Source: Bacteroidota bacterium (lineage in GTDB: Bacteria > Bacteroidota > Bacteroidia > Chitinophagales > Saprospiraceae). Taken from it: 61,683 bases of DNA. The notes beneath the pieces were generated by a model. The model searched no databases and was not told where the DNA came from. It saw only the letters and a list, made by a program, of their open reading frames with translations. The position numbers and the translations under genes are program-made. Below, in pieces: positions 1 through 61,683 of the stretch. The DNA lies in NCBI GenBank assembly GCA_006226345.1, contig SBHD01000013.1, positions 1 to 61,683 on the forward strand, in the 5' to 3' direction. Numbering within the stretch: the first letter of the stretch is position 1; every line of letters begins with the position of its first letter.

Positions 1-3000
1 CACTTCATCCGGCACCTGCACCGAAGTTGTCAGCGCCTGCTTGTCGGCAAATACCGCAAAGTTGGTCTCATCCATGCCCGCACCCGGCAGTACGTCCGCG
101 ATCTCCAGATCGGAGTAATTCAGGGTGAACTGGTAGCCGACTGCTTTTTCAGATGCCGTAAAGGTGACTGTGAAATACTCACCCGGCTTGACGAACCTGT
201 CTTCCACATCAAATAACAGTGTCCCGTTAAAGCGATCCTCGCTGTACATCAGTCCGTTCGGAATGGAGTTGCTGTTCACATCACCCACTTTCACCGCGAT
301 AAAGTCATCTTCCATCTGTGGTCCCTGCACGTTCCAGACCGATTTGGATTCCGGGAACGGCTCCTGGAACGGATCGGATGGGTTCGGGAACACATAACTC
401 TTGTCGATGAAACGCCAGGAGGTATTGTTCGGCAGTTCCGTGTAAATACCCAGGATAAGTTTCCGGATCTCGACCAGGTCAAAGGTGGATACGTTACCAC
501 TGTTGTTGGCATCTGCCGCGATATACTGATACGGCGTGGAGAACTGCTTCAGACCCAGGATATGCTTGTTGATCAATACCAGGTCAAACGTACTTACACC
601 ATTGAGCGGATCATTATCCTTATACGGTGTCAGGGTATAGTTCGTCTGGATGGGTACGGAATTATTAAACTGATAATGTCCGTGATCATCCGTCAGGTCA
701 AACAGGTCCACCGGTGGTTGTCCGGTCGGAGATGTACATACGATCTGCACGTTGGCTTCTTCCAGGCCGTCACCTGACTCTGTTTGCAGCCATCCGGCAA
801 CCGTAGCGTTGGAGGCAGTACAGACACCCGCGTTATCCTGAACATGTACGTAGGTCTCACAGAATCCGGCATTGCCGTGCACATCCATTGCCCAGATCTC
901 TACCAGTTGGAAGCCCAGTTCGGTACAGGTGAAAGAAACCGTCGTCTGAGGCTGTCCGTTCGGCAGGAACGGGAAGCCAACACCCTGACCAGCCTTGCGG
1001 ATACCGTACACCAGCAGGGAGTTCGGTGTGCAACCGTCATAAGCCGTATCCAGGAAGTACTGGAGATCCAGCATGATCATGCCCGTCGGCATCATGTTCG
1101 TGGACAATCCGTTAAGACAAACCACGCTGGGCTGCTTGCAGTCCTTGACTTCAAAGGTGTATTCGCATACATTCTCGTTGCCGCATCCGTCTTCTGCAAT
1201 CCACTTGATCTTGTGCGTGCCGTATGGCAGTTGCGGAACCACATACTCGTTCGGTTTTTCTATGGTATTCCAGCGTACACAGGCTGTTTTGAACTGGCCG
1301 CTTACCACCGTTTCGATCGTAAACCGGTACTTTTTGTTAAGCGGAACAGGGCGTTTATCAAAGGCCCGCGCCACACCACCACTATAGTTGGCATTAGCGG
1401 CATTATTGTAGTAGATCACATTCGGATCATTCGGTGCCTGACTGTTCACGACTGTTTCCATCGTACCATTGCCATCCAGATCGAGGAAGAGCAGGTAACG
1501 GAGGCTCACATTCGTCTGGGAGCAGGCATCGGATGCCGTCGCACACAGGTCCGTAGGTGCTTCACAGAGGTCGTGCAGTTGAACTTTCGGATCGTACCAG
1601 TACGACTCATTCCAGAATTGCGGATCATTATCCGTCAGGTCACAAACCTCAACCGGACTCGTCGGGCAGAAAATATTCGGCTTCTCACCATCTATGATCT
1701 TAATGATCTGCTTGTACTTGTAGCAATTTACATCAGGAGACCAGAAAGAACTGTAAGCAGTCGGGTTCTGATCATTCGGGTTTACCTTGACCACCGTTGG
1801 CGCCCAGGGAGCCGGTGTACCGTATGGTGATACCGTCGGGCCCACCAGGTTCGTCGGGTGGTTGGTCGTTGAATTTGGATTGGGGTTTGGGACGAACGTA
1901 CATCCCTGGTTGGCATCGTAGGTACACCAGTTGATGATCGTCCAGGTACGTTCGATCTTATAGCAAGCGTCCGGCACGACCGTAAAGACATGGTCTTCAT
2001 AGGAAACACCGAGCAACTCACAGTCCTCACCGTAGAACACCGGCTCGCCGTAGTTCCCCGAGCCATCACACTGATTTACGATAACGTCGTTCGGGAACTT
2101 CACGTAATAATCCTGTTCATATTCCACTGTAACCCGCTGGGTACACTGGCTGGAAAGACCATTGCAGTCAAACGCGCGGAACGTCCGGGTTATGGTCCCT
2201 TTGCCACATACTGTGTCGAAGAGGCTGTAGTTAGCACTCGTCGTAATGGTATCGATGCAGCAGTTATCGGCACCGGTGGCCATATTGTATGCCCAAAGGC
2301 TCGGATCAAAGTTTTCGCAGCTAACCGTCACGTTGGCCGGCGGTATGCAAACCGGTTTGAGTTTGTCATCAACAAACACCTGCACTTCACAGTCGTTGGA
2401 ATGCTCCTCTTCAAACGTAAGGCTGACTTCTCCCAACGGCAGGGGCACATCATAGACACGCAGGATGACCAGAATGGTATCTCCAACGTCTTCACAACAG
2501 AATTTAACCTGATCGTGGAACCGGTTACTTGGCTGACAGGCATTCGGTTCCAGCCTGCGTGCTTTGAAGTACCAGCTACCGCAGTTGTCGTACGAGCCAT
2601 CATCAAATGTGGACGCATTTACCAGGCTCATCCCGTTGATACCCAGGGAAACCTGAGTGATCTCATCGCAGGCTGCTACCGGCGGGACCTGGTCTTCCAC
2701 CGTGAGGGTAAATGAACAGGAGCCCGAGGCGCCACAGTTATCTTCTGAGTAATAAATTACAATGTGTTCACCGATCGGCAGACAGGGCGTATTGCCGAAT
2801 ACTGCCAGTGTATCGTTATCCAGCGGGTCATTGCCCGGGAAGTCCTGCAACGTACCATCCAGTTCGATCTCGTCGATCGTGTCGCCGGTGATCGGATCGA
2901 TCACCAGGATAAGTGCAGTAGCATCGGCTACCCGTCCACAGGCATCCTCCATGATCACATCCGGCAGGTTGACTGTAGCACAACAGTCCAGCGGATCAGT

Positions 3001-4545
3001 ACTCACCGTGATGTCATCCGGACAGGTAATGGCAGGCCCGGTCACGTCAACCACATTGATCACCTGAATATGTGTCATCGGGTTCGGCGGATCCGTGGAA
3101 GATGGCGAACAGAGATCAAAGATCGTCCAGGTACGGATTATGGAATACGTTCCGTCACAGAAGGGCGCCAGCTGATCAGTTGCCGTGGCGTTAATTTCAC
3201 AGAAAGTATTGGTTCCGTCGAGGTAATAGGTAAAGCCGTTGAAGGTGTACGACGGTGCACCAGTTACGGCTGGATCAGTCATGTTCTTATCACAGGATAC
3301 AGTAACATCAGTAGGCAGATCCAGGTCGTAAATACTGATCCGTTCAAAATAGATGTACTGGGTACAGGTCGACTTGTTACCACTCTGGTCCGTTGCCGTC
3401 CATACGCGTTTTACATAACCACTCAGATTGTCAAGCCCGTTGAAAGAGCCGCCGCACGGAACATCTACCCACGTGTCCTTAAATACCAGGGTTACCGGTG
3501 TACAGTTATCCGAAACAAGCGGGTATGCAGTTGCAATACCCAATGAGTCATACAGGAATTCCGGGGTGTATTCGTCTACCACACAGGGCACCGTAATGTT
3601 TTCGCATTGCGAGAATATCGGAGGCACCACATCAAATGCAATGGCATCCGTGATACAGAAGTTGCCGGAACAGTTGTCCGTCACTTTTATTTTTAATGGA
3701 ATACCCACCCACTGCGAGGTGATCATATTACCAATATTAACGCCTTGAAGCGTGAAGATCTCTACCGTGTACAGCGAATCCAGCACATCGCCCTCCAAAG
3801 CCATGTCGGGCGTGATGGTGACTTTACAGTCATCGTCCATGGATATCTCTACCAGGTCGTTACATACCATGGCATCCGGATCTCCATAGGTCAGTTTTAG
3901 CTGATCGCTAGCTGCCGGGCAAGCGCCCGGAGGGTCATTCGTAGTCAGGGTAATGATAATATCCCCCACATATCCGGCCGGCGGCTGATAAACAGCATTC
4001 AGCATATTCGGATTGGGCAGGAAAGCACCGCCACCTACAGAGGCCGTCCAGGTACTGCTGGAAGCCGAGCCTCCGATAGCACCATCCAACTGATGTTGCG
4101 TATCTACGCAAAGCACTTTATCCGGACCGGCATTTGCTGTGGCCGATTCTAAAATTATAACTGCTACGGTCGCTGTTCCGGTCATACCGGTTTGCTCTGT
4201 TACCGTAACGGTATAGGTACCCGCGTGCGTGAGTATGGTGTTAGCACGGGAAGGATTCTGCTCGTTGGAGGTAAATCCAGCCGGGCCTTCCCAACTAAAT
4301 GTGAACGGCGCCATCCCACTCGTGATGGTCGCGAAAAGATTCAAGGTCGAGCCGGCACAGATCGGGCCGTTCGAACTGGCTTCAACAGTCACGGCCGCCG
4401 GCGAAACTGCCGACACCGGGTCTGGAGTTGGAGCCTCCGGTACGAAACCGGTAAACGCTTGTGCAAAAAGCAACAGGCTGCAGGAAAGGGCCAGCCAGGC
4501 GAGGCGGCGCATTCCGGATTGGATGAAAAATTCGAGAGTTCGCAT
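1..4545 (-). CDS. Large secreted HYR-repeat protein with dockerin-like repeats and a C-terminal cohesin-like segment; truncated by the left window edge
   Basis: Manual reverse translation from ATG at 4545: MRTLEFFIQSGMRRLAWLALSCSLLLFAQAF (signal peptide). Open frame checked at several points down to position 1 (e.g. TSQWVGIPLKIKVTDNCSGN at 3720, STPYQYIAADANNSGNVSTF at 540, NYSDLEIADVLPGAGMDETN at 120). Many DxTxPxIxCPxDIxV-type HYR motifs. Not in the ORF track because the stop lies outside the window. Confidence 0.9.
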   Translation of the reverse strand, partial: MRTLEFFIQSGMRRLAWLALSCSLLLFAQAFTGFVPEAPTPDPVSAVSPAAVTVEASSNGPICAGSTLNLFATITSGMAPFTFSWEGPAGFTSNEQNPSRANTILTHAGTYTVTVTEQTGMTGTATVAVIILESATANAGPDKVLCVDTQHQLDGAIGGSASSSTWTASVGGGAFLPNPNMLNAVYQPPAGYVGDIIITLTTNDPPGACPAASDQLKLTYGDPDAMVCNDLVEISMDDDCKVTITPDMALEGDVLDSLYTVEIFTLQGVNIGNMITSQWVGIPLKIKVTDNCSGNFCITDAIAFDVVPPIFSQCENITVPCVVDEYTPEFLYDSLGIATAYPLVSDNCTPVTLVFKDTWVDVPCGGSFNGLDNLSGYVKRVWTATDQSGNKSTCTQYIYFERISIYDLDLPTDVTVSCDKNMTDPAVTGAPSYTFNGFTYYLDGTNTFCEINATATDQLAPFCDGTYSIIRTWTIFDLCSPSSTDPPNPMTHIQVINVVDVTGPAITCPDDITVSTDPLDCCATVNLPDVIMEDACGRVADATALILVIDPITGDTIDEIELDGTLQDFPGNDPLDNDTLAVFGNTPCLPIGEHIVIYYSEDNCGASGSCSFTLTVEDQVPPVAACDEITQVSLGINGMSLVNASTFDDGSYDNCGSWYFKARRLEPNACQPSNRFHDQVKFCCEDVGDTILVILRVYDVPLPLGEVSLTFEEEHSNDCEVQVFVDDKLKPVCIPPANVTVSCENFDPSLWAYNMATGADNCCIDTITTSANYSLFDTVCGKGTITRTFRAFDCNGLSSQCTQRVTVEYEQDYYVKFPNDVIVNQCDGSGNYGEPVFYGEDCELLGVSYEDHVFTVVPDACYKIERTWTIINWCTYDANQGCTFVPNPNPNSTTNHPTNLVGPTVSPYGTPAPWAPTVVKVNPNDQNPTAYSSFWSPDVNCYKYKQIIKIIDGEKPNIFCPTSPVEVCDLTDNDPQFWNESYWYDPKVQLHDLCEAPTDLCATASDACSQTNVSLRYLLFLDLDGNGTMETVVNSQAPNDPNVIYYNNAANANYSGGVARAFDKRPVPLNKKYRFTIETVVSGQFKTACVRWNTIEKPNEYVVPQLPYGTHKIKWIAEDGCGNENVCEYTFEVKDCKQPSVVCLNGLSTNMMPTGMIMLDLQYFLDTAYDGCTPNSLLVYGIRKAGQGVGFPFLPNGQPQTTVSFTCTELGFQLVEIWAMDVHGNAGFCETYVHVQDNAGVCTASNATVAGWLQTESGDGLEEANVQIVCTSPTGQPPVDLFDLTDDHGHYQFNNSVPIQTNYTLTPYKDNDPLNGVSTFDLVLINKHILGLKQFSTPYQYIAADANNSGNVSTFDLVEIRKLILGIYTELPNNTSWRFIDKSYVFPNPSDPFQEPFPESKSVWNVQGPQMEDDFIAVKVGDVNSNSIPNGLMYSEDRFNGTLLFDVEDRFVKPGEYFTVTFTASEKAVGYQFTLNYSDLEIADVLPGAGMDETNFAVFADKQALTTSVQVPDEV

Positions 4546-6054
4546 GATGAAATAAAATTTAAATGCGTGGATTAAGTGTTAATGATTCAGATGTACTATT
4601 TTGATTTACAGTTAATTACACACTATTTCTGCCGTGAGATTTTTATCTAATACTCATCGTGCGGTCCTGCCCCGCCACCAGGCAAAAGCCCACTGGCAAG
4701 GAGGTAAATCGATTAGTTTGGCATACCGGATACCGGGGTACCCGGTATGCACAGAGGGGGGCGGTATTATTATTTCGGTCTCGCTATTGGGGGTTAGAGG
4801 AAGCGAACTACTTCACAGGCTTTCTACTTCCCCTACCCCCTTCGCGAACACTCGGGAATTAGGTTCGCGCCACTTTTGGCGGGAACAGATATATCTTTAA
4901 AGGCTGGTTGCATACCTGCCTCGTTATCAGTCCATTGATACTCCGGTGTTTGCGGAGCCCAGGTGTCTGTCATCCCGGCTTGAGTTGAAAAAGCCGGAAT
5001 GACAGTATCCCGGAAGTGTTCTTACTCGTATACTTTTCCGGTGATCGTTATCATCGGAGCCGTATCCGTTGACCGGCTGACCGTGCACCCTTTGTGCTCC
5101 GGCTGCCGACCGTTGCCATGCGTCCGTTTCGGCGCGGCTGATCGTATCAATCGACCGGCCATGCCGGGTCCTGGCCGGCGGCGCACCATTGCGTCACCGG
5201 AGAGACCTGTTGACTACACTTTTGGCTTGGTTCAGATCAGCCTTGTCCGCGCTGCATTTTTGCTGCATGGCCCGGGTGAGCGGTCTGGGTAGCCGCTTTA
5301 CCTGGTGGCTGTTCTGGATTAATTTTGATACTGACCGGTGGCATTCTGCCGCCATGCTGATATCCCGGGAAACCGGTACATATGCATGCAGGCTGTCGTG
5401 CCCGGCTGGCCAGGTGTTCGTGTATCCGGCTTGTAGTTGCTTACCGAAGCCCAACCAGGCAGTATCCGCCTGGTTCTTTGTCTGCTGCATGCGCAGGTTA
5501 CTACAGTTATGCGCAGACATCCGAATTCAATGTGCTACTCCGTTATCCTGTAGATGCAACCGGTGTCGTATTGCCCGAATCATGCGGCATGCGAGACATG
5601 CATGCTCCGGGGCCGTCCGGACACCGCGCACTGCCACCTCATGCAGTCGGTTCGTCGTAAAGGCTACAAGCCTGTTCCAGTATGTTCAAAATTTACCTGT
5701 GCTTCCCGGTTGGGTAACGACCGCCGGTATTGGCGGCTGTCTGCCGTTCCCGGCATGAAAAACACAGCATATCCCGAGTATTAAAAGAAAGGATCCGAAA
5801 CCGTCGATTTTACAACTGCCGGCGAATCAGGTATTTTGAATGGTTATATGGTTTGGCCGGGGCTTTATAATCAAACCCGGAGTTCCGGGTCGTTTAACTC
5901 AAAATGTGAAAAGAGATTCCAGGCCAGGCTTCTGTTCCGGTCTGTTTGGCCATGCAGGCAACCGCAGCAGGAATCCTCCTTTCACAACCCTAATGCACTG
6001 GAGGGTTGGATTATGCGCTTTCTGGAGTAGGGGTTTTCGAGGCGGGGGCCTCCA

Positions 6055-6453
6055 TTAAAATTCGACGATAAACCAACCGTCCACTTCCCACACCTGGTAA
6101 ATACCCGGCTTGATGGTACGTTCTTTGAATTTTAATGGTCCCAGGACAGGGCGTGGTACTACATACTCTTCGATCACCTGAAAAAGTAGCCATCGGAAAT
6201 GCCGCCGCATATAGCGACCTTCCATGGAGTTCTTTTCAAACTCGAAGCGTAACTTGCCGTCCGTAGTGATACTAATCCAGGAGTTCACCGTCGGGCAGGA
6301 AATTTCCCCTTCGCCTTTACGTGCCATTACCCGGCAAATACCAACTCCGCTGCAGTTGGCACTGGGCGAACCCAGCACCACATCTGCGCGGACCTTCTGT
6401 CCGGAATACGCCCGGTTTAACCGGGCTGAAGTCGTGTTCTGAATCGTCCTCAT
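6055..6453 (-). CDS. Hypothetical protein with CSGxGICRV motif
   Basis: ORF 6055..6531; MRTIQNTTS start at 6453 preferred. Contains SPSANCSGVGICRVMARKGEGEISCP. Confidence 0.6.
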   Translation of the reverse strand: MRTIQNTTSARLNRAYSGQKVRADVVLGSPSANCSGVGICRVMARKGEGEISCPTVNSWISITTDGKLRFEFEKNSMEGRYMRRHFRWLLFQVIEEYVVPRPVLGPLKFKERTIKPGIYQVWEVDGWFIVEF

Positions 6454-7066
6454 ATTATACATATTGATTACAGCGTTAACAGTGTTCGTCGTTATTGTTT
6501 GTCGTCTTGTTTGTTTTGTTTGTTGATACAAAAGTACCCCCGGCTACCGCCTCCGCCAGGACATCAAAACCAAAAAAACAAACCGTAAAACGAATAAAAA
6601 AACCATTAAAAAAAATACAAAATACTGATAATCAACACATTAAAAAATCAACAAAATCAACAAAACCTATACTCTCAATTGCGGAAAACGAGAGCAAAAC
6701 GCGGTAAAAAAAACTTGATTTTTTACTTTCAATACTGGGAAAAGACCTGGGAAGCAGAGCACCAGTGCGCAAAACAGGAAAGAATGACGCTGCCACAGAA
6801 GGGTTGACGTACGCACTGGAACGGCCGGAAAGGCAATACGGTATGCGTCCGGAATACCGGAAAGGCAGCCGCATCACCGGACAATGGAAAGAGCGGGCCC
6901 GGTAGGTGATACGGCATTTACATAAAACAGGAATGGAAAAAGTAGCCTGACCAGAGGCTCCGGAGCAATACCCGGTCGCCCGATGCTTTTCAGGGTACCA
7001 CAACACAAGACTGCCCGGCCCAAAAGGACCAGGCCATCAGAAACAGGCAGGACCGGACTACCGGTG

Positions 7067-8626
7067 TTATACCTGGCTGGCGGTTTTTTTCTTCCGGATA
7101 CGCGGCTTGTAGATGGTGTTTTCCAGGGAGTCGAGCGCCATTTGCCAAAGATCCTCGTATGGAATGATCTCAATGTCGTGCGACTGATTGGCAAAATCGA
7201 GCGGCTTACCTTCCAGGTTTTTGACGTGCTTTTCAGCATTCCGGATCACTGCCGCCCGGTGAAATCCGGAATCGGCGATCTGCAACACCATTTTAATAAA
7301 GCAGTTGCTTCGGTAGTTGTCGTCCTTTTTCAGGTACCTGGATGAATACTTTTGGATAGCCTCCATCCGGTCGATCACATTGTCATATTCCTTGGTCAGG
7401 ATCAGGTACAGGATCTGAAAGATCAGGACCGGAATATTCAACCCGCGTTTGTCTTTGGAAAAAATGGGCACATCATTAACAAAACGCATCATCCGGACAC
7501 GTTTGATCACGGTCTCGCCTTCCGGCACTTCGATCCGCTCCACCTGTATCAGGTAGTACAGATAGGCTTCGAATATCTTCCAGATCTGTACAATACTACC
7601 CGGCAGGCTTTTGAAGCGGCGGTGCCGGATCGTATCCTTATAAATAGTATAGGCGTTCTGGTATTGCCTGGCGTGTAGGGAAAGCAGCAGGAGAAGCTCC
7701 TGGTATTTAAACCAGTTGAAAGAACCGTATTCAAGCAGCTTCAGCCCCCGGTCGGCAGCCTTACGGCCGCGCGGGTAGTCACGCAACTGCACATAACAGA
7801 CCATTTCCTGGTACAGGAATACCTGCAGGGGGACATTGGCTACATAGGGCTTGTTGTCAAAAAACCGAATAGCCTTGTCGCAAATGGCGATCGTATTCTT
7901 ATAGTCGTTTACACTGGTGTAAATGATGATTTCGATCAGCCGGCCTGTAAAATGGAGACGGTAGGAGTCGTAGGCCTTCAGGCCTTCAGCAATGCGGTTG
8001 AAATATGCCCGTGCGATCTTCGGGACTTCCCGTTTGGTGGATTTGTTATTGATAAAACGGATGACCAGATCCGTATACAGGTCTTCGGCCAGGTTCTCGA
8101 AATAAAAGACCTTTTCAAGCCGTTCCACCTGTTTACCATATTTTTCATATTTTTTGAGGTTGCCTTCGATGGAGCCATGGTACAAACGCAGGGTCCGCAC
8201 CATATCAAGTGCCAGATCGGTGAAATCATACCGTTGTGATGTACGCAGCACCTCTCCGGCCAGGGTCAGGGTTGTCTGATGGGCATTTTTCCCCAGCAGC
8301 AACTTGATCGCTCCCCAGTTTTTGTATGCCTCGAAATAGGCTTTCTGGCGGGAGTTGTAGTGGGGCAGGTTCAGGTCGATTACCAGCAACATCTGCACCA
8401 GGTATTTCCGCAGGGACTTTTTGATCCGTTGGTAGGATACCGTTTTGGCCCGGCCGGGATACAACTCGGCCATTGCCTGCTCATCTGTTTCTACTTTGCC
8501 TTCTGCGATCAGATTATATAACCGCATGGACAACGGGCCAGGCTGTAAGGCCTTTACAGTGAGCAGTGATGCAGCCCTTAACTTTTGCTTGGTTACAATC
8601 GAAACAAGTTCACGCAATTCATCCAT
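7067..8626 (-). CDS. Hypothetical ~519-aa alpha-helical (TPR-like?) protein, paralog A
   Basis: Long ORF, co-linear with the 9190..10701 protein; shared motifs FSKDKRGLNIPVLIFQ, SRYLKKDDNYRSNCFIK, EIIPYEDLW. Confidence 0.85.
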   Translation of the reverse strand: MDELRELVSIVTKQKLRAASLLTVKALQPGPLSMRLYNLIAEGKVETDEQAMAELYPGRAKTVSYQRIKKSLRKYLVQMLLVIDLNLPHYNSRQKAYFEAYKNWGAIKLLLGKNAHQTTLTLAGEVLRTSQRYDFTDLALDMVRTLRLYHGSIEGNLKKYEKYGKQVERLEKVFYFENLAEDLYTDLVIRFINNKSTKREVPKIARAYFNRIAEGLKAYDSYRLHFTGRLIEIIIYTSVNDYKNTIAICDKAIRFFDNKPYVANVPLQVFLYQEMVCYVQLRDYPRGRKAADRGLKLLEYGSFNWFKYQELLLLLSLHARQYQNAYTIYKDTIRHRRFKSLPGSIVQIWKIFEAYLYYLIQVERIEVPEGETVIKRVRMMRFVNDVPIFSKDKRGLNIPVLIFQILYLILTKEYDNVIDRMEAIQKYSSRYLKKDDNYRSNCFIKMVLQIADSGFHRAAVIRNAEKHVKNLEGKPLDFANQSHDIEIIPYEDLWQMALDSLENTIYKPRIRKKKTASQV

Positions 8627-8672
8627 GTCGGACGCCAGGTTGTAAGGCGGTATAGCGGTTGATTATATTGAA

Positions 8673-8680
8673 CAAACCTA
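8673..8680 (-). promoter_or_regulatory. Putative Bacteroidota -7 element TAGGTTTG for paralog A
   Basis: CAAACCTA on + strand = TAGGTTTG on minus, 47 nt upstream of the start; lies in one arm of a 9-bp inverted repeat. Confidence 0.4.
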
Positions 8681-9189
8681 CGGCGTTTCCCGCTAATTTG
8701 TTCAACCTGAAGCAATGCAGCAAAAAAACTATGCGCAAACAGCTTGCCAACTCTGTCACCCGAACGACACTTCATGCCGGGTGGACCGTACCTTACTGAC
8801 AGAGGCCCGTAAATGGAATGTGGGAAAAACCCGAAAAACTAAACGCCGGTAATGTCTACAATAATCACGTCTTCTAAGCGATGGTTTACTTGGTTTTGAG
8901 CAGTGTTGTTGGAGTTGAAATGCGGAGTGTTGATTTGATTTACCATGATGACTTCGTTTGTTGGTTACGAAGTCAAAAGTCAGGGTCCAGCACTTCCGAA
9001 CTATGGACAAAAAACAGGGCTCGTTCGCGCGCATTTTTTGAGCATAATTCTCACACAAAAATTACAAAGTGCTACAAATCAACATTTTACATTTTCAAAA
9101 ACAAGACTAAAAAACCAAATTCAATTCAAAAATAATTTGAATAAAATCGACGTTTTGAGACGGAATTAAATCGGTGGAAAGGGAATCGG

Positions 9190-10701
9190 TCAGATGGAAA
9201 TACGCTTGCCGGGCAGAATATCCAGGATCATAGTCCAGAGATCGTCATACGGAATAATCTCGATCTCATAGGCCTGATTTGCCAGTTCGAGCGGCATTTC
9301 ACGGAGCATACCAAGATACCGGTCAGCCTTGCGCGCTGCTGCTTCCCGATGGAATGCAGCGGCAGGTATCTGTACCAATGCTTTGATAAAACAGTTGCTC
9401 CGGAAGTGCTGATCTTTTTTCAGGTACCTGGATGTATATTTTTCAACCGCTTCCAGACGATCAATACAGGAATCGTACCGCTGGTCAGCAATATCATATA
9501 ACATTTGAAGGATCAGGATCGGGATGTTCATGCCCCGTTTGTCACGGGAAAAGACCGGCGTTTCGTTGAGGAACTTCGCCAGCCTGAACTTCTGCTCCGG
9601 CATACGGTCGACGCGCCGGATCCGGATAAGCAGGTGCATATAGGCCTCATAGATCTTCCACATTTCCTGGATCTGGGCGGGTTGTTTCGTCATACCGGAA
9701 TGCCCCAGCACCATCATACACGTATCATAAGCATCATCGTAATGCTGGGTATGAAGCGCCAGCAACAGGTACAGCTCCTGTACCTTGAACCAGTTGAACG
9801 AGCCGGCTTCGTAGATATCGGCGTTTTGCCGGATGATCAGCTGGCCCCGCCCAAAATCACGCAATTGCACACAAGAGACGACCAGCTGATAATAAAAAGC
9901 CTGTAAGGGCAGATAACTTTCGTATGGCTTGGCCCGGAAAAACGCAATCGCCTCTTCGCAGAGGTCAGCCATGGCTGCATAGTCATTACGGCAGCTGAAG
10001 ACCATCATCTGCAGCAGCCGGCCGCTTAATTGCAACCGGAACGATCCGCTTTTGGCCAGATAAGGCGATACTATTGCATAATATTCGGTTGCCTTGGACT
10101 CCACGTCCTGCTGGGGGGCACGGCTGGCAACATACCGGTTGATCAGCTGGGTGTACAGCTCTTCAGCCTCGTTCTCCATCAGCCAGATTGACTGATAATG
10201 TTTGTACAACTCGCGGTACAGCTCGTACTTTTTCTGGTCACCATCAATGGTACCGTAGTGTAGCCGAAGGTGGTTGAGTGTATTCAGGGTGAGATCGGTG
10301 AACTCAAAATGCCGGGCATGCCGGAGCAGTAATTCCAGTTGCTCCACTGCAGGGTCCTTGATCTTTTTGGCCAGGAGGGTCATGGCCGTAGCCCAACGTT
10401 TGTTGCACTCAAAATGCGCCTGCTGCCGGTCAGAATACCCGGGCTCGCGAAAATCCAGCAGGAAAAGGAGCTCCAGCAACCGGTCTTTCAGTTTGTTTTT
10501 CAAACTCCGGAGTTTGGTCAACGAACCGCCCGGACCGTATATCAGGTCCGCAATATCCTGTTCATCGGTTACCTTTTGCTGGTAAACAATGTCAAACAGC
10601 CGGGCCATCTTGGACCCTGGCTGCAAAACGACCTCCCACAGGGAGCTGTTCTTCAGCTTGCCCCATGGCAGAGTGCATACCAATTCTGTCAAATCACGCA
10701 T
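9190..10701 (-). CDS. Hypothetical ~503-aa alpha-helical protein, paralog B
   Basis: ORF 9190..10731; M at 10701 (MRDLTELVCTLPWGK) aligns with the start of paralog A (MDELRELVSIVTKQK). Shared motifs FSRDKRGMNIPILILQ, SRYLKKDQHFRSNCFIK, EIIPYDDLW. Confidence 0.85.
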   Translation of the reverse strand: MRDLTELVCTLPWGKLKNSSLWEVVLQPGSKMARLFDIVYQQKVTDEQDIADLIYGPGGSLTKLRSLKNKLKDRLLELLFLLDFREPGYSDRQQAHFECNKRWATAMTLLAKKIKDPAVEQLELLLRHARHFEFTDLTLNTLNHLRLHYGTIDGDQKKYELYRELYKHYQSIWLMENEAEELYTQLINRYVASRAPQQDVESKATEYYAIVSPYLAKSGSFRLQLSGRLLQMMVFSCRNDYAAMADLCEEAIAFFRAKPYESYLPLQAFYYQLVVSCVQLRDFGRGQLIIRQNADIYEAGSFNWFKVQELYLLLALHTQHYDDAYDTCMMVLGHSGMTKQPAQIQEMWKIYEAYMHLLIRIRRVDRMPEQKFRLAKFLNETPVFSRDKRGMNIPILILQMLYDIADQRYDSCIDRLEAVEKYTSRYLKKDQHFRSNCFIKALVQIPAAAFHREAAARKADRYLGMLREMPLELANQAYEIEIIPYDDLWTMILDILPGKRISI

Positions 10702-11397
10702 GGACGATTGATTTTCAGATGAAATTCCCAAGATTAATGGACAATCCGGAACCAGGGGTGTACAAGTCCCCTTTATCGGTCATACCAACCGATACATCAA
10801 TCCGGAATGCAAACAGTGCTACTGACCCCGATCAGGAATCAGCATCCGGGATAATCAATCGTCTTTGCATGAAAGGAATAACTAAAAGCGGGTGGTTTTG
10901 CAAACCAGCCAAGAGGTGTGGTAAAAGACTTTTCATAGACGCCAGTTATGATTACCAATAGATTACGGATTAAAGATAAGACTAATGCATATATTAAAAA
11001 AATATATCAAGCAAAAGAAAAGAGTCACCGGCCCGCAGGGCAACGCCTGTGGCTGGTCCGGGATGCAGTCCAAGACCAATACAGGGTACGCGCAACCCGT
11101 CTGCCTGGCAGAAGGTTCCGGTCAGTAGTGTTTGTTTATCCGGAAAAAGAACGAACCGGGAAGGGATGGAAACCGAAAGACGCTACAGTTTGAGCACCTG
11201 CAGTAGAGGCAGGATCAGATCAATCCAGAGGCGTACTGTTCACAGGATTAAAAAAAAAGATAAATTGAAACCGGAGCTAATGTATCACTTATTTTCATTT
11301 TACCATATACTTTCCCGGGCAAACTAATATTGGTGCCGGATAATTGTCTGTAAAGCTCCAAATCACGAATTCCAGAGATAGTTTTTCCCTGATTCTA

Positions 11398-11405
11398 TAC
11401 CTTTG
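11398..11405 (+). promoter_or_regulatory. Putative -7 element TACCTTTG
   Basis: Matches TAnnTTTG, upstream of the DUF6029-like gene. Confidence 0.45.
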
Positions 11406-11488
11406 CCAAAATGCAGCCCCCTGACCCGACAGACCCTGCCATGCAGGTTTTTCGGGTCCTCGCACAACAATGTTATCTCCTGATACGC

Positions 11489-13132
11489 ATGAAACACCTT
11501 TTACGCTCTTTATTTCTGCTCCTTTGCCTGTCCGATCTCTCCGCCCTGCACGCCCAGGATTCCGGCGGGCGGTTAACCGGCAGCCTTCAAAGCAACGGCA
11601 ACTTCTTTATCACCGACGAGAAGATCGGCGCAACAGGCACCCCGCAATACGACAACCAGAAATTCGGTGCTGAAAGCTGGCTCGCCCTCAATTACTCCAA
11701 CTGGGGTTTTGATATGGGTATACGGTTCGACTTATTCAACAATTCCAACCTGCTCAATCCGACCGGCTCGTTTACCGATGAGGGTATCGGACGCTGGTAT
11801 ATCCATAAGGAAATCAGCAACTTCGATCTTTCCGGCGGATATCTGTATGACCAGATTGGCTCCGGGATCATTTTCCGGGCATATGAAGAACGGGCACTTA
11901 TGATCGATAATGCCCTGTTTGGTGTAAAGGTTGGCTATAAATTCAATGATAACTGGAAGATCAAAGCATTTACCGGACGGCAAAAACGCCAGTTCAACAC
12001 CTACGGTTCTGTGATCCGCGGGGGGGCGCTCGAAGGCTTTATCAAGCCGGATTCCACCGGAAACTTTTCGCTGGCACCAGGTGTCGGTGTAGTAGCCCGC
12101 ACTTTTGATGACGAAACCGTCAACCGCATTGTAAATGAAATTGCCACCTATACCCCCCAGGACAGTATCGGAGCGCAGTACAACAATTATGCGATGACCT
12201 TTTACAACACCCTGACCGCCGGAAAATTTTCCTGGTATATAGAGGGGGCGTATAAAACCAAGGATGTACTCTTCAATGAGTTTGAGGAAAAAGCCACCGG
12301 CGGCCTGGGCAAACTGGTCAATACGGACGGCTACACGGCTTACACCAGTTTTACGTATGCTTCCAGTGGCCTAGGCATTACGCTCGAAGGAAAATACACC
12401 AAGAACTTCCGCTTCCGCACCGATCCCTTCCAGATCGGTGTACAGGGCCAGATAAACTTCCTTCCACCCATGGCCCGGCAGAACACCTTCCGCCTTCCGG
12501 CCCGTTTTTCACCCAACACCCAGGAACTCGGGGAAAAGGGATTTCAGCTCGATGCCCGCTACTCGATCAATAAAAAACTGTCAGTCGGCCTCAATGTATC
12601 TGACATTTACCTCCTCGACGGAGTAGAACTTTACCGGGAAATCGCCCCGGAAGTCACGTTTAAGTACAAGCGCAAATGGCAATTGCTTGCCGGCCTGCAG
12701 GTTCTCAAATACAACATTGCCGTTTATCAGGGCAAAGACGACTATGTGGATGCCATTACACCATACGTGGAATGGCTGTATAAATTCACCCCGCGCAAGT
12801 CGTTGCGTCTGGAAGCACAATACCTGAATACGGAAAACGAATTCGGCTCCTGGGCGTTTACACTGGTGGAACTGGGATGGGCGCCGCACTGGCTGCTCTA
12901 TGTATCCGACATGTACAAGATCCCGCATGCGAATAAAGAAGATTACCCGGAGGAGAAAACAAAATTTGACGGGCTGCACTATCCGACCATCGGGATCGTG
13001 TACACCCACCGGGCCAACCGTTTTTCCCTGGCCTACGTCAAGCAAGTGGAAGGGATCAACTGCGCCGGCGGGATTTGCCGGTACGAGCCAACCTTCCACG
13101 GAGTACGGCTTAACCTCAACTCGACCTTCTAA
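11489..13132 (+). CDS. DUF6029-like outer-membrane beta-barrel protein
   Basis: ORF 11411..13132; signal peptide MKHLLRSLFLLLCLSDLSALHAQ starts at 11489; beta-rich sequence ending in aromatic F. Confidence 0.75.
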   Translation: MKHLLRSLFLLLCLSDLSALHAQDSGGRLTGSLQSNGNFFITDEKIGATGTPQYDNQKFGAESWLALNYSNWGFDMGIRFDLFNNSNLLNPTGSFTDEGIGRWYIHKEISNFDLSGGYLYDQIGSGIIFRAYEERALMIDNALFGVKVGYKFNDNWKIKAFTGRQKRQFNTYGSVIRGGALEGFIKPDSTGNFSLAPGVGVVARTFDDETVNRIVNEIATYTPQDSIGAQYNNYAMTFYNTLTAGKFSWYIEGAYKTKDVLFNEFEEKATGGLGKLVNTDGYTAYTSFTYASSGLGITLEGKYTKNFRFRTDPFQIGVQGQINFLPPMARQNTFRLPARFSPNTQELGEKGFQLDARYSINKKLSVGLNVSDIYLLDGVELYREIAPEVTFKYKRKWQLLAGLQVLKYNIAVYQGKDDYVDAITPYVEWLYKFTPRKSLRLEAQYLNTENEFGSWAFTLVELGWAPHWLLYVSDMYKIPHANKEDYPEEKTKFDGLHYPTIGIVYTHRANRFSLAYVKQVEGINCAGGICRYEPTFHGVRLNLNSTF

Positions 13133-13174
13133 CCGCCAGCATGCCGGCAATTGCAAACCTGGAATTGAAAATTT

Positions 13175-13999
13175 TTGGTCATGAAGAAAAATACCATTCT
13201 CCTTTCGGCAGCCCTGGGCGCCCTGCTTCTGGGAAGTTGTGAAGAAAAGCCCATTACCATTCCCGAACTCAGTGTAGGCAAGCGCCAGGTACTGGCGGAA
13301 GAGCTGACTGGTGTCCGCTGCCCCAACTGCCCCGACGGCACCGCCGCTTTGGTCGGCCTGGACAACCAGTATGGCGAAAACCTGATCATCGTCTCCATCC
13401 ACGCCGCACCTGGGTATGACCAGCCTTATCCGGAAAGCAAATATGACTTCCGCACTACCAAGGGCGGCGAACTAGCCTCCTTCGTTGGTGACCCGTCCTT
13501 CTTCCCGACAGCGGCCATCAACCGCCGTATCGTTCCGCCCGAAACCGAGCCCTACCTCCCCCGTTCGATCTGGGCCGGCATTATTGCAGAAGAACTGGCC
13601 AAAGACCCCATCATCGGAGTCTTCCTGGAAACCGGCTTTGACCCCGTCACGCGCAAATTGAATGTGTCGGTGAACCTCGCACCCGAGAATACTATTTCGG
13701 ATGAGGTACGCCTGACCGTTCTGATCACGCAGGACAGTATCCAGGACTATCAGAAAGTCAATCTCGACAAAGTACCCGACTACTACCACCGGCATGTACT
13801 TCGTGACGTCCTTTCTCAAGCAACCGGCGATGTGATCAATGAAGCCTTAAACCCAAGCTCCGTTATCACCCGGGAATACACGATGATCGTACCGGATGAC
13901 TGGAAAGAAGAACATCTGAGCGTGATCGCATTCGCACACTACGGTACCAATCCGAACAAGGAGGTGCTGCAAGCTGCAGAAGAACATGTAATTAAGTAG
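13175..13999 (+). CDS. Omp28-related outer membrane protein
   Basis: Lipoprotein signal (LLLGSC) and VLAEELTGVRCPNCPDGTAAL thioredoxin-like CxxC motif typical of Omp28-related proteins. Confidence 0.8.
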   Translation: MVMKKNTILLSAALGALLLGSCEEKPITIPELSVGKRQVLAEELTGVRCPNCPDGTAALVGLDNQYGENLIIVSIHAAPGYDQPYPESKYDFRTTKGGELASFVGDPSFFPTAAINRRIVPPETEPYLPRSIWAGIIAEELAKDPIIGVFLETGFDPVTRKLNVSVNLAPENTISDEVRLTVLITQDSIQDYQKVNLDKVPDYYHRHVLRDVLSQATGDVINEALNPSSVITREYTMIVPDDWKEEHLSVIAFAHYGTNPNKEVLQAAEEHVIK

Positions 14000-14260
14000 A
14001 TGGTTAGATGGTTAGAGGGTTAGATGGTTAGATGGTTAGAGGGTTGGAGGGTTAGATGGTTAGAGGGTTGGAGGGTTAGAGGGTTTAGGGTTGGAGTGAA
14101 GGCATACCTGATTTATTCCAATCAGCATATTAGTTTTTTATCTTCTTACAAACGGAATTCCCTCCAACCATCCAACCATCCAACCATCCAACCATCTAAC
14201 CATCTAATCATCCAACCATCTAACCATCCAACCATCCAACCATCCAACCATCCAACCATC
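13997..14260. repeat. Inverted array of degenerate octanucleotide repeats, (GATGGTTA/GAGGGTTG)n and (CCAACCAT)n
   Basis: G/T-rich arm ~13997-14096 (about 12 units, period 8) and C/A-rich arm ~14161-14260 (about 12 units), spacer ~65 nt; the arms are approximately complementary. Begins at the Omp28 stop codon. Confidence 0.9.
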
Positions 14261-14424
14261 TATCAAATTTCACCATTTTGGCGTAATTTCGCCCAACGTT
14301 TTTTACCCTGTTCTGTTATACGGATACTGCTGTGCTGCCTGCCAAGCGGCGGGAAATACACAGTGCTCTAATCAAATCACGTACCCGCTGGCATTTCCCT
14401 GAAAGCGGTTTCAAATTCAACGCT

Positions 14425-15606
14425 ATGTATCAGCTAACTGAAGAACATCTGGCCGTACAAGAGGCTGCCCGTCAATTTGCGCAAAACGAGCTTAAACCCG
14501 GCGTGATCGAACGCGACAGAAACATGGAGTATCCGCGGGAACAAGTCCGGAAAATGGCCGAACTGGGCTTTTTAGGTATGATGACTGCCCCGGAATATGG
14601 CGGAGGCGGCATGGATACTCTTTCCTATGTGATCGCCATGGAAGAGATCAGCAAAGTGGATAGTTCCTGCTCCGTGATCATGTCGGTCAACAACTCGCTG
14701 GTCTGCTGGGGCCTTGAAGTATACGGGACAGAAGAACAAAAGCAAAAATATCTTCCCCGCCTGGCCAGCGGTGAATGGATCGGATCGTTCTGCCTGTCGG
14801 AGCCGGAAGCTGGCTCGGATGCTACCAGCCAGCGGACTACCGCTGTCGACATGGGCGACCATTATATCCTCAACGGCACCAAAAACTGGATCACCAACGG
14901 CGGCACATCCAATGTGCACCTGGTCATTGCCCAAACGTACCCGGAAAAGAAACACAAAGGCATCAATGCCTTTATCGTTGAGACTTCCTGGCCCGGCGTT
15001 ACCGTAGGTGCCAAAGAAGACAAACTTGGCATCCGCGCTTCCGATACCCACACCATCATGTACAATGATGTGAAGGTCCCTAAAGAAAACCGCATCGGGG
15101 AAGATGGCTTTGGCTTTACGTTCGCCATGAACACCCTCAACGGCGGTCGTATCGGTATCGCCTCGCAGGCCCTGGGTATCGCTGCCGGCGCCTACGAACT
15201 TTCCGTAGCCTATTCCAAAGAACGCGAAGCTTTTGGCAAACCGATCAGCCAGCACCAGGCCATTGCCTTTAAAATTGCCGATATGGCTACAGATATTGAA
15301 GCAGCCCGGCTCATGGTATACCGGTCGGCCGTGTTAAAAGACCAGGGCCAGGATTTTGCCCAGGCAGCAGCCATGGCCAAACTGTTTGCATCAGAAGTCG
15401 CCATGCGCCATACAACCGAAGCCGTTCAGATTCACGGCGGATATGGTTTTGTAAAGGAATACCACGTAGAACGCCTGATGCGCGATGCCAAGATCACCCA
15501 GATCTATGAAGGCACCTCCGAAGTGCAGCGGATAGTGATCTCCCGCAATGTGCTCAAAGGCCAGCTGTATATTCCTACTGCCGGACAACTAGTGACTTCG
15601 GTGTAA
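14425..15606 (+). CDS. Acyl-CoA dehydrogenase
   Basis: MYQLTEEHLAVQEAARQFAQNELKPG...; QIHGGYGFVKEYHVERLMRDAKITQIYEGTSEVQRIVISR is the acyl-CoA dehydrogenase signature. Confidence 0.95.
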   Translation: MYQLTEEHLAVQEAARQFAQNELKPGVIERDRNMEYPREQVRKMAELGFLGMMTAPEYGGGGMDTLSYVIAMEEISKVDSSCSVIMSVNNSLVCWGLEVYGTEEQKQKYLPRLASGEWIGSFCLSEPEAGSDATSQRTTAVDMGDHYILNGTKNWITNGGTSNVHLVIAQTYPEKKHKGINAFIVETSWPGVTVGAKEDKLGIRASDTHTIMYNDVKVPKENRIGEDGFGFTFAMNTLNGGRIGIASQALGIAAGAYELSVAYSKEREAFGKPISQHQAIAFKIADMATDIEAARLMVYRSAVLKDQGQDFAQAAAMAKLFASEVAMRHTTEAVQIHGGYGFVKEYHVERLMRDAKITQIYEGTSEVQRIVISRNVLKGQLYIPTAGQLVTSV

Positions 15607-15625
15607 TTGCCAGGCACTTAAAAAC

Positions 15626-15668
15626 AAAAAGCCTTTGTTTCCAATCCATAGCGAAACAAAGGCTTTTT
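15626..15668. terminator. Intrinsic terminator (usable on both strands)
   Basis: Perfect 15-bp stem AAAAAGCCTTTGTTT / AAACAAAGGCTTTTT with flanking A and T runs, between convergent genes. Confidence 0.9.
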
Positions 15669-15989
15669 TTATGCTGTATCGGTTTTACCCTTTTCCAGTT
15701 CGGCTTTCACCCGCCTGTATTTCCAGTTGTAAAAAAACCACAACGTGGTGGCGTAGAGGATGCCTCCTGCCAGGAAAATCCCCCATTGATACAGAAAGGT
15801 CCGGGACTGGTACGTGTGGACCAGTGTTTCCAACGTAAGCCCTTCTTCCAATAGTAACATGACCAGGCGAAGGAAGACAACTGCAAAAGTGCCCCAGACA
15901 AGAGAAGTCAGCAACACATAAAGCACTATCCCCCGTCGACGGGTTTTGGCCCAGTGGTCCAGGAATTGTCGTTTTTCCGTTTCGTTCAT
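15669..15989 (-). CDS. Small two-TM membrane protein
   Basis: 106-aa ORF with two hydrophobic segments, adjacent to a similarly organised 94-aa protein. Confidence 0.65.
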   Translation of the reverse strand: MNETEKRQFLDHWAKTRRRGIVLYVLLTSLVWGTFAVVFLRLVMLLLEEGLTLETLVHTYQSRTFLYQWGIFLAGGILYATTLWFFYNWKYRRVKAELEKGKTDTA

Positions 15990-16034
15990 ATGCGACCGGT
16001 TTGATTGATCATACCGGGGCTATACACGGCCAAA

Positions 16035-16319
16035 TTACGACTTTGAAGTATATTTTCGATATAAGCGCTCATTCGTCCGCCAGGTGAACCAACCGATCAG
16101 CAGTCCGATCAGCGGAAGAAACAACAGGGTCTGCCATTTTTCTACCCGCCTGTTCAGCGCTTCTTCCAGCGAGGTATAATCCACCCAGTCCACCACCACG
16201 ATTACAAAAAACAGCAGAATACTGTGATAAACGGCCTGTCTGCCCAAATACCGCAAACACCCGGACTGCCGGCGTGGCTCCCAAAATCGTAAAAACCTTT
16301 GCTGTTCGTACTTTTCCAT
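16035..16319 (-). CDS. Small two-TM membrane protein
   Basis: 94-aa ORF with two hydrophobic segments; same layout as 15669..15989. Confidence 0.65.
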   Translation of the reverse strand: MEKYEQQRFLRFWEPRRQSGCLRYLGRQAVYHSILLFFVIVVVDWVDYTSLEEALNRRVEKWQTLLFLPLIGLLIGWFTWRTNERLYRKYTSKS

Positions 16320-16359
16320 ATTTTTCAGGGATGTGTAAATCAGTGAGGTGTATACGGGA

Positions 16360-17682
16360 TCAGATCAGTCCGCGGGACTTCAGCTCTAGGTATTTATTAA
16401 TCGTATTAAGCGTGAGCTCTTCCGGCTTGGTCAGCACCGCCTGAATACCGTACTGCCGGAGTTTAAACACCATTTCCTTTTTTTCCTGCAGGAATTGCCG
16501 CGCCACGGTTTGCCGGTAAATATCCGCCGTACGCTCCACCGTTTCATTGGCCAGGTCCCGGATCTCCGTATTTTCAAAAAAGACCACCACCAGCAAATGA
16601 AACCGGTTGAGCCGGCGCAGGGTCGGCAATGCACGCTCCAGGGCATACATACTCTCAAAATTGGTAAACAGCAACAACAACGCCCGCATGCTGATCAGCC
16701 GGCGAACGGCCTCATACAACAGTTCATAATTAGATTCGCTCGTACGTTCTTTCTCCCGGTACAATGCTTCCAGTATCCGGTTCAATTGTGCGGCACTGCG
16801 CTCGGCCTTGATAGTAGCGCCAACTACATCTGAAAAACTCAGCAGCCCCGCTTTATCCTGTTTTTTCAGGATAATGTTACTGATCGCCAGCGTCGTATTG
16901 ATGGCATAGTCCATCAGGCTCAGCCCGTTGAACGGCATGCGCATAACCCGGCTTTTGTCCACCAGGCAGTATACCTGCTGGCTGCGTTCGTCTTCGTACT
17001 GATTCACCATCAGCGTGCCGCGCCGGCTGGAAGCCTTCCAGTTTATGCTTCTGTAATCGTCACCCTGAATATAATTCTTGATCTGCTCGAATTCATAACT
17101 ATGGCCGATCCGCCGGATCTTTTTGATGCCGGTCTCATGCGCAATATGCTGCATTGCACGCAGCTCGAACTGCTTCATCTGAATGATCGAGGGATATACC
17201 GCGACCTCCTGTGGTTGCCGAAAGATCACCCGCCTTTCGAGCAGCCCCAACCGTGTCGCCACAAAAACAAGGATATTCCCAAAGGTGTATACACCACGGG
17301 ACAGCGGCCGCAAGTCATATTGCACATTAAACCGTTCGCCTGGATTCAGGCCCAGGCGCTCTTCAAAGTCACGCCGCTGAAACTGAAACGGTAATTCATC
17401 CACTACAGACAGTGCGACGTGCATATTTCCGGCATTATAGCATTTGAGGGTCACCGGATTCGGATCACTCAGCGAGAATACCGGATTGAGTTCGCGCACA
17501 CACAGAACATTTGGCTTTTGGCCAAACAACAACCAACCATCCACCAGACAGGCTACTCCCAACAACACTAGCAGCGCCTGTGCAACCGGGAACAACGCCG
17601 GTAACGGGAAGCCCAGGGCAAAAACGGCCACCAGGCTGCCGAACAGCCAGAAAAAACGGTTGGTGAGAAATAGATGGCGCAT
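16360..17682 (-). CDS. DUF58 domain-containing protein
   Basis: DYRSINWKASSRRGTLMVNQYEDERSQQVYCLVDKSRVM is a typical DUF58 core; N-terminal TM segments. Confidence 0.9.
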   Translation of the reverse strand: MRHLFLTNRFFWLFGSLVAVFALGFPLPALFPVAQALLVLLGVACLVDGWLLFGQKPNVLCVRELNPVFSLSDPNPVTLKCYNAGNMHVALSVVDELPFQFQRRDFEERLGLNPGERFNVQYDLRPLSRGVYTFGNILVFVATRLGLLERRVIFRQPQEVAVYPSIIQMKQFELRAMQHIAHETGIKKIRRIGHSYEFEQIKNYIQGDDYRSINWKASSRRGTLMVNQYEDERSQQVYCLVDKSRVMRMPFNGLSLMDYAINTTLAISNIILKKQDKAGLLSFSDVVGATIKAERSAAQLNRILEALYREKERTSESNYELLYEAVRRLISMRALLLLFTNFESMYALERALPTLRRLNRFHLLVVVFFENTEIRDLANETVERTADIYRQTVARQFLQEKKEMVFKLRQYGIQAVLTKPEELTLNTINKYLELKSRGLI

Positions 17683-17692
17683 CCGTACTGAT

Positions 17693-18988
17693 CTAATCGT
17701 TTGCAGACGAGGATTTATACACTTTGCCGTTTCGCATTACAAACCGGACTTTTTCCATCGACCGGATATCCTGAAGCGGATCACCCTCCACCGCAATGAT
17801 ATCGGCGGCTTTTCCCGGTTCCAGTGTCCCGATCTGATCCTCCAGCCGGAGCATTTCCGCAGCATGGACGGTCGCTGAAAGCAATGCGTCCAGGTTGGAC
17901 ATGCCGGCACGGGTGAGGAAATAGAACTCGAGATTATTCTTGCCATGCGGGAATACGCCGGCATCGGTACCAAAGGCAATTTTGAGTCCGCGTTCATAGG
18001 CCCGGGTCAACGTAGCAGAGATCTTGGGCCCTATCCCCAGGGCTTTTTGCCGGACCTGTTCGGGGAAAAACCCGTCGACATACTGGGCACTGTCGCTGAC
18101 CGCCCAGCCGGCAGTAAGCGTAGGTACGTACCAGGTGCCATTCCGAAGCATCAGATCCATCGTCGTATCGCTCATGAACGTACCGTGTTCAATACTAGTT
18201 ACACCGGCCAGAACCGCCCGGCGCATACCTTCATCTCCATGCGCATGTGCAGCTACCGGCACGCCCAGGTCATGGGCCGTTTGTACGATGGCCTCCAATT
18301 CATCCGGCGCATAATGCGGCAGCAGTCCGTCACGTGCCAGGCTGAGTACCCCGCCCGTAGCGGTCACCTTGATCAGATCGGCGCCCCGTTTCACTTGCGT
18401 GCGCACCGCCTGGCGGCAGGCATCCGGACCATCGGCTATGCCATCTTCCGCACCGGGAGGCGGGTCGAAGAGATCCCAGCGTGATCCGGTAGTTGCATCG
18501 CCATGCCCGCCGGTTATGCTGATGATCCGGCCGGAGGTCAGGATCCGCGGCCCCGGGATCCAGCCCTGATTGATGGCGTTACGCACAGCGATATTGGCGC
18601 CCCGCCCGCCCAGGTCGCGCACGGTAGTAAAGCCGGCCTGTAACGTACGCCGGGCAAAAACGGAAGCGCGAATCGCATAATCGGCGTCATTCAGCGTGTA
18701 CCGCTCCAGGTAGGATTGCCGGCTGATCTCCCATTCCAGGTGTACATGGCAATCGATCAGGCCCGGCAGCACGGTTTTATCTTTCAGGTCGATTACCAGT
18801 TCGCCGGCTGCAGGCTGAACATATCCTTTTTCAATGCGGGCAATACGATCCCCCTCCACGACGATGGTCATGGAAGTTTGCGGGGTATATTCGGCCAAAG
18901 TCATTAACCGGCCGCAATGTAAGTAGGTAGTCTGTGCAACAGCAGCCACACTTGTCAACAGAAAACAACAGAATAGAGTAATTCGCAT
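17693..18988 (-). CDS. Secreted amidohydrolase family protein (imidazolonepropionase-like)
   Basis: VLPGLIDCHVHLEWE, GADLIKVTATGGV, VAAHAHGDEGMRRAV, IAFGTDAGVFPHGKN, LEPGKAADIIAVEGDPL; signal peptide from M at 18988. Confidence 0.92.
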   Translation of the reverse strand: MRITLFCCFLLTSVAAVAQTTYLHCGRLMTLAEYTPQTSMTIVVEGDRIARIEKGYVQPAAGELVIDLKDKTVLPGLIDCHVHLEWEISRQSYLERYTLNDADYAIRASVFARRTLQAGFTTVRDLGGRGANIAVRNAINQGWIPGPRILTSGRIISITGGHGDATTGSRWDLFDPPPGAEDGIADGPDACRQAVRTQVKRGADLIKVTATGGVLSLARDGLLPHYAPDELEAIVQTAHDLGVPVAAHAHGDEGMRRAVLAGVTSIEHGTFMSDTTMDLMLRNGTWYVPTLTAGWAVSDSAQYVDGFFPEQVRQKALGIGPKISATLTRAYERGLKIAFGTDAGVFPHGKNNLEFYFLTRAGMSNLDALLSATVHAAEMLRLEDQIGTLEPGKAADIIAVEGDPLQDIRSMEKVRFVMRNGKVYKSSSAND

Positions 18989-19067
18989 AAATTTAATTTG
19001 TACTTCGACCGGGATAAAAATCCAGGCAAAACGGCATGTGCCACAAAGAAACGGAGCCCGCCCGATA

Positions 19068-20330
19068 TTATTGGTCCTCTCCTTTATTCCCCGGTCTGAG
19101 TTGTACTGTTTTTGCAGCAATTACGCCGTCCTGAACAAACGTCTCTATCGTATCACCTTCTTTCAAATCCTGAACGCTCCGTACCAGAGCCCCCTGGCTC
19201 ATGGTCAGGCTAAATCCCCGGCGAAAGGCCGCCTCCGGTGCAAGCGCAGCGCAGAGCGCTTCTGCCTGGTCCAAAGCAGCAGCAGCCCGGTTCAACTGAA
19301 GCCGGACCAACGCTGGGAGACCAGCCTCTGCCAGATCCAGCGCCTGCCGGGCCTCCCGAAGCCGTAGGCCGGCATTCCAGTGCAGGGCCGCTTCTGTTTT
19401 TTCCAGTTCGAGTGTCCGGTTATGCAGCTGATAACCGGCGAGGCTGTGGAACTGTTCGGACAGCCGCAACAACTTCGTTTCAAATTCGAGGTTGTGCTGG
19501 ATCAGAAAGTCCGCCACGGCAGTCGGTGTTTTTAATGCAGCAAAAGCCACCATATCGAGGACCGTTTCATCCATATCGTGGCCTATCCCGGTAAACAGGG
19601 GCAGAGGTAACATAGCTGCTGCCTGGCAGACTGCCGGTTGGTCAAACCCGCGGAGGTCCATCCGTGCCCCGCCCCCCCGGATAACAACTACTGCATCGAA
19701 CCGGTCGGCCTGTCGCTCCACTGCAGCGAAAGCCGCCGTGATTTCCGCTTCCAGGTTTTTACCCTGCACGGCTGAAGAGAACAGTTGACAAAAAAAGGTA
19801 TATCCAAAGCGGTTTTGCGCCAGGTGTTCCCGGAAATCCTGAAAACCTGCCGCACCCGCTGAACTGATCACTGCGATGCGCTGCAGTACAGTCGGCACCG
19901 GCAGCGCCTTATTTCGCCCGAGCAGGCCTCCGGCGCGCAGTGCCTCGATCGTATTACGCCGCTGCAGTTCCAACTGCCCAAGGGTATAGGCGGGGTCCAG
20001 ATCACGCACAACCAGTTTAAGTCCGTATTGCTCATGGTAGTCAACTTCCACCTGTATGCGCACTTCGCTCCCCTCTTGTAGGACTTGCTCCAGCAGCATA
20101 CCCTGTGCCAAAAATATCTGCTGGTAGGTGCGTTGCCAAAGTACAGCCGGAGCCTGAGCCACTACGGCAGATTCGGGATCCTGCCCTTTTTGTACCAGGT
20201 CCAGGAACACATGACCACGGGACCGGCTGACCTGTCCGATCTCGGCCGTGACCCATACGGCCTCCTGGAAGTTGAGGGCCAGTACACGCCGGATATACTC
20301 CTGTAATTCAAATAGAGATACCGTTTGCAT
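19068..20330 (-). CDS. xseA: Exodeoxyribonuclease VII large subunit
   Basis: MQTVSLFELQEYIRRVL..., IAVISSAGAAGFQDF, VVVIRGGGARMDLRGFDQ, GIGHDMDETVLDMVAF, KTPTAVADFLI. Confidence 0.93.
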   Translation of the reverse strand: MQTVSLFELQEYIRRVLALNFQEAVWVTAEIGQVSRSRGHVFLDLVQKGQDPESAVVAQAPAVLWQRTYQQIFLAQGMLLEQVLQEGSEVRIQVEVDYHEQYGLKLVVRDLDPAYTLGQLELQRRNTIEALRAGGLLGRNKALPVPTVLQRIAVISSAGAAGFQDFREHLAQNRFGYTFFCQLFSSAVQGKNLEAEITAAFAAVERQADRFDAVVVIRGGGARMDLRGFDQPAVCQAAAMLPLPLFTGIGHDMDETVLDMVAFAALKTPTAVADFLIQHNLEFETKLLRLSEQFHSLAGYQLHNRTLELEKTEAALHWNAGLRLREARQALDLAEAGLPALVRLQLNRAAAALDQAEALCAALAPEAAFRRGFSLTMSQGALVRSVQDLKEGDTIETFVQDGVIAAKTVQLRPGNKGEDQ

Positions 20331-20414
20331 ATTCAATCAGCGGTTGAAGGTAAGGTATTCCGAAAAACCCAAAGGTCTTATGACAGAATTACCATAACAC
20401 CGGCACCTGCGCTA

Positions 20415-20422
20415 CAAAGGTA
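20415..20422 (-). promoter_or_regulatory. Putative -7 element TACCTTTG for xseA
   Basis: CAAAGGTA on + strand. Confidence 0.5.
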
Positions 20423-20428
20423 TTTCTC

Positions 20429-20436
20429 TATCTTTG
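20429..20436 (+). promoter_or_regulatory. Putative -7 element TATCTTTG for the VOC gene
   Basis: TAnnTTTG match in the divergent intergenic region. Confidence 0.5.
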
Positions 20437-20524
20437 CGCGCCTTTCATACCAAGGGTATAGCCAACAACATTTATTGAATTTATTTGTACCGGAACTAAC
20501 ATGCCGGGACAAAAGCATTTTAAT

Positions 20525-21598
20525 ATGACCATGTTCATTTCAGGTATTCAACAGGTAGGTATTGGTGTACAAAACGTCCACGAGGCGTTCCGGTGGTACC
20601 GCCGTCATTTTGGTATGGATGTGCCGGTTTTTGAGGAAGCCGCGACAGCCGGACTGATGTTACCCTATACCGGCGGACAACCCCAGGATCGGCACGCCAT
20701 TCTGGCACTCAATATGCAGGGCGGCGGTGGCATGGAGATCTGGCAATATACCGGCCGGACACCGGTTGCGCCGGCATTCGAACCGCAATTGGGCGACCTG
20801 GGTATTTTTGCCGGCAAGATCAAGTGTAAAGATGTACAGGCCTGCCTGAAGCAACTGAGGGAACAAGGGGTCGAGATATTAGGGGAATGTAGTACCCGCC
20901 CGGATGACCTTGAACACTTTTTTGTCAAAGATCCCTGGGGCAATATTTTTGAAATTGTCAGCAGTAATTCCTGGTTTGCAAAAAACCGGCCGGTACACAC
21001 CGGCGGAATGTACGGCACCATTATCGGCGTTTCGGATATGGACCGGTCCATTGACTTTTATAAAACTATCCTTGGATACGATAACGTCATCTACGACACA
21101 ACGGATCAGTTTTCGGACCTGGAAGTGCTCGGCGGTGGCGACAAGCAGATGCGCCGCGTTTTACTGGGGCACACCGCACAGCGTCGGGGTCCTTTCAGCC
21201 GGTTGCTGGGCGATACGGAGATCGAATTGGTGCAGCTGCTGGATACGGCTGAACGCCCGCCCAAACGTATTTATGAAAATCGTTACTGGGGCGACCTGGG
21301 TTTTATCCACCTTTGTTTTGATATTACCGGAATGGCAGAACTGAAAGAAGTCTGCGCAACGCACGGGCATCCGTTCACCGTAGATTCCAGTGGCAGTTTC
21401 GACATGGGAGAGGCCGCCGGCTATTTTGCTTATATCGAGGATCCGGATGGTACGCTGATCGAGTTTGTCGAAACCCACAAGGTGCCTATCCTGAAAAAAC
21501 TGAACTGGTACCTGCACCTGAACAGGCGGTCTGATCCGGCCAAACCACTTCCAAACCTGATCATCAAGGCTATGGGGCTGGGAAGGGTTAAGGACTGA
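20525..21598 (+). CDS. VOC family (glyoxalase/dioxygenase fold) protein with two VOC modules
   Basis: FISGIQQVGIGVQNVHEAFRWYRRHFGMD... and GTIIGVSDMDRSIDFYKTILGYDNVIYD...; FFVKDPWGNIFEIV and AYIEDPDGTLIEFVE. Confidence 0.85.
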   Translation: MTMFISGIQQVGIGVQNVHEAFRWYRRHFGMDVPVFEEAATAGLMLPYTGGQPQDRHAILALNMQGGGGMEIWQYTGRTPVAPAFEPQLGDLGIFAGKIKCKDVQACLKQLREQGVEILGECSTRPDDLEHFFVKDPWGNIFEIVSSNSWFAKNRPVHTGGMYGTIIGVSDMDRSIDFYKTILGYDNVIYDTTDQFSDLEVLGGGDKQMRRVLLGHTAQRRGPFSRLLGDTEIELVQLLDTAERPPKRIYENRYWGDLGFIHLCFDITGMAELKEVCATHGHPFTVDSSGSFDMGEAAGYFAYIEDPDGTLIEFVETHKVPILKKLNWYLHLNRRSDPAKPLPNLIIKAMGLGRVKD

Positions 21599-21623
21599 CC
21601 AGGCACAATGCCCCCCGCTGCAA

Positions 21624-22745
21624 CTAGAAAAACTCTTTCAGGTTGGTCCCGATCCCAAAGTGCAGCACACCACCGGCCAGGTGGTAGGCAGCATAGCCCA
21701 CATCAATACGGAAACGGCGGACCTTTACACCGACACCGCCGGAAAAGCCGGCCAGGCTGCGGTAATTTTCCACACTAAGTTCCTGCTTGCGCAGGTGATT
21801 GTACCCGAGCCGTATCCGGAACGATTCATTCCGGCCCAACAGGAATTCACCGCTGAAGGTGAAATGCCGGAAAAAGTTGTCCAGCCCCGCATTACCGGAA
21901 GAATTGCTCTGGTCGTCGCCGAACAGGAGCGTCTGACCACTCTGCAAGGCCGGGTCATCGTACCGGATCTCCCATTGGTGCAGGTGATGGGCGATCACGG
22001 TAAGCCGGAAGGGCAAATATCGCAGGCGCTTACTAAACCCGATCTGCAGATCGAAAGGCAGGTCTTCCCGCTCATTGGTGTATTTCGAGATCTGGGCGCC
22101 GTAGTTGCGCAATACCATGGCGGCTGTAAACCGCCGGGCGGTGTCGGCATACAGCACTCCGGCATCGGCAGCAAGGGCTGTAGACTGGTAGACATCGAGC
22201 GTGGAAACGCCGAAGCGTAAGTTTAACCCTAAGGAAAAACGGTCGCTCAACTGTCGTGCGCCACCGAGTGTAAATGCTGTTTCAGCGGCTTTGATCTCGC
22301 CCTGAATGTTACCAAAAACATCCGTCTGCGGGATCTTTCCATAGTTCATATACTGCAGGCCACCATGCATCGTAAAGCCAATACGGGGCAAATGGGTAGC
22401 AAATGCGGCATAGCCATGCTGGATATCCGTCAGGAAAAAATTATGGTTGAATACCAACTGCCCGTCCATAGACGGATTGAGTGCGGCGGGGTTGACAGCG
22501 GCAAATGCCGCATCATCATCGCGCACCGTGATCTGCATACCACCCAGCGCGGTGATCCGGGCGGAAGGGGATAAACTCAGGAACTGGAACACATGCTGTC
22601 CGCCGGTGATCTGTGCCGAAACAGGCAGCCCGGCAAACATCAAAACAGCGAGGAGCAGCGCCGCCGGACTCCATGTTATTGGTTTGGGATTAGATATTGT
22701 ACCAGCCGCCAGTGGCCAACTCCGGGGGTGTAGATCTTTTTTCAT
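21624..22745 (-). CDS. porQ: Type IX secretion system protein PorQ
   Basis: GGQHVFQFLSLSPSARITALGGMQITVRDDDAAFAAVNPAALNPSMDGQLVFNHNFFLTDIQHGYAAFA matches the PorQ N-terminal pattern. Confidence 0.85.
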   Translation of the reverse strand: MKKDLHPRSWPLAAGTISNPKPITWSPAALLLAVLMFAGLPVSAQITGGQHVFQFLSLSPSARITALGGMQITVRDDDAAFAAVNPAALNPSMDGQLVFNHNFFLTDIQHGYAAFATHLPRIGFTMHGGLQYMNYGKIPQTDVFGNIQGEIKAAETAFTLGGARQLSDRFSLGLNLRFGVSTLDVYQSTALAADAGVLYADTARRFTAAMVLRNYGAQISKYTNEREDLPFDLQIGFSKRLRYLPFRLTVIAHHLHQWEIRYDDPALQSGQTLLFGDDQSNSSGNAGLDNFFRHFTFSGEFLLGRNESFRIRLGYNHLRKQELSVENYRSLAGFSGGVGVKVRRFRIDVGYAAYHLAGGVLHFGIGTNLKEFF

Positions 22746-22772
22746 ATATGTAGCATAACTGGAGCGGGGGTG

Positions 22773-23402
22773 CTATTCTTGTTCGGTTTCCAGCCCCTCC
22801 CGTACCCAGGTAGTTTGACATGCACCTCTTTGGCACTCTAAAACGCGTTCGAGTTGCCCGAGGGTATCGTATAATTTTAGCGTACCGTCCTCATTATCGC
22901 CATCCAGGTAGTTCCCTTCGGCTTTTAAGTTGCCGTTTTCATACCATTCAGTGAACGGTCCGTTCTCTTCATTATCGCGGATCATCACTTTCTCCTTCAT
23001 CTGGCCGTTGGGATACCAGGCGGTGCTGAGGCCGTCCAGCGCACCATTTTTAAACGCCTGCTCCAATTGTTTAACGCCGTCTTCATAATACTGAACGTAT
23101 TGGCCGTCAATCACCCCATGGGTATATTGTTCCACCCGCTCTACCTGGCCATTGGGAAAAAAGAACTTGCGGGTTCCATGGAGCGTATCGTTCACATACT
23201 GCGCTTCCTGCAACAGATATCCCTTCTCGTGGTATAACTGATACAGGCCTTCCTTCGCAAAGTCCTGCTTCCGGCGCTCATATACTTCCAGTTGCCCGTA
23301 TTCATTTTTTACTTCCACTTTTTCAGTGTCCGACTGGCAGGCGGGTTGAAACAAAGTCAGTAACAGCAGGATTCCGCCCCAGTTTTTTTTACCATTTATC
23401 AT
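22773..23402 (-). CDS. YwqK/MORN-variant repeat lipoprotein
   Basis: Repeats such as GTRKFFFPNGQVERVEQYTHGVIDGQYVQYYEDG and PFTEWYENGNLKAEGNY; lipoprotein-like LFQPACQS. Confidence 0.8.
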   Translation of the reverse strand: MINGKKNWGGILLLLTLFQPACQSDTEKVEVKNEYGQLEVYERRKQDFAKEGLYQLYHEKGYLLQEAQYVNDTLHGTRKFFFPNGQVERVEQYTHGVIDGQYVQYYEDGVKQLEQAFKNGALDGLSTAWYPNGQMKEKVMIRDNEENGPFTEWYENGNLKAEGNYLDGDNEDGTLKLYDTLGQLERVLECQRGACQTTWVREGLETEQE

Positions 23403-23492
23403 ATGCCTTGGTTTTTGATTTGAACTACAGGGATGTCCTGCAAATTACGGGCAAAACGATTATTTAATGAAAATGGTGTGCATAAATACGCC

Positions 23493-23525
23493 AAAAGGGG
23501 CAGCGCCGGTAGCGCTGCCCCTTTT
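23493..23525 (-). terminator. Intrinsic terminator downstream of the PDZ gene
   Basis: Perfect 14-bp stem AAAAGGGGCAGCGC / GCGCTGCCCCTTTT, 5-nt loop. Confidence 0.85.
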
Positions 23526-23559
23526 GTATTCCTAAACAGGGTGGGAATCACCCTTCGGA

Positions 23560-25272
23560 TCAGTTCACGATCAGCTGCTCTGTAAATACCTTGCCGTTCT
23601 GCAATACATGAATGATCACGGTTCCTTTGGCGTATTCCGACAGATCGAACTGTTGGAAATAGTCGCCGTTGAAGGCATTCAACTCCTCCCGGAACAACTG
23701 CCGGCCCGACATATCCAGCAGGGATACGATCACCGGATCGGGGGTGCTGTGAAACTCAACGGTCACCTGCCCCTGCGACGGGTTCGGGTAAGCGCGGAAG
23801 CCATCGAGTTGGAGGGTCCGGTCGGTCGCCTGTTGCGGCGCCGGTACCGGGTCCACTTTGGGAGCGTCACCTTCGGCACCCCGGTGGATAGTGATCACCC
23901 GGCGTTCCCGCAACCGGTTCTGATCTTCCGGATCCCAGTTCCAGAGAAAGAACTCCCGTTGCATGTCGCCGCCCGCTTCGTTCATTTCCATCAACATGAC
24001 CTTGTTGGAATTATCCTTGCAGGCTTTCAATTGGGCGTTTACCTGCTTTGACTGGTTTTCCCGCAGGAAATCAACCGATACTTCATCACCTACCTGATAT
24101 TTGGCGATCTCGTCCCAAAGCTGGTCGTGGCTTTTCACGCGGATGCCGTTTACGGCGGTGATGACATCGCCGGTGGCCATTTCAGCCTCGCGGGCTGCCG
24201 ACTCCGAGGTAAAATCAGAAACCTTGGCGCCCTGGTCTTCCCCCTCACCAAAAGCAGAGGTGTAGACACCCAGGCAGGCTTCTTTTTCGCGCACTTTGAT
24301 ATCGAAATCCAGATCGGGCATGTCAAATTCCCAGTTTACCTTTCTGGGTTCGCCCAGCACTACGGTTGTCGTTTGCTGTTGGCCGTTGCGGGAATAGGTA
24401 ACCTGTACGGACTCACCGGGCTTGGTGTAGTCCATAAAGTCCGTGATGTCTTCCCAGTCATTGATCGGGGTATCGTTCAGTTGCAGCAGCACGTCATCGT
24501 CCTGCAGGCCGGCTTCCTCGACACCGGAGTCTTCCACCACGCCGATTACAACCCCGGCCATATCGCTGTCGGCATTTCCGCGTTGGGTAACGCCAAGAAA
24601 ACCATGGCGCAGTGCTTCCGGATCTGCTTTTACGGCGTTGCGACGGGTCAGTTCGGCTTCCACCGTACCGGCTTTCCCGTTGCGGGTATAATCAATCCGG
24701 ATCTTATCACCCGGTTGAGCCGCCTTCATGACTGTCGTGATATCCTCCCACTTGTTGATATCGGTATCGTTGAGTTTCAGGATCACATCATTGCTGCGCA
24801 AACCGGCTTTATCCGCCGCTGAACCGCGAACGATCTGAACCGACATGCCCGGCTGGTCCGGGTCTTCATCGCTGTCTTTTTGTACACCCAGGAAAGGGCG
24901 GTTTCCATCGATACCGACCGAGCCGATAGCGTAATTTACGTTATCCTCCAGGTCTTGCAGCCACTCCCCGGTTTTCTTGCGGGCGCGCCGGATCACAATA
25001 TTCTTCTCGTCATCGCCGCCCTGCACCCGGACATCGAGTTCTACGTTCTCGCCGCGGTTCTCCCGGATATAGGTATCGATATCAAAATCTTCTGCGGCCT
25101 TCCCTTTTTTCACAATGGTTTCGGTAATCTCCGTACCATCCGGATCTATCATCCGTTTGGTAATCACAATTTTTTTCTCCGCTCCTGCCGGAGCGTCCTG
25201 AGCCAGTATCGGAGATAGACACCAGGGTAAAAGGAGCAAAGCGGTTGTAAGGATTGTTCCGACTGTTTTCAT
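23560..25272 (-). CDS. Multi-PDZ protein with C-terminal T9SS sorting domain
   Basis: PDZ-like motifs FLGVQKDS..GSAADKAGLRSNDVILKLNDTDI, FLGVTQRG..SGVEEAGLQDDDVLLQLNDTPI, CLGVYTSAF..SAAREAEMATGDVITAVNGIRV; C-terminus AYPNPSQGQVTVEF...GTVIIHVLQNGKVFTEQLIVN. Confidence 0.9.
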   Translation of the reverse strand: MKTVGTILTTALLLLPWCLSPILAQDAPAGAEKKIVITKRMIDPDGTEITETIVKKGKAAEDFDIDTYIRENRGENVELDVRVQGGDDEKNIVIRRARKKTGEWLQDLEDNVNYAIGSVGIDGNRPFLGVQKDSDEDPDQPGMSVQIVRGSAADKAGLRSNDVILKLNDTDINKWEDITTVMKAAQPGDKIRIDYTRNGKAGTVEAELTRRNAVKADPEALRHGFLGVTQRGNADSDMAGVVIGVVEDSGVEEAGLQDDDVLLQLNDTPINDWEDITDFMDYTKPGESVQVTYSRNGQQQTTTVVLGEPRKVNWEFDMPDLDFDIKVREKEACLGVYTSAFGEGEDQGAKVSDFTSESAAREAEMATGDVITAVNGIRVKSHDQLWDEIAKYQVGDEVSVDFLRENQSKQVNAQLKACKDNSNKVMLMEMNEAGGDMQREFFLWNWDPEDQNRLRERRVITIHRGAEGDAPKVDPVPAPQQATDRTLQLDGFRAYPNPSQGQVTVEFHSTPDPVIVSLLDMSGRQLFREELNAFNGDYFQQFDLSEYAKGTVIIHVLQNGKVFTEQLIVN

Positions 25273-25826
25273 AGCAAAAGTTGTTTTAGTGTTACCCTGT
25301 TGTGTTTGGCAGCATCCCGAACAGGGCGGATCGTTTATTAGGACAAGATTTGTTTGGCAAACACACTACGAAAGTATTCGTAGTTTTGAATTGGTCGGAT
25401 AGGCCAAGCAATAATTAACACGGAATTAACGACAACTCATAGACAAATCCGATGGTTCGAAGTTGCGCGGAGGACAGGCTTGCGGCTAAAATTTTTCGAC
25501 CGGAGGAGCGGCTGAACGGTTAAACGCAGTTTTTTAACGCGACCTTAACCCTTAGGATAATTGGGTAAGCCATGGCATCTTTTTGCCACCGCTGTATGTT
25601 GCTGATTGCGCTAAAGCACGTGAATACCTTACAATTTTAACAAATTTACCCCCAGCGTACTTTTGTGTATACTGTGACCATAGAAATTGCGTTATAACCA
25701 CCAGTAACCTGCTAAAACCGCCCTGCCAGATGAACTTCCAAACCGATTGCCCTTCTAATTCAGTTCAACTTTAATCCACGCATTTCCCCTCTTACTTTTA
25801 CACAAACTACTACAACAAACCGGTTT

Positions 25827-26561
25827 ATGGCGAATGCGAATTACAAAATCCTGCTCGTAGAGGATGACCAGAATTTTGGAGATGTACTCCGCTCCTACCT
25901 TGAAATGCACGACTATGCCGTGACCCTGGCAAATGACGGCATGCTCGGCCTGGAAGCATTTAAAAAGGATCAATACGACTTGTGCATCCTGGATGTAATG
26001 ATGCCCCGTAAAGATGGATTCACCCTGGCCAAGGAGATCCGGGAACGCGATCAGGATGTGCCAGTGATCTTCCTGACGGCTAAAACCATGAAGGACGATG
26101 TGCTGCAGGGCTTCAAGATCGGAGCAGACGATTATATTGCCAAGCCTTTTAACTCAGAGGAACTCCTGCTCCGCATACAGGCGGTGCTGAAACGGGTAAA
26201 CAAAACCAGCGATCCACGCGATGAACAGCGTGAGTTCGTGATTGGAAAATACCATTTCAATTATCCGCTCCGTATTCTGACGCTCAACGATGCTCCGGCC
26301 GGTGAGGAAAATCAGTGGAAACTCAGTCCCAAAGAGGCGGAACTCCTGCGGATGTTCTGCAAATACATGAACGATGTTACCCCGCGTTCTGAAGCCCTTA
26401 CCAAGATCTGGCATGAGGACAACTATTTTACGGCACGCTCCATGGATGTGTTCGTAACCAAATTGCGTAAATACCTGGCCAAGGACTCCAGCATAGAAAT
26501 TGTCAATATTCACGGCAATGGCTTTCAACTGCTGGTCAAGGACATGGTTTCCAACCAATAG
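25827..26561 (+). CDS. Response regulator transcription factor (OmpR/PhoB type)
   Basis: KILLVEDDQNFGDVLRSYLE, CILDVMMPRKDGFTLAKEIR, GADDYIAKPF; C-terminal winged-helix DVFVTKLRKYLAKDSSIEIVNIHGNGFQL. Confidence 0.95.
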   Translation: MANANYKILLVEDDQNFGDVLRSYLEMHDYAVTLANDGMLGLEAFKKDQYDLCILDVMMPRKDGFTLAKEIRERDQDVPVIFLTAKTMKDDVLQGFKIGADDYIAKPFNSEELLLRIQAVLKRVNKTSDPRDEQREFVIGKYHFNYPLRILTLNDAPAGEENQWKLSPKEAELLRMFCKYMNDVTPRSEALTKIWHEDNYFTARSMDVFVTKLRKYLAKDSSIEIVNIHGNGFQLLVKDMVSNQ

Positions 26562-26628
26562 AGCCCCCCAAATACATGCACGTTACCTCCTCGATACTTT
26601 AAGAGAACTACAATCAACACACGTTTTT

Positions 26629-26657
26629 AGCCCGTGCGCCACCGCATGGGCTTTTTT
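26629..26657 (+). terminator. Intrinsic terminator downstream of the response regulator
   Basis: AGCCCGTGCG / CGCATGGGCT stem (one G-T pair) followed by TTTTTT. Confidence 0.8.
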
Positions 26658-26756
26658 ATTTAGGTTAATCGGTAACCTGCCTGCCGGTAAATGCGCACCA
26701 TCGACTAATTTTACCACCCGGCCGGTCTGCCGGCAAACATTCACCATCCCCATTCT

Positions 26757-27731
26757 ATGCTGCAACGTTTGTTTCAAAAATATACAGGATTGCTCCGGAG
26801 CCTGAAGGTAGTTTACATCATCAACAACCTGCTGAATATCCGGCATCTCCGCCGGAACAAGGCGCTTTACCGGCAACTCAACCTGCATAAAAGCATTATC
26901 AGCCCGCTCGGAAGCGCTGACTTTTCACCACACCATCCGGACATTCCCTGGCTCGACCGTCCCGATGCCCTTCCACAACTCGAACAGCATCCGGACTTCC
27001 AGGCGATGCCCGCCGATATGCAGGCCAACATCCGGCAGTTTGTAACTTCCGGATACCTGGTACTGAAAAACTTTTACGGTCCGGAGGATACCCGGGCACT
27101 GAATTTGGAAATGGACCGCCTGCTGAATTCCGGCAAAACAGATTTTAATTATACCGGCCGCAAGATCTTCAACCTGCAGGAGCAAAGCGCGCTGGCCAAT
27201 GAACGTTTCTTTCGGCATCCGGAACTCCTCCGCCTCCTTTCTTTTCTGCTTGGCAAACCGGTTATTCCTTTTCAATCCCTGGGTTTTATCCAGGGCAGCG
27301 AACAACGGGCCCATTCCGACTCCATCCACATGACAACGGAACCACCAGGCTACCTGATCGCTACCTGGACAGCACTGGAAGACTGTACGGAAGATGCCGG
27401 GGCCCTGTTCTATTATCCGGGCAGCCACCGGTTACCCTACATCATGACCACAGATTACGATTCCGGCAATACCCCGTTTACCATCGGGCAAAACAGCAAC
27501 CGCCGTTATGAAGACAAGGTAGAAACTCTGATCGCAGCGCACGGGCTGGAGAAAAAAACGTTCCTGGCCAAACGCGGCGACGTGTTGATCTGGCATGCCA
27601 ACCTGTTACACGGAGGCGGACCGATCCGGAAATCCGGCGCTACCCGCCGCAGCTTTGTATGCCACTATTTTGCGGAAAGCGTACTGTGTTACCATGAAAT
27701 GTCCCAACGTCCGGCGATTATCCGTTCCTGA
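26757..27731 (+). CDS. Phytanoyl-CoA dioxygenase family protein
   Basis: GYLVLKNFYGPEDTRALNLEMDRLL, AHSDSIHMTTEPPGYLIATWTALEDCTEDAGALFYYPGSHRLPY, LIWHANLLHGGGPI. Confidence 0.88.
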   Translation: MLQRLFQKYTGLLRSLKVVYIINNLLNIRHLRRNKALYRQLNLHKSIISPLGSADFSPHHPDIPWLDRPDALPQLEQHPDFQAMPADMQANIRQFVTSGYLVLKNFYGPEDTRALNLEMDRLLNSGKTDFNYTGRKIFNLQEQSALANERFFRHPELLRLLSFLLGKPVIPFQSLGFIQGSEQRAHSDSIHMTTEPPGYLIATWTALEDCTEDAGALFYYPGSHRLPYIMTTDYDSGNTPFTIGQNSNRRYEDKVETLIAAHGLEKKTFLAKRGDVLIWHANLLHGGGPIRKSGATRRSFVCHYFAESVLCYHEMSQRPAIIRS

Positions 27732-27873
27732 AGCCTGAAGTCCGGGCATATCGAGATGTCCGGTATGTGGCCATTCCGCAATTAAAACCCCGTCCGGTTA
27801 AAACATTCCGGTAAAAAAGGACGTTTTGTCCCGGAAAATACGGCCCGCCGGCGCAGTATGGCCAAATCCTGCC

Positions 27874-27881
27874 TACCTTTG
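27874..27881 (+). promoter_or_regulatory. Putative -7 element TACCTTTG
   Basis: TACCTTTGCGCG upstream of the DUF6089-like gene. Confidence 0.5.
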
Positions 27882-27957
27882 CGCGCGTTTTTTAATAAAA
27901 AAGCACTCCAACCGAGATCGTTTTCAGGCAATCCGGCTGGAGGACAATTTCCGACAC

Positions 27958-28776
27958 ATGAACCGAATTCGACTTTGTGCCCTGTTCTGTAGTTTGTTTC
28001 TGCTACTATCCGGTACCGCATTTGCCCAAATGAAAGGTTGGGAACTGGGCGGCTGGGCTGGCGCATCCAACTATTTTGGCGACCTGAACACCAATTACCG
28101 GGTGAACCGGGCACATTTTGCCGGTGGCTTACTGACCCGGTACAATTTTAACGAACGGCTGGCGATTCGTTTTGGAGCCAGCTATGGCCGGATCAGCGCA
28201 ACCGATGCCGATTCCAGGAATATTTACGAACAACGTCGGAACTTATCGTTCCGAAGTGATATTGTAGACGGCGCCATGCTGCTGGAGTTTAACTTCCTAC
28301 CCTATATGCACGGCCACCGCGAATATTTTTACACACCATATGTTTTTGCCGGTCCGGCCATCTTCTATTATCAGCCACAGGCTGAATTGGATGGGGTCTG
28401 GTATAATCTGCCTGAATTAGGGACGGAAGGTCAGTTTCGGGGAGATGAGTACAGCACCACCCAGGGAGCAATAGCCTATGGTCTGGGCTTTAAGGTGGAC
28501 TTTTCCTATCGCTGGAGCATGACCGTAGAACTTAGTGCCCGCAGTGTATTCACCGATTACCTGGATGATGTCAGCGGTGTATATGCTGATTGGCGGGACA
28601 TACGGTCCCTGCGCGGCGACATTGCCGCTCAGCTGGCTGACCGGTCCGGTGAACCCCAGATCGGTGAGCCCGGCCGCCAACGCGGCAACGGTAAAAACAA
28701 CGATATGTATGCCTTCCTGGGCGTCAGTATCCAGTACTATTTCGGGGAGATCCGCTGCCCATCCTACAACCGGTAA
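27958..28776 (+). CDS. DUF6089-like outer membrane protein
   Basis: MNRIRLCALFCSLFLLLSGTAFAQMKGWELGGWAGASNYFGDLNTNYRVNRAHFAGGLLTRYNFNERLAIR. Confidence 0.78.
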   Translation: MNRIRLCALFCSLFLLLSGTAFAQMKGWELGGWAGASNYFGDLNTNYRVNRAHFAGGLLTRYNFNERLAIRFGASYGRISATDADSRNIYEQRRNLSFRSDIVDGAMLLEFNFLPYMHGHREYFYTPYVFAGPAIFYYQPQAELDGVWYNLPELGTEGQFRGDEYSTTQGAIAYGLGFKVDFSYRWSMTVELSARSVFTDYLDDVSGVYADWRDIRSLRGDIAAQLADRSGEPQIGEPGRQRGNGKNNDMYAFLGVSIQYYFGEIRCPSYNR

Positions 28777-28815
28777 GGGGAATTATATAACCACGTTTTC
28801 CGGCACTGCACCTGA

Positions 28816-30960
28816 TCATGGAGCAGGGGGCCGGATATGTCCGCGTACCCGGTCGATCACGGCCTGTGCGACCGGGTCAGGTGCCGGTGCATAGTGCGAG
28901 AAAGTCAGATTGGCGACCGCGCGCCCGGTGGTCAGAGTACGGAGGTCCGTCACATAACCAAACAATCCGGATAGCGGCACTTCTGCCTGTATGGCCACCG
29001 CATCGCCACTCCGGCTTTCCTGTCCCTGCGGCACGCCCCTGCGGCGGTTGAGGTCGCTCAGAACGGCGCCGATGAATTCGGATGGGGTAACGACCTCTAC
29101 TTTCATGACCGGCTCCAGCAGCCTGGGGTCGCATTTGGGCGCTGCTGACCGGTAACCCAATACGGCACAACGCTCGAAGGCAGGGGGTTTGGAATCCGTT
29201 GGATGCATCTGCCCGCCAGTAACGCGTACCTTCATCGATTCCAGGCTGTAACCCGCCAGTACGCCATTATTCAGCATGGAAGAAAAGGCTGCCCGGATCG
29301 GCTCGCGGTAAGCGGCATCCACAGCGTCATTCTGTACGGCCCATTCGAATTGCATGCGCGATTTACCACTGATGAAGGCTTCACTGGAATGAAATTCAGC
29401 ATCCGTCGGGCCAAGTTCAAACTCCAGTTCGGCAAACAAATGGGTGGTACCGTATTGTGCATCGAGGCACTCCCGGTGCCGGGTGGTGGTGGTCAGCGCC
29501 TCCTTGTAGTTTACCTGTGGCCGGCCTTTATTCACGGCTACGCCAAATTCGCGTTCCAGCCGGGATAATATGATCTCCAGATGCAACTCCCCCATCCCAC
29601 TTACGATCGTCTGATTGGTCTCCGGGTTGAAGGCCACCCGAAAAGTCGGGTCTTCTTCAGCCAGTCGTTCCAGGGCCTGGTTGAGATTGTCCAGATCATG
29701 CTGTGTTTTGGGTTCGATGGCCAGACTTATCACCGGCTCAGGAAACACCATCGACTCCAGCAAGACGGGACTCTCCGGTGTACAAAGCGTATCACCGGTA
29801 CGGACCTGTTGAAGTCCTACTGCTGCCAGGATGTCACCAGCCCGGGCCTCCCGTATAGTCGTTGGTTTGTTTGCATGCATCAGGTACATCCGGGTGATCC
29901 GTTCTTTGTTTCCGGTACGGACGTTTAAAACCTGGTTTCCGGCTTCTACCCGGCCGGAGTAGATGCGTAAAAACGACAAATGTCCGACAAACGGATCGGC
30001 TACGATCTTAAATACCAGGGCACAGAACGGAGCAGAGGGATCCGGTTTTCGCAATACTTGCTCGCCGGTACGGGGGTGCACACCTTTCACCGCATCCAGG
30101 TCTGCCGGTGCCGGCAAAAAACGACAAACGGCATCCAGGCAAGGCTGGACCCCCTTGTTTTTATATGCCGAGCCACAAAGTACCGGCACGATCTTTCCCG
30201 CACAAACAGCCTGCCGCAGTACCCGGTACAGTGCATTGGGGTCTACCGATCCAGGGTCCGACAGGTATTGCTCCAGCAAGGTTTCATCATACAGGCTGAT
30301 CTCTTCCAGCAACTGTCTACGTACCTTGTTCACCACCTCAACCAATTCAGGAGGCACAGGGGCTTCCCGAATCACCATACCCCGATCGGCTAAGTCCCAG
30401 AATAATGCTTTTTGCGTGATCAGGTCGATCACTCCCTCGAAGGTTTCCGCCTCCCCGACCGGCACCTGAAGGGGCAATGCATTGGCACCCAATTTGGTCC
30501 GGATATCCTGCACTACCTGGTTAAAGTCGGCACCCGGACGGTCCATTTTATTAATAAAGGCAATGCGCGGCACACCATAGCCATCGGCCAGCCGCCAGTT
30601 GGTTTCGGACTGAGGCTCCACACCATCCACGGCCGAGAAAATAAAGACCAGGCCGTCCAGTACCCGCAGGGAGCGGTTCACTTCTACAGTAAAGTCCACG
30701 TGCCCGGGTGTATCGATAATGTTAAGCCGAAAAGGCTGGCCGTCCAGATTCCAGTCGCATTGGGTGGCCGCAGAAGTAATAGTGATACCACGTTCCCGTT
30801 CCTGCTCCATCCAGTCCGTAACGGTGTTCCCTTCGTGCACTTCACCGATCTTATGGGTAACGCCACTGTAGAACAGCATGCGTTCCGTCATGGTCGTTTT
30901 ACCAGCGTCTATATGCGCCGCAATACCAATATTCCGGATGTGATCGAGCGGAAAGTCCAT
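28816..30960 (-). CDS. Elongation factor G paralog
   Basis: G motifs [26 protein letters not shown] and CGSAYKNKG retained; tandem to canonical fusA but with diverged domain-IV motifs. Confidence 0.95.
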
Positions 30961-30985
30961 ACTCCAAACAAAGTATTTGTGGGTA

Positions 30986-30993
30986 TAAAGGTA
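30986..30993 (-). promoter_or_regulatory. Weak -7-like element TACCTTTA upstream of the EF-G paralog
   Basis: TAAAGGTA on + strand; differs from the consensus at the last base. Confidence 0.25.
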
Positions 30994-31073
30994 TAAAACA
31001 GCAGGTTACTCATCTGGACTCAGGTCATTACCCCAAATGATTATCGTTAGGACGGGTGCTCGGAAAATAAAAA

Positions 31074-31106
31074 AGGCGACAACTGCCGGTTGGCCAGTTG
31101 TCGCCC
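31074..31106 (-). terminator. Intrinsic terminator after fusA
   Basis: GGCGACAACTG / CAGTTGTCGCC 11-bp stem; on the minus strand followed by TTTTTTATTTT. Confidence 0.9.
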
Positions 31107-31134
31107 TACTATGTAGAACGGAATCGTCCGTTTA

Positions 31135-33270
31135 TTATGCCTTCACGGTACCGCGGGCTTTCTCGATCACCTGCTTGGCTACGCTTTCCGGCGCAGCGGC
31201 GTAGTGGGAGAATTCCATGGTCGAAGAAGCACGACCTGAGGTCAGGGTACGCAGTGCCGTTACATAGCCGAACATTTCAGCGAGCGGCACATCAGCCTGA
31301 ATAGCAACAGCACCACCGGCACGCGGCTCCTGGCCTTTCGGCATACCGCGGCGACGGTTGAGGTCGCCGATAACCGGGCCAACGTACTCTTCCGGCGTGA
31401 TCACTTCCAGTTTCATAACCGGCTCCATGATCTGCGGGCCACATTTTGGAGCAGCAGAGCGGAAGCCGTCTTTTGCACAAAGTTCAAATGCGATCGGCTT
31501 GGAGTCCACTGCGTGCATCGATCCATCGAAAACGCGCACTTTCATCGAGTCGATGTTGTAACCGGCCAGCACACCATTTTTCATCATCTGGTTGAAGCCG
31601 TCCGTGATCGGTTTCATGTAGTTCTTGTCGATGGCGCCACCAACAATACCCCAAATGAACTGCATCTTGGTCTTGCCGTTTTTGTAGTCTTCGCTTTCCA
31701 GGAAATCCGCATCGGCAGGACCGATTTCGAATTCCATATCGGCGAACAGACCGGCACCACCCGATTGCTTCTTCAGGCGCTCGCGGTGCGTAACCGTTGT
31801 CGTGAGAGCCTCTTTGTAGTTTACCTGCGGTGCACCCTGGTTACATTCCACCTTGAATTCACGGCGAAGGCGGTCTACAATGATCTCCAGGTGCAGCTCA
31901 CCCATACCGGAAATAACCGTCTGGTTGGTATCCTCGTCAAAACGTACCCGGAAGGTCGGGTCTTCTTCAGCGAGTTTGTTCAGCGCCATACCCAGTTTAT
32001 CCAGGTCTTTTTGCGTCTTGGGTTCGATCGCCAAACCGATCACCGGCTCGGGAAAGACCATGCTTTCAAGTACGATCGGGTGGTTCAGGTCACTCAGGGT
32101 ATCACCTGTGCGGATATCCTTAAAACCAACCACAGCGGCGATATCACCGGCCTCTACGTGCTCGATCGGGTTTTGCTGCTTGGCGTGCATCTGGTACATC
32201 CGGCTGATCCGCTCCTTGTCACCGGTACGGGTGTTGAGGATGTACGAACCGGCATCCAGACGGCCCGAGTACGTGCGGATAAAGCACAGGCGACCAACAA
32301 ACGGGTCCGTGGCGATCTTGAACGCCAGGGCGCAGAACGGATCGTCAACCGTAGGCTTACGGGTGATCTCTTCGTCGGTTTTAGGGTTGGTACCTTTTAC
32401 AGCATCCACATCTACCGGAGACGGCAGGTAGTAGCAAACAGCGTCCAGACAAGCCTGTACACCTTTGTTCTTATATGCGGAGCCACACATCACCGGCGTC
32501 ATCTTCATATCGCAAACAGCCGAACGGATGGCTGCGCGCATTTCTTCCACTGTGATGGAGTCCGGATCATCGAAGAATTTTTCGAGCAGGGTATCATCGT
32601 AGGTAGCGATCTCCTCGATGAGTTTCTGACGGTAGTCGTTCACTGTTTCGGTCAGGTCAGCCGGAATAGCCACTTCTTCATAGGTCATACCCATGTCGTG
32701 TTCATTCCAGATGATAGCTTTACCGGTAACCAGATCAACCACACCTTTAAAGTTCTCTTCATTGCCGATCGGCACCTGAAGCGGAACGGCGTTGGCGCCC
32801 AGTTTCTCCTGCATGTCTTTTACACAGGCAAAGAAGTCGGCACCTGTACGGTCCATTTTATTAACGAAGCCGATACGCGGCACTTTGTAGTTATCAGCCA
32901 GACGCCAGTTGGTTTCAGACTGCGGTTCCACACCGTCTACAGCGGAGAAGAGGAATACCAGCCCGTCCAGTACGCGCAGCGAACGGTTAACTTCCACCGT
33001 AAAGTCTACGTGACCGGGCGTATCGATGATATTGAAATCATATTGCTTGTCCTCAACTTTCCAGATGCATTTAGTTGCAGCAGAAGTGATCGTAATACCA
33101 CGCTCCTGCTCCTGCTCCATCCAGTCCATGGTAGCAGCACCGTCATGCACTTCACCAATTTTGTGGGTTACACCGGTGTAATAGAGCACACGCTCGGTAG
33201 TCGTTGTTTTGCCGGCGTCGATGTGTGCGGCAATACCAATGTTTCGGGTGAACCGGAGGTCCTTTGCCAT
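31135..33270 (-). CDS. fusA: Elongation factor G
   Basis: [33 protein letters not shown]..., full-length, all GTPase motifs, [15 protein letters not shown] domain-IV motif present; in the rpsL-rpsG cluster. Confidence 0.98.
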
Positions 33271-33628
33271 TTTAATACGTAATTATTGAGTGATTTAGTT
33301 GTACCCGCCGGAGCCGGAGCAAAGGCGGGATATCTGTTAAATGTGTGATTGGTTTTTGTGGTATTAAAGGCCGTCTGGGGGTTATATTAAACCAGGATTA
33401 AGTTTGCGAACGGGCCTTGTGGATGAAAATTTTATTTCCAAGAATAAAACGCCTGATTAAATAGTTAAAATTTGGCGAAAAACAGTTTTGCTTTTTATAA
33501 GTTTTGAAAAATTAAATTGCGCAACTGCATTTTTTATTCTTAAAATAGCAAAACCGTCGAAAAAGACAGGCGGGTTATAAGGTGCGCCGGGCTTTTTCAA
33601 CGGTAGAGCATGCTTTTCGGTTCCGCGT

Positions 33629-34102
33629 TTAGCCCCTGTACCGGTAGTGAGCAAAGGCGCGGTTCGATTCAGCCATTTTATGCGTGTCTTCGCGTTTCTT
33701 AACGGCGTTGCCTTCCCCTTTGCTGGCAGCGATTACCTCCGCAGCCAGTTTTTCGGCCATCCCCTTGCCAGCGCGGGCACGGGAATACTTGATGAGCCAT
33801 TTAATGCCGATCGAGATCTTCCGGTTGGCTGGCAGTTCGGTCGGGATCTGGAAGGTAGCACCACCAATCCGGCGGCTACGTACTTCCACTTGAGGCATAA
33901 CGTTGTTCAATGCCTTCTTCCAGGTGGCTAACTCGTCCTCGTTGGTGCGCTCCTTGACGATATCCATCGCATCGTAAAAGATACTGAACGCAACACTCTT
34001 CTTGCCCTCCCACATCATGTGGTTAACGAAACGTGTGACCATCGTATCGTTATACCGCGGATCGGGAGCCAATACTCGAGGTTTCGGTTTGTGTTTACGC
34101 AT
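33629..34102 (-). CDS. rpsG: 30S ribosomal protein S7
   Basis: MRKHKPKPRVLAPDPRYNDTMVTRFVNHMMWEGKKSVAFSIFYDAM...GGATFQIPTELPANRK. Confidence 0.98.
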   Translation of the reverse strand: MRKHKPKPRVLAPDPRYNDTMVTRFVNHMMWEGKKSVAFSIFYDAMDIVKERTNEDELATWKKALNNVMPQVEVRSRRIGGATFQIPTELPANRKISIGIKWLIKYSRARAGKGMAEKLAAEVIAASKGEGNAVKKREDTHKMAESNRAFAHYRYRG

Positions 34103-34161
34103 TACTTATTTAAGTTAAATGTGAAGCGATTCATTCGCCCCACTGCTCATTGATAGTAAAA

Positions 34162-34536
34162 TTACTTCTTCGGGCGCTTGGTGCCGTAACGGCTGCGGCT
34201 TTGCTTACGGTCCGTAACACCGGCAGTATCCAGTGCGCCACGAACGATCGTGTAACGTACACCCGGCAGGTCTTTTACACGACCACCGCGCACCAGCACG
34301 ATGGAGTGTTCCTGCAGGTTGTGGCCCTCTCCCGGAATGTAGGCAATCACCTCGATGCCGTTGGTCATACGCACTTTTGCCACCTTGCGAAGCGCGGAAT
34401 TCGGCTTCTTCGGAGTAGTGGTGTATACACGTGTGCAAACACCCCGACGCTGCGGACAGGAGTTCAACGCACGGCTCTTACTTTTGTACTCCACTTTTTC
34501 GCGGCTCTTGCGCACCAGCTGATTAATGGTAGGCAT
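34162..34536 (-). CDS. rpsL: 30S ribosomal protein S12
   Basis: [15 protein letters not shown]...[37 protein letters not shown]. Confidence 0.99.
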
Positions 34537-34624
34537 ACCTTCGTTTTAACTGTATTTTATTATAACTCGTTCAAAATCAATAAAGAAAGGACAAAATGTT
34601 TTTACCCTTCTTTAAAAGCGAACG

Positions 34625-34632
34625 CAAAGATA
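34625..34632 (-). promoter_or_regulatory. Putative -7 element TATCTTTG of the str cluster
   Basis: CAAAGATA on + strand, 89 nt upstream of rpsL; a TTTG (34654-34657) lies 21 nt further upstream. Confidence 0.55.
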
Positions 34633-35068
34633 CTTGTAGGACGGCGATATTTCCAAACCAGAGTGAAATTTTTATGGAATTCAGGGCGATTCAATACCAC
34701 ACTGCCGGGCTGGCACTTCTGACGGGGCTGCCAACCAGCCTCTTTTCCGGACCAGATAAGATGACCCGCTGAAAAAAATACACATTTCGCACATGGAAGC
34801 CACCCTTCAAAAAATAAAATATTGTTCGGCGATTCCCAAAATGACAACTAAAAGCACACGCCGTTCAGGGAAACAAAAACCGATTGTTTGGATTTCAAAA
34901 TCAAAACCATTGAATACAACAGCCATTTGGTTTTTCGTCAAAAAATTATTCCAAAAAATAGGCCCAGGATAAACTTATATTCTGTTTTTTTACAAATATT
35001 TTAAAAAACCGGAGTGGCCGTCGTGCTCCCGGCAACTGTTACATTACACCTTTATTTATTGCTGACCT

Positions 35069-36040
35069 ATGCAGGCAAAAGTTACCGCCATTGGCACCTA
35101 TGTCCCCGAACGCATTGTTGACAACCAATACTTTGAATCCATTGTAGAAACTTCAGACGAGTGGATCGTAAGCCGGACTGGCATACACACCCGGCGTTTC
35201 GCTGCCGAAACCGAGTTCACTTCGCACCTCTGTACGGCTGCAGCACTCAACCTGGCCGAGGAAAACAACGTTACGCTTGACGATGTCGACTTCATTATCG
35301 TAGCCACCGTCACACCCGATCAGATCATGCCCAGTGTGGCCTCACAGGTACAGGACAAACTTGGCCTTACCCATGCTGGAGCCATCGACATCTCTGCCGC
35401 CTGCGCCGGCTTCGGCTATGGCGTTATACTGGCCCAGGGGCTCATTGCTGCCGGCACGCACCGCAAGGTTTTGGTATTTGGAGCGGAAACCCTGACGAAA
35501 TTCACCAACTACGAAGACCGGACCTCCTGTATTTTGTTTGGCGATGGCGCCGGTTGCGTACTGGTCGAAGCAGCCGAAAAAGGAAATATTTTGGCTGCCG
35601 TTGCCGGCAGCCAGGGCGACGGCGGAAAAGACCTGTACATCTCCGGAAAACGGAAACAGATCAACGGGCAGGATATCATTACCGACAATAAGATCCACCA
35701 AAACGGACGGGCCGTATTCAAATGGGCCGTCAATACCGTGTCCGCGCAAATGCCCGTACTGGCCCAACGCGCCAACCTGGAAATTAGTGACATCAACTGG
35801 TTTATCCCGCACAGCGCCAACATGCGGATCATCGAAGCCCTCTGCAACCAAACCGGCTTCCCAATTGAGAAAACACTAGAAAGCATATCGGTCTATGGCA
35901 ACACCTCCTCTGCCTCCATTCCGCTGGCGCTGCACCGCGGCATACGGGAAGGCAAGGTAAAAAAGGGAGATAAACTGATGTTGATAGGCTTCGGTGGCGG
36001 CCTGGTTTACGCCGGCATCGTGCTTGAATGGCCCGGATAA
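35069..36040 (+). CDS. fabH: 3-oxoacyl-ACP synthase III
   Basis: AIGTYVPERIVDNQYF, DISAACAGFGYGV, WFIPHSANMRIIEA, YGNTSSASIPLAL, GFGGGLVYAGIVLEWPG. Confidence 0.95.
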   Translation: MQAKVTAIGTYVPERIVDNQYFESIVETSDEWIVSRTGIHTRRFAAETEFTSHLCTAAALNLAEENNVTLDDVDFIIVATVTPDQIMPSVASQVQDKLGLTHAGAIDISAACAGFGYGVILAQGLIAAGTHRKVLVFGAETLTKFTNYEDRTSCILFGDGAGCVLVEAAEKGNILAAVAGSQGDGGKDLYISGKRKQINGQDIITDNKIHQNGRAVFKWAVNTVSAQMPVLAQRANLEISDINWFIPHSANMRIIEALCNQTGFPIEKTLESISVYGNTSSASIPLALHRGIREGKVKKGDKLMLIGFGGGLVYAGIVLEWPG

Positions 36041-36047
36041 AACTACT

Positions 36048-36089
36048 CCGGGCTCCTGGCAGCAAGCACAACTAATACCAGGAGCCCGG
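36048..36089. terminator. Hairpin terminator between convergent genes
   Basis: Perfect 12-bp stem CCGGGCTCCTGG / CCAGGAGCCCGG; weak T tract. Confidence 0.65.
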
Positions 36090-36098
36090 ATAGCACTG

Positions 36099-39000
36099 TT
36101 ACTGCCCGTGCACCAGCAACTTGCGCACACCGGTTGCCCGGGCACTTTGCACCTGTAGCAGGTATATGCCGTAAGGCAGGGTTTCCAGTTCAAGCACCAT
36201 AGTTTCCTGCCCGGCATCCATAGTCCAGCTGCGCAGTGGCTGACCAGCCAGGTTGACCAGCGTCAGTTGCGCCGGACCGCTCAGCGGAGCGGACAAGGAT
36301 AAGGTCACGTTTTCCCGCGCCGGATTGGGCATCAGCGAAAAATGCAGTTTGGTATCCGGCTCACTGGTAAACAGCGGCAATGGAGCAATAACAAAGGTAT
36401 CAGCGGCCAGGCCGCCGGCCCCATCCGATACACTGAACCGGAACTGGTCCGTGCTGCCTCCCCAGCCGTAGTCAAAATACCGTATACCGCCGTTGTCAAT
36501 ATCGGTCTGTGTAAACTGATCGCCGGGCTGCATGGCCCCGGTCCAGTAGCGCTGTAGATCTCCAAACTGCGGCACCGTCATAAGCGTATAAACCAGTTCG
36601 ACAGGTGGCGTGTCGGCATCTTCCGTACGGAGCAGGTCTGCAGTGATCTGTGCATTGTTACCAGCTGCCACCGCAAGCGGCAGGTTTTGCACGATAACAG
36701 GCGGATTAAGGGCTTTTTCCGAACAAAACTCAATTGCAAAGCCGGTCATCTGTCCACCTGAACTGACCACATTATCCTTCACCCGGAGCGTCCAGACTCC
36801 AGCGGCATCTTCATTCTCCAGGATACCGAGCTGGCCTTCCGGCCGAAACGAATTCCCGTTTGCGGGTGGCGGGCACCCAAATGGCTGGGGTGCATCATCT
36901 TCAAAGCCCAGCATGAAATTGCCGCTAAAAGCACCGCAGCGCTCTTTAAACAACAACACCTCCGTGCCGGCCGGGCTGACCAGGTAGGCCTCCAGGTCTT
37001 TAAAAAAGGTATGATTTCCCTGGAAGTTCTTCACCTTGACCGTGCTGATCGGACCGCCACTCAACACAGTAATTTTAGACTCCACCGTTGGTGTTCCGTT
37101 TGGGGTGATCGGTTTTGGAAGGTCGTTGGCCTCCTGCGATACACAGTTCTTGGCCGATGTGGCAAATACAAACGGGGCTGTCCAGGCTCCAACGCCACAT
37201 TCATTGACCGGGCGTACCCGCCAGTAATAGGTCCGGCCTTCTTCCAGCACCTGGCTCCATAACAGGGAATCATATTGCTGGTTGGTGTAAGTACCTACAA
37301 GCGTACCGGGGTCAAAGGAAGGGCTGGTGCCCAGTTCCAGATCATATGCATTGGCGTCAGCCACCCCGTCCCAACGCAGTAAGGGCCAGCGGCTGACAGC
37401 CCCAGCGCCGTTCTCGGGCTCCAGGAGCCCCAGGTCACTGAAATCGTTGGAGACCAGCGTCAGTTGAATTGTTGCCCGGGCGGTATCCGTTCCGGATACA
37501 GCCAGCACGGTTACCGGGTATTCGCCTTCAGCGGTACCCGGAGCAAAATCAACAGACAAGACCACAGTGCCATCCGGCTCCAATTCCGATGCACTGAAGC
37601 CGGCAACCGCGCCGGCCGGCAAGCCTTCAATGGCCAGGTTCAACGGGCCTCCGGTATCCTGCCAGGCATTTGCCGAAACTGTGGCCGCAAACCCGTCAGG
37701 CAGGCATACCTGCGCCCGGGTCTGGTCAGTGCAAATAGCAAAATCACGTGCCGGTAAATGGTGCAGGTCGTATTCCCAGATTCCACGGCCATACGTACCG
37801 GCGCGCAGCTTGCGGGAGCTGCGCTGTAGTTCAAGATCACTTATATAGGTGATCGGGAGGTTTTGGTTCATGCCGACCCAGTCGCTCATCGTACTGGTGC
37901 GGTACCATACCCCCAGGTCATTTCCCACGAAAAGCACGAAACTACTGTCGGCAGCGAGATCGAGATACAGGGTGTGGGTTGGCACGTTTGGAAGTGTGCT
38001 GGAAATATTGACCCAGGTGGCCCCGCTGTCATCGGAACGGTATACCTTATTCCCGATGCTGAAACCAGCCTTGGTAATATACAGGACCGCCGGATTGTGT
38101 GGATGTACGGTAATGGACGTTATCGCCTGCGAACTGGGAGTACTTAATGCGCTCCAGTTTCCTCCCAGATTAGTAGTGCGGTACAACGTAGCTCCGTTGG
38201 AAGCATAGATCGTGTTCGGGTCGGAAGGAGCAATAGCCAGCGCGTCCAGTTTGGCATTGGCATTTCCGGTCAGGTTGTTGCTGATCTGCGTCCAGGATTC
38301 GCCCCGGTTGGTCGTGCGGTATACATCGGCATAACCCAGTACCAATGCTTTTGGATTGACCGGGTCCAGCTGATAGGGCGTGACCCAGGAACCGGTTAGG
38401 TCGTGATCGGGGGTCTGGCCGGGAAGGTTGTTGCTGATACGATAACCCTGGTCATTGACCCAGGCGTCCATTGATCGGTACAGTTGACCGTTGATATAGG
38501 TAGTATAAATAATATCTGCATCGGTGTAGTCGATCGCCACTTCCATAGCATCCCCGCCATTAGTGGCCTCCCAGAGGCCGGGAGCAACCCGCTTCCGGCC
38601 GCCGTTATCCTGAGTGCCTCCGATCATAAAGTTTTCGTCGGTTTGCGCCACAGCGATCCGGTAAAACTGGGTAATGATCAATGTATTGGACAGTTCAAGC
38701 CACTCCTGTGCAGGTTCATCATAACGCCAGACGCCGCCGTCATTGCAAAAGAAAATATAGGGTGTGCCAGGCTGCCAGTCAATATAGTGTTGATCGGCAT
38801 GAACGACCGGATCCGGCGTGCCACCATGCCAGTGACTGATCCGGTTCCAGGTGTCACCTTTATCATCCGAGCGGAATACATTTTGAAATCCACAATACAA
38901 TATATTCGGATTGAAAGGAGAGGCATGGAGCACCTCTGTATTTTGAGGCGCTTCAGACCGAAAGGTAAAACTGGCACCACCATCGTCACTCGTATATATT

Positions 39001-40046
39001 TTATGGATTGAACCCAGCCGACTCAACACTGCTATAAATTCGGGGTCGGCCGGAGAAACGGCAATGTTCAACCGGTTATTGGGCAGAGAGAAACTACTCA
39101 ACTGCTGCCAGCTTTGCCCACCATTAACAGATTTGTAGATCTCACTTATGACACCATTTTGGGTCGTATACACAGTAGAGGGATCGCCTGGTTTGTACTC
39201 CAGGTCCATATGATTACCACTACGTACCATGGTCCAACTATCTCCGCCGTCTTCCGTCCGCCAAAGGCCGTTACTGGATGCAACAAGCAGAATGAGCGGA
39301 TTCTGCGGACTCATAAGCATTCGACGAACAGCGACCTGTTGCGAAATTGACCAGCTGAGGGCCGTCGGCTCCCAGGTCATACCGCCGTCATATGATTTGT
39401 AAATGCCGGTGTTGTATATATTTCCGTAGCTTTGAAAATTACCGTTTGAGGTATACAGGATATCCGGGTTGGAATGGTCCACCACAAGATTGGAAGCGGC
39501 ATTGTACGGCAGACCCTGACTGATTGAAGCATAATTAGTGCCGGCATTGGTAGTTTTCCAAACCCCGCCACTTTCCCCGCTGACGTAATAGATATTTGGG
39601 TCAGTTGGGTGAAACGCAATGGATATCGCTTTGCCCATGCCGCTATACCCGCCTGAGCATGTACTTTGTGAGATAAGCGTCCAGCCACAATCATCAGCAG
39701 CGCCTCTGCTCTGAACGGCAGTGGAGTGCCCCGCGAACTCCCGCATATCGGCCATTTGATCCATGTCGGGGAAAGAGCCGTCGGGATTGACCCGTGTAGA
39801 CCAGAACCACTTCCAGCGTTGATACTGGTTATACGCAGAGCCCTCATCCTCCCCTTCAACGCCATCCCCGGATTCAGCTTCCGTGCCAACCTCCAGTTCA
39901 AAATAACGTTCCACATCACGGCAGATATCAAAATAATTGGCGTTCCCCTTATAAAGGAATTCCCTCCAGCCAGTACCATGCTGGCCCCAAAGCGGCATAC
40001 CTAGGAAAACACAAAACGATAATGCGAGTAAAAGTCTGAGATTCAT
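36099..40046 (-). CDS. BNR/sortilin-like beta-propeller protein with P-domain, cadherin/CSPG-like repeat and T9SS sorting domain
   Basis: Repeated SDDGGxTW motifs (YRSDDSGATWVNISS, FRSDDKGDTWNRIS); P/Homo-B-like KNFQGNHTFFKDLEAYLVSPAGTEVLLF...GVWTLRVKD; C-terminus SLMPNPARENVTLSL...GIYLLQVQSARATGVRKLLVHGQ. Confidence 0.9.
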   Translation of the reverse strand: MNLRLLLALSFCVFLGMPLWGQHGTGWREFLYKGNANYFDICRDVERYFELEVGTEAESGDGVEGEDEGSAYNQYQRWKWFWSTRVNPDGSFPDMDQMADMREFAGHSTAVQSRGAADDCGWTLISQSTCSGGYSGMGKAISIAFHPTDPNIYYVSGESGGVWKTTNAGTNYASISQGLPYNAASNLVVDHSNPDILYTSNGNFQSYGNIYNTGIYKSYDGGMTWEPTALSWSISQQVAVRRMLMSPQNPLILLVASSNGLWRTEDGGDSWTMVRSGNHMDLEYKPGDPSTVYTTQNGVISEIYKSVNGGQSWQQLSSFSLPNNRLNIAVSPADPEFIAVLSRLGSIHKIYTSDDGGASFTFRSEAPQNTEVLHASPFNPNILYCGFQNVFRSDDKGDTWNRISHWHGGTPDPVVHADQHYIDWQPGTPYIFFCNDGGVWRYDEPAQEWLELSNTLIITQFYRIAVAQTDENFMIGGTQDNGGRKRVAPGLWEATNGGDAMEVAIDYTDADIIYTTYINGQLYRSMDAWVNDQGYRISNNLPGQTPDHDLTGSWVTPYQLDPVNPKALVLGYADVYRTTNRGESWTQISNNLTGNANAKLDALAIAPSDPNTIYASNGATLYRTTNLGGNWSALSTPSSQAITSITVHPHNPAVLYITKAGFSIGNKVYRSDDSGATWVNISSTLPNVPTHTLYLDLAADSSFVLFVGNDLGVWYRTSTMSDWVGMNQNLPITYISDLELQRSSRKLRAGTYGRGIWEYDLHHLPARDFAICTDQTRAQVCLPDGFAATVSANAWQDTGGPLNLAIEGLPAGAVAGFSASELEPDGTVVLSVDFAPGTAEGEYPVTVLAVSGTDTARATIQLTLVSNDFSDLGLLEPENGAGAVSRWPLLRWDGVADANAYDLELGTSPSFDPGTLVGTYTNQQYDSLLWSQVLEEGRTYYWRVRPVNECGVGAWTAPFVFATSAKNCVSQEANDLPKPITPNGTPTVESKITVLSGGPISTVKVKNFQGNHTFFKDLEAYLVSPAGTEVLLFKERCGAFSGNFMLGFEDDAPQPFGCPPPANGNSFRPEGQLGILENEDAAGVWTLRVKDNVVSSGGQMTGFAIEFCSEKALNPPVIVQNLPLAVAAGNNAQITADLLRTEDADTPPVELVYTLMTVPQFGDLQRYWTGAMQPGDQFTQTDIDNGGIRYFDYGWGGSTDQFRFSVSDGAGGLAADTFVIAPLPLFTSEPDTKLHFSLMPNPARENVTLSLSAPLSGPAQLTLVNLAGQPLRSWTMDAGQETMVLELETLPYGIYLLQVQSARATGVRKLLVHGQ

Positions 40047-40130
40047 TTTAGATCAAATTACAATAAAATTAAAAGTATTGCCCTGCGACAACATTGAAGG
40101 TATTGCCTTGCGACTCTGGCAGAGCAATGC

Positions 40131-40138
40131 CAAAGATA
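40131..40138 (-). promoter_or_regulatory. Putative -7 element TATCTTTG
   Basis: CAAAGATA on + strand; the 15-mer CAAAGATACTTGTAG is identical to the rpsL promoter region. Confidence 0.5.
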
Positions 40139-40199
40139 CTTGTAGACATGTAGTTGGGTAGCTATTACGACAGGCTTTGACGCCAGCGGACAAAGCTGG

Positions 40200-40727
40200 T
40201 TATGGCTTGTTCAGGTGCCATTGCCAGATATGCCCGTCTTCGGGATCATACATTTCATCAGCCAGTTGAAATCCCAGTTTTCGCAATACAGCCACGGATG
40301 CATTTTCCTGCGCCAGTGTATGTGCGATTACTGCCTGCACTGCTTCCTGCCGGAAAGCATGGTCGATCAGGGCGGCAGCCACCTCCGTAGCCAGGCCGCT
40401 GCCCTGGTAGGACGGAGCGATTTCATAGCCGATCTCGACGGTTCCTTCCGGAGTGGGCGCCCCTTTGAACCCGCAGGTGCCGATCAGCCGGTGGTCGGCC
40501 TGGTGCAGTACAAACGCACTCCACCACCCCACCTCATCCGGGCTCTCTTTCAAATAACCATGCATCCAGGCCAGAGCCTCCGGGAAATGCATCCAGTTTT
40601 TTGCCAGGTCCACCCCACCAAGTATAGTGGATAACACCGGCCAGTCTTCCGAAACTACAGCCTCCAACATAGGCAGGGTGGCAGCGGTCAGACACAGGCG
40701 TGTAGTGAGTATGGGCTGAATGATCAT
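40200..40727 (-). CDS. GNAT family N-acetyltransferase (RimJ/RimL-like)
   Basis: MIIQPILTTRLCLTAAT...; IGTCGFKGAPTPEGTVEIGYEIAPSYQGSGLATEVAAALIDHAF; start reassigned from 40913. Confidence 0.9.
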   Translation of the reverse strand: MIIQPILTTRLCLTAATLPMLEAVVSEDWPVLSTILGGVDLAKNWMHFPEALAWMHGYLKESPDEVGWWSAFVLHQADHRLIGTCGFKGAPTPEGTVEIGYEIAPSYQGSGLATEVAAALIDHAFRQEAVQAVIAHTLAQENASVAVLRKLGFQLADEMYDPEDGHIWQWHLNKP

Positions 40728-40967
40728 CTGGATGAGCCTCAAGGTGCTTGCTTTCATACACCCGGCAACTGCAAACATACACAAACGAATGGAGGTTGAT
40801 GTATTCCGGAGCCTCCACCGTTTATGTCGCTTTTTTCCGGTTCGTTGAAAAAAATTTGTTCTTACCGGTAAAGTTTCGATTTTAGCGGCTGAAATATCCG
40901 GTGTATCGGACACCGAACCCGGATGTCTTACTCAATCGGAAGCTAATCCTTTCTATTGTATGAACGG

Positions 40968-41006
40968 CGCCGACTGCTATCAAATGCAGCCGGCGTTTTT
41001 CCTTTT
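40968..41006 (+). terminator. Terminator-like hairpin upstream of the MFS gene
   Basis: CGCCGaCTGC / GCAGcCGGCG stem then TTTTTCCTTTTT; no obvious upstream + strand CDS. Confidence 0.45.
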
Positions 41007-41156
41007 TAAGAGGCCTCTCCAAATTTTCTTTCAACTTGGAAACTTTAATCATGCTGCAGCAGTTTTTTATTTTCCAATGCTATTTACCTGTTCGCACGTT
41101 TGACCCCGGCCGGTAAAACAGCAAAAACACTATACAGAACAAAGCCGTCATTCGCC

Positions 41157-42422
41157 ATGCTTTATCGCATATTCAACCACTGGCGGAGCTCCTACTCCGG
41201 AATTCCCCTTCGAATCTGGTTCTTATCCCTGGTCAGCCTCATCAACCGGAGCGGGGCTATGGTGGTCGTTTTTCTGACAATTTACCTGACGCAGCATTTG
41301 CATTACGGGATCGAGGAAGCCGGATATGTATTAGGGTGTTTTGGTGCCGGCGCTTTTGTTGGGGCTTACAGCGGGGGAAAACTGACAGACCGGTTTAATT
41401 ATTACCCCATTATGCTCTGGAGCCTGGTATTGAACGGGATAATGCTGGTCTTGCTGATGTTTCTTGGCAACTTCTGGCTGATGTGCGGGGCCGTTTTTTT
41501 GCTAAGTCTGATCTCCGAAGTGTTCCGGCCGGCCAACTCTGTGGCCTTTGCCCGGTACAGCACACCTGAAAACCGCACCCGGTCTATCTCGTTGTACCGG
41601 ATGTCGGTCAATCTCGGCTGGACCGTTGCACCGGCACTGGGTGGTATGCTTGCCAGCCTGGGCTGGCACTGGCTGTTCGTAGTTGACGGGCTCACCTGCC
41701 TGCTTGCCGCAGGAATGCTCTGGTTGCTGATCGCTCCCAAGCCTGCAAAACCCAAAACAGCGCATACGGATACTCCGGCTGCAGCCGAAAGGCTTGTGCC
41801 TGACACCTCTCCGTATCAGGACCGGCATTTTTTACTGTTTACCTTTTTCACCGTGCTGAATGCGATCGTATTCATGCAACTCCTGTGGACGATCCCGGTA
41901 TTTTTCAAGGAAACGTACCATTGGAGCGAGCACAAGATTGGCCTGATCACTGCCCTCAACGGGTTGATCATCTTCTTAATTGAAATGCCGCTGATCTATG
42001 TTATCGAAGGGAAACGGCCACGCCTGCAATATGTCCGGCTGGGCGTAACGCTCTATGCACTGGCCTATCTGACGTTCCTGTTCCCGGTAGGTGCATTGCT
42101 GGCGGCCCTGATCTTTATATTAGCCATCACCTTCGGGGAGATCTTTGTTATGCCCTTCAGCACCAATTTTGTATTCAGCTATGCCAACAAAGGCACTGCG
42201 GGAAGTTATATGGCACTATACACAATGGGCTATTCCGTTGCGAATATCATTTCACCGCTGATGGGCACACAGGTGATCGCACGTTGGGGGTACGATGTAC
42301 TTTGGATAATTCTGGCAGTGCTGGCAGCCATTAGCTGGACCGGCTTCTGGGCCCTGGAACGTCAAACGGAAGATGACCGCCACCTGCGGCGGCCCGCCGC
42401 GGCTGTCAGCCATCCGTCCTGA
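41157..42422 (+). CDS. MFS transporter
   Basis: About 12 hydrophobic segments; GAYSGGKLTDRFNYYPIMLWSL; start MLYRIFNHW. Confidence 0.9.
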   Translation: MLYRIFNHWRSSYSGIPLRIWFLSLVSLINRSGAMVVVFLTIYLTQHLHYGIEEAGYVLGCFGAGAFVGAYSGGKLTDRFNYYPIMLWSLVLNGIMLVLLMFLGNFWLMCGAVFLLSLISEVFRPANSVAFARYSTPENRTRSISLYRMSVNLGWTVAPALGGMLASLGWHWLFVVDGLTCLLAAGMLWLLIAPKPAKPKTAHTDTPAAAERLVPDTSPYQDRHFLLFTFFTVLNAIVFMQLLWTIPVFFKETYHWSEHKIGLITALNGLIIFLIEMPLIYVIEGKRPRLQYVRLGVTLYALAYLTFLFPVGALLAALIFILAITFGEIFVMPFSTNFVFSYANKGTAGSYMALYTMGYSVANIISPLMGTQVIARWGYDVLWIILAVLAAISWTGFWALERQTEDDRHLRRPAAAVSHPS

Positions 42423-42436
42423 AACGGATGGCTGAC
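42405..42436. terminator. Hairpin overlapping the MFS stop codon
   Basis: Perfect 13-bp stem GTCAGCCATCCGT / ACGGATGGCTGAC; loop cctgaa contains the TGA stop. Confidence 0.6.
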
Positions 42437-42450
42437 CTGCCCGGTCCCGT

Positions 42451-43038
42451 TTATACGCGTTCCCGTAGGTTCAGGAAAAACTTAAAACCAAAGTTCACGG
42501 AAATGACCTTCGCCTTGGTGAGGTAGTTGCCGGAGATGACAAAGTCCATATTGCGGAATTCATCCCGGATATAAAAATACCCGAGTTCCACACCGAGTGT
42601 AAAATCCAGCTGTTGAGGTTCGGCATCATCGGCCGAAACCACAGCTTTCGAGTTAAAGTCGTACCGGACACCAGCCTTTCCAATTGCCGTAAAGGCACTT
42701 TGGTGGTCTTTTGTGCATTGGTTTCCGTTGGTGCGGTACAAGCCGGCACCCGCTTCCAACAATCCATATGGCCCCCAAAGGGTCGTTTCATTAAAATTCT
42801 CATCATTGGGGTTAAAAGTAAAGGTAGTGCCAAGCCCCAACCGGGCCATGCTCCAGTGCGTGCCTACATTCATGGCAACTTCTGCGCCGGCACCAACTCG
42901 GTTCTTGAGGTTTTCAACATCCGGCGTATGCAAATAAATGGATGGAACATCCAGAAACAGCCGCGGTCCAACGTATTGCGCGTTCAGCGCGGTAAAGGCT
43001 GCCAGGAAGAATGCTACGAAAAGGGAGGATTTCAACAT
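42451..43038 (-). CDS. Outer-membrane beta-barrel-like hypothetical protein
   Basis: Signal peptide MLKSSLFVAFFLAAFTALNAQ at 43038; beta-rich sequence. Confidence 0.75.
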   Translation of the reverse strand: MLKSSLFVAFFLAAFTALNAQYVGPRLFLDVPSIYLHTPDVENLKNRVGAGAEVAMNVGTHWSMARLGLGTTFTFNPNDENFNETTLWGPYGLLEAGAGLYRTNGNQCTKDHQSAFTAIGKAGVRYDFNSKAVVSADDAEPQQLDFTLGVELGYFYIRDEFRNMDFVISGNYLTKAKVISVNFGFKFFLNLRERV

Positions 43039-43103
43039 GAGACTGAAATGATTGAGTGATTGAGTGATTGAGTGAACCCTGCACAGGGCAGTAAAAAAGT
43101 TTG

Positions 43104-43111
43104 CAAAGGTA
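43104..43111 (-). promoter_or_regulatory. Putative -7 element TACCTTTG
   Basis: CAAAGGTA on + strand upstream of 43038. Confidence 0.45.
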
Positions 43112-43150
43112 GTTCCAAAATGCAAAGTCTTCCGGGTTTCAGCCCCTCGT

Positions 43151-43687
43151 TTAGCGGAGCAGTGTACTGACTTTGGCGGCCAGAGCCCGGTCCAGCCGCT
43201 GCAACACTTCGATATCCCGATCCAGCAGAGCGGGGTACTGATCATACAGGTAATTGAGTGTAATTCTTTTCAGCGCCTGGGGGTGTGGCGAAAGCGGGTC
43301 TGCTGCTGGCACTGCTTCCTCCGGCCGACCTTTCAGACAATGTTCGGCCATTTCAACAACCTCCCTGGCCAGCCCCCTGGCTTCGGTCGTAAATTTCCGG
43401 ATCTGGTCATCCGTCCATTCATGAAACCCCGGGTATTGCTCAAACGCATAATTGCGCCAGTGCTGCGCCAACTCCCGCACACGGCCTTCCCGGGTTATGG
43501 ATTGGCGCTCTGTTTCGCGTTCGGCATCCCGCGAACCGTAGGTGCCCCGCTCACCTGCCCGCTTATCGATCCAGTTGCCGCTTTCTTCGTATCGCTCTTC
43601 CTTTACCCATGCTTTATTCTGTCGACGTTGATAGAACAAGCCCGCAACTAACAGTGCCAGCACGAGCACTCCAAATAAAATTCCCAT
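43151..43687 (-). CDS. Hypothetical membrane-anchored protein
   Basis: MGILFGVLVLALLVAGLFYQRRQNKAW... one N-terminal TM segment, charged remainder. Confidence 0.65.
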   Translation of the reverse strand: MGILFGVLVLALLVAGLFYQRRQNKAWVKEERYEESGNWIDKRAGERGTYGSRDAERETERQSITREGRVRELAQHWRNYAFEQYPGFHEWTDDQIRKFTTEARGLAREVVEMAEHCLKGRPEEAVPAADPLSPHPQALKRITLNYLYDQYPALLDRDIEVLQRLDRALAAKVSTLLR

Positions 43688-43849
43688 AATCGATCGAATG
43701 CAAAAATTAATACATATAAACGTTCGCGTGTTAAATTTTAAAAAATTAAACACTTGACAATCAGACAGTTAACAAAAATGAATAATCGACCCGGTTTTTT
43801 TGGCACAAAATTTTCAATACCTGTAGCAGACTTTCAAAAACACACAGTC

Positions 43850-44194
43850 ATGCATAAGAAAATTCAGCATATAGTCCTTTATCTCGCCATAGCCCTTCCC
43901 TGCAGTTATATTCAGGCACAGGGCAATCCGGATATGAACAATGCGACCTTTCAAACGACAACCAATAAGCAGCAACTGGCATTAAAAGCCGTTGAGGCAA
44001 GTCTGATTGGCGGCATTGCCGGTGTACAGGCCAAACCAACCGCCGGACCATTGGTTGGAGCGGGTATTGGTATCCTGGCCGGAGCTGGCGAACTGAACGG
44101 TTCGCAAAAGACGATTGGTGCTACCGAAACCGGACTTTTACCGGCTTCTGCAAAAACTGACCCGGAGGATGCAATCGTGCTGGCAGCCCAGTAA
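43850..44194 (+). CDS. Small secreted glycine-zipper-like protein
   Basis: MHKKIQHIVLYLAIALPCSYIQAQG signal peptide; GGIAGVQAKPTAGPLVGAGIGILAGAGEL. Confidence 0.6.
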   Translation: MHKKIQHIVLYLAIALPCSYIQAQGNPDMNNATFQTTTNKQQLALKAVEASLIGGIAGVQAKPTAGPLVGAGIGILAGAGELNGSQKTIGATETGLLPASAKTDPEDAIVLAAQ

Positions 44195-44210
44195 CGGGGC
44201 ATCCGCCAGT

Positions 44211-45095
44211 CTACAGCATTGAATATTCCGAACCGTCGCGCAACAGGTTCAACAGATATTCTCCATATCCGCTTTTCAGGTATTTGTGCCCCAATTGCTC
44301 CAGTTGCGTATCACCTATGAAGCCCATTTCCCAGGCTACTTCTTCAATACATCCGATCTTGAGCCCCTGCCTGTCCTCAATGGCCTGAACAAACTGTCCG
44401 GCCTGCATCAGGGACTCATGCGTACCTGTGTCCAGCCAGGCATAGCCCCGCCCCATTACCCGCACCTGGAGTTTGCCCTGTGCCAGGTAATGCCGGTTGA
44501 CATCTGTAATTTCATATTCGCCGCGTGCACTGGGCTTCAGCGCTTTAGCGACTTCGACTACGGTATTATCGTAAAAATATAAGCCCGGCACGGCAAAGTG
44601 GCTTTTGGGCCGGGCCGGCTTTTCCTCGATACTGATCGCCCGCAAAGCATCATCAAACTCCACCACCCCATAGCGTTCCGGATCGGCAACCTGATATGCA
44701 AAGATGATCCCGCCATCGGGTTCTGTGCACGAACGCACCATTTCGCCCAGGCCGGCGCCATAGAATATATTATCCCCCAGGATTAAGGCGGCCGGATCCG
44801 ATCCGACAAATGACTCACCGAGGACAAAAGCCTGGGCCAGGCCGTTCGGATCGTGTTGGGCCACATAGGAGAAATGCATGCCCAATGATGAGCCGTCACC
44901 AAATAACTGCTCGAATTTGGGCAGGTCGTGCGGTGTGGAAATGATCAGTACGTCCCGGATACCGGCCAGCATGAGGGTACTGAGCGGATAATAGATCATG
45001 GGCTTGTCGTACACCGGCATCAATTGCTTACTGACAGCCAGGGTTAGCGGGTAAAGCCGGGTACCTAGCCCTCCGGCCAAAATGATTCCTTTCAA
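44211..45095 (-). CDS. rfbA: Glucose-1-phosphate thymidylyltransferase
   Basis: [54 protein letters not shown]. Confidence 0.97.
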
Positions 45096-45195
45096 TGTAT
45101 TGCGTTTTGTGTTTTACCTGATAGAGCGAATTCCGGTTTTATCAGGGGTGTCCGGCTATCCACCGGTCGGGTACAGCATTTACGTATTGCAGCAA

Positions 45196-45230
45196 AAAAA
45201 ATGCCTTCGCAGCGGACGAAGGCATTTTTT
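45196..45230. terminator. Intrinsic terminator (infB downstream region)
   Basis: AAAAAATGCCTTCG / CGAAGGCATTTTTT stem, 7-nt loop. Confidence 0.85.
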
Positions 45231-45266
45231 ATTCAGAAAAGTTAACGGTGACGGCACGAAGCTCCC

Positions 45267-48137
45267 TTACAGGGTCGCTTTTACTTCATTGATCACATAG
45301 GATTCAATAACGTCACCAACTTTGATATCATTGTAGTTTTTGATCGTCATACCGCACTCAATGCCGGAGCGCACCTCTTTGACGTCTTCCTTGAAACGCT
45401 TGAGTGAAGTAAGTTCCACATGCTGGCCTTCGTTGACCGGATAGACCACAATACCGTCGCGGATAATCCGGATGTAATGGTTGCGGTTGATCTTGCCTTC
45501 CTGTATGTAACAACCGGCAACGGTACCCACCTTGGAGATCTTGAATACATCGCGCACTTCCGCCTGCCCCATGATCTCTTCTTCCTTGGTAGGCTCGAGC
45601 ATGCCTTCCATAGCCATTTTCACCTCCTCAATGGCCTCGTAAATGATGGAGTACATCTTGATCTCCACCCCTTCTTTTTCAGCCAGTTTGCGGGCGGTCA
45701 GCGACGGGCGAACCTGGAAACCAATAATAATGGCATCGGATGCCGAAGCCAGCATAACGTCACTGTCGACGATCTGACCGACGGCCTTGTGGATAACATT
45801 GACCTGGATCTCTTCCATCGACAGTTTGATGAGCGAGTCACTGAGGGCTTCCACAGAGCCGTCCACGTCACCTTTAACGATCAGGTTGAGTTCCTTAAAG
45901 TTACCCAGTGCCAGGCGGCGGCCGATCTCGTCAAGGCTGATCCGCTTATTGGCCCGGTTGGACTGTTCACGGATGATCTGGGCACGTTTGGATGCGATAT
46001 CCCGGGCCTCGGATTCCGTAGCGGTTTCTTTGATCTTTTCACCGGCCTGCGGGGCTCCGGCAAGACCCAGCACCAATACCGGTGTAGCCGGCCCGGCCAG
46101 TTTGACCCGTTTACCACGCTCATTGAACATGGCCCGTACTTTACCGGCAAACTCACCGGCAATGATCGGATCACCTTCATCCAGCGTTCCGTTTTCTACC
46201 AGGATCTTGGCCACATAGCCCCGGCCTTTATCCAGGGAGGCTTCCAGAACCGTACCATGTGCGCGCCGGAAGGGGTTCGCTTTCAGGTCGAGCATTTCGG
46301 CTTCCAGCAACACCTTTTCCAGCAGTTTATCAACATTAGCGCCTTTTTTGGCAGAAATATCCTGGCTCTGGTATTTACCGCCCCATTCTTCCACCAACAG
46401 GTTCATCTGGGCCAGTTCATTTTTGATCCGGTCCGGATCGGCGCCGTCTTTATCAATCTTGTTGATCGCGAATACGATCGGTACATTAGCCGCCTGGGCG
46501 TGGCTGATAGCCTCCCGGGTTTGTGGCATGATGCTGTCGTCGGCTGCGATCACAATGATAGCGATATCCGTTACTTTGGCACCCCGGGCACGCATAGCGG
46601 TAAAGGCTTCGTGACCCGGTGTATCGAGGAAGGTGATCCGCTTGGCATCGTCGCCTTCTCCGACCATTACCTCATAGGCACCGATGTGCTGGGTAATACC
46701 TCCGGCCTCGCCTTCCACCACATTAGCACTCCGGATATAGTCAAGGAGGGAGGTTTTACCGTGGTCAACGTGCCCCATCACCGTAACGATCGGCTGACGT
46801 GGGCGCAGGTCTTTCGGATCATCGATCTCCTCCTCTTCCACTTCCACCTGTTCTTCGGCGCTGATAAATTCAACTTCATAGCCAAATTCGCTGGAAACAA
46901 CCTCGATGATCTCGGCATCGAGCCGTTGGTTGATGGACACGAAGATGCCCAAGGTCATACAGGCCTTGATAATATCAGCCGGTTTGATGTTCATCAGGGA
47001 GGCCAGGTCAGACACCGAAATAAACTCGGTGACCTGGAGCTTCTGATCCTGTTCGGCCATTTCGGCCATTTCGGCGCGCTCACGCATGGTTTCCCGCTTG
47101 TCCCGGCGGATCTTCTGGCGTTTCCGGCTGGCGCCGGCGCCCATGCGCGTCATGGTCTTCCTGATCTGCTCTTCAATCTCTTTTTGGGAAACCTCTTTCT
47201 GGTCACCCTGTCGGCCCCGGCCTTTCTTATTGCCAGCCCTTCCGGTCAGGGAAGCCTGGATAGCCTCCGCCGTAATGGGCTGTTGCACCTTTTTGCGTTT
47301 GCGTTTACGTTTGTGATCAGCATTACTATCGCTATCCGCACGCTGTCCGCCGCGACCTTTATTCCGGTCATCACGGGCGCCAGTGCTTTTCGCTTTATCG
47401 CCGCCGGTGGTTTCTTTTTTCTTTTTCTCCAGGTCCACACGTCCCAGGATCTTCAGGCCGCGCAGCTGAGGAGCATCTGCCCGATAAAAATCTTCACCTT
47501 CTTCGCCGGTTGGTTCCGGTGTTTCGCCGGAAGGCGGCGCATCCTTTGGTGCCGGAGTTTCCGGTGGAGCGGCAGCCGGCTTTTCCGTTTTTTCCGTTTT
47601 TTCCGGCTTTGCAGGAGGCGTTTCGGCGGCCTTGGCCGGTTTTTCTTCCTTAGGCGGTGCTTCTGCTGCCGGTTTTTCTTCTTTCGGGGCAGGCGCCTCT
47701 TCCTTAGGCTCTTCCTTTTTTGCCGTTTTTTTAGGAGCATCGAGGTCGATCTTGCCTACGACACGTAAGGCCGGACGCTCCCGGACGATCCGCTCGGGTT
47801 CTTCTACTTCCGGCTTGGGCTCCTGGGGTGCCTCTTCCTTGGGCGGAGGCGGAGCTACCGGCGGTGCCGGCGGTGGGGTTTCCGGGGCTGTAGGTGTAGC
47901 GCTTCCGGATGCTGTGACCGTTTCTTTTTTCAGAACCGGCCGAGCGAGTTTGTCCGCCTCTTTTTTGATAGCCATATCCCCCTGGAACTCCTGTTCCAGG
48001 ATGGTTAACATTTCATCGGTAATAGTTGCCGTAGGCTTGTCTTCCACATCAGGAAATCCATTGTTGCGGAGCGTTTCCACGATCGTGTGCAAACCGACGT
48101 TGAAGTTCTTGGCTACCTTAATTAATTTTAATGCCAT
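45267..48137 (-). CDS. infB: Translation initiation factor IF-2
   Basis: Long Pro/Glu/Lys-rich N-terminus; [70 protein letters not shown]. Confidence 0.98.
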
Positions 48138-48260
48138 GCAGTGTTTTTTCCTGCTAATTGAAAAATTTTAATACGTAACGTGTCGTGTCCGACGGGCTGT
48201 GCCCGGAAAAATTTAAGTACTAGAAGGCTTGGATCGTTTTAGTAGTTAGAAAAAACGGTG

Positions 48261-48268
48261 CAAAGGTA
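48261..48268 (-). promoter_or_regulatory. Putative -7 element TACCTTTG upstream of infB
   Basis: CAAAGGTA on + strand. Confidence 0.45.
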
Positions 48269-48395
48269 CGGTTTTAATGTCGGATAAAAACACTGGCCTG
48301 GCGCCGGCGCTCCTATAAAAAGCGAATTCCCGGTATTTTTTTCAACGGTTTGGCCCGTTGGCGGTCCGGAGGTTCCCGGCGCCAGGCGGTGTATC

Positions 48396-49643
48396 TTATT
48401 CGTTCTCTTCAAACTCTGCGGCCAGAATACCCAGTACTTCCCGGACCGTTTCTTCTTCCAGGTCTGTACGGCGCAGGAGCTCTTCCGCGCTGAGTTCGAG
48501 TACCTGACGGGCAGTATCACAACCGATCCCTTTCAGTGCCTCGATCACCCAGGGTTCGATCTCGTCGCTGAATTCTTCCAGATCTACGTCATCGATCTCA
48601 AATTCCTGTTGGTTATTGCGGTATACATCAATTTCGTAGCCGGTTAATTTGGTAGCGAGTTTGATATTCGAGCCGCTCTTACCGATAGCCAGGCTGACCT
48701 GATCCGGATCGAGGTAAACGGCTGCGCGTTTGCGCTCGTCGTCAATATCGATCGTGGTGATCTTGGCCGGCGTCAGGCTGCGCTGGATGTACAACGGAAT
48801 ATTCGTGGTGTAATTGATGATGTCAATATTCTCATTGCGCAGTTCACGCACGATACCGTGAATACGGCTACCTTTCATACCTACGCAAGCGCCTACCGGA
48901 TCGATACGCTCGTCGTGGCTTTCCACAGCCACTTTTGCACGTTCGCCTGGCAGGCGGACGATATTCTTGACCTCAATGATGCGGTCTTCGATCTCCGGCA
49001 CCTCGGCCTCCAGCAGTTTTTCCAGGAAGCTCGGATCCGTACGGCTGATCATGATATATGGGGCGTTGTTGCGCATTTCAACCTTCTTGATGATGCCGCG
49101 CACCATATCGCCTTTACGGTAATAATCGCCTTTGATCATTTCGGCCCGTGGCAGGACGAGTTCGTTACCGGTAGCGTCGTCCAGTACCAGAAGTTCTTTT
49201 TTCATGATCTGGTTTACCTCGCCAGTAACCACATCACCGACGCATTCACTGTATTTGCGGTAGATCTCGTCTTTTTCAAGTTCCATGATCCGCGATACCA
49301 GCGTCTGCCGGGCAGCCATGATCGCACGACGGCCGAAGTCTTCGATATCCAGCTGCTCATAGCATTCATCACCCACCTCCAGGCTTTCATCGATCTGATG
49401 GCCCTCGGTTTCACTCACCTGGGCGCTTTCATCGGTGACCTCGCCGTCGGGCACGACCTCGCGCACGCGCCAGATCTCCAGGTCACCCGTGGTGGTGTTG
49501 ACGATCACGTCAAAGTTCTCGTCGGAGTTGTATTTTTTCTTAATGAGGGTGCGGAAAACGTCTTCCAGCACGCGCACCATTGTGGGGCGGTCTATATTTT
49601 TCCCGGTTTTAAACTCGGAAAATACATCTACTAAATTGACCAT
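48396..49643 (-). CDS. nusA: Transcription termination/antitermination protein NusA
   Basis: VNLVDVFSEFKTGKNIDRPTMVRVLEDVFRTLIKKKY, ERIDPVGACVGMKGSRIHGIVRELRNENIDII, SLAIGKSGSNIKLATKLTGYEIDV. Confidence 0.97.
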   Translation of the reverse strand: MVNLVDVFSEFKTGKNIDRPTMVRVLEDVFRTLIKKKYNSDENFDVIVNTTTGDLEIWRVREVVPDGEVTDESAQVSETEGHQIDESLEVGDECYEQLDIEDFGRRAIMAARQTLVSRIMELEKDEIYRKYSECVGDVVTGEVNQIMKKELLVLDDATGNELVLPRAEMIKGDYYRKGDMVRGIIKKVEMRNNAPYIMISRTDPSFLEKLLEAEVPEIEDRIIEVKNIVRLPGERAKVAVESHDERIDPVGACVGMKGSRIHGIVRELRNENIDIINYTTNIPLYIQRSLTPAKITTIDIDDERKRAAVYLDPDQVSLAIGKSGSNIKLATKLTGYEIDVYRNNQQEFEIDDVDLEEFSDEIEPWVIEALKGIGCDTARQVLELSAEELLRRTDLEEETVREVLGILAAEFEENE

Positions 49644-49679
49644 TTATATTGTTTTATAGGTTGACTTGACTATTGGAAT

Positions 49680-49782
49680 GTTGATTGGTTGGTTTGAGGC
49701 GGGGCGTTGAAGTGGCGTGGACCTCATGATTATGGTGCCTTGGCCAACCCTTGCCCACGTTCAAACAAATAAACCAATCAAC
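49680..49782. repeat. Interrupted inverted repeat upstream of nusA
   Basis: GTTGATTGGTT (49680-49690) / AACCAATCAAC (49772-49782), perfect 11 bp, with adjacent TTTGA / TCAAA. Confidence 0.6.
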
Positions 49783-49791
49783 GAATAAACC

Positions 49792-50271
49792 TCAAAAACT
49801 AACTTTCACTACTGTTTTATCAATCTGGTCGAACGGGATAACCCGGTCTACCTCCAGTTTTACTTTCTTTTTACCCTGTTTTTCCATCACCTGTTGTTTC
49901 AGGACCACCTGGTGTTCGTCGGCAGCCTGCAGCAACCCGGTCTCTTCACTTCCATCGGTCAGGGAGACCGCAACTTTCCGGCCGATATTACTTGCGTATT
50001 GTCGTAAAAACTTCAATGGCCGGCCGATCCCGGGACTGCTCACCTCCAGCACATACTTTTCGCCGAGCCACCGGTTTTCATCCAGGTGGTGCTCCAGGTA
50101 CCGGCTGATCTGCTGGCACTTGCCAAAGCTCATGCCGGAATCACTGTCGGTAAAAACCAGCAGTTTGTTTCCGGGTTTGAGTTCGATATCTACTACGAAG
50201 CAATCGGCAAACGCTTCTTCCGTCGCAAATTTTGCTTCCAGCAGTTCAGCAATTCGATCAGTCAGTTCCAT
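49792..50271 (-). CDS. rimP: Ribosome maturation factor RimP
   Basis: MELTDRIAELLEAKFATEEAFADCFVVDIELKPGNKLLVFTDSDSGMSFGKCQQISRYLEHHLDE...YVLEVSSPGIGRPLKF. Confidence 0.93.
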   Translation of the reverse strand: MELTDRIAELLEAKFATEEAFADCFVVDIELKPGNKLLVFTDSDSGMSFGKCQQISRYLEHHLDENRWLGEKYVLEVSSPGIGRPLKFLRQYASNIGRKVAVSLTDGSEETGLLQAADEHQVVLKQQVMEKQGKKKVKLEVDRVIPFDQIDKTVVKVSF

Positions 50272-50350
50272 ATACTACAAGGACAATGCGGGCAGGCAGG
50301 GGGTAAAACAAAACCGGGTAGTCATCCCGGAAGCCATTCGTACAAATAAA

Positions 50351-50373
50351 AGAGGGAACCAGTGGTTCCCTCT
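50351..50373 (-). terminator. Intrinsic terminator between the DUF2721 gene and rimP
   Basis: AGAGGGAACC / GGTTCCCTCT; minus strand continues TTTTATTTG. Confidence 0.75.
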
Positions 50374-50399
50374 CGTATTATTCGATCAGAATTATGCCG

Positions 50400-50407
50400 C
50401 AAAGGTA
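50400..50407 (-). promoter_or_regulatory. Putative -7 element TACCTTTG for rimP
   Basis: CAAAGGTA on + strand. Confidence 0.5.
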
Positions 50408-50461
50408 CAACGAAATGTGCAACAGGGCAAATTTTTTGTTTGCTTTTCCACATGCTACCGG

Positions 50462-50857
50462 TCACATCTTCTCCTCCAGATCGCGCAACAGGTGCCGCAG
50501 GGCCCCGATAGACAGGAAGATCTCCAGCAGACTGATCACCAGCGAGGCGATCATAAGCAATAGGCTTATAGCAAATATGAGTTTGGCCCAGCCCTGAAAC
50601 CCTTCATACACCAGGAACATGGTCACCACACAACTCAGGATACTCGCCACCCCCGTTACCTGCATCAGGCGGATCAGCATCAGCCGGCGGCGCAGATTGG
50701 AGATCTGGGCGATCAGGCTGATATGCTGATCTTTCTCATAGTCGGAATATAGTTTCCGGATCAGGTTGGCGATGGCCAGAAACTTATTGGTATATGCCAG
50801 CATCAGCAGCGAAACAGCCGGAAAGAGCAGGGCCGGCGTCTGGATATTGAGTTCCAT
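50462..50857 (-). CDS. DUF2721 domain-containing membrane protein
   Basis: IQTPALLFPAVSLLMLAYTNKFLAIANLIRKLYSDY; three hydrophobic segments. Confidence 0.82.
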   Translation of the reverse strand: MELNIQTPALLFPAVSLLMLAYTNKFLAIANLIRKLYSDYEKDQHISLIAQISNLRRRLMLIRLMQVTGVASILSCVVTMFLVYEGFQGWAKLIFAISLLLMIASLVISLLEIFLSIGALRHLLRDLEEKM

Positions 50858-50870
50858 TCCTGTTTTTTAG

Positions 50871-50878
50871 CAAAGGTA
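50871..50878 (-). promoter_or_regulatory. Putative -7 element TACCTTTG for the DUF2721 gene
   Basis: CAAAGGTA on + strand, 13 nt upstream of the start codon (very short leader). Confidence 0.45.
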
Positions 50879-50988
50879 GGATGTTTGTAGCAGGCGCCGC
50901 CCAGCCGGACCGCATCTGCTACGCTTCACCCCGAGAAAAATTTATAAATTCATCGGTAAAAACTTTGTGCAATTCCTTTTGTCGGCAG

Positions 50989-50996
50989 TATCTTTG
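50989..50996 (+). promoter_or_regulatory. Putative -7 element TATCTTTG of the tRNA transcript
   Basis: TATCTTTGCC about 75 nt upstream of tRNA-Thr; TTG at 50965-50967. Confidence 0.5.
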
Positions 50997-51070
50997 CCGC
51001 CGCTTTAAACGAAAAGCACTCAACGCCGGGAACTGGCACATAAATTGTCGCGTTTCCGGCAAGTATAAAT

Positions 51071-51145
51071 GCCAGATTAGCTCAGCGGTAGAGCAGCTCA
51101 CTCGTAATGAGCAGGTCGTGGGTTCAAATCCCATGTCTGGCTCCA
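51071..51145 (+). tRNA. tRNA-Thr(CGT)
   Basis: Cloverleaf: acceptor GCCAGAT/GTCTGGC, D arm GCTC..GAGC, anticodon stem GCTCA/TGAGC with loop CTCGTAA, T arm GTGGG TTCAAAT CCCAT, 3' CCA encoded. Confidence 0.97.
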
Positions 51146-51195
51146 GGAAATAATAGCATGTGGAATTTCCCGATATCATCCACATGCGCTGTTTT

Positions 51196-51269
51196 CGGGA
51201 TGTAGCGCAGCCCGGTAGCGCGCGTCGTTCGGGACGACGAGGTCGCTGGTTCGAATCCAGTCATCCCGA
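51196..51269 (+). tRNA. tRNA-Pro(CGG)
   Basis: Acceptor CGGGATG/CATCCCG, anticodon stem CGTCG/CGACG with loop TTCGGGA, T arm GCTGG TTCGAAT CCAGT; 3' CCA not encoded (followed by CTA). Confidence 0.97.
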
Positions 51270-51271
51270 CT

Positions 51272-51303
51272 AAAGGTCACCACAGGTTTGTGGTGGCCTT
51301 TTT
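51272..51303 (+). terminator. Intrinsic terminator of the tRNA transcript
   Basis: AAGGTCACCAC / GTGGTGGCCTT stem followed by TTTCTTTTTC. Confidence 0.85.
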
Positions 51304-52122
51304 CTTTTTCACGCTCGCTGCCTGCCCGCCCCGCCTCCGGACAACGTCCGGCCGACACCTGTACGGTATTTGTAGATTGTGCACTGCAGGTTGCCGTTGG
51401 TTTCACTACCTCTGCAGGCATTACTAAGTGCTATTGGATCGTGGCGACTCCGGATCGTACACGTTCGGTTACCACCGGTTTTATTCTAACCCCTTTTCAC
51501 CGTTTCCCAATGAATAAAAATGCTTGATAGACTCGACAAGACAGGTTAAACGGATTATTATAACATCATTACCCCCGCTGTCAGGAGTCATTGCTATTAA
51601 AAGCATAAAAACGGCAAATTGCGCACGCTGTGTTTAAAGGCATTACCCATACTACGCTTCCTACCGGTTAACGGCCCCTTTTGAAGTGAAGCAGCTTGAG
51701 GAAGGGGGCACATTGCATTTATTTACATCTACAGCATTATAAAGAGGTAATGCAAAGCGTGCTTTGTGCGAAAAGCCTGTATTTGACTTTCCGGGAAACA
51801 TTTCTGCTCTTTTGTCTTCCAACTTCGCTGTCTTACCTATTCATCATTCTCACCGCTCATTTTTCCTGTACTGATGGGGAGTAAAACCCATCCTTTAATA
51901 GCCACCGGTGGCCTCGTGTAGCTATTCTGGCTTTGGTGGTCTCGCAATTTCTACACCTGGCATCACTGGCCTGCAGCCACTTTTAAATATCTGCTTGATC
52001 ATCTCACTACAACCCATGGTGGTGGCTTGACAGTTTCAATGCAATGTTCCAGTAGATGGTCAAGGATTAATTGAATCTCTAGATGTACCAAAATAACAAT
52101 TAACTAATTAAAAACAGAAATC

Positions 52123-54438
52123 ATGAATAGAGCATCTAAATTTTCGAATGATTGGTTCCTGATACCAACAAAACTCTACGGGCTGCACCGTACTTTTCTT
52201 TTGTTTTTTTCATTGATGTTTTTTGTACATGAAATAAGTTTTACACAGCCCTATCTGACCGGCAACGGCGAGATCAATGCAAGTGGGACTTACCAGGACT
52301 TTGTCGTCCCCAATGATCCTACTATCACCCAAATAGAATTCACTGCATATGGTGGTGATGGAGGATATGCAAAAGTGGACGCTGAACTTTGGGTAATAGT
52401 TACCTGGGTACACTATAATTCTTGCAGGGCAAACGGTGGTGAAGGGGCAAGAGCAAATGTTAGGATAAACATTGGCGAAGGAACAAATGAAATCCCGCCC
52501 GGGTCTGTTATTCGTTTTATTGTCGGGCAAAGCGGCAGCTCCATGGAAGACAATGTCAGTGGCTATGTCATTGCTGACTTGTTTGGCTATGCTTATGGCG
52601 GCGGCGGCGGCGGAACCGGCATTCTGTACAAGAGACCGAATGAAACGGACTGGAATATCATCACTATTGCCGGCGGCGGCGGCGGCGCTTATCAGGGTAT
52701 GGCGCCCTTGGGAATTTGCGTGGATAATGAGGATGGACAAGGAGGCCGGACCTCAGAATCAGGAGGCAACGGCAACGGCGATATTTTACCGGGCTACGGA
52801 GGGAGCTATGGATATGGCGGGGAAGGAGGCGGACTGCTCTCTGGCGGCGGCGGTGGCGCTTTTTATGATGGCACCGGATTTACGGAAGGCGGAAGGCATG
52901 GATTCCCGACTGGCGGGAATGGAGGTAGCGGTACCAAACCCGGAGGCTGGGGTATTGGTGGTGGTGGAGCCGCATGGGGCGCTGGCGGCGGCGGCGGCGG
53001 CTATTCCGGCGGCGGTGGCGGCGGCACTACGGGCCGTGGCGGCGGTGGTGGCAGTTATGCAGGCCCCACATGCGCCTACACGGATATTCAGGCCGGTGGA
53101 AATGTCGTTTGGCCAAATCATGGCAAAGTCCAATACAGAACTTACCGCAGGCCTGTGGCACAGTGTATTGACTTTTTAGAGGTGCCCCTGGATCATCTGG
53201 GGCTGGCTGCTATTACAGCAGCTCAGGTAGATGACGGCTCTTATGATCCTGATGGAGACCCCATATCCTATCAACTAAGTGCAAATGCATTTGATTGTTC
53301 AGTACTGGGAGATCAAATAGTCACACTTACGGTAACGGATCAGCCTTATGGCTTTTCTGATCAATGTGTGGTCACAGTCCGGGTCATTGACAACCTGCCT
53401 CCGGAACTCATCGTTCCTGCAGACGCTGTAGTAGACTGTGATGCCGACACCTTCGACTCTGGCATGGCTACCGCTACCGATAATTGTGATGTTGATCTTA
53501 CTTTCGAGGATGTTGTGCTCTCCGGCGACTGTCAGTGGGAATGTACGATCGAACGTACCTGGACTGCAGAAGATCAATCTGGCAATATGGTCCAAAAGCC
53601 GCAGATGATCACCAAAACAGCTATTAACAAGATCAAAGCAGCACTCGCTCAGGATGTGGATGGAGATGGCGTTAATGATCCGATAATACTGGGATACCGC
53701 ACGCATACCCTGACTATTGGAACAGAGGCTGCGCCGTGTATCATACAATGGATGCCAGGACAAGGTGGCGATCCCTGGGAACTGCCGTTTGGTAACTATA
53801 TGGTTGATGGTATTAACTGCAACCCGGGGCCCAATTTATTGGATGCCACAACCGGCAAACTGGATAATGCCTTCCTGACTGAAGCGGTGATACTGGCCAT
53901 TAACCTTCGCCTCGAACCCGGCTTGGGTGATTTGATGCTCCGAGACTGCGGCTGCGATATTCCTCCAATTATCCTGCAGGCACTGCCACCGAAAGCGACT
54001 GTTCGTGATTTGTTTAGACTTAGCAACTTTGCGTTAGGAGGTGTTATTTCGCCGTTCTTTATGGAACACACCAAGGCACTTCGCGAAGTGAACAAACTTT
54101 ATGATATGTGCGCCCCTGATATTGTCGCGCCAATTGCTGCAAACAGGGCCGATACAGACCAGCCCTTAAAGGCCGGAGTTGAAGAACAGAGTTTCACTTT
54201 CTTCCCCAATCCGACCAGCAATTCGCTTTATGTCAATCTGGGAGATTTTATTGGAGAAAAAGTTCAACTGACGATTTATGACCGTACAGGCAGGACAATT
54301 ATGCAAAGGCCATGGGCAGAAGTCAATAGCCCGGTACTCGAAATCAACCTGAACGGAACGCCGAATGGAATGTATACTGTAGAACTCCGTACCAGTGAGA
54401 AGCAATGGATAAGGAAATTGATAGTTGTAAAAAACTGA
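52123..54438 (+). CDS. Secreted glycine-rich/HYR-like protein with T9SS sorting domain
   Basis: Poly-Gly modules (YGGGGGGTGILY..., AAWGAGGGGGGYSGGGGGGTTGRGGGGGSYAG), HYR-like DNLPPELIVPADAVVDCD...ATDNCD, C-terminus FTFFPNPTSNSLYVNL...GMYTVELRTSEKQWIRKLIVVKN. Confidence 0.9.
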   Translation: MNRASKFSNDWFLIPTKLYGLHRTFLLFFSLMFFVHEISFTQPYLTGNGEINASGTYQDFVVPNDPTITQIEFTAYGGDGGYAKVDAELWVIVTWVHYNSCRANGGEGARANVRINIGEGTNEIPPGSVIRFIVGQSGSSMEDNVSGYVIADLFGYAYGGGGGGTGILYKRPNETDWNIITIAGGGGGAYQGMAPLGICVDNEDGQGGRTSESGGNGNGDILPGYGGSYGYGGEGGGLLSGGGGGAFYDGTGFTEGGRHGFPTGGNGGSGTKPGGWGIGGGGAAWGAGGGGGGYSGGGGGGTTGRGGGGGSYAGPTCAYTDIQAGGNVVWPNHGKVQYRTYRRPVAQCIDFLEVPLDHLGLAAITAAQVDDGSYDPDGDPISYQLSANAFDCSVLGDQIVTLTVTDQPYGFSDQCVVTVRVIDNLPPELIVPADAVVDCDADTFDSGMATATDNCDVDLTFEDVVLSGDCQWECTIERTWTAEDQSGNMVQKPQMITKTAINKIKAALAQDVDGDGVNDPIILGYRTHTLTIGTEAAPCIIQWMPGQGGDPWELPFGNYMVDGINCNPGPNLLDATTGKLDNAFLTEAVILAINLRLEPGLGDLMLRDCGCDIPPIILQALPPKATVRDLFRLSNFALGGVISPFFMEHTKALREVNKLYDMCAPDIVAPIAANRADTDQPLKAGVEEQSFTFFPNPTSNSLYVNLGDFIGEKVQLTIYDRTGRTIMQRPWAEVNSPVLEINLNGTPNGMYTVELRTSEKQWIRKLIVVKN

Positions 54439-54462
54439 TCGTAAATTTTTAACCGGATGATC

Positions 54463-54518
54463 CGGGCCGGGTTATTTGATAAAACCAACGCAGGTATCTT
54501 ATCAAATAACCCGGCCCG
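54463..54518. terminator. Perfect 20-bp hairpin between convergent genes
   Basis: CGGGCCGGGTTATTTGATAA / TTATCAAATAACCCGGCCCG with 16-nt loop. Confidence 0.7.
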
Positions 54519-54539
54519 AAAACTTAACTGGTCTGCCAT

Positions 54540-55976
54540 TCAGGCCCCCGCCAGCTCCCGCACCAGTTTCCCCACTGTCTGCAAACTCCGCTCGATCTCC
54601 GGTCCGTACGGATTTCCGAAACCCAGCCGCAGGTGATGCCTGAAACAGCCCCGGGTACTGAAGATCTGTCCCGGCGCCAGGCTGATCTGGTGTTGCCGGG
54701 CACGGCGGTACAGTTCGAAAGAGTCGACCTTTTCGGGCAATTCCAGCCACAATACATATCCGCCTTGCGGCTGAGAAACGCGGGTTTCTGCCGGAAAAAA
54801 ATCATCGATGGCCTGCTGGTAGCGCAGGCATTGGGTATGCAGGGCCTTGCGCAGGTTCCGCAGGTGGATATCCAGCCGGCCCGTCTCGCAAAACCGGGCA
54901 ATAGCCGACTGGGTAGGGGTAGGCGATGTGATACAGTGCGCCAGTTTCCGTTGCAGCACCTGCTTGCGGAACCTCCCCGGCATACACCAGCCCACCCGGT
55001 AGCCGGGCGCCAGTGCTTTCGACATGGAAGAGCAATACAAAACCAGACCATTCCGGTCAAAACTCTTGCAGGTGCGGGGCCGTGTTTTTCCGAAATACAT
55101 CTCACCGTAAATATCATCCTCCACCAACGGGATCTCCTGTTCGGCCAGCAGGGCTACCAGTTCGCGTTTGCGGTCGTCGGGCATCAGACTGCCCAACGGA
55201 TTGTTGAAGTTGGGTATGAACAGCGCCGCTGCAATGCGTTGCTTTTTCATGGCCTGTCGCAAAAAATCGAGATCGGGCCCGCTAAGCGGATCGGTCGGCA
55301 CTTCCAGTGCGCGCAGGCCGAGGTTTTTCAGCAAGCCAAAAAGGCCGAAATAGGTCGGCCGCTCGATCGCTACCACGTCGCCCGGCCTGGTCACCGCTTG
55401 CAGGCAAAACGACAGCGCCTCCATACAGCCCTGCGTGACCACAACATCTTCCGCCGATGCCGAGCCCCCCCAATTGAATGACAAACGGGCCAGCTGACGA
55501 CGCAGTATCGCATTGCCCTGTACATTTTCATACTGCAGGCAACTGGTCGGACTCAGCCGAAGCACCTCCAGCAAACACTTGTTTAATTTTGCAGCCGGCA
55601 ACAATTCGTGCCCCGGCGCCGCCAGGGAAAGCTGCACCACGCCTTCCTCGGTAAGGTTGGTATAGATCGTCGCGATCATATCGTCGAGCGACAAGCCTTC
55701 CGGGGGCGCTGTATAGCGGGGCGCCCGGGGCGGGGCCTGCTGCCGGCGCAGCTTGCAGCGGACGTAATACCCCGACTTGGGGCGCGCTTCGATCAGCCCT
55801 TTGCTTTCCAGGGCCGAATAGGCCTTGAAGGCAGTACTCAAACTCACCCCCTGCTCGCGGCTCAGGTGGCGGACGGAAGGCAGCTTGTCGCCTGTTTTCC
55901 ATACGCCTTTTTCTACCATGTGCTCCAGGCGCTCGGCGACCTGGTAATACAAAAAATCATCGCTGACCCTAGACAT
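54540..55976 (-). CDS. MocR-family regulator (GntR HTH + class I aminotransferase-like domain)
   Basis: N-terminus LYYQVAERLEHMVEKGVWKTGDKLPSVRHLSREQGVSLSTAFKAYSALESKGLIEARPKSGYYV; C-terminal PLP domain (VVTQGCMEALSFCLQAV, FIPNFNNPLGSLMPD, LYCSSMSKALAPGYRVGW). Confidence 0.93.
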   Translation of the reverse strand: MSRVSDDFLYYQVAERLEHMVEKGVWKTGDKLPSVRHLSREQGVSLSTAFKAYSALESKGLIEARPKSGYYVRCKLRRQQAPPRAPRYTAPPEGLSLDDMIATIYTNLTEEGVVQLSLAAPGHELLPAAKLNKCLLEVLRLSPTSCLQYENVQGNAILRRQLARLSFNWGGSASAEDVVVTQGCMEALSFCLQAVTRPGDVVAIERPTYFGLFGLLKNLGLRALEVPTDPLSGPDLDFLRQAMKKQRIAAALFIPNFNNPLGSLMPDDRKRELVALLAEQEIPLVEDDIYGEMYFGKTRPRTCKSFDRNGLVLYCSSMSKALAPGYRVGWCMPGRFRKQVLQRKLAHCITSPTPTQSAIARFCETGRLDIHLRNLRKALHTQCLRYQQAIDDFFPAETRVSQPQGGYVLWLELPEKVDSFELYRRARQHQISLAPGQIFSTRGCFRHHLRLGFGNPYGPEIERSLQTVGKLVRELAGA

Positions 55977-56020
55977 CTGTTATGCTTAAAAAATAAAAAA
56001 CTGAATCTGTTTCTCTTAAA

Positions 56021-56039
56021 GCAAAGATAGGATCTTTGC
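56021..56039. promoter_or_regulatory. Palindrome with -7-like element(s) in the divergent intergenic region
   Basis: GCAAAGAT-AGG-ATCTTTGC; the minus strand reads TATCTTTGC (-7 consensus) toward the MocR gene. Confidence 0.5.
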
Positions 56040-56070
56040 CCCGGAAACAAAAACAAGTAATTGCATACCT

Positions 56071-56121
56071 GTGCTCGCTGCTCGTCCTGCGACTTTGAGT
56101 CGTAGGACGAGCAGCGAGCAC
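56071..56121. repeat. 51-nt hairpin, 24-bp stem with one mismatch
   Basis: GTGCTCGCTGCTCGTCCTGCGACT-TTG-AGTCGTAGGACGAGCAGCGAGCAC. Confidence 0.92.
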
Positions 56122-56151
56122 GAGGGGCAACAACTAAAAATCACCCTGACC

Positions 56152-57669
56152 ATGCACCTGGACATTACCATTGACCGTTGGAAGCCCCAATACCGGGAAG
56201 CCTTTTGGCAACTCAACCGCGAATGGATCGAAGCGGATTATCCACTGGAAGAAGTCGATATAAATGTGTTACAGAATCCGGAAATCCATATCTTGTCGGA
56301 TGGTGGGAGCATTCTCTCCGCTGTGTCCAACGGGCAGGTTGCAGGCGTTGTGGCATTACGGCCGGCCGGCAATAACGTGCTGGAATTGACCAAGATGGCC
56401 GTAGCAGTGCCCTGGCGGGGCCGGGGCATCGGCAAACAACTACTGCAAGCTGCGTTGGAGGAAGCCCGTCAATTGGGCGCCGGAAGGGTGATTTTATACT
56501 CCAATACCCGCACCTCCGCCAGGGCCGTAAGGCTTTACCGGAAAATGGGATTTCGGGAGATCCCGCTTGAAACAGGAATCTACCAACGCGCTGACATTAA
56601 AATGGAACTAACCTTTGACACTATCCCTGTACGGAAGACGGCCAAAAGCCGCCTGCCGGAAACCGATCTCGAAAAACTTACTTTCGGCACCATCGTATCC
56701 GACCACATGCTGGTAGCCGATTACAAGAACGGGGCCTGGCAACGACCAGAGATCGTTCCGTATGAAAACCTCTCGCTGCCGCCCGCCACCATGGCCCTGC
56801 ACTACGGACAGATCGTCTGGGAGGGCATGAAAGCCTTCCGGCTTGCCGACAGTGGCGTCTCTGTCTTCCGCATCGACCGGCATGCCCGGCGGATCAACCG
56901 TTCACTCCAACGTATGGCCATGCCAGCCATGCCCGAAGCATACTTCCGGGAGTGTATCCGTAGCCTGGTTTCCCTGGATGCCGGCTGGGTACCCGGCGCT
57001 TCCGGAGCAGCGCTGTACATCCGCCCGCTGATTTTTGCTTCTGACGCAATGTATGGCGTTAAAATATCGGATACGTACCGGTTTATCGTTTTTACAGGCC
57101 CCGTACCGCCCTTTTACCCCAACCCGCTCAAGGTCAAGGTGGAAGAAAAGTTTATCCGGGCAGCCCCCGGTGGCACCGGAGCGGCCAAATGTGCCGGCAA
57201 CTACGGCGGCTCGCTCTATCCGGCAAGTCTGGCCAAGGCGGCGGGTTTCGATCAGATCCTGTGGACGGACGGGTCACCAGAACTCAACATTGAAGAGTCC
57301 GGCACCATGAATGTGATGTTCGTTTTAGATGGCAAGCTGGTCACACCTCCACTTTCGGATACGATCCTGGACGGTATTACCCGTGACAGCATCCTGGCGC
57401 TGGCCCCCGAACTGGGCATGCCTGCCGAGGAAAGAACGATCAGTGCCTTTGAACTGGTGGAAGCACACCGGAAAGGGCTGTTGCAGGAAGCGTTCGGAGT
57501 GGGTACCGCCGCAGTAACAGCGCCATTCGAACTGATCCAGGTACAGGAACATACATTGCCATTACCTCCTGTCGGACCGGATACATTTGCGGTTCGGGTC
57601 CGTGAACTGCTTCAGGAGATCCGCACCGGGCTGCGACCCGACCCGTTCCAATGGAACACGATTGTGTAG
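56152..57669 (+). CDS. GNAT acetyltransferase - branched-chain-type aminotransferase (class IV) fusion protein
   Basis: N-terminal GNAT (LELTKMAVAVPWRGRGIGKQLLQAALEEARQLGAGRVILYSNTRTSARAVRLYRKMGF) then BCAT-like VRKTAKSRLPETDLEKLTFGTIVSDHML...LHYGQIVWEGMKAFR...AAKCAGNYGGSLY...NIEESGTMNVMFV, one uninterrupted frame. Confidence 0.92.
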   Translation: MHLDITIDRWKPQYREAFWQLNREWIEADYPLEEVDINVLQNPEIHILSDGGSILSAVSNGQVAGVVALRPAGNNVLELTKMAVAVPWRGRGIGKQLLQAALEEARQLGAGRVILYSNTRTSARAVRLYRKMGFREIPLETGIYQRADIKMELTFDTIPVRKTAKSRLPETDLEKLTFGTIVSDHMLVADYKNGAWQRPEIVPYENLSLPPATMALHYGQIVWEGMKAFRLADSGVSVFRIDRHARRINRSLQRMAMPAMPEAYFRECIRSLVSLDAGWVPGASGAALYIRPLIFASDAMYGVKISDTYRFIVFTGPVPPFYPNPLKVKVEEKFIRAAPGGTGAAKCAGNYGGSLYPASLAKAAGFDQILWTDGSPELNIEESGTMNVMFVLDGKLVTPPLSDTILDGITRDSILALAPELGMPAEERTISAFELVEAHRKGLLQEAFGVGTAAVTAPFELIQVQEHTLPLPPVGPDTFAVRVRELLQEIRTGLRPDPFQWNTIV

Positions 57670-57698
57670 TACCGACTGTTGTACACTTGCTTTATACC

Positions 57699-57724
57699 AA
57701 CGTCCCCGCTATCGCGGGGACGTT
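57699..57724 (+). terminator. Intrinsic terminator of the GNAT-BCAT gene
   Basis: AACGTCCCCGC / GCGGGGACGTT stem, 4-nt loop, TTTTT. Confidence 0.9.
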
Positions 57725-57794
57725 TTTCTCCGCTGTTTGCTGGCGATGCACCTGAAAAGCTGCATCGCCTTTTTACGGAGGCTGGACTGTTCAC

Positions 57795-57827
57795 ACTCGT
57801 CCTACGCCTTTAATTCGCAGAACGAGT
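57795..57827. repeat. Second, degenerate copy of the CTCGTCCT..AGGACGAG hairpin
   Basis: CTCGTCCTACGCCTTTAATTCGCAGAACGAG matches 25 of 31 positions of the core at 56081-56111. Confidence 0.7.
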
Positions 57828-57835
57828 ACAGCCCC

Positions 57836-58420
57836 CTACCCTTTCCACACCTTGTACCCGGAAGCCTGTACCGGACGATCTTCCGGCACCTCGCGCAATG
57901 GCTCGCAGGGACGCAGGGAGGCATAACAATCGGCCGGTAGCTGCTGATACAACCGGGTGCCTTCTGTTTTCCACTTGATCATATCATCGCTGACCTCCCG
58001 GATAATCTTGCCCGGGTTACCCACTACCAGGCTCCGCCGCGGGATCTTCTCACCCGCCTTCACAAAACATAGTGCACCAATAATACACTCCTCACCGATC
58101 TCCACCTCATCCATCACGACGGCATTCATGCCTACCAGGCAGTTGCGTCCGATGGTAGCTCCGTGGATGATCGCCCCGTGGCCGATATGGGCGGACTCCC
58201 GGAGGTGGACAGTAACACCGGGGAACATATGGATCGTACAGTTTTCCTGCACATTACAGCCATCTTCAATAACGATCTGGCCCCAGTCGCCACGGATAGC
58301 AGCACCCGGTCCGATATAGACATCTTTTCCGATGATCACATTCCCAGTTACTGCCGCCTGCGGATGCACAAATGCAGAAGCGTGAATAACCGGCCGGAAA
58401 CCATTAAATTCATAAACCAT
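57836..58420 (-). CDS. Gamma-carbonic-anhydrase-like / hexapeptide-repeat protein (PaaY/YrdA-like)
   Basis: ASAFVHPQAAVTGNVIIGKDVYIGPGAAIRGDWGQIVIEDGCNVQENCTIHMFPGVTVHLRESAHIGHGAIIHGATIGRNCLVGMNAVVMD. Confidence 0.9.
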   Translation of the reverse strand: MVYEFNGFRPVIHASAFVHPQAAVTGNVIIGKDVYIGPGAAIRGDWGQIVIEDGCNVQENCTIHMFPGVTVHLRESAHIGHGAIIHGATIGRNCLVGMNAVVMDEVEIGEECIIGALCFVKAGEKIPRRSLVVGNPGKIIREVSDDMIKWKTEGTRLYQQLPADCYASLRPCEPLREVPEDRPVQASGYKVWKG

Positions 58421-58523
58421 TTATTTCAGTAGTTTTTTCAACATAACAATGACACAGCCTGACCGGATTTTGTCCGTGATTTGCAGCATCGGTTTTATAT
58501 TCCGTAATAACCCGGGAAACCCC

Positions 58524-58531
58524 ATAGCTTT
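58524..58531 (+). promoter_or_regulatory. Putative -7 element TAGCTTTG
   Basis: TAnnTTTG match upstream of 58577. Confidence 0.4.
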
Positions 58532-58576
58532 GCCAGTCAGCGCTCTTTTTCTTTCTCGAGCAAAAATACAACTGAA

Positions 58577-60862
58577 ATGCTTGTACGAAGTTTATTTCCC
58601 CTTTTCAGCCTTTTTCTAGCGACATCCCTTTTCGCGCAGGACCAGATGTTTCAACAACTGACCTATCCGGTTAACCAGAATGGCAAAACACTGCAGTACC
58701 CATTTGCCGGCGGCCTTAATGCCCCGCAGTTTTCGGAAGCCGACCTGAATAACGACCAGATACCCGACTTGGTCGTCTTCGACCGCGCCGGAGATGTATT
58801 TCTGACCTTTTTGAACGAGGGCACCCCCAACACATCCAGCTACCGGTACGCACCTGAATTTGCCTGTAACTTCCCGCCATTACAGGACTATGTACTGCTG
58901 CGCGACTACAATCAGGACGGCGCCGCAGATATTTTCTGTGCCTCCCTGGGCCTGGGCACACAGGAAATGCAGGTTTTTAAGGGGTATTATGAAAATAATA
59001 TGCTAAAGTTCTCGCCGTTCCTGTTCACCTACCCGGGCTGTGCCAGTTGCGTGCCGGAATATATCTACTACCCTTCTGTGCTTCCCGGATTTTGGAATAA
59101 CCTGTTTATCGCCGATACCGACATACCTGCGGTGGACGACGTAGATGGCGACGGTGACCTGGATATAATAACGTTTGACGGCGCTGCCGGCGGTCATGTC
59201 TGGCTGGTCCAGAATATGTCGGTGGAAAAAGGCTTCGGACTGGACAGCCTGCATTTTGAAGTAACCGACCGCTGCTGGGGCCTTTTTTATGAAAGCGGGT
59301 TGCTGGCCTGCGAATGTGACCTGAGCCCGGGACAGGACTCCTGTGTAAACGGGTTTTCCGGCCCGCCGGTAGTGGACGACCGCGACGACACCCGACACCC
59401 TGGCTCCACCGTTATGACATACGACCAGGAGGGCGATGGCGATATGGAATTAGTACTCGGCGATATTTCCTTCAGCTGCCTGAACCAGCTGGTCAATGGC
59501 GGCACCAAGGACTTTGCCTGGATGACCGAGCAGGACAATCAGTTTCCCCGGTATGACACGCCGGTGGACATTGTCATTTTCCCGGCGGCCTTTTATCTCG
59601 ACCTGAATAACGACGGTAAAAAAGACATGGTGGCTGCTCCGAACAACAAATTTGTCAATGAAGACCGCAACGGTGTCTGGTATTATCCCAATACTGCCAC
59701 CACGGCACAGGACCATGTATTTGAATTGGAGACCAAGCGCTTCCTGGTCGGGGACATGGTTGATGCCGGCACCGCCACCCATCCGGTATTGGTGGATGTG
59801 AATGCCGACGGGCTGCTGGATATCGTAATTGGCAACTATGGTTATTTTACTCCGGGCATAGCCCAAAATGCGAGTTTGTACCTGTATCGAAACACCGGGA
59901 CTGCGATGGCTCCGGAGTTCACCCTGATCGACTCGGACTGGCAGGGTCTATCTGAATTTGCGCCCAACGACTACGACTTCTGCCCCACCTTTGGCGATCT
60001 GGACAACGACCAAGACCTGGATATGCTGGTGGGAAGTAATGGCGGAGCACTCTACTATTACCGCAACACTGCCGGCGCAGGCAACCCCATGCAATTTGAG
60101 CGGGACTTCAATATTATGTGGGTCACTATGGATATCGGCTCGTATTCCACCCCGGCTATCGTCGACCTGGACAGTGACGGGCTTAAGGATATCGTTGTTG
60201 GGGAGCGCACCGGCGAACTGAATTTCTTTAAAAACATCGGAGCGCCCGACAACCCCATTTTCAACTCTTCCCCTACCCTCACCAAACTGGGCGCCGTCGA
60301 TACACGGGTACAGTTTTCGGATATCGGATTCAGTACACCCGTATTCCTGGAGGAACAGAATGGTGCAATTTTCCTGGTCACCGGCACGCAGGAAGGACAC
60401 CTGGAGGCCTATACGAATATTGTTGCCTCCCAGGACCCCTATGCCGTGGTATCGGAAAAATGGGGGAATGTGGATGTCGGCAATCGCAGCGCACCGACGT
60501 TTGGCGACTTGGATAAGGATGGTAAACTGGAAATGGTGGTGGGCAACCTTCGGGGTGGTCTGATGGTTTTCCGCACTGAAATGGCCGACTGTACGACATC
60601 TACCAGTACTGCAGTCAAACCAACCGCACCGGAGCCACGCCTGTATCCGAATCCGGCTTCCAGTTGGGTACGGGTGGAGTGGCCGGCCCGGTATTCCGTT
60701 AATTGGCGGATCAGCAATGCCCTGGGGCAACTGGTCACCGCGGGAACTGCTCCGAACGGAAGTTTTACCATTCCGGTTAACGGCTGGCAGAGTGGTCTGT
60801 ACTTTTTGGAGTTGCGTAGTGCGGATCAGGTGGCTGGCAAGACGATCATCATTGCCGATTAA
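58577..60862 (+). CDS. FG-GAP/VCBS-repeat secreted protein with T9SS sorting domain
   Basis: Repeats DLNNDQIPDLVVFDRAGD, DVDGDGDLDIITFDG, DLDNDQDLDMLVGSNGG, DLDSDGLKDIVVGERTG, DLDKDGKLEMVVGNLRGG; C-terminus LYPNPASSWVRVEW...GLYFLELRSADQVAGKTIIIAD. Confidence 0.93.
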   Translation: MLVRSLFPLFSLFLATSLFAQDQMFQQLTYPVNQNGKTLQYPFAGGLNAPQFSEADLNNDQIPDLVVFDRAGDVFLTFLNEGTPNTSSYRYAPEFACNFPPLQDYVLLRDYNQDGAADIFCASLGLGTQEMQVFKGYYENNMLKFSPFLFTYPGCASCVPEYIYYPSVLPGFWNNLFIADTDIPAVDDVDGDGDLDIITFDGAAGGHVWLVQNMSVEKGFGLDSLHFEVTDRCWGLFYESGLLACECDLSPGQDSCVNGFSGPPVVDDRDDTRHPGSTVMTYDQEGDGDMELVLGDISFSCLNQLVNGGTKDFAWMTEQDNQFPRYDTPVDIVIFPAAFYLDLNNDGKKDMVAAPNNKFVNEDRNGVWYYPNTATTAQDHVFELETKRFLVGDMVDAGTATHPVLVDVNADGLLDIVIGNYGYFTPGIAQNASLYLYRNTGTAMAPEFTLIDSDWQGLSEFAPNDYDFCPTFGDLDNDQDLDMLVGSNGGALYYYRNTAGAGNPMQFERDFNIMWVTMDIGSYSTPAIVDLDSDGLKDIVVGERTGELNFFKNIGAPDNPIFNSSPTLTKLGAVDTRVQFSDIGFSTPVFLEEQNGAIFLVTGTQEGHLEAYTNIVASQDPYAVVSEKWGNVDVGNRSAPTFGDLDKDGKLEMVVGNLRGGLMVFRTEMADCTTSTSTAVKPTAPEPRLYPNPASSWVRVEWPARYSVNWRISNALGQLVTAGTAPNGSFTIPVNGWQSGLYFLELRSADQVAGKTIIIAD

Positions 60863-60871
60863 CTGTATTAA

Positions 60872-61561
60872 TTACAGGTCAAAGCTGAAGCCTTTGGCCA
60901 CGAAAGCTTCATACGTATCCCGGTCAAACTGATACAGTTTGGCCGGCCGGTGCGCCACACCCTCCTGGAGTTCATTGAGGTCCAGGAGCAGGTTCATTGA
61001 CAGGATCTTTTTCCGGAAATTCCGCTTGTCCAACTTATCATCCAGAATGGCTTCGTAGAGCTGCTGAAGTTCGGTGAGGGTAAACTTGGGAGGCAGGAGT
61101 TCAAAACCGACAGGTGCTCTGCGCACCTTACGCTTGAGACTTTTAAGGCAGGTATCCAGGATCTCATTGTGGTCAAATGCCAGTTCACCGACTTCCGACA
61201 CCGCATGCCAGCTCGCCGATTGTGCAAATGATGCGGGCGTCACCAAAAAATCACTGATCTTGATCAGCGAATAGTACGCGATCGTGATCACCCTTCCGAG
61301 CGGATGGCGGTTGACCGCACCAAATGCTTTGACCTGTTCCAGGTAAACATCGCGCAGGCCGGTCAGCTGTTCCAGGACGCGTTCGGCGGCAGTGTCCAGG
61401 TTTTCATTCGGGTATACCAGGTCGCCGGGCAATGCCCATTTACCCTTGAATGGCGCAGCGCCACGCTGGATAAGCAAAACCTTCAGGTCGCTCCCGTCAA
61501 AACCGAAGATAACATTGTCTACCGAAAACGCAGACTTGAAGAAGCTCTCGATCTCGCTCAT
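60872..61561 (-). CDS. NUDIX-domain transcriptional regulator (NrtR-like)
   Basis: NUDIX-like N-terminus (VDNVIFGFDGSDLKVLLIQRGAAPFKGKWALPGDLVYPNENLDTAAERVLEQLTGL) plus C-terminal winged-helix-like FTLTELQQLYEAILDDKLDKRNFRKKILSMNLL. Confidence 0.85.
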   Translation of the reverse strand: MSEIESFFKSAFSVDNVIFGFDGSDLKVLLIQRGAAPFKGKWALPGDLVYPNENLDTAAERVLEQLTGLRDVYLEQVKAFGAVNRHPLGRVITIAYYSLIKISDFLVTPASFAQSASWHAVSEVGELAFDHNEILDTCLKSLKRKVRRAPVGFELLPPKFTLTELQQLYEAILDDKLDKRNFRKKILSMNLLLDLNELQEGVAHRPAKLYQFDRDTYEAFVAKGFSFDL

Positions 61562-61683
61562 ACGTATGTATCCGTTGATCCCGGTCAAAATTACGGACTT
61601 ATTGTTAAAACAACACCAATTTATCCGGGTAATCCCCGAGGGCTACTTTACATATTGGCCTTTTTTTTGCACTATTGTTTTTC

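Follow-up and report, generated by a model that had tools for sequence, protein, structure and literature searches.

A GNAT-BCAT gene fusion opposite a MocR-type regulator in a genus of Saprospiraceae

Why would a bacterium encode an acetyltransferase and a branched-chain-type aminotransferase (BCAT) in one reading frame, opposite a MocR-type regulator? We addressed this question in a 61,683-nucleotide stretch of a Saprospiraceae genome (G000; contig SBHD01000013.1), hereafter the window. The open reading frame at 56152-57669 of the forward strand ran uninterrupted from ATG 56152 to TAG 57667-57669. Its 505-aa product had a GNAT domain (PF00583), followed without a long linker by a complete BCAT. 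An earlier note, made from the sequence alone, had read this frame as a GNAT ending in KMELTF plus a BCAT with the motif AAKCAGNY, and had proposed a domain search. The frame and the profile scores confirmed that reading, the search returning a GNAT and then an ilvE_II-type BCAT.

The Pfam profile Acetyltransf_1 matched residues 23-134 (2.7e-18, 66.8 bits, cut-off 20.7), placing this part among the GNATs, and Aminotran_4 (PF01063, class IV aminotransferase) matched residues 235-439 (2.1e-31). Against NCBIfam, the BCAT half scored 281.5 bits for ilvE_II (TIGR01123, cut-off 250.05) and 355 bits for NF009897 (cut-off 307). The orthologue in G023 reached 283.3 bits for TIGR01123. The acetyl-CoA pyrophosphate loop, R/Q-x-x-G-x-G/A, was present as R89-G-R-G-I-G94; the form RGRGIG occurred in five of the six fusions known to us, and RSRGIG in the remaining one. 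The GNAT ended in ...ADIKMELTF, and in alignments IKME led to the BCAT N-terminus within about ten residues. An AlphaFold2 run with a six-sequence alignment was poor (pLDDT 46), and the run with an 80-sequence alignment was used (mean pLDDT 93). Foldseek matched the BCAT part of this model to human BCATm and Mycobacterium tuberculosis IlvE, with TM-scores of 0.90-0.92 by target. There is an alternative GTG start upstream, at 56071, in frame with the 505-aa ORF. ATG 56152 was preferred: the first residue of each of the five orthologues aligns with it. The features of the locus are collected in Table 1.

Table 1 Features of the fusion locus, in window coordinates.
Feature	Position	Strand	Evidence
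MocR-type regulator, 478 aa	54540..55976	-	GntR 4.3e-16 and Aminotran_1_2 6.9e-28 (Pfam)
Predicted MocR operator, CTGTTATGC-N10-AAAANCTGNATCTGT, tandem CTG/ATCTGT boxes	55977..56010	+	Directly upstream of the MocR ATG
Probable mocR promoter -7 element, TATCTTTG, fits TAnnTTTG	56022..56029	-	Aligned intergenic sequences
Probable imperfect -7 element of the fusion promoter, GATCTTTG, nAnnTTTG	56031..56038	+	Aligned loci
5'-leader hairpin of the fusion gene, 25-bp arms, 3-nt loop	56071..56121	.	RNA fold -58.5 kcal/mol, z -10.2
GNAT domain, residues 1-150	56152..56601	+	Pfam, invariant columns, purifying selection
Junction, residues 151-165, IKME straight into the BCAT N-terminus	56602..56646	+	Alignments
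BCAT (class IV aminotransferase), residues 166-505	56647..57666	+	NCBIfam ilvE_II, Foldseek
Trp223 codon, WEGMKA for FEGMKA	56818..56820	+	W in all six fusions
Lys346 codon, PLP-binding, in AAKCAGNY	57187..57189	+	Invariant; same alignment column as the Lys of solved BCATs
Probable intrinsic terminator, ACGTCCCCGC-TATC-GCGGGGACGT then TTTT	57700..57728	+	Direct sequence reading

With 410 contigs the genome is a draft, and the earlier note had named absence from close relatives, as expected of a sequencing or assembly artefact, as a refutation. Five congeners carried it at full length (G020, G023, G025, G353 and G354; 69-72% identity), so that six of the 42 genomes of the genus had the fusion, each from a different species. 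For the closest pair, G025 and G354, dN/dS was 0.126 in the GNAT part and 0.078 in the BCAT part, indicating purifying selection on both domains. The presence of the same fusion in independent genomes, with low dN/dS, refutes an artefact, to which we attach a negligible probability. The profile scores above cut-off, the retained loop and Lys346, and the purifying selection bear out the earlier impression that both domains are intact.

Outside the genus, no fusion was found in samples of 297 genomes from the family, 389 from the order, 362 from the class and 398 from the phylum, which overlap and in which scoring covered the few top candidates of each genome. None of the 147 matching plasmid records covered 80% of the fusion query. 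As far as these samples reach, the GNAT-BCAT fusion is lineage-restricted. Two sets of candidates were rejected. The match in G355, at the edge of a contig, covered the query from residue 128 onwards; the frame upstream of the BCAT was not GNAT-like, and the MocR of this genome lay on another contig. The long open frames of f22 (G756 and G796) consisted of separate GNAT and BCAT genes sharing a frame, with a single stop in between; no MocR was seen beside these pairs.

The in-frame ATG at 56602 (M151) had been suggested as a start for the BCAT alone. This Met is conserved, which would suit internal initiation yielding a BCAT beside the full fusion; however, it is part of IKME, the C-terminal motif of the GNAT itself. 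The C-terminus of this GNAT family normally carries R-A-[ND]-I-K-M-E, which is kept in stand-alone GNATs and in cupin-GNAT proteins, and the unfused GNATs stop 3-21 residues past it. Since the motif is kept in GNATs without a BCAT, the conservation of M151 is uninformative about a start codon. No other observation favoured a second start. We therefore dropped the suggestion, and consider a separate BCAT product from this codon very unlikely.

The divergent gene encoded a protein with the architecture of the MocR subfamily, a GntR wHTH domain (residues 9-72) and an Aminotran_1_2 domain (residues 140-446). It carried an SSMSK motif, which is expected to bind PLP. Against the PdxR equivalog NF052282 it scored 252.8 bits, below the NCBIfam cut-off of 320. 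The earlier note had called for a survey of how often fusion and MocR occur together: a divergent MocR orthologue was found beside every fusion, with 76-78% identity where measured.

By aligning the intergenic regions we found a conserved block adjoining the MocR start, the predicted operator. Allowing up to two mismatches, it was present in 12 of the 42 genus genomes, in one copy each, except for two copies in G022; a reversed operator, used as control, had no matches in the same 42 genomes. MocR adjoined the operator in 12 of 12 genomes, nine of them by protein search and three (G353, G354 and G355) by direct reading. The operator was not found in G352 and G356, which were outside the MocR search. 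A related block (CTGATATGGTCAAAAATACAAAAACTGAATCTGT-like) preceded most MocR orthologues across the order, whatever the target. A divergent target and a repeat-type operator, both typical of MocR regulators, were thus found at the sequence level. The conserved linkage and the conserved operator together strongly support control of the fusion gene by the divergent MocR, as had been proposed.

The -7 consensus of Bacteroidota is TAnnTTTG. The operator sat between the mocR -7-like element and the mocR start, a position that would fit autorepression. The fusion-facing -7 element was at the same register in most aligned loci, and its imperfect form would fit an activator-dependent promoter. The leader hairpin was a single copy in the genome, and the intergenic regions of the five fusion loci in the congeners lacked it. 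Three readings are conceivable: a structure with a regulatory role, a palindrome inserted recently, or an error of the local assembly. Downstream, the terminator probably closes a one-gene unit. The locus was flanked by proteins with T9SS C-terminal sorting domains, at 52123-54438 and at 58577-60862, the second with FG-GAP repeats; such sorting domains point to Bacteroidota. A NUDIX protein with an NrtR-type winged-helix regulator domain was encoded on the minus strand at 60872-61588.

Further operator copies were located away from the fusion. In G022 the second copy preceded a DinB-family gene by 50 nt and lay far from mocR (L179:4837-5441, G022 C5), which suggests that DinB proteins belong to the MocR regulon. 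In G744 another copy directly preceded a class V aminotransferase gene (L213:2817-4102, C18), and in G908 another lay upstream of ketopantoate-reductase-like and SDR genes (L211:2534-4272, C1).

Relatives showed several gene layouts opposite MocR: (i) a cupin-GNAT fusion in four congeners, with a second GNAT and PhzF behind it in G028 and G034, and cut by contig ends in G016 and G030; (ii) a stand-alone BCAT in G022; (iii) separate GNAT and BCAT genes, the unfused ancestral layout, in G080, G259, G186, G906, G899 and G868, with the same unfused order in genus g44 (L084, L086, L087) and in f21 (L134, L136, L140); (iv) EamA-GNAT-BCAT in G388, G969 and G937; (v) EamA-BCAT in G784, G907, G898, G874, G895 and G167; (vi) EamA with GNAT-DinB in G856, G908 and G916; and (vii) a pyridoxal-dependent decarboxylase followed by GNAT and BCAT in G744. 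Six same-strand pairs were measured, and 11-81 nt separated GNAT from BCAT in them.

The same GNAT subfamily was also fused to an N-terminal cupin_2 domain, to a C-terminal DinB_2 domain and to a MarR-like domain. Loci with these alternative fusions were L043, L044, L045 and L046; L129, L135, L137, L142, L127 and L081; and L056. Judging from these sequences, the subfamily is an unusually promiscuous fusion partner. The MarR-GNAT, cupin-GNAT and GNAT-DinB proteins share the GNAT of the GNAT-BCAT fusion but differ in the partner domain, BCAT being the only PLP enzyme among the partners.

In the BCAT tree, the six fusions formed one clade (SH-aLRT 100), with a stand-alone BCAT from G160 as sister (97), and were placed outside a 39-member group holding the housekeeping ilvE enzymes (99). 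G000 kept a separate housekeeping-type ilvE elsewhere (45% identical), and so did other fusion carriers. In the GNAT tree, the fused GNATs and the cupin-GNATs of this genus formed a group (100/95). The G160 enzyme was the nearest unfused BCAT (61%). As it does not adjoin the MocR of that genome, the exact fusion event is not traced to a single MocR/GNAT-BCAT operon. In other genera GNAT and BCAT are separate genes opposite MocR, hence the fusion unites neighbours of the same module. It would have arisen as a recent, lineage-specific joining of two neighbour genes within an older MocR-controlled module.

The fused BCAT shares with IlvE-II/BCAT enzymes (human BCATm, M. tuberculosis IlvE) the fold, the catalytic Lys and the surrounding motifs. 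It differs from them in having a GNAT in front, in being a paralogue outside the housekeeping ilvE group, and in the FEGMKA motif. The Phe of FEGMKA lies in the BCAT substrate pocket. It was replaced by Trp in all six fusions; the M. tuberculosis and human enzymes and every other distinct BCAT examined, MocR-linked or housekeeping, had Phe. The Phe of FEG(M/L)KA is a usual but not a required feature of IlvE-II, and the fusion still passes the profile cut-off. A change from Phe to Trp at this site likely alters the substrate range of the fused BCAT. The GNAT part had no NCBIfam equivalog above cut-off.

Among the closest known systems are the PdxQ MocR regulons, predicted mostly in Proteobacteria (Suvorova and Rodionov 2016, PMC5320631). 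These comprise DMT transporters, aminotransferases, RimI acetyltransferases, and CsdA-like and PhzF-like enzymes (PMC5320631). The loci studied here have similar content, found in relatives either within the cluster or downstream of the operator, together with a MocR and a repeat-type operator; the class V aminotransferase of G744, for example, resembles the CsdA-type member. In contrast to PdxQ, a BCAT-type enzyme joined to the acetyltransferase serves as the aminotransferase, and pdxH/pdxO were not recognised beside the loci. With respect to the B6 genes and DMT/LysE transporter expected of PdxQ, relatives had an EamA/DMT transporter, and no B6 gene was recognised beside any MocR locus among the neighbours identified, more distant targets being sought by operator pattern only.

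The best reading of these data is a bifunctional enzyme that modifies amino acids and belongs to a PdxQ-like MocR regulon. MocR, bound to the tandem intergenic operator, would repress its own gene and, with PLP and an amino ligand, would switch on the divergent fusion gene. The BCAT part would exchange the amino group between 2-oxoglutarate/glutamate and an amino acid with a hydrophobic or branched side chain, in a pocket altered by the Phe-to-Trp change, and the GNAT part would cap a primary amine using acetyl-CoA. Most likely, the two activities together would remove or convert an amino compound that is unusual or present in excess; in relatives, this task would fall to a GNAT and a BCAT encoded by separate genes, along with an EamA-type transporter. 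At the fusion loci, neither a transporter nor a B6 gene adjoined the MocR/fusion pair, so the common pathway is inferred from the relatives; the ligand, the direction of regulation and the substrates are likewise proposals. The explanation as a whole, a recent fusion switched by MocR for the disposal or conversion of amino compounds, seems to us about evenly balanced between right and wrong. The earlier note had gone further and placed both domains on one amino acid or keto acid, which they may share. In the most specific version, the fusion would be a MocR-controlled valve, in which the single chain forms an amino acid by transamination and N-acetylates this product, or works in the opposite order, so that it can be disposed of or exported; the BCAT pocket would be re-shaped. 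GNAT-BCAT, cupin-GNAT and GNAT-DinB would then be several solutions to the same metabolic problem under one conserved operator. We put this forward tentatively and think it rather unlikely to hold in full.

The domains could instead act on unrelated substrates, the fusion just fixing the ratio and expression of two genes that already responded to MocR. The variety of GNAT partners (cupin, DinB, MarR, BCAT) suggests shared regulation over fixed chemistry, and in G022 MocR is linked with a BCAT without a GNAT of the same subfamily. However, GNAT-BCAT adjacency recurs across several families, and the retention of both domains together under purifying selection points to a shared role. We regard unrelated substrates as a real possibility, although probably not the correct one.

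Two further explanations concern the compound itself. The module might serve PLP homeostasis or damage control, with MocR sensing PLP and the enzymes scavenging reactive amines derived from B6 or from PLP enzymes. The resemblance to PdxQ content (DMT transporter, aminotransferase, RimI-type acetyltransferase, PhzF-like and CsdA-like proteins; PMC5320631) speaks for such a role, but the lack of recognised B6 genes among the identified neighbours and the MocR score below the PdxR cut-off make it improbable. Resistance to a toxic compound resembling an amino acid, which N-acetylation and transamination would inactivate and which EamA would remove in relatives, would agree with the EamA and DinB partners, DinB being weakly similar to the YfiT bacillithiol transferase. 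The best GNAT matches in NCBIfam, which were sub-threshold, included streptothricin and arsinothricin acetyltransferases, but these were far below cut-offs and are common for any GNAT, and no co-localised antibiotic genes were noticed; resistance is an improbable role. The bifunctional enzyme for an excess or unusual amino compound remains our preferred reading.

Each domain and the regulator come from known families, and the join itself looks new. The earlier note had asked whether this might be a common architecture with a described function, and no description of GNAT-BCAT was found in the open-access literature searched. The locus is a gene fusion whose neighbour-gene precursors are still visible in relatives. 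Since one operator is common to the fusion, to the unfused operons and to the alternative GNAT fusions, they offer a testable handle on a large and poorly understood group of MocR regulons, and the function of a whole module in this bacterial order could be assigned by one screen of ligands and substrates.
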